Assembly (NCBI GenBank): GCA_002686955.1
Contig: NYZA01000235.1
Coordinates: forward strand, 1 to 9,841
Direction: 5' to 3'
DNA length: 9,841 bases
Source: Gemmatimonadota bacterium
Lineage (GTDB): Bacteria; GCA-2686955
The notes under the pieces were generated by a model that saw only the letters and a list, made by a program, of their open reading frames with translations, made no database searches and was not told where the DNA came from. This document shows positions 1 to 9,841 of this stretch, in pieces; the stretch's first letter is position 1, and the number at the start of each line of letters is the position of its first letter. The position numbers and the translations under genes were made by a program.

Positions 1-533
1 CCGAAGTCGCCGATTCGGTTGACGATGAACGCCTTCTTGCCCGCCAGCGCCGCGGAATCCTTCTCGAACCAGAACCCGATCAGCAGATAGCTCGCCAGAC
101 CGACCGCCTCCCAGAAAACGAAGAGAAGGAGGAAGTCCCCCGCCAAGACCAGCATGGTCATCGAGAAGACGAAGAAGTTCAGGTAGGCGAAGAAGCGGGG
201 GTAGCGGGGATCGGAGTGCATGTACCCCGCGCTGTAGATATGGATCAGCGTCGAGACTCCGGTCACCACCAGCAACATGATGCCGGTCAGACGATCGGCC
301 ACCAAGTGGATCGATGTCCTGAAGGAGCCGGCGACGATCCAGGGAAATAGATCGACCGAGAGCTCATGGCCTCGCAACACTTCGAAGAACACGCCGCAGC
401 TCGCCGCGAAGCTCAGCGCCACCGCCGTGATCGCCGGAATATGCGCAATCCCCTTCAGTCGAGCGTGGGCCGAACCGATCAGCACAACGCCGAGAAGGGG
501 AAAGAGCGGGATCAGTACCAGTAGACCATCCAC
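1..533 (-). CDS. nuoL2: NADH-quinone oxidoreductase subunit L, second copy, N-terminal part
   Basis: N-terminal 177 residues of a second ND5-family proton-pumping subunit, with the 3' end cut by the window edge. The protein begins MDGLLVLIPLFPLLGVVLIG. It contains LTGIMLLVVTGVSTLIHIYS (residues 82-101), then GYMHSDPRYPRFFAYLN, then LFVFWEAVGLASYLLIGFWF with Glu142 (E. coli Glu144). It ends at KKAFIVNRIGDF with Asp176. The wording AGKKAFIVNRIGDF is the common proteobacterial-type form, whereas the first NuoL (4410-6536) has ACKKAFLTNRVGDL. No ATG is available. GTG 533 is chosen because GGAAGGGG stands eight bases upstream and an in-frame TAA lies a short way further upstream. The frame is intact to position 1. 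Downstream genes, possibly a second nuoM and nuoN, would lie outside the window. Confidence 0.93.
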   Translation of the reverse strand, partial: MDGLLVLIPLFPLLGVVLIGSAHARLKGIAHIPAITAVALSFAASCGVFFEVLRGHELSVDLFPWIVAGSFRTSIHLVADRLTGIMLLVVTGVSTLIHIYSAGYMHSDPRYPRFFAYLNFFVFSMTMLVLAGDFLLLFVFWEAVGLASYLLIGFWFEKDSAALAGKKAFIVNRIGDF

Positions 534-541
534 GTCGGATG

Positions 542-549
542 CCCCTTCC
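542..549 (-). promoter_or_regulatory. Ribosome-binding site for nuoL2
   Basis: GGAAGGGG on the minus strand, eight bases before the GTG at 533. It fills part of the 19-base gap after nuoK2 and decides the start, since no ATG is near. Confidence 0.65.
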
Positions 550-552
550 GGA

Positions 553-855
553 TCAACCCTTTAGGAGATTGAAGGAACCCACGTCGAGGGTGCCGCGCGT
601 TCGGTGGATCAAAACGATCAGGGCCAAGCCCACCGCCACCTCGGCCGCCGCGAGCGCCAAGATGAAGAGCACCGACACCGGCGCCTGCGCGCCCCCATGG
701 ATTCGGGCTCCGGCCAGAAACGCCAGATTGCCCGCGTTGAGCATCAGCTCTATGCCCATGAAGAGGTGCAGCGCGTTTCGACGGGCCAGAACCACCAGCG
801 TTCCGACTCCGAAAAGCGCCGCACTCAGCAGCAGGTACCAACTCAAATCGATCAC
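553..855 (-). CDS. nuoK2: NADH-quinone oxidoreductase subunit K, second divergent copy
   Basis: Second ND4L-family subunit, 100 residues with three membrane helices. GIELMLNAGN holds Glu36 and AAAEVAVGLAL holds Glu72, so both proton-path glutamates are kept. A hand alignment with the first NuoK (6543-6848) gives about 46% identity, concentrated around RRNA, the Glu36 segment and the Glu72 segment. This indicates an old duplication or separate origins. The GTG start overlaps the nuoJ2 TGA, with GGGGAG about ten bases upstream. It ends in TGA, 19 bases before nuoL2. An MrpC-type antiporter subunit is the main alternative. The preceding canonical NuoJ and the following NuoL make complex I the better reading. 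Confidence 0.95.
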   Translation of the reverse strand: MIDLSWYLLLSAALFGVGTLVVLARRNALHLFMGIELMLNAGNLAFLAGARIHGGAQAPVSVLFILALAAAEVAVGLALIVLIHRTRGTLDVGSFNLLKG

Positions 856-1355
856 GACGATTCTTCTCCCCGTCGCCCGAGCACGACGACGCCCACCATC
901 GCCACCAGGAGCAATGCGGACACCAGCTCGAATGGATAGAGGAACTCCCCGAAGAGGGAGTGCGCGATCGCGGCGATCTCCGCCGGCGGACCTGGGTGCG
1001 TCGGAGTGTTGCCGCCGAAGGCGCCGATCGCCTGGACCAGAAGTCCCAATAGGCAGGCGGCGACGATCGAGGCCAAGGCGAATCGAGGACGATCCCAGCC
1101 CAGCGGCCCGCGCTCTTCGGCTCTGCGCACGAACATCGTGACGAAGAGAAAGAGCACCATGATCGCGCCGGCATAGACGATCACCTGCAGCGCGGCTACG
1201 ACGGGATCCGCGAGCTGCAGGTAGATTCCCGCCAGGGCGAGCATCGTCACCACGAGAGAAAGCACCCCGTCCACGGGGTCGCGACGGAAGAGCAGCATCA
1301 GCGCTCCTCCGAGCGCCAGGAGCGCGAGAAGCGCGAAAGAGATCGGGACCAGCAT
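852..1355 (-). CDS. nuoJ2: NADH-quinone oxidoreductase subunit J, second divergent copy
   Basis: Second ND6-family membrane subunit, 167 residues with about five hydrophobic segments. The third-helix signature is LQVIVYAGAIMVLFLFVTMF (residues 56-75). It carries the conserved Tyr61 of the family, in the wording typical of proteobacterial-type NuoJ and unlike the IYGGGITVLLLFGVML of the first copy. A last helix follows PFELVS (about 141-160), and the end is RRGEESS. The ATG lies four bases after the nuoN TAA (TAAGACCATG), so it is almost certainly on the same transcript. A GGGA sits about ten bases upstream inside nuoN. Its stop forms a GTGA overlap with nuoK2. The gene is intact. Whether it joins the same complex as the upstream subunits cannot be told from sequence. 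The suffix 2 is my label, not an established name. Confidence 0.95.
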   Translation of the reverse strand: MLVPISFALLALLALGGALMLLFRRDPVDGVLSLVVTMLALAGIYLQLADPVVAALQVIVYAGAIMVLFLFVTMFVRRAEERGPLGWDRPRFALASIVAACLLGLLVQAIGAFGGNTPTHPGPPAEIAAIAHSLFGEFLYPFELVSALLLVAMVGVVVLGRRGEESS

Positions 1356-1359
1356 GGTC

Positions 1360-2892
1360 TTAGCGTCCCAGGAAAAGTGTGGCCGAGTAGGTTGTTACCT
1401 TCTCGAAAGCGCCCCAAGGCACTCCAAAAACCAAGGTCACGGCCGCCAATGCCACGGAAAGGCTTGTCGCCAGCTCGGGTATTGCGCCGGTCCACTGCCG
1501 CTCCCGTAGCGGGCGGAAAACGAGCGCCTTCGCCACGCGGAAGTAGTAGTAGAGCGCGATCACCGAATTCACGGCACCGATTGCCGCGAGCCACCAGATC
1601 TCCTGGCGAATCGTCTCTGCGAATACGTAGTACTTGCCCAAGAACCCGAGCGACGGGGGTAGGCCGGTCAGAGAGTAAAGGAAAACCACCATCGCTACCA
1701 CGAGCATCGGCGCGTCGTTCGCCAATCCGTCGTAATCGCGCAGATCGACCGACCCGGTCCGCTCTCGGATCGCGATGACCACCAAGAAGGCGCCGAGGTT
1801 CATCACCAGATAGGCGGCCATATACACGATGATGGCGTGGAGTCCCTCGGGCGAAAGGGTAGAGACCGCCATGAGCACGAAGCCGACATGGGCGATCGAG
1901 CTGTAGGCCAGAAGACGTTTCATATTGGTCTGGCGCAGAGCACCGAAGTTGCCGAGGGTCATCGTTCCCGCGGCCAGAATCCCAACGAGCAGGGGCCAGT
2001 CCAAACTCCCCAGGAAGGTCCAGAAGCCGGGACTGGTCGAGGGGTTGCTCAAGAGCGTCACCAGAAAGCGGGAGAGCAGCGCGAAGCCCGCCGCCTTCGG
2101 AGCGACGGTGAAGAAGGCGGTCACCGGTGTCGGAGCCCCTTCGTACACATCCGGCGCCCAAAAATGGAATGGGACGCACGCGATCTTGAACCCAAGCCCC
2201 GCGATCACCAACACCAGCGCGAAGAGGAGCGCGAGCGGATAGGGGTTAGAGGCATACAGAACCTGGTTCGCCTCGATCAGCGAGGTCGTGCCGGTGAGCC
2301 CATAGAGGTAAGAAAAGCCGAAAAGCAGCACCGCCGACGACACCGAGCCGTAGAGAACGTATTTGAGCGACGCTTCGGACGAACGCCGATCGCCTCGCAC
2401 GAAACCGGCCATCACATACGAGGCCAGGCTGACGAACTCGACGCTGATGAAGATCGAAACCATGTCGGTGGACGAGGCCATCAGCATCATGCCAAGCACC
2501 GAGCCGACCGCCAATGTGTAGTACTCCGATCGATCGGCGACCGCGATTTCGTTGCTCATCATGGTCGAGAATACGAAGAGCACCGTCGCCAGCAGAAAAA
2601 CCGCATCGAAAAACGACGAGAAGGGATCGACCACCATCATCGTTCCGAACACGGCGCGCGGCTCCCCGGCGAATCCGGCCCATGTGGCGATCAACGCCGC
2701 GCCCATGCCCGCCAGCACGACCATCTCCAGCGGCCCCTGTCTTTTCCCCTTGCCGCGAATGAAGAAGAGATCGACCAGGACGATCGCCAGGACCGTACAG
2801 GTCACTATCAGCTCCGGCACGATCTGGCCTAGGGACTCGATCGTGGCCGCGGTCGAGGCCTCGAAGCTCAGCGAATCGATGGAGTGAGGCAC
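1360..2892 (-). CDS. nuoN: NADH-quinone oxidoreductase subunit N
   Basis: Third antiporter-like proton pump (ND2 family), next to NuoK in the membrane arm. It has 510 residues, slightly longer than E. coli NuoN (485), mainly because of a longer N-terminus. Pump residues are seen: Glu152 in FISVEFVSLASYV, Lys236 in GLGFKIACVPFHFWAPDVYE, Lys266 in APKAAGFAL, and Lys420 in GFLGKYYVF. These align with E. coli Glu133, Lys217, Lys247 and Lys395. The GTG start at 2892 is chosen because AGAGGA stands nine bases upstream and no other good start precedes the first helix. The gene begins with no space after the nuoM stop. It ends in TAA, and only four bases follow before the second nuoJ, with no terminator. 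In a standard operon nuoN would be the last gene. Confidence 0.97.
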   Translation of the reverse strand: MPHSIDSLSFEASTAATIESLGQIVPELIVTCTVLAIVLVDLFFIRGKGKRQGPLEMVVLAGMGAALIATWAGFAGEPRAVFGTMMVVDPFSSFFDAVFLLATVLFVFSTMMSNEIAVADRSEYYTLAVGSVLGMMLMASSTDMVSIFISVEFVSLASYVMAGFVRGDRRSSEASLKYVLYGSVSSAVLLFGFSYLYGLTGTTSLIEANQVLYASNPYPLALLFALVLVIAGLGFKIACVPFHFWAPDVYEGAPTPVTAFFTVAPKAAGFALLSRFLVTLLSNPSTSPGFWTFLGSLDWPLLVGILAAGTMTLGNFGALRQTNMKRLLAYSSIAHVGFVLMAVSTLSPEGLHAIIVYMAAYLVMNLGAFLVVIAIRERTGSVDLRDYDGLANDAPMLVVAMVVFLYSLTGLPPSLGFLGKYYVFAETIRQEIWWLAAIGAVNSVIALYYYFRVAKALVFRPLRERQWTGAIPELATSLSVALAAVTLVFGVPWGAFEKVTTYSATLFLGR

Positions 2893-4389
2893 CTACACAA
2901 TTCCTCTCACCAGATCGACGAGCGTGGCATCGAGCAGCTCGAGCAGCGGCTGCGGATAAACACCCAGATAGACCACGATCACCATCAGCGGCGCGAGAGA
3001 GACGATCTCACGGGGGCTGATGTCTTTGAGATCGGAGTAGGCCTCGTTGAGCGGCCCCAGGAAGACCCGCTCGTAGGTCCACAGAATGTAGCCGGCTCCC
3101 AGCACGATCCCCAGCAACGCCAACATCGTCGCCTTCGGGAAGGAGGGCAGCGAGCCCATGAAGACGAACGCCTCACCCCAGAAGCCGCTCAAACCCGGCA
3201 GCCCGAGCGCCGCGAAGAAAGCCACCATCACAATTCCCGCGTAGATCGGCGTCTGCAACCGGAGCCCGCCGAAGCGCTCAATGTCGCGGTGGTGCACCCG
3301 GTCATAGATCACGCCCACCAGGAGGAAGAGCATGGCGGTGATCGTGCCGTGGTTGAACATCTGCATCACCGCGCCACTGACGGCTTGCGGCGTGAGCGCC
3401 GCCATGCCGAGACAGACGAATCCCATATGCGAGATCGAAGAATACGCCACGAGCTTCTTGAAGTCGGTTTGCGCCATCGCACACATAGCGCCGTAGATGA
3501 TGTTGACCACGCCGAGCACCGCGAGCGTCGGAGCGAACCACTGAGTCGCCTCGGGGAAGATCGGATAGCAGAAGCGCAGGATTCCGTAGGTTCCCATCTT
3601 CAGCAACACCCCGGCGAGGATCACACTCACCGCGGTCGGCGCCTCGACATGGGCGTCGGGCAGCCAGGTGTGGAAAGGGAAGAGCGGGATCTTGATCGCG
3701 AAGCCGAGGAAGAGCGCCAGATAGAGCACCTTGCCCAGCGCCACGGCGTCGGGGTTGTTCGGGAGGATGCGCGCCATCTCGATGATATCGAAAGAGCCTC
3801 CCATCAGGTAGTACATCGCCAGACCGGCCAGTAACATCACGACCGAGCCGACCAGGGTGTACAGGAAGAACTTGATCGCCGCGTACTCTTTCCGAGGCCC
3901 GCCCCAGATGCCGATCAGGAAGTACATCGGCAGCAGCATCACTTCCCAGAACACATAGAAAAGGAAGAAATCGAGCGCGCAGAACACGCCGATCATTCCC
4001 GTCTCGAGCAGCAAGAAGAGCGCGAAATACGCTCTCACCCACTTCGTGATCCCCCACGAGGCGATCACACAGAGCACCGAGAGCAATGCGGTGAGCAGGA
4101 CCATCGAGACCGACAACCCATCGATCCCCATGTAGTACTCGATATTCAATGGAATTTCCTGCGCGCCCAGATCGGCCGTCAGGCTGATCCAACTCGCCCG
4201 CTCGACGAACTGGATCTCGCTCGTGCCGCGTTCGAATCCGCTCCACACCTGGAAGGCCAGAACCAGCGGAACCGCCGTCACCGCCAGCGCCACCCAGCGC
4301 ACGAGCTCGTCGCGCCCTCTTGGAAGCAGGAGTATCACGAGAGCTCCGATGAGCGGCACGAAGGTCATCAAGGTCAAGGTGTTGCCCAT
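2893..4389 (-). CDS. nuoM: NADH-quinone oxidoreductase subunit M
   Basis: Middle antiporter-like proton pump of the complex I membrane arm (ND4 family). It has 498 residues, close to the usual 500, with about 14 hydrophobic helices. Pump residues are intact: Glu149 in VFWEVMLLPMY, Lys233 in GFAIKIPLFPFHTWLPDAHV, Lys264 in AGVLLKMGTYG, His321 in YSSISHMGF, and Glu406 in SGFWGEAF. These correspond to E. coli Glu144, Lys234, Lys265 and Glu407. The frame is open upstream to 4740 over nuoL, but ATG 4389 is chosen because the first helix (MTFVPLIGALVILLLP) starts just after it. A weak GGGA/GGA lies in the 20-base gap after nuoL1. The TAG stop directly abuts the GTG of nuoN. Only one NuoM is seen in the window. 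Confidence 0.97.
   Translation of the reverse strand: MGNTLTLMTFVPLIGALVILLLPRGRDELVRWVALAVTAVPLVLAFQVWSGFERGTSEIQFVERASWISLTADLGAQEIPLNIEYYMGIDGLSVSMVLLTALLSVLCVIASWGITKWVRAYFALFLLLETGMIGVFCALDFFLFYVFWEVMLLPMYFLIGIWGGPRKEYAAIKFFLYTLVGSVVMLLAGLAMYYLMGGSFDIIEMARILPNNPDAVALGKVLYLALFLGFAIKIPLFPFHTWLPDAHVEAPTAVSVILAGVLLKMGTYGILRFCYPIFPEATQWFAPTLAVLGVVNIIYGAMCAMAQTDFKKLVAYSSISHMGFVCLGMAALTPQAVSGAVMQMFNHGTITAMLFLLVGVIYDRVHHRDIERFGGLRLQTPIYAGIVMVAFFAALGLPGLSGFWGEAFVFMGSLPSFPKATMLALLGIVLGAGYILWTYERVFLGPLNEAYSDLKDISPREIVSLAPLMVIVVYLGVYPQPLLELLDATLVDLVRGIV
2902..2907 (-). promoter_or_regulatory. Ribosome-binding site for nuoN
   Basis: AGAGGA on the minus strand, nine bases before the GTG at 2892. It lies in the last codons of nuoM. 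It supports the unusual GTG start that directly follows the nuoM TAG. Confidence 0.65.
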
Positions 4390-4409
4390 GGTTGATTCGT
4401 TCCAGTCCC

Positions 4410-6536
4410 CTAATAGACCCGAATGAGCATCAGGACGAGCGTCCCGGCGAGAAAGAATGCGAAATAGTGTTGAATCCGACCGGTCTCCACGCGCCGAAAC
4501 GCCGCACCGAAGACCTGAGTGACCGAAGCGATTCCGTTCACGATTCCATCGATGATCCGCAGATCGGACCATCCGCTCCCGCTGGAGAGAGCGCGCGTGA
4601 GGGTCGCCGACCCGTTGACCGCGCCGTCGATCACCACGCGGTCGAAGGCGGCGCTCAACCGGTTGAGCCAGAGGAGCGGGTTCACCACGCCAGCCTGGTA
4701 CGCTTCGTCGACGAAGTACTTGTTGTAGAGCACCCGCCAAGTCCCCGAGAAGCGCCGCGCGAGCGCCTCCTGCGAACGTTTGCGGTGGTAGATCAGAGTC
4801 GCCAGCGCAACTCCTAGGATCAGCGCCAAGAGCGACAGATAGAGCACCGCCCTGTGCCCGGTGTGGAGCGAATGCGCATCGACCCGATGCGGACCCCAGG
4901 GAGCTTCGTGGTGCTCGGCGCCGGTCTCCGCGTGCGCCGGCTCCTCATGAGCCGCCTCCCCGCGCCCCGCCTCCGCCGCATGCGCGCCATGGCTCTCATC
5001 GAGCGCACCGGTCCTCAGACTCTCGCCGTAGTGGAATGCCGCGAACTGCTCCGCCGCATAGTCCGTCGAGCTCGGCGGTGTCACCATCCGCTCGAAAGGC
5101 CCGGCGTAGGCGAAGCCCAGCAACGTAATCGCCGATAGCACCATCAAGGGCGCGGTGATCTCGAAGCCGCCCTCGTGCGCATGCTCGTACTTCTCGCGAT
5201 CGCGCGGCTCCCCGAAGAAGGTCACGATCGTGACCCGTGTCATATAGAAGACCGTGATCACCGCCGCGACCATCGGCAGCGCGAAGATCAAGAAGTGTTG
5301 CGGAAGGTGCAGCCCGAAGCCCATCGCGTCGCCGAGAATCCGCTCCTTGCTGAAGAAGCCGTTCGTCAGCACCGGGAAGCCCGAGATCGCCGCTGTGCTG
5401 ATCACCCAGGTCGCGAATGTGATCGGCATCTTCTTACGCAGTCCACCCATCTCCCAGATATTTTGCGTATGCACCGCGTGGATCACCGAGCCCGAACCGA
5501 GGAAGAGGCAGGCTTTGAACGCCGCGTGTGTCGTCAGGTGGAAAAGTCCGCCGAAGTACGATCCCACTCCCAGGCCCACCATCATGTAGCCGAGCTGTGA
5601 AACCGTTGAGTAGGCGAGCACCCGCTTGATATCGTCCTGAACGATCGCGATCGTCGCCGCGAAGAACGCCGTGAGCGCACCGACATAAGCGATGACCAGT
5701 AGCGCATCGGGAGTCAGAATCGGGAAGAGTCGCCCGACCAGATAGACACCCGCCGCCACCATCGTCGCGGCGTGGATCAAGGCCGAAACCGGTGTCGGAC
5801 CCTCCATCGCATCGGGCAACCACACATGCAGCGGCAGCTGCGCCGATTTGCCCACCGCACCAACAAAGAGCAGCACCCCCGCGATCGTGAGCGTCGCCTC
5901 CGACGAGAACGCCCCCGCGCCGACATGGTGGTAGACCTGCTCGAGCCGAAGCACTCCAAGCTCTTTCCAGACCAACATGATCCCGAGCCACATGCCGAGA
6001 TCCCCTACGCGATTCGTCAAGAACGCCTTCTTGCACGCGAGCGCCGCCGATCGCTTCGGGAAGAAGAAGCCGATCAGCAGATAGGACGACACCCCGACCA
6101 GCTCCCACCCCACGAAGATCCCGAGCAGATTGTCCGAGAGCACGAGCCAGAGCATCGAGAAGGAGAAGAGCGACAGATAGCCGAAGTAGAGGTGGTAACG
6201 ATCCTCGCCGTGCATGTATCCGATCGAGAAGACATGCACCAAGAAGCTCACTCCTACGACCACCAGCAACATCCACGCCGTGAGCGTGTCGATCGCCAGC
6301 CCCATCGGAATGGTGAACCCTTCGACCTCGACCCACCGAAACACCATGCTCCACTGATAGCCCGGCTCCCCACCCGCCATCACCTGCCAGAAGATCCAGC
6401 ACGCGGCTAGAAGCGACGCACCGATCGCACCTACCGAAACAAAGTCCCCTCCGCGAGGCAATCGCGTCCCCAGAAACAACTGGACCACGAAGGCCGCGAG
6501 CGGTACGAGCAGACAGATTAGTGCGGCTGTGAGCAT
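4410..6536 (-). CDS. nuoL: NADH-quinone oxidoreductase subunit L, first copy (His-rich loop)
   Basis: Distal antiporter-like proton-pumping subunit (ND5 family). It has 708 residues against about 613 in E. coli. Key charged residues are present: Glu145 in FVGWELVG, Asp179 in NRVGDL, Lys230 in GAVGKSAQLPLHVWLPDAME, His255 in ALIHAATMVAAG, His333 and His337 in FHLTTHAAFKACLF, and Lys397 in GFFSKERI. The extra length comes mostly from a His/Glu/Ala-rich loop (about 514-561) before a membrane helix at 563-583. The long lateral-helix region (about 584-689) contains a near-repeat, and a final helix runs from 690 to 706. The gene starts six bases after nuoK1 and has no clear ribosome-binding site, so coupling is likely. 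The TAG stop is 20 bases before nuoM. Confidence 0.97.
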   Translation of the reverse strand: MLTAALICLLVPLAAFVVQLFLGTRLPRGGDFVSVGAIGASLLAACWIFWQVMAGGEPGYQWSMVFRWVEVEGFTIPMGLAIDTLTAWMLLVVVGVSFLVHVFSIGYMHGEDRYHLYFGYLSLFSFSMLWLVLSDNLLGIFVGWELVGVSSYLLIGFFFPKRSAALACKKAFLTNRVGDLGMWLGIMLVWKELGVLRLEQVYHHVGAGAFSSEATLTIAGVLLFVGAVGKSAQLPLHVWLPDAMEGPTPVSALIHAATMVAAGVYLVGRLFPILTPDALLVIAYVGALTAFFAATIAIVQDDIKRVLAYSTVSQLGYMMVGLGVGSYFGGLFHLTTHAAFKACLFLGSGSVIHAVHTQNIWEMGGLRKKMPITFATWVISTAAISGFPVLTNGFFSKERILGDAMGFGLHLPQHFLIFALPMVAAVITVFYMTRVTIVTFFGEPRDREKYEHAHEGGFEITAPLMVLSAITLLGFAYAGPFERMVTPPSSTDYAAEQFAAFHYGESLRTGALDESHGAHAAEAGRGEAAHEEPAHAETGAEHHEAPWGPHRVDAHSLHTGHRAVLYLSLLALILGVALATLIYHRKRSQEALARRFSGTWRVLYNKYFVDEAYQAGVVNPLLWLNRLSAAFDRVVIDGAVNGSATLTRALSSGSGWSDLRIIDGIVNGIASVTQVFGAAFRRVETGRIQHYFAFFLAGTLVLMLIRVY
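4515..4637 (-). repeat. Internal protein repeat in the NuoL1 lateral helix
   Basis: Residues 634-648 (VVIDGAVNGSATLTR) and 660-674 (RIIDGIVNGIASVTQ) of NuoL1 are a near-repeat with a 26-residue offset, sharing the pattern IDGxVNG. They lie between the last two membrane helices, where the long helix running along the membrane arm is expected. The offset is close to seven turns of an alpha helix, so both copies would face the same side. The repeat is visible only at protein level. Confidence 0.6.
4854..4997 (-). other. His/Glu/Ala-rich loop coding segment in nuoL1
   Basis: Residues 514-561 of NuoL1 contain ten histidines (516, 519, 530, 535, 542, 543, 550, 555, 558, 561) and many Glu and Ala, with little hydrophobic character. 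The segment sits between two membrane helices. It explains part of the extra length of this NuoL compared with the usual 610-650 residues. Confidence 0.75.
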
Positions 6537-6542
6537 CGAGAG

Positions 6543-6848
6543 CTAGCCCCGCAGCAGGTGGATCTCGTCCACCGTGATGTGTTTGTAGGTGCGGTAGATG
6601 TTGAGCAGGATCGCCAGCGCCACGGCGGCCTCGGCCGCGGCGAGCACGATGATGAAGAGCGCGAAGATCTGGCCGTTCACGCCACTTCCGACGAAGCGAT
6701 TGAACGCGACCAGATTGACGTTGCCGGCATTGAGCATCAGCTCGATCCCCATCAGCACCGTCACCGCGTTCCTTCGGGTCAAAACCGCGAAAAGGCCGAG
6801 ACAGAAGAGGATGCCGGCGAACACGAGATAGTGCACCAGACCGATCAT
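6543..6848 (-). CDS. nuoK: NADH-quinone oxidoreductase subunit K, first copy
   Basis: Small membrane subunit (ND4L and MrpC-like) between NuoJ and the antiporter-like pumps. It contributes buried glutamates to the proton path. It has 101 residues and three membrane helices. The signature GIELMLNAGN holds Glu36, and AAAEAAVAL holds Glu73. These match the two essential membrane glutamates known in E. coli NuoK (Glu36 and Glu72). The frame is open upstream to 7013, but ATG 6848 is chosen because homology starts at MIGLVHYL, it overlaps the nuoJ1 stop as ATGA, and it has a very strong ribosome-binding site. A six-base gap separates it from nuoL1. A second, divergent NuoK lies at 553-855. Confidence 0.97.
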   Translation of the reverse strand: MIGLVHYLVFAGILFCLGLFAVLTRRNAVTVLMGIELMLNAGNVNLVAFNRFVGSGVNGQIFALFIIVLAAAEAAVALAILLNIYRTYKHITVDEIHLLRG

Positions 6849-7354
6849 GAGCCCTCCTCCTCTCCGCTTCGTCGCGCCACGAAGAGCGCCCCGATCAAGA
6901 CCACCAGTAGCAAGACCGAGATCTCCTCGAAAGGCAAAAGGTGGGTCGTCATGATCGCGCTGCCGATCGCCTCCGATGTCCCGACCGGCTCCACCGGCGC
7001 GACGAGATCCCAATCGGCCCGCCGCGCCGCGGACCAGATCGCAACGAAGAACCCCCCGGCGATCGCAACGGCGGGCAACGCCTTCAGCGGATCGAGCTTC
7101 AGCTCCATCCCTTCGTGGCGGTGGGTGAGCATGACACCGAAGAGCAGTAGAACCGTGATACCGCCCCCATAGATCAGAAGCTGAGCGGCGGCCAAGAAAT
7201 CGGCCCGCAGAAACACATACATCGCCGCGACACCCAAGAAGGTGAACACGAGCGCGAAAGCCGCCCGCACGATATTCCGCGTGAAGACCACATAAGCGCC
7301 GGTCCCCAGGGTGAGCAGAGCGACCAGATACCAGATCGATGCCTCGAAACTCAT
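6845..7354 (-). CDS. nuoJ: NADH-quinone oxidoreductase subunit J, first copy
   Basis: Membrane subunit (ND6 family) of complex I. Its third helix is thought to switch conformation and link quinone chemistry to proton movement. It has 169 residues and about five hydrophobic segments. The third-helix core reads LLIYGGGITVLLLFGVMLT (residues 59-77), with a Gly triplet at the position of the family's pi-bulge. A last helix (about 144-160) follows PFEEIS, and the end is acidic (SGEEEGS). This helix-3 wording differs from that of the second copy at 852-1355, so the two are divergent paralogues. The ATG start overlaps the nuoI stop as ATGA. GAGG lies seven bases before the ATG, inside the end of nuoI. 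Confidence 0.95.
   Translation of the reverse strand: MSFEASIWYLVALLTLGTGAYVVFTRNIVRAAFALVFTFLGVAAMYVFLRADFLAAAQLLIYGGGITVLLLFGVMLTHRHEGMELKLDPLKALPAVAIAGGFFVAIWSAARRADWDLVAPVEPVGTSEAIGSAIMTTHLLPFEEISVLLLVVLIGALFVARRSGEEEGS
6852..6860 (-). promoter_or_regulatory. Strong ribosome-binding site for nuoK1
   Basis: On the minus strand the bases read GGAGGAGGG. The GGAGG core is seven bases before the ATG at 6848. It lies inside the end of nuoJ1, where it encodes part of the acidic Gly-Glu tail, and it settles the nuoK1 start over the longer open frame. Confidence 0.8.
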
Positions 7355-7986
7355 GGCGCCACCTCTTCGGAGACGCTCGCCTGGGAATCGGCCTCTTCCT
7401 CGACGAATCCCGACGAGGCGCTCTTGTCCTTCTCGGGATTCCGCCCGCAGAGCCCCACTCGCGGGTCGCCCATCAACCCCTCGGCCTTCTCGGCGAGCTC
7501 CGGCTTCTTCTCACGAACCTTCTCGATCACCTGCACGAACTCCTCGCGGAAAAGCGTCATATTTCGCTTCGCCGTCCGCTCCCCCCGCGCCACCAGATCG
7601 TAGTCGAGCGATTTGCGATCGAAGGTCGCCAGCTCGTACTCCGCCCCCATCGTGATGCACTCGGTCGGACAGACCGGAATGCAGTACCAACAGAAGAGAC
7701 ATTTGTTGTAGTCGATGCTGAAGCGCGAGACGAGCACGTTCTCTTTGTCGATCCTGTCGAAGGTCTGCTCGATGCAGCTCACCGGGCAGGCATTGGCGCA
7801 CTGATTGCACGCGATGCAGATGTCGACCTTCAGATGGTGCAACCCCCGAAAACCGTTCGCGACCTTCACCTCTTCGAAGGGGTAGTGAACCGTCACCGAC
7901 TTCTTGAAGAGGTAGCCGAAGGTAACCCGCAGCCCCGCGACCGCGCTCTTCAACCCCTCGTAGATATTTCGGAAATAGGCTCTCAT
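7351..7986 (-). CDS. nuoI: NADH-quinone oxidoreductase subunit I, 2x[4Fe-4S] ferredoxin-like
   Basis: Connecting Fe-S subunit carrying clusters N6a and N6b, which pass electrons towards NuoB and quinone. It has 211 residues. The first cluster motif is CIACNQCANACP (Cys57, 60, 63, 67) and the second is CLFCWYCIPVCP (Cys96, 99, 102, 106), the standard CxxCxxCxxxCP pair. The N-terminus (MRAYFRNIYEGLKSAVAGLR) is the amphipathic helix that lies along the membrane. After about residue 180 comes a tail rich in Glu, Ser and Ala, unlikely to be part of the Fe-S fold. The frame stays open upstream over nuoH to 8316, but ATG 7986 is chosen because the family homology begins there. The ribosome-binding site is weak (GGA six bases upstream), so translation may depend on nuoH 11 bases upstream. 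The stop forms an ATGA overlap with nuoJ1. Confidence 0.97.
   Translation of the reverse strand: MRAYFRNIYEGLKSAVAGLRVTFGYLFKKSVTVHYPFEEVKVANGFRGLHHLKVDICIACNQCANACPVSCIEQTFDRIDKENVLVSRFSIDYNKCLFCWYCIPVCPTECITMGAEYELATFDRKSLDYDLVARGERTAKRNMTLFREEFVQVIEKVREKKPELAEKAEGLMGDPRVGLCGRNPEKDKSASSGFVEEEADSQASVSEEVAP
7362..7365 (-). promoter_or_regulatory. Ribosome-binding site for nuoJ1
   Basis: GAGG on the minus strand, followed by seven bases and then the ATG at 7354. It is embedded in the last codons of nuoI, so nuoJ1 can be started both by this site and by coupling through the ATGA overlap. Confidence 0.6.
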
Positions 7987-7997
7987 CGCGGGTCCGT

Positions 7998-9047
7998 CTA
8001 CACCAGGATCAGCCAGAAGGCCGCCCCGAAAACGTTGATGAAACCGAGGGGTGTCAGCACCTTCCACGCCAGATACATGAGCTGATCCACCCGCAGCCGG
8101 GGGAAGGTCCATCGGAACCACATCTGCACGAAAACGAGCAGCAGCACCTTCGCCATCAGAACAACCGGACCCGGCAGAATCCCCAGGCCGAGCGGATCGT
8201 GCCACCCGCCGAGATAGAGCACGCTCGCCACGACGGCGACCACGAACATCTCGGAGTATTCCGCCAGGAAGAAGAAGGCGAAGCACATCCCCGAGTACTC
8301 GGTGTGAAAGCCGCACACCAGCTCCGACTCCGCCTCGGGCAGATCGAATGGCGCCCGGTTTACCTCAGCGAGCGACGCGAGAAAAAGCGCCCCAAAGGCG
8401 ACGATCGTGAAGGGCCCCCCCGCGAAGATGTTCCAATTCCAGATGCCTCCGGCCTGCACCTCCACGATCCCCTGCATCGACAGCGTGCTCGAAGCGAGAA
8501 GCGCCGGAACCAGCGCGAGCCCGACCGGAATCTCGTACGAAACGATCTGCGCCGCCGCCCGCATCCCCCCGTAGAGGCTCCATTTGTTGTTGCTGGCCCA
8601 CCCCGCCATGATCACACCGATCGCCGATAGCGATGTGATCGCGGCGATATAGAGAACGCCGACGTTCAGATCGGCCACGATCAGCTTCTCGCCCCAGGGG
8701 ATCGGCACGAAGGCCATGAAGGCCGACATGAAGACCACCAGAGGCGCCAGCATGAAGAGCCAGCGATCGGCCATTAGCGGAATGATGTTCTCTTTCAGCA
8801 GCAGCTTCACGCCGTCGGCGATCGACTGTAGCCACCCGTGCCAGTACCCCGTCGTCATCGGCCCCACGCGGCTCTGGATATGGGCCGAGATCTTCCGCTC
8901 CCACCAGACCAGGAACATGCCGTTCAGCGCCACCACGCCGAGCACCGCGGCGCAAGAGGCGAACATGACCAGCATCGCCGCGACACCGGGCGAGAGACCC
9001 GCGAGCAGCGCCCCCGGCAGCGTCAGATTTTGCGCGAGCTCACTCAC
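7998..9047 (-). CDS. nuoH: NADH-quinone oxidoreductase subunit H, complete
   Basis: Membrane subunit (ND1 family) that anchors the peripheral arm and forms the entry of the quinone chamber and the first part of the proton path. It has 349 residues, slightly longer than the usual 320-345, and about eight hydrophobic membrane segments. Diagnostic motifs are WWERKISAHIQSRVGP (residues 48-63), ADGVKLLLKE (77-86), GWASNNKWSLYGGMRAAAQ (149-167), AEVNRAPFDLPEAESEL (227-243, the conserved acidic loop next to the quinone cavity), and RWTFPRLRVDQLM (312-324). The GTG start shares a GTGA overlap with the nuoD stop. A GGGAG lies about 10 bases upstream inside nuoD, which supports coupled translation. The gene ends in TAG 11 bases before nuoI. 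All expected motifs are present and nothing suggests decay. Confidence 0.98.
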   Translation of the reverse strand: MSELAQNLTLPGALLAGLSPGVAAMLVMFASCAAVLGVVALNGMFLVWWERKISAHIQSRVGPMTTGYWHGWLQSIADGVKLLLKENIIPLMADRWLFMLAPLVVFMSAFMAFVPIPWGEKLIVADLNVGVLYIAAITSLSAIGVIMAGWASNNKWSLYGGMRAAAQIVSYEIPVGLALVPALLASSTLSMQGIVEVQAGGIWNWNIFAGGPFTIVAFGALFLASLAEVNRAPFDLPEAESELVCGFHTEYSGMCFAFFFLAEYSEMFVVAVVASVLYLGGWHDPLGLGILPGPVVLMAKVLLLVFVQMWFRWTFPRLRVDQLMYLAWKVLTPLGFINVFGAAFWLILV

Positions 9048-9841
9048 CGGTCCACATCTCCCATGACGACATCGAACGACCCCAAGACCGCCACCAGATC
9101 GGCGATCATCAGCCCAGGCGCCAACTCTCCGATGACCGAGAGATTGCTGAAACAGGGCGAGCGCACCTTGCAGCGCCAGGGCTCGACCTTGCCGTCGGCC
9201 ACGACATAGAAGCCGAGCTCACCCCGCGGCGTCTCGGTTCGGCAATAAACTTCGTTGTATTTCGGCTTCAGGCGCGGCGACACCTTTGCCTGGAAGGGAC
9301 CCCTCGGCACCTTCTCCAGCGCCTGCCGCACGATCCGCACCGACTCGCGCATCTCGCGCAGTCGAACCATGTATCGGTCCCAAGTATCGCCGGTCTTACC
9401 TACATCACCCTTGCCCACGACTACGTCCCAGTCGAATCGGTCGTAGATCGAGTAGGGATCGTCGCGCCGCAGATCCCAGTTCACGCCGCAGGCCCGCAGA
9501 ACCGGCCCCGTGCAGCCGTAGTCGATCGCCATCTTCGCCGGAATCACACCGATACCGGCCGTGCGTTTGATGAAGATCTGATTGTAGGAGAGCAGCCGAT
9601 CGTACTCCTCGAGCTTCGGCTCGAAGTAGTCCAGAAAATCGGCGATCATTCCGAGCTGCCGCGAATCGATATCGCGCATCACTCCGCCCACATAGATATA
9701 GGCGTAGGTGAGCCTCGCACCACACATCTCCTCGAAGATATCGAGAATCTTCTCGCGCTCCCGAAACGCGTACAGAAATGGTGTTATCGCCCCCACATCG
9801 AGCCCAAAAGTGCCGAAGGCCACCAGATGACTGGCGATCCG
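9044..9841 (-). CDS. nuoD: NADH-quinone oxidoreductase subunit D (49 kDa), C-terminal part
   Basis: Peripheral-arm subunit of complex I that, with NuoB and NuoH, forms the quinone-reduction site at the membrane surface. The reading frame is open to the window edge, so 265 C-terminal residues of a protein normally about 400 long are seen. The GTG at 9823 is an internal Val, preceded in frame by RIASHL, and is not the start. Family signatures include GAITPFLYAFREREKILDIF near the beginning, TGPVLRACGVNWDLRRDDPY in the middle, ETPRGELGFYVVADG, and PWRCKVRSPCF near the C-terminus. The protein ends in FDVVMGDVDR, the usual NuoD-type ending. It lacks the C-terminal Cys pair of NiFe-hydrogenase large subunits, which argues against a group 4 hydrogenase. 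The N-terminal quinone-site His and Tyr residues lie outside the window. Its TGA stop overlaps the nuoH GTG start. The next gene is nuoH, not nuoE. Confidence 0.97.
   Translation of the reverse strand, partial: RIASHLVAFGTFGLDVGAITPFLYAFREREKILDIFEEMCGARLTYAYIYVGGVMRDIDSRQLGMIADFLDYFEPKLEEYDRLLSYNQIFIKRTAGIGVIPAKMAIDYGCTGPVLRACGVNWDLRRDDPYSIYDRFDWDVVVGKGDVGKTGDTWDRYMVRLREMRESVRIVRQALEKVPRGPFQAKVSPRLKPKYNEVYCRTETPRGELGFYVVADGKVEPWRCKVRSPCFSNLSVIGELAPGLMIADLVAVLGSFDVVMGDVDR

Follow-up and report, generated by a model that had tools for sequence, protein, structure and literature searches.

A second complex I membrane arm behind nuoN in a Gemmatimonadota genome, with its likely core on another contig

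Described variants of complex I and the locus

Cyanobacterial NDH-1 is a complex I lacking NuoE, NuoF and NuoG (EFG-less), in which the D and F subunits (NdhD and NdhF) are multiplied on a shared core. The 2M complex I (Chadwick et al., 2018), whose features are given here after PMC9040806, PMC6606698 and PMC7117926, has a second NuoM between NuoL and NuoN. Insertions in the lateral helix of NuoL, 26 residues long, are reported in complexes with additional pumps (PMC9040806; for the lateral-helix insertion also PMC6606698), but PMC9040806 records them in complexes called canonical in gene content as well. Two further variants are described in these sources: the Green complex I of rhizobia, where MrpD-like subunits replace NuoL (PMC9040806), and the separate nuoBCDI genes and fused nuoCD of Chloroflexi (PMC7117926).

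The DNA analysed here (the window) is one entire contig of 9841 bp (G000:C235) from a Gemmatimonadota metagenome-assembled genome (MAG; G000) of 4.28 Mb in 270 contigs, which is 84.5% complete. Its GC content is uniform over the whole length (0.58-0.67). The relevant genes all lie on the minus strand in the order nuoD(C-terminal part)-H-I-J1-K1-L1-M1-N1-J2-K2-L2(5' part), as follows.

9044..9841, minus strand: nuoD1, C-terminal part, open at the contig end (NCBIfam NuoD, 2.3e-97)
7998..9047, minus strand: nuoH1 (Pfam PF00146 at 8028-8951, 3.8e-112)
7351..7890, minus strand: nuoI1 (NCBIfam NuoI, 1.9e-26)
6845..7354, minus strand: nuoJ1 (NCBIfam NuoJ, 7.5e-35)
6543..6860, minus strand: nuoK1 (NCBIfam NuoK, 5.6e-34)
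4410..6536, minus strand: nuoL1, with a 26-residue duplication in lateral helix HL (NCBIfam NuoL, 3.6e-195)
2893..4371, minus strand: nuoM1, 5' end not fixed, the frame being open further upstream (TIGR01972, 2.1e-183)
1360..2892, minus strand: nuoN1, closing the complex 1 operon (TIGR01770, 1.9e-122)
852..1355, minus strand: nuoJ2, first gene of arm 2 (NCBIfam NuoJ, 5.9e-32, below the curated cut-off)
553..855, minus strand: nuoK2 (NCBIfam NuoK, 1.3e-28, passing the curated cut-off)
3..533, minus strand: nuoL2, N-terminal 177 aa, open at the contig end (NCBIfam NuoL, 3e-64; truncated and below the curated cut-off)

A first-pass annotation of this DNA had described a tightly spaced J-K-L module directly behind nuoN on the same strand, and the description holds. 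J2, K2 and L2 are intact minus-strand ORFs matching the corresponding NCBIfam models, L2 as far as the contig end; nuoL2 is cut because the window is the whole contig and ends there. The four-base gap between nuoN1 and nuoJ2 can be read directly as the stop TAA (1362-1360), then GACC, then the J2 ATG at 1355, and it is followed by a 4-nt overlap of J2 with K2 and a 19-nt gap between K2 and L2. All four of the residues said to be kept, Glu36 and Glu72 in K2 and Glu142 and Asp176 in L2, are present. A sequence scan of positions 1-3000 returned no sigma-70 promoter-like sites and 12 terminator-like sites against 2.8 expected, with none in the N1-J2 gap; the scan was given no weight in the reading below. 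A shared transcript is probable because this 4-nt gap is too small for a terminator; arm 2 is thus probably co-transcribed with the complex 1 operon, and one transcript would carry both arms.

The sole other genome of the phylum in the comparison set is a MAG of the same family, 'Gemmatimonadetes bacterium isolate T2_metabat2_scaf2bin.146' (G001); both family genomes are fragmented and 83-85% complete. One of its contigs (G001:C281, JALXCG010000281.1) carries N1-J2-K2-L2-M2-N2, with N2 cut by the contig end. Identity to the window is 76% for N1, 63-65% for J2, 74% for K2 and 79% for L2 (over the shared 177 residues). Thus nuoM2 and nuoN2, which the first-pass annotation proposed looking for, do follow L2 in the sister, and the order it suggested searching for in related genomes recurs from N1 to L2. 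Arm 2 is complete (J, K, L, M, N) on this contig, and M2, N2 and the remainder of L2 are known from the sister only. Since N1-J2-K2-L2 recurs on an independent contig and continues there into M2 and N2, chance and misassembly are excluded. When the contigs of the genomes were searched with J2, the matches were the sister and two distant loci only. A second sister contig (G001:C692) holds A-B-C-D-H-I-J1-K1-L1-M1, lacking E, F and G genes alongside, and pieced together across contigs the full order would read A-B-C-D-H-I-J-K-L-M-N-J-K-L-M-N.

Gene counts and the pairing of cores with arms

The genome also holds the further D/H/I set that the annotation proposed looking for. This second core lies on another contig (G000:C1) in the order A-B-CD-EF-G-H-I, with C and D fused and E and F fused; behind its nuoI come ORFs that match no Pfam family and a glycosyltransferase gene, with no J to N genes among them. 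The sister has the same core up to a contig end (G001:C261), with identities of 76% for A, 83% for B, 70% for CD, 75% for EF and 69% for G. C1 was assigned to the source organism by binning, and the sister, which has both gene sets too, supports this assignment. In total the source genome has two J, two H and two D genes (three D matches represent two genes, one of them in two pieces). With two cores against two arms, arm 2 is therefore the only one left for core 2.

The remaining antiporter-type genes of the source genome form an Mrp-type Na+/H+ antiporter cluster on another contig (G000:C102:1-9000, L008). Its three antiporter-type genes had led to the proposal that this contig continues the window with nuoM2 and nuoN2; gene order and gene sizes are those of an Mrp cluster, the proposal was rejected, and the cluster is unrelated to arm 2. 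Two NuoF-like (Complex1_51K) genes lie outside both cores (G000:C150:6167-6604 and G000:C68:3540-3956) and may encode subunits of a hydrogenase or formate dehydrogenase, or else feed electrons into core 1.

Very likely, then, there are two complete complexes I in this genome, the second of them split, with its membrane arm behind nuoN1. Complex 1 would be the 11-subunit A-B-C-D-H-I-J-K-L-M-N form, with NuoE, NuoF and NuoG absent from the cluster. Complex 2 would be of the NADH type with fused NuoCD and NuoEF, its A-B-CD-EF-G-H-I core encoded on the other contig and its J2-K2-L2-M2-N2 arm directly behind nuoN1. Each arm would join its own core, arm 1 the EFG-less core 1 and arm 2 core 2, a physical pairing that we infer from sequence; core 2 would hand electrons from NADH to quinone, and arm 2 would run as an ordinary three-pump arm (L2, M2, N2). 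This reading builds on what the sequences show: the order of the genes, the recurrence of that order in the sister, the count of two against two and the resemblance of arm 2 to the arms of NADH-type complexes. Against it, the family MAGs are 83-85% complete, and the assemblies may lack another arm or core. The annotation's suggestion of a second nuo cluster fused in tandem survives in part: the genes behind nuoN1 are the arm of a second complex I, but its core is on another contig. This comes close to the complete second operon further on that the annotation had named as grounds against its own reading, except that the A to I core is on a different contig. The arrangement of the genes is unusual; the enzyme itself is most likely not of a new kind.

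The association between core type and arm type was examined in 36 clusters from other genomes that hold H and J together. Cores like core 2 are termed type 2 (NADH-type) and those like core 1 type 1 (EFG-less). Where H was nearer H2, J was nearer J2 in 18 of 22 clusters, and where H was nearer H1, J was nearer J1 in 12 of 14 (Fisher p 1e-4). The same test gave 15/20 and 12/14 for M (p 1.3e-3; rank correlation 0.69) and agreed for K (p 5e-3), while for L and N the association appears in rank correlation and not in counts. In a tree of 49 arms, arm 1 of the window falls inside the type-1 clade (SH-aLRT 100); arm 2, from the window and the sister, falls on the opposite side among the arms of NADH-type complexes, and the core tree divides in much the same way. 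The AU test rejects an origin of arm 2 by duplication of arm 1 within this lineage (p 7.4e-5). On 26 rows it falls short of formally rejecting a position of arm 2 among the type-1 arms (p 0.195), and the case rests for this reason on branch support, the H-J and H-M associations and the gene count.

Separated cores and arms also occur in other lineages. Type-2 cores often have no adjacent arm (G074, G093, G172, G099, G025, G052, G156, G029 and G176). In G052, G325 and G074 a JKLMN arm follows E and F genes, away from D, H and I, and in G025 and G172 it follows F/G-type genes. The closest relatives of J2 outside the sister include the separate arms of G325, G052, G025 and G172. An EFG-less operon lies in tandem beside an NADH-type operon or arm in G138, G150, G215 and G226 (L120, L121, L139, L141), which belong to four different families, some of these loci being cut by the limits of the stretch analysed. 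Another N-J junction occurs in G096 (L102) and G234 (L140), in the order J-K-N-J-K-L-M-N. The window would fit a pattern in which a type-2 arm is left or placed behind an EFG-less operon with its core elsewhere, a rearrangement whose direction we infer.

Type-2 complex genes and a further arm are scrambled in G096 and G234, with another M (L-M in G096) upstream of A, and G096 locus L119 has A1- and H1-like genes together with G2- and I2-like genes. G093 (99% complete; L101, L117, L128) has three cores, counted as three H, against two J and two arms, and one of its cores may share an arm.

The first-pass annotation had also considered that arms 1 and 2 are interchangeable on the single D1-H1-I1 core, a logic like that of the alternative NdhD and NdhF of cyanobacterial NDH-1. 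The probable location of both arms in one operon would suit such an arrangement, and the three H and two J of G093 suggest that arm sharing between cores may occur elsewhere. However, an armless second core in the same genome, giving two cores for two arms, and the tracking of arm type with core type in other lineages make interchange very improbable. A mixed arrangement, in which the two arms come from one operon and either swap between the cores or lend M2 to complex 1, docked beneath the long NuoL1 helix as a fourth pump, is likewise very improbable; if true, it would allow the cell to tune protons per electron by mixing arm subunits.

The NuoL lateral helix and additional pumps

The C-terminal lateral helix of NuoL1 contains a 26-residue tandem duplication, marked by two IDGxVNG motifs 26 residues apart; such an insertion is reported as the hallmark of 2M complex I. 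From the NKWY anchor to the end, NuoL1 measures 104 residues, against a canonical 83 in the sister's NuoL2, which has no insertion. The cluster of NuoL1 has a single L, M and N despite its insertion, and the EFG-less type-1 clusters of several other lineages combine the same lengthened NuoL with a single L, M and N. Among the genomes searched for NuoM, matches above the curated cut-off number at most one per arm whether NuoL is lengthened or not; G172, for example, has a lengthened NuoL and a single NuoM above the cut-off. Because the insertion is also reported in complexes of canonical content and no surplus NuoM is present in the genomes checked, the insertion alone is no sign of a fourth pump here. 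With a full J to N set to itself and a NuoL2 helix of canonical length, arm 2 looks like an ordinary three-pump arm.

These observations bear on the third suggestion of the annotation, an extended complex in which M2 or the whole of arm 2 is added to complex 1 in the spirit of the 2M complex I. The NuoL1 insertion favours it to the extent that such insertions are reported with added pumps in PMC9040806 and PMC6606698, but PMC9040806 places them in complexes of canonical content too. The extended complex is also disfavoured by the canonical helix of NuoL2, by the position of arm 2, which brings a J and K of its own and follows nuoN1 instead of lying between L1 and N1, and by the one full-length NuoM per arm in the genomes checked, those with a lengthened NuoL included; it is very improbable. 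A functionally redundant J-K-L-M-N copy recently duplicated in tandem within the operon, or an assembly artefact such as the join at the N1-J2 junction against which the annotation had cautioned, might be suspected from the short contig and MAG source, but is hardly conceivable given the same junction in an independent genome with proteins 64-79% identical, which led to rejection of an artefact, the AU rejection of within-lineage duplication and the retained key residues.

Comparison with known systems

A genome with two complexes I of this kind indicates that membrane arms and cores may come apart and be joined anew along the chromosome. In several lineages an EFG-less operon has an NADH-type operon as its neighbour. 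Finding J-K-L genes after nuoN is by itself no proof of a larger pump, and a lengthened NuoL helix without surplus NuoM bears on how that insertion is read. If the arms are co-transcribed, the NADH-type arm would be expressed in step with the EFG-less complex, and the two complexes would be predicted to assemble in a coordinated way.

As in cyanobacteria with NDH-1, the genome has a complex I that is EFG-less, and its distal pump genes are present in more than one set. In contrast to that system, the whole J-N arm is doubled here, J2 and K2 included, and there are two cores. The likeness of the locus to the 2M complex I, as the citing sources describe the latter, lies in a NuoL1 insertion of about the reported length and more than one NuoM in the gene string. 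The second NuoM between L and N is absent, with one M between L1 and N1 and M2 after L2 in the sister; M2 belongs to its own JKLMN module after nuoN1 and does not stand beside M1, NuoL2 is canonical, and a second core is present. As in the Green complex I (PMC9040806), additional antiporter-type genes occur in a complex I gene string, but L1 and L2 both score best as NuoL and the Mrp genes form the separate C102 cluster. Finally, the locus resembles a canonical NADH-type complex I encoded at split loci, in that complex 2 appears to have all 14 functions and the core and distal arm lie apart. It differs from such a complex in that the arm adjoins the nuoN of another complex I, so that two JKLMN sets stand in tandem.
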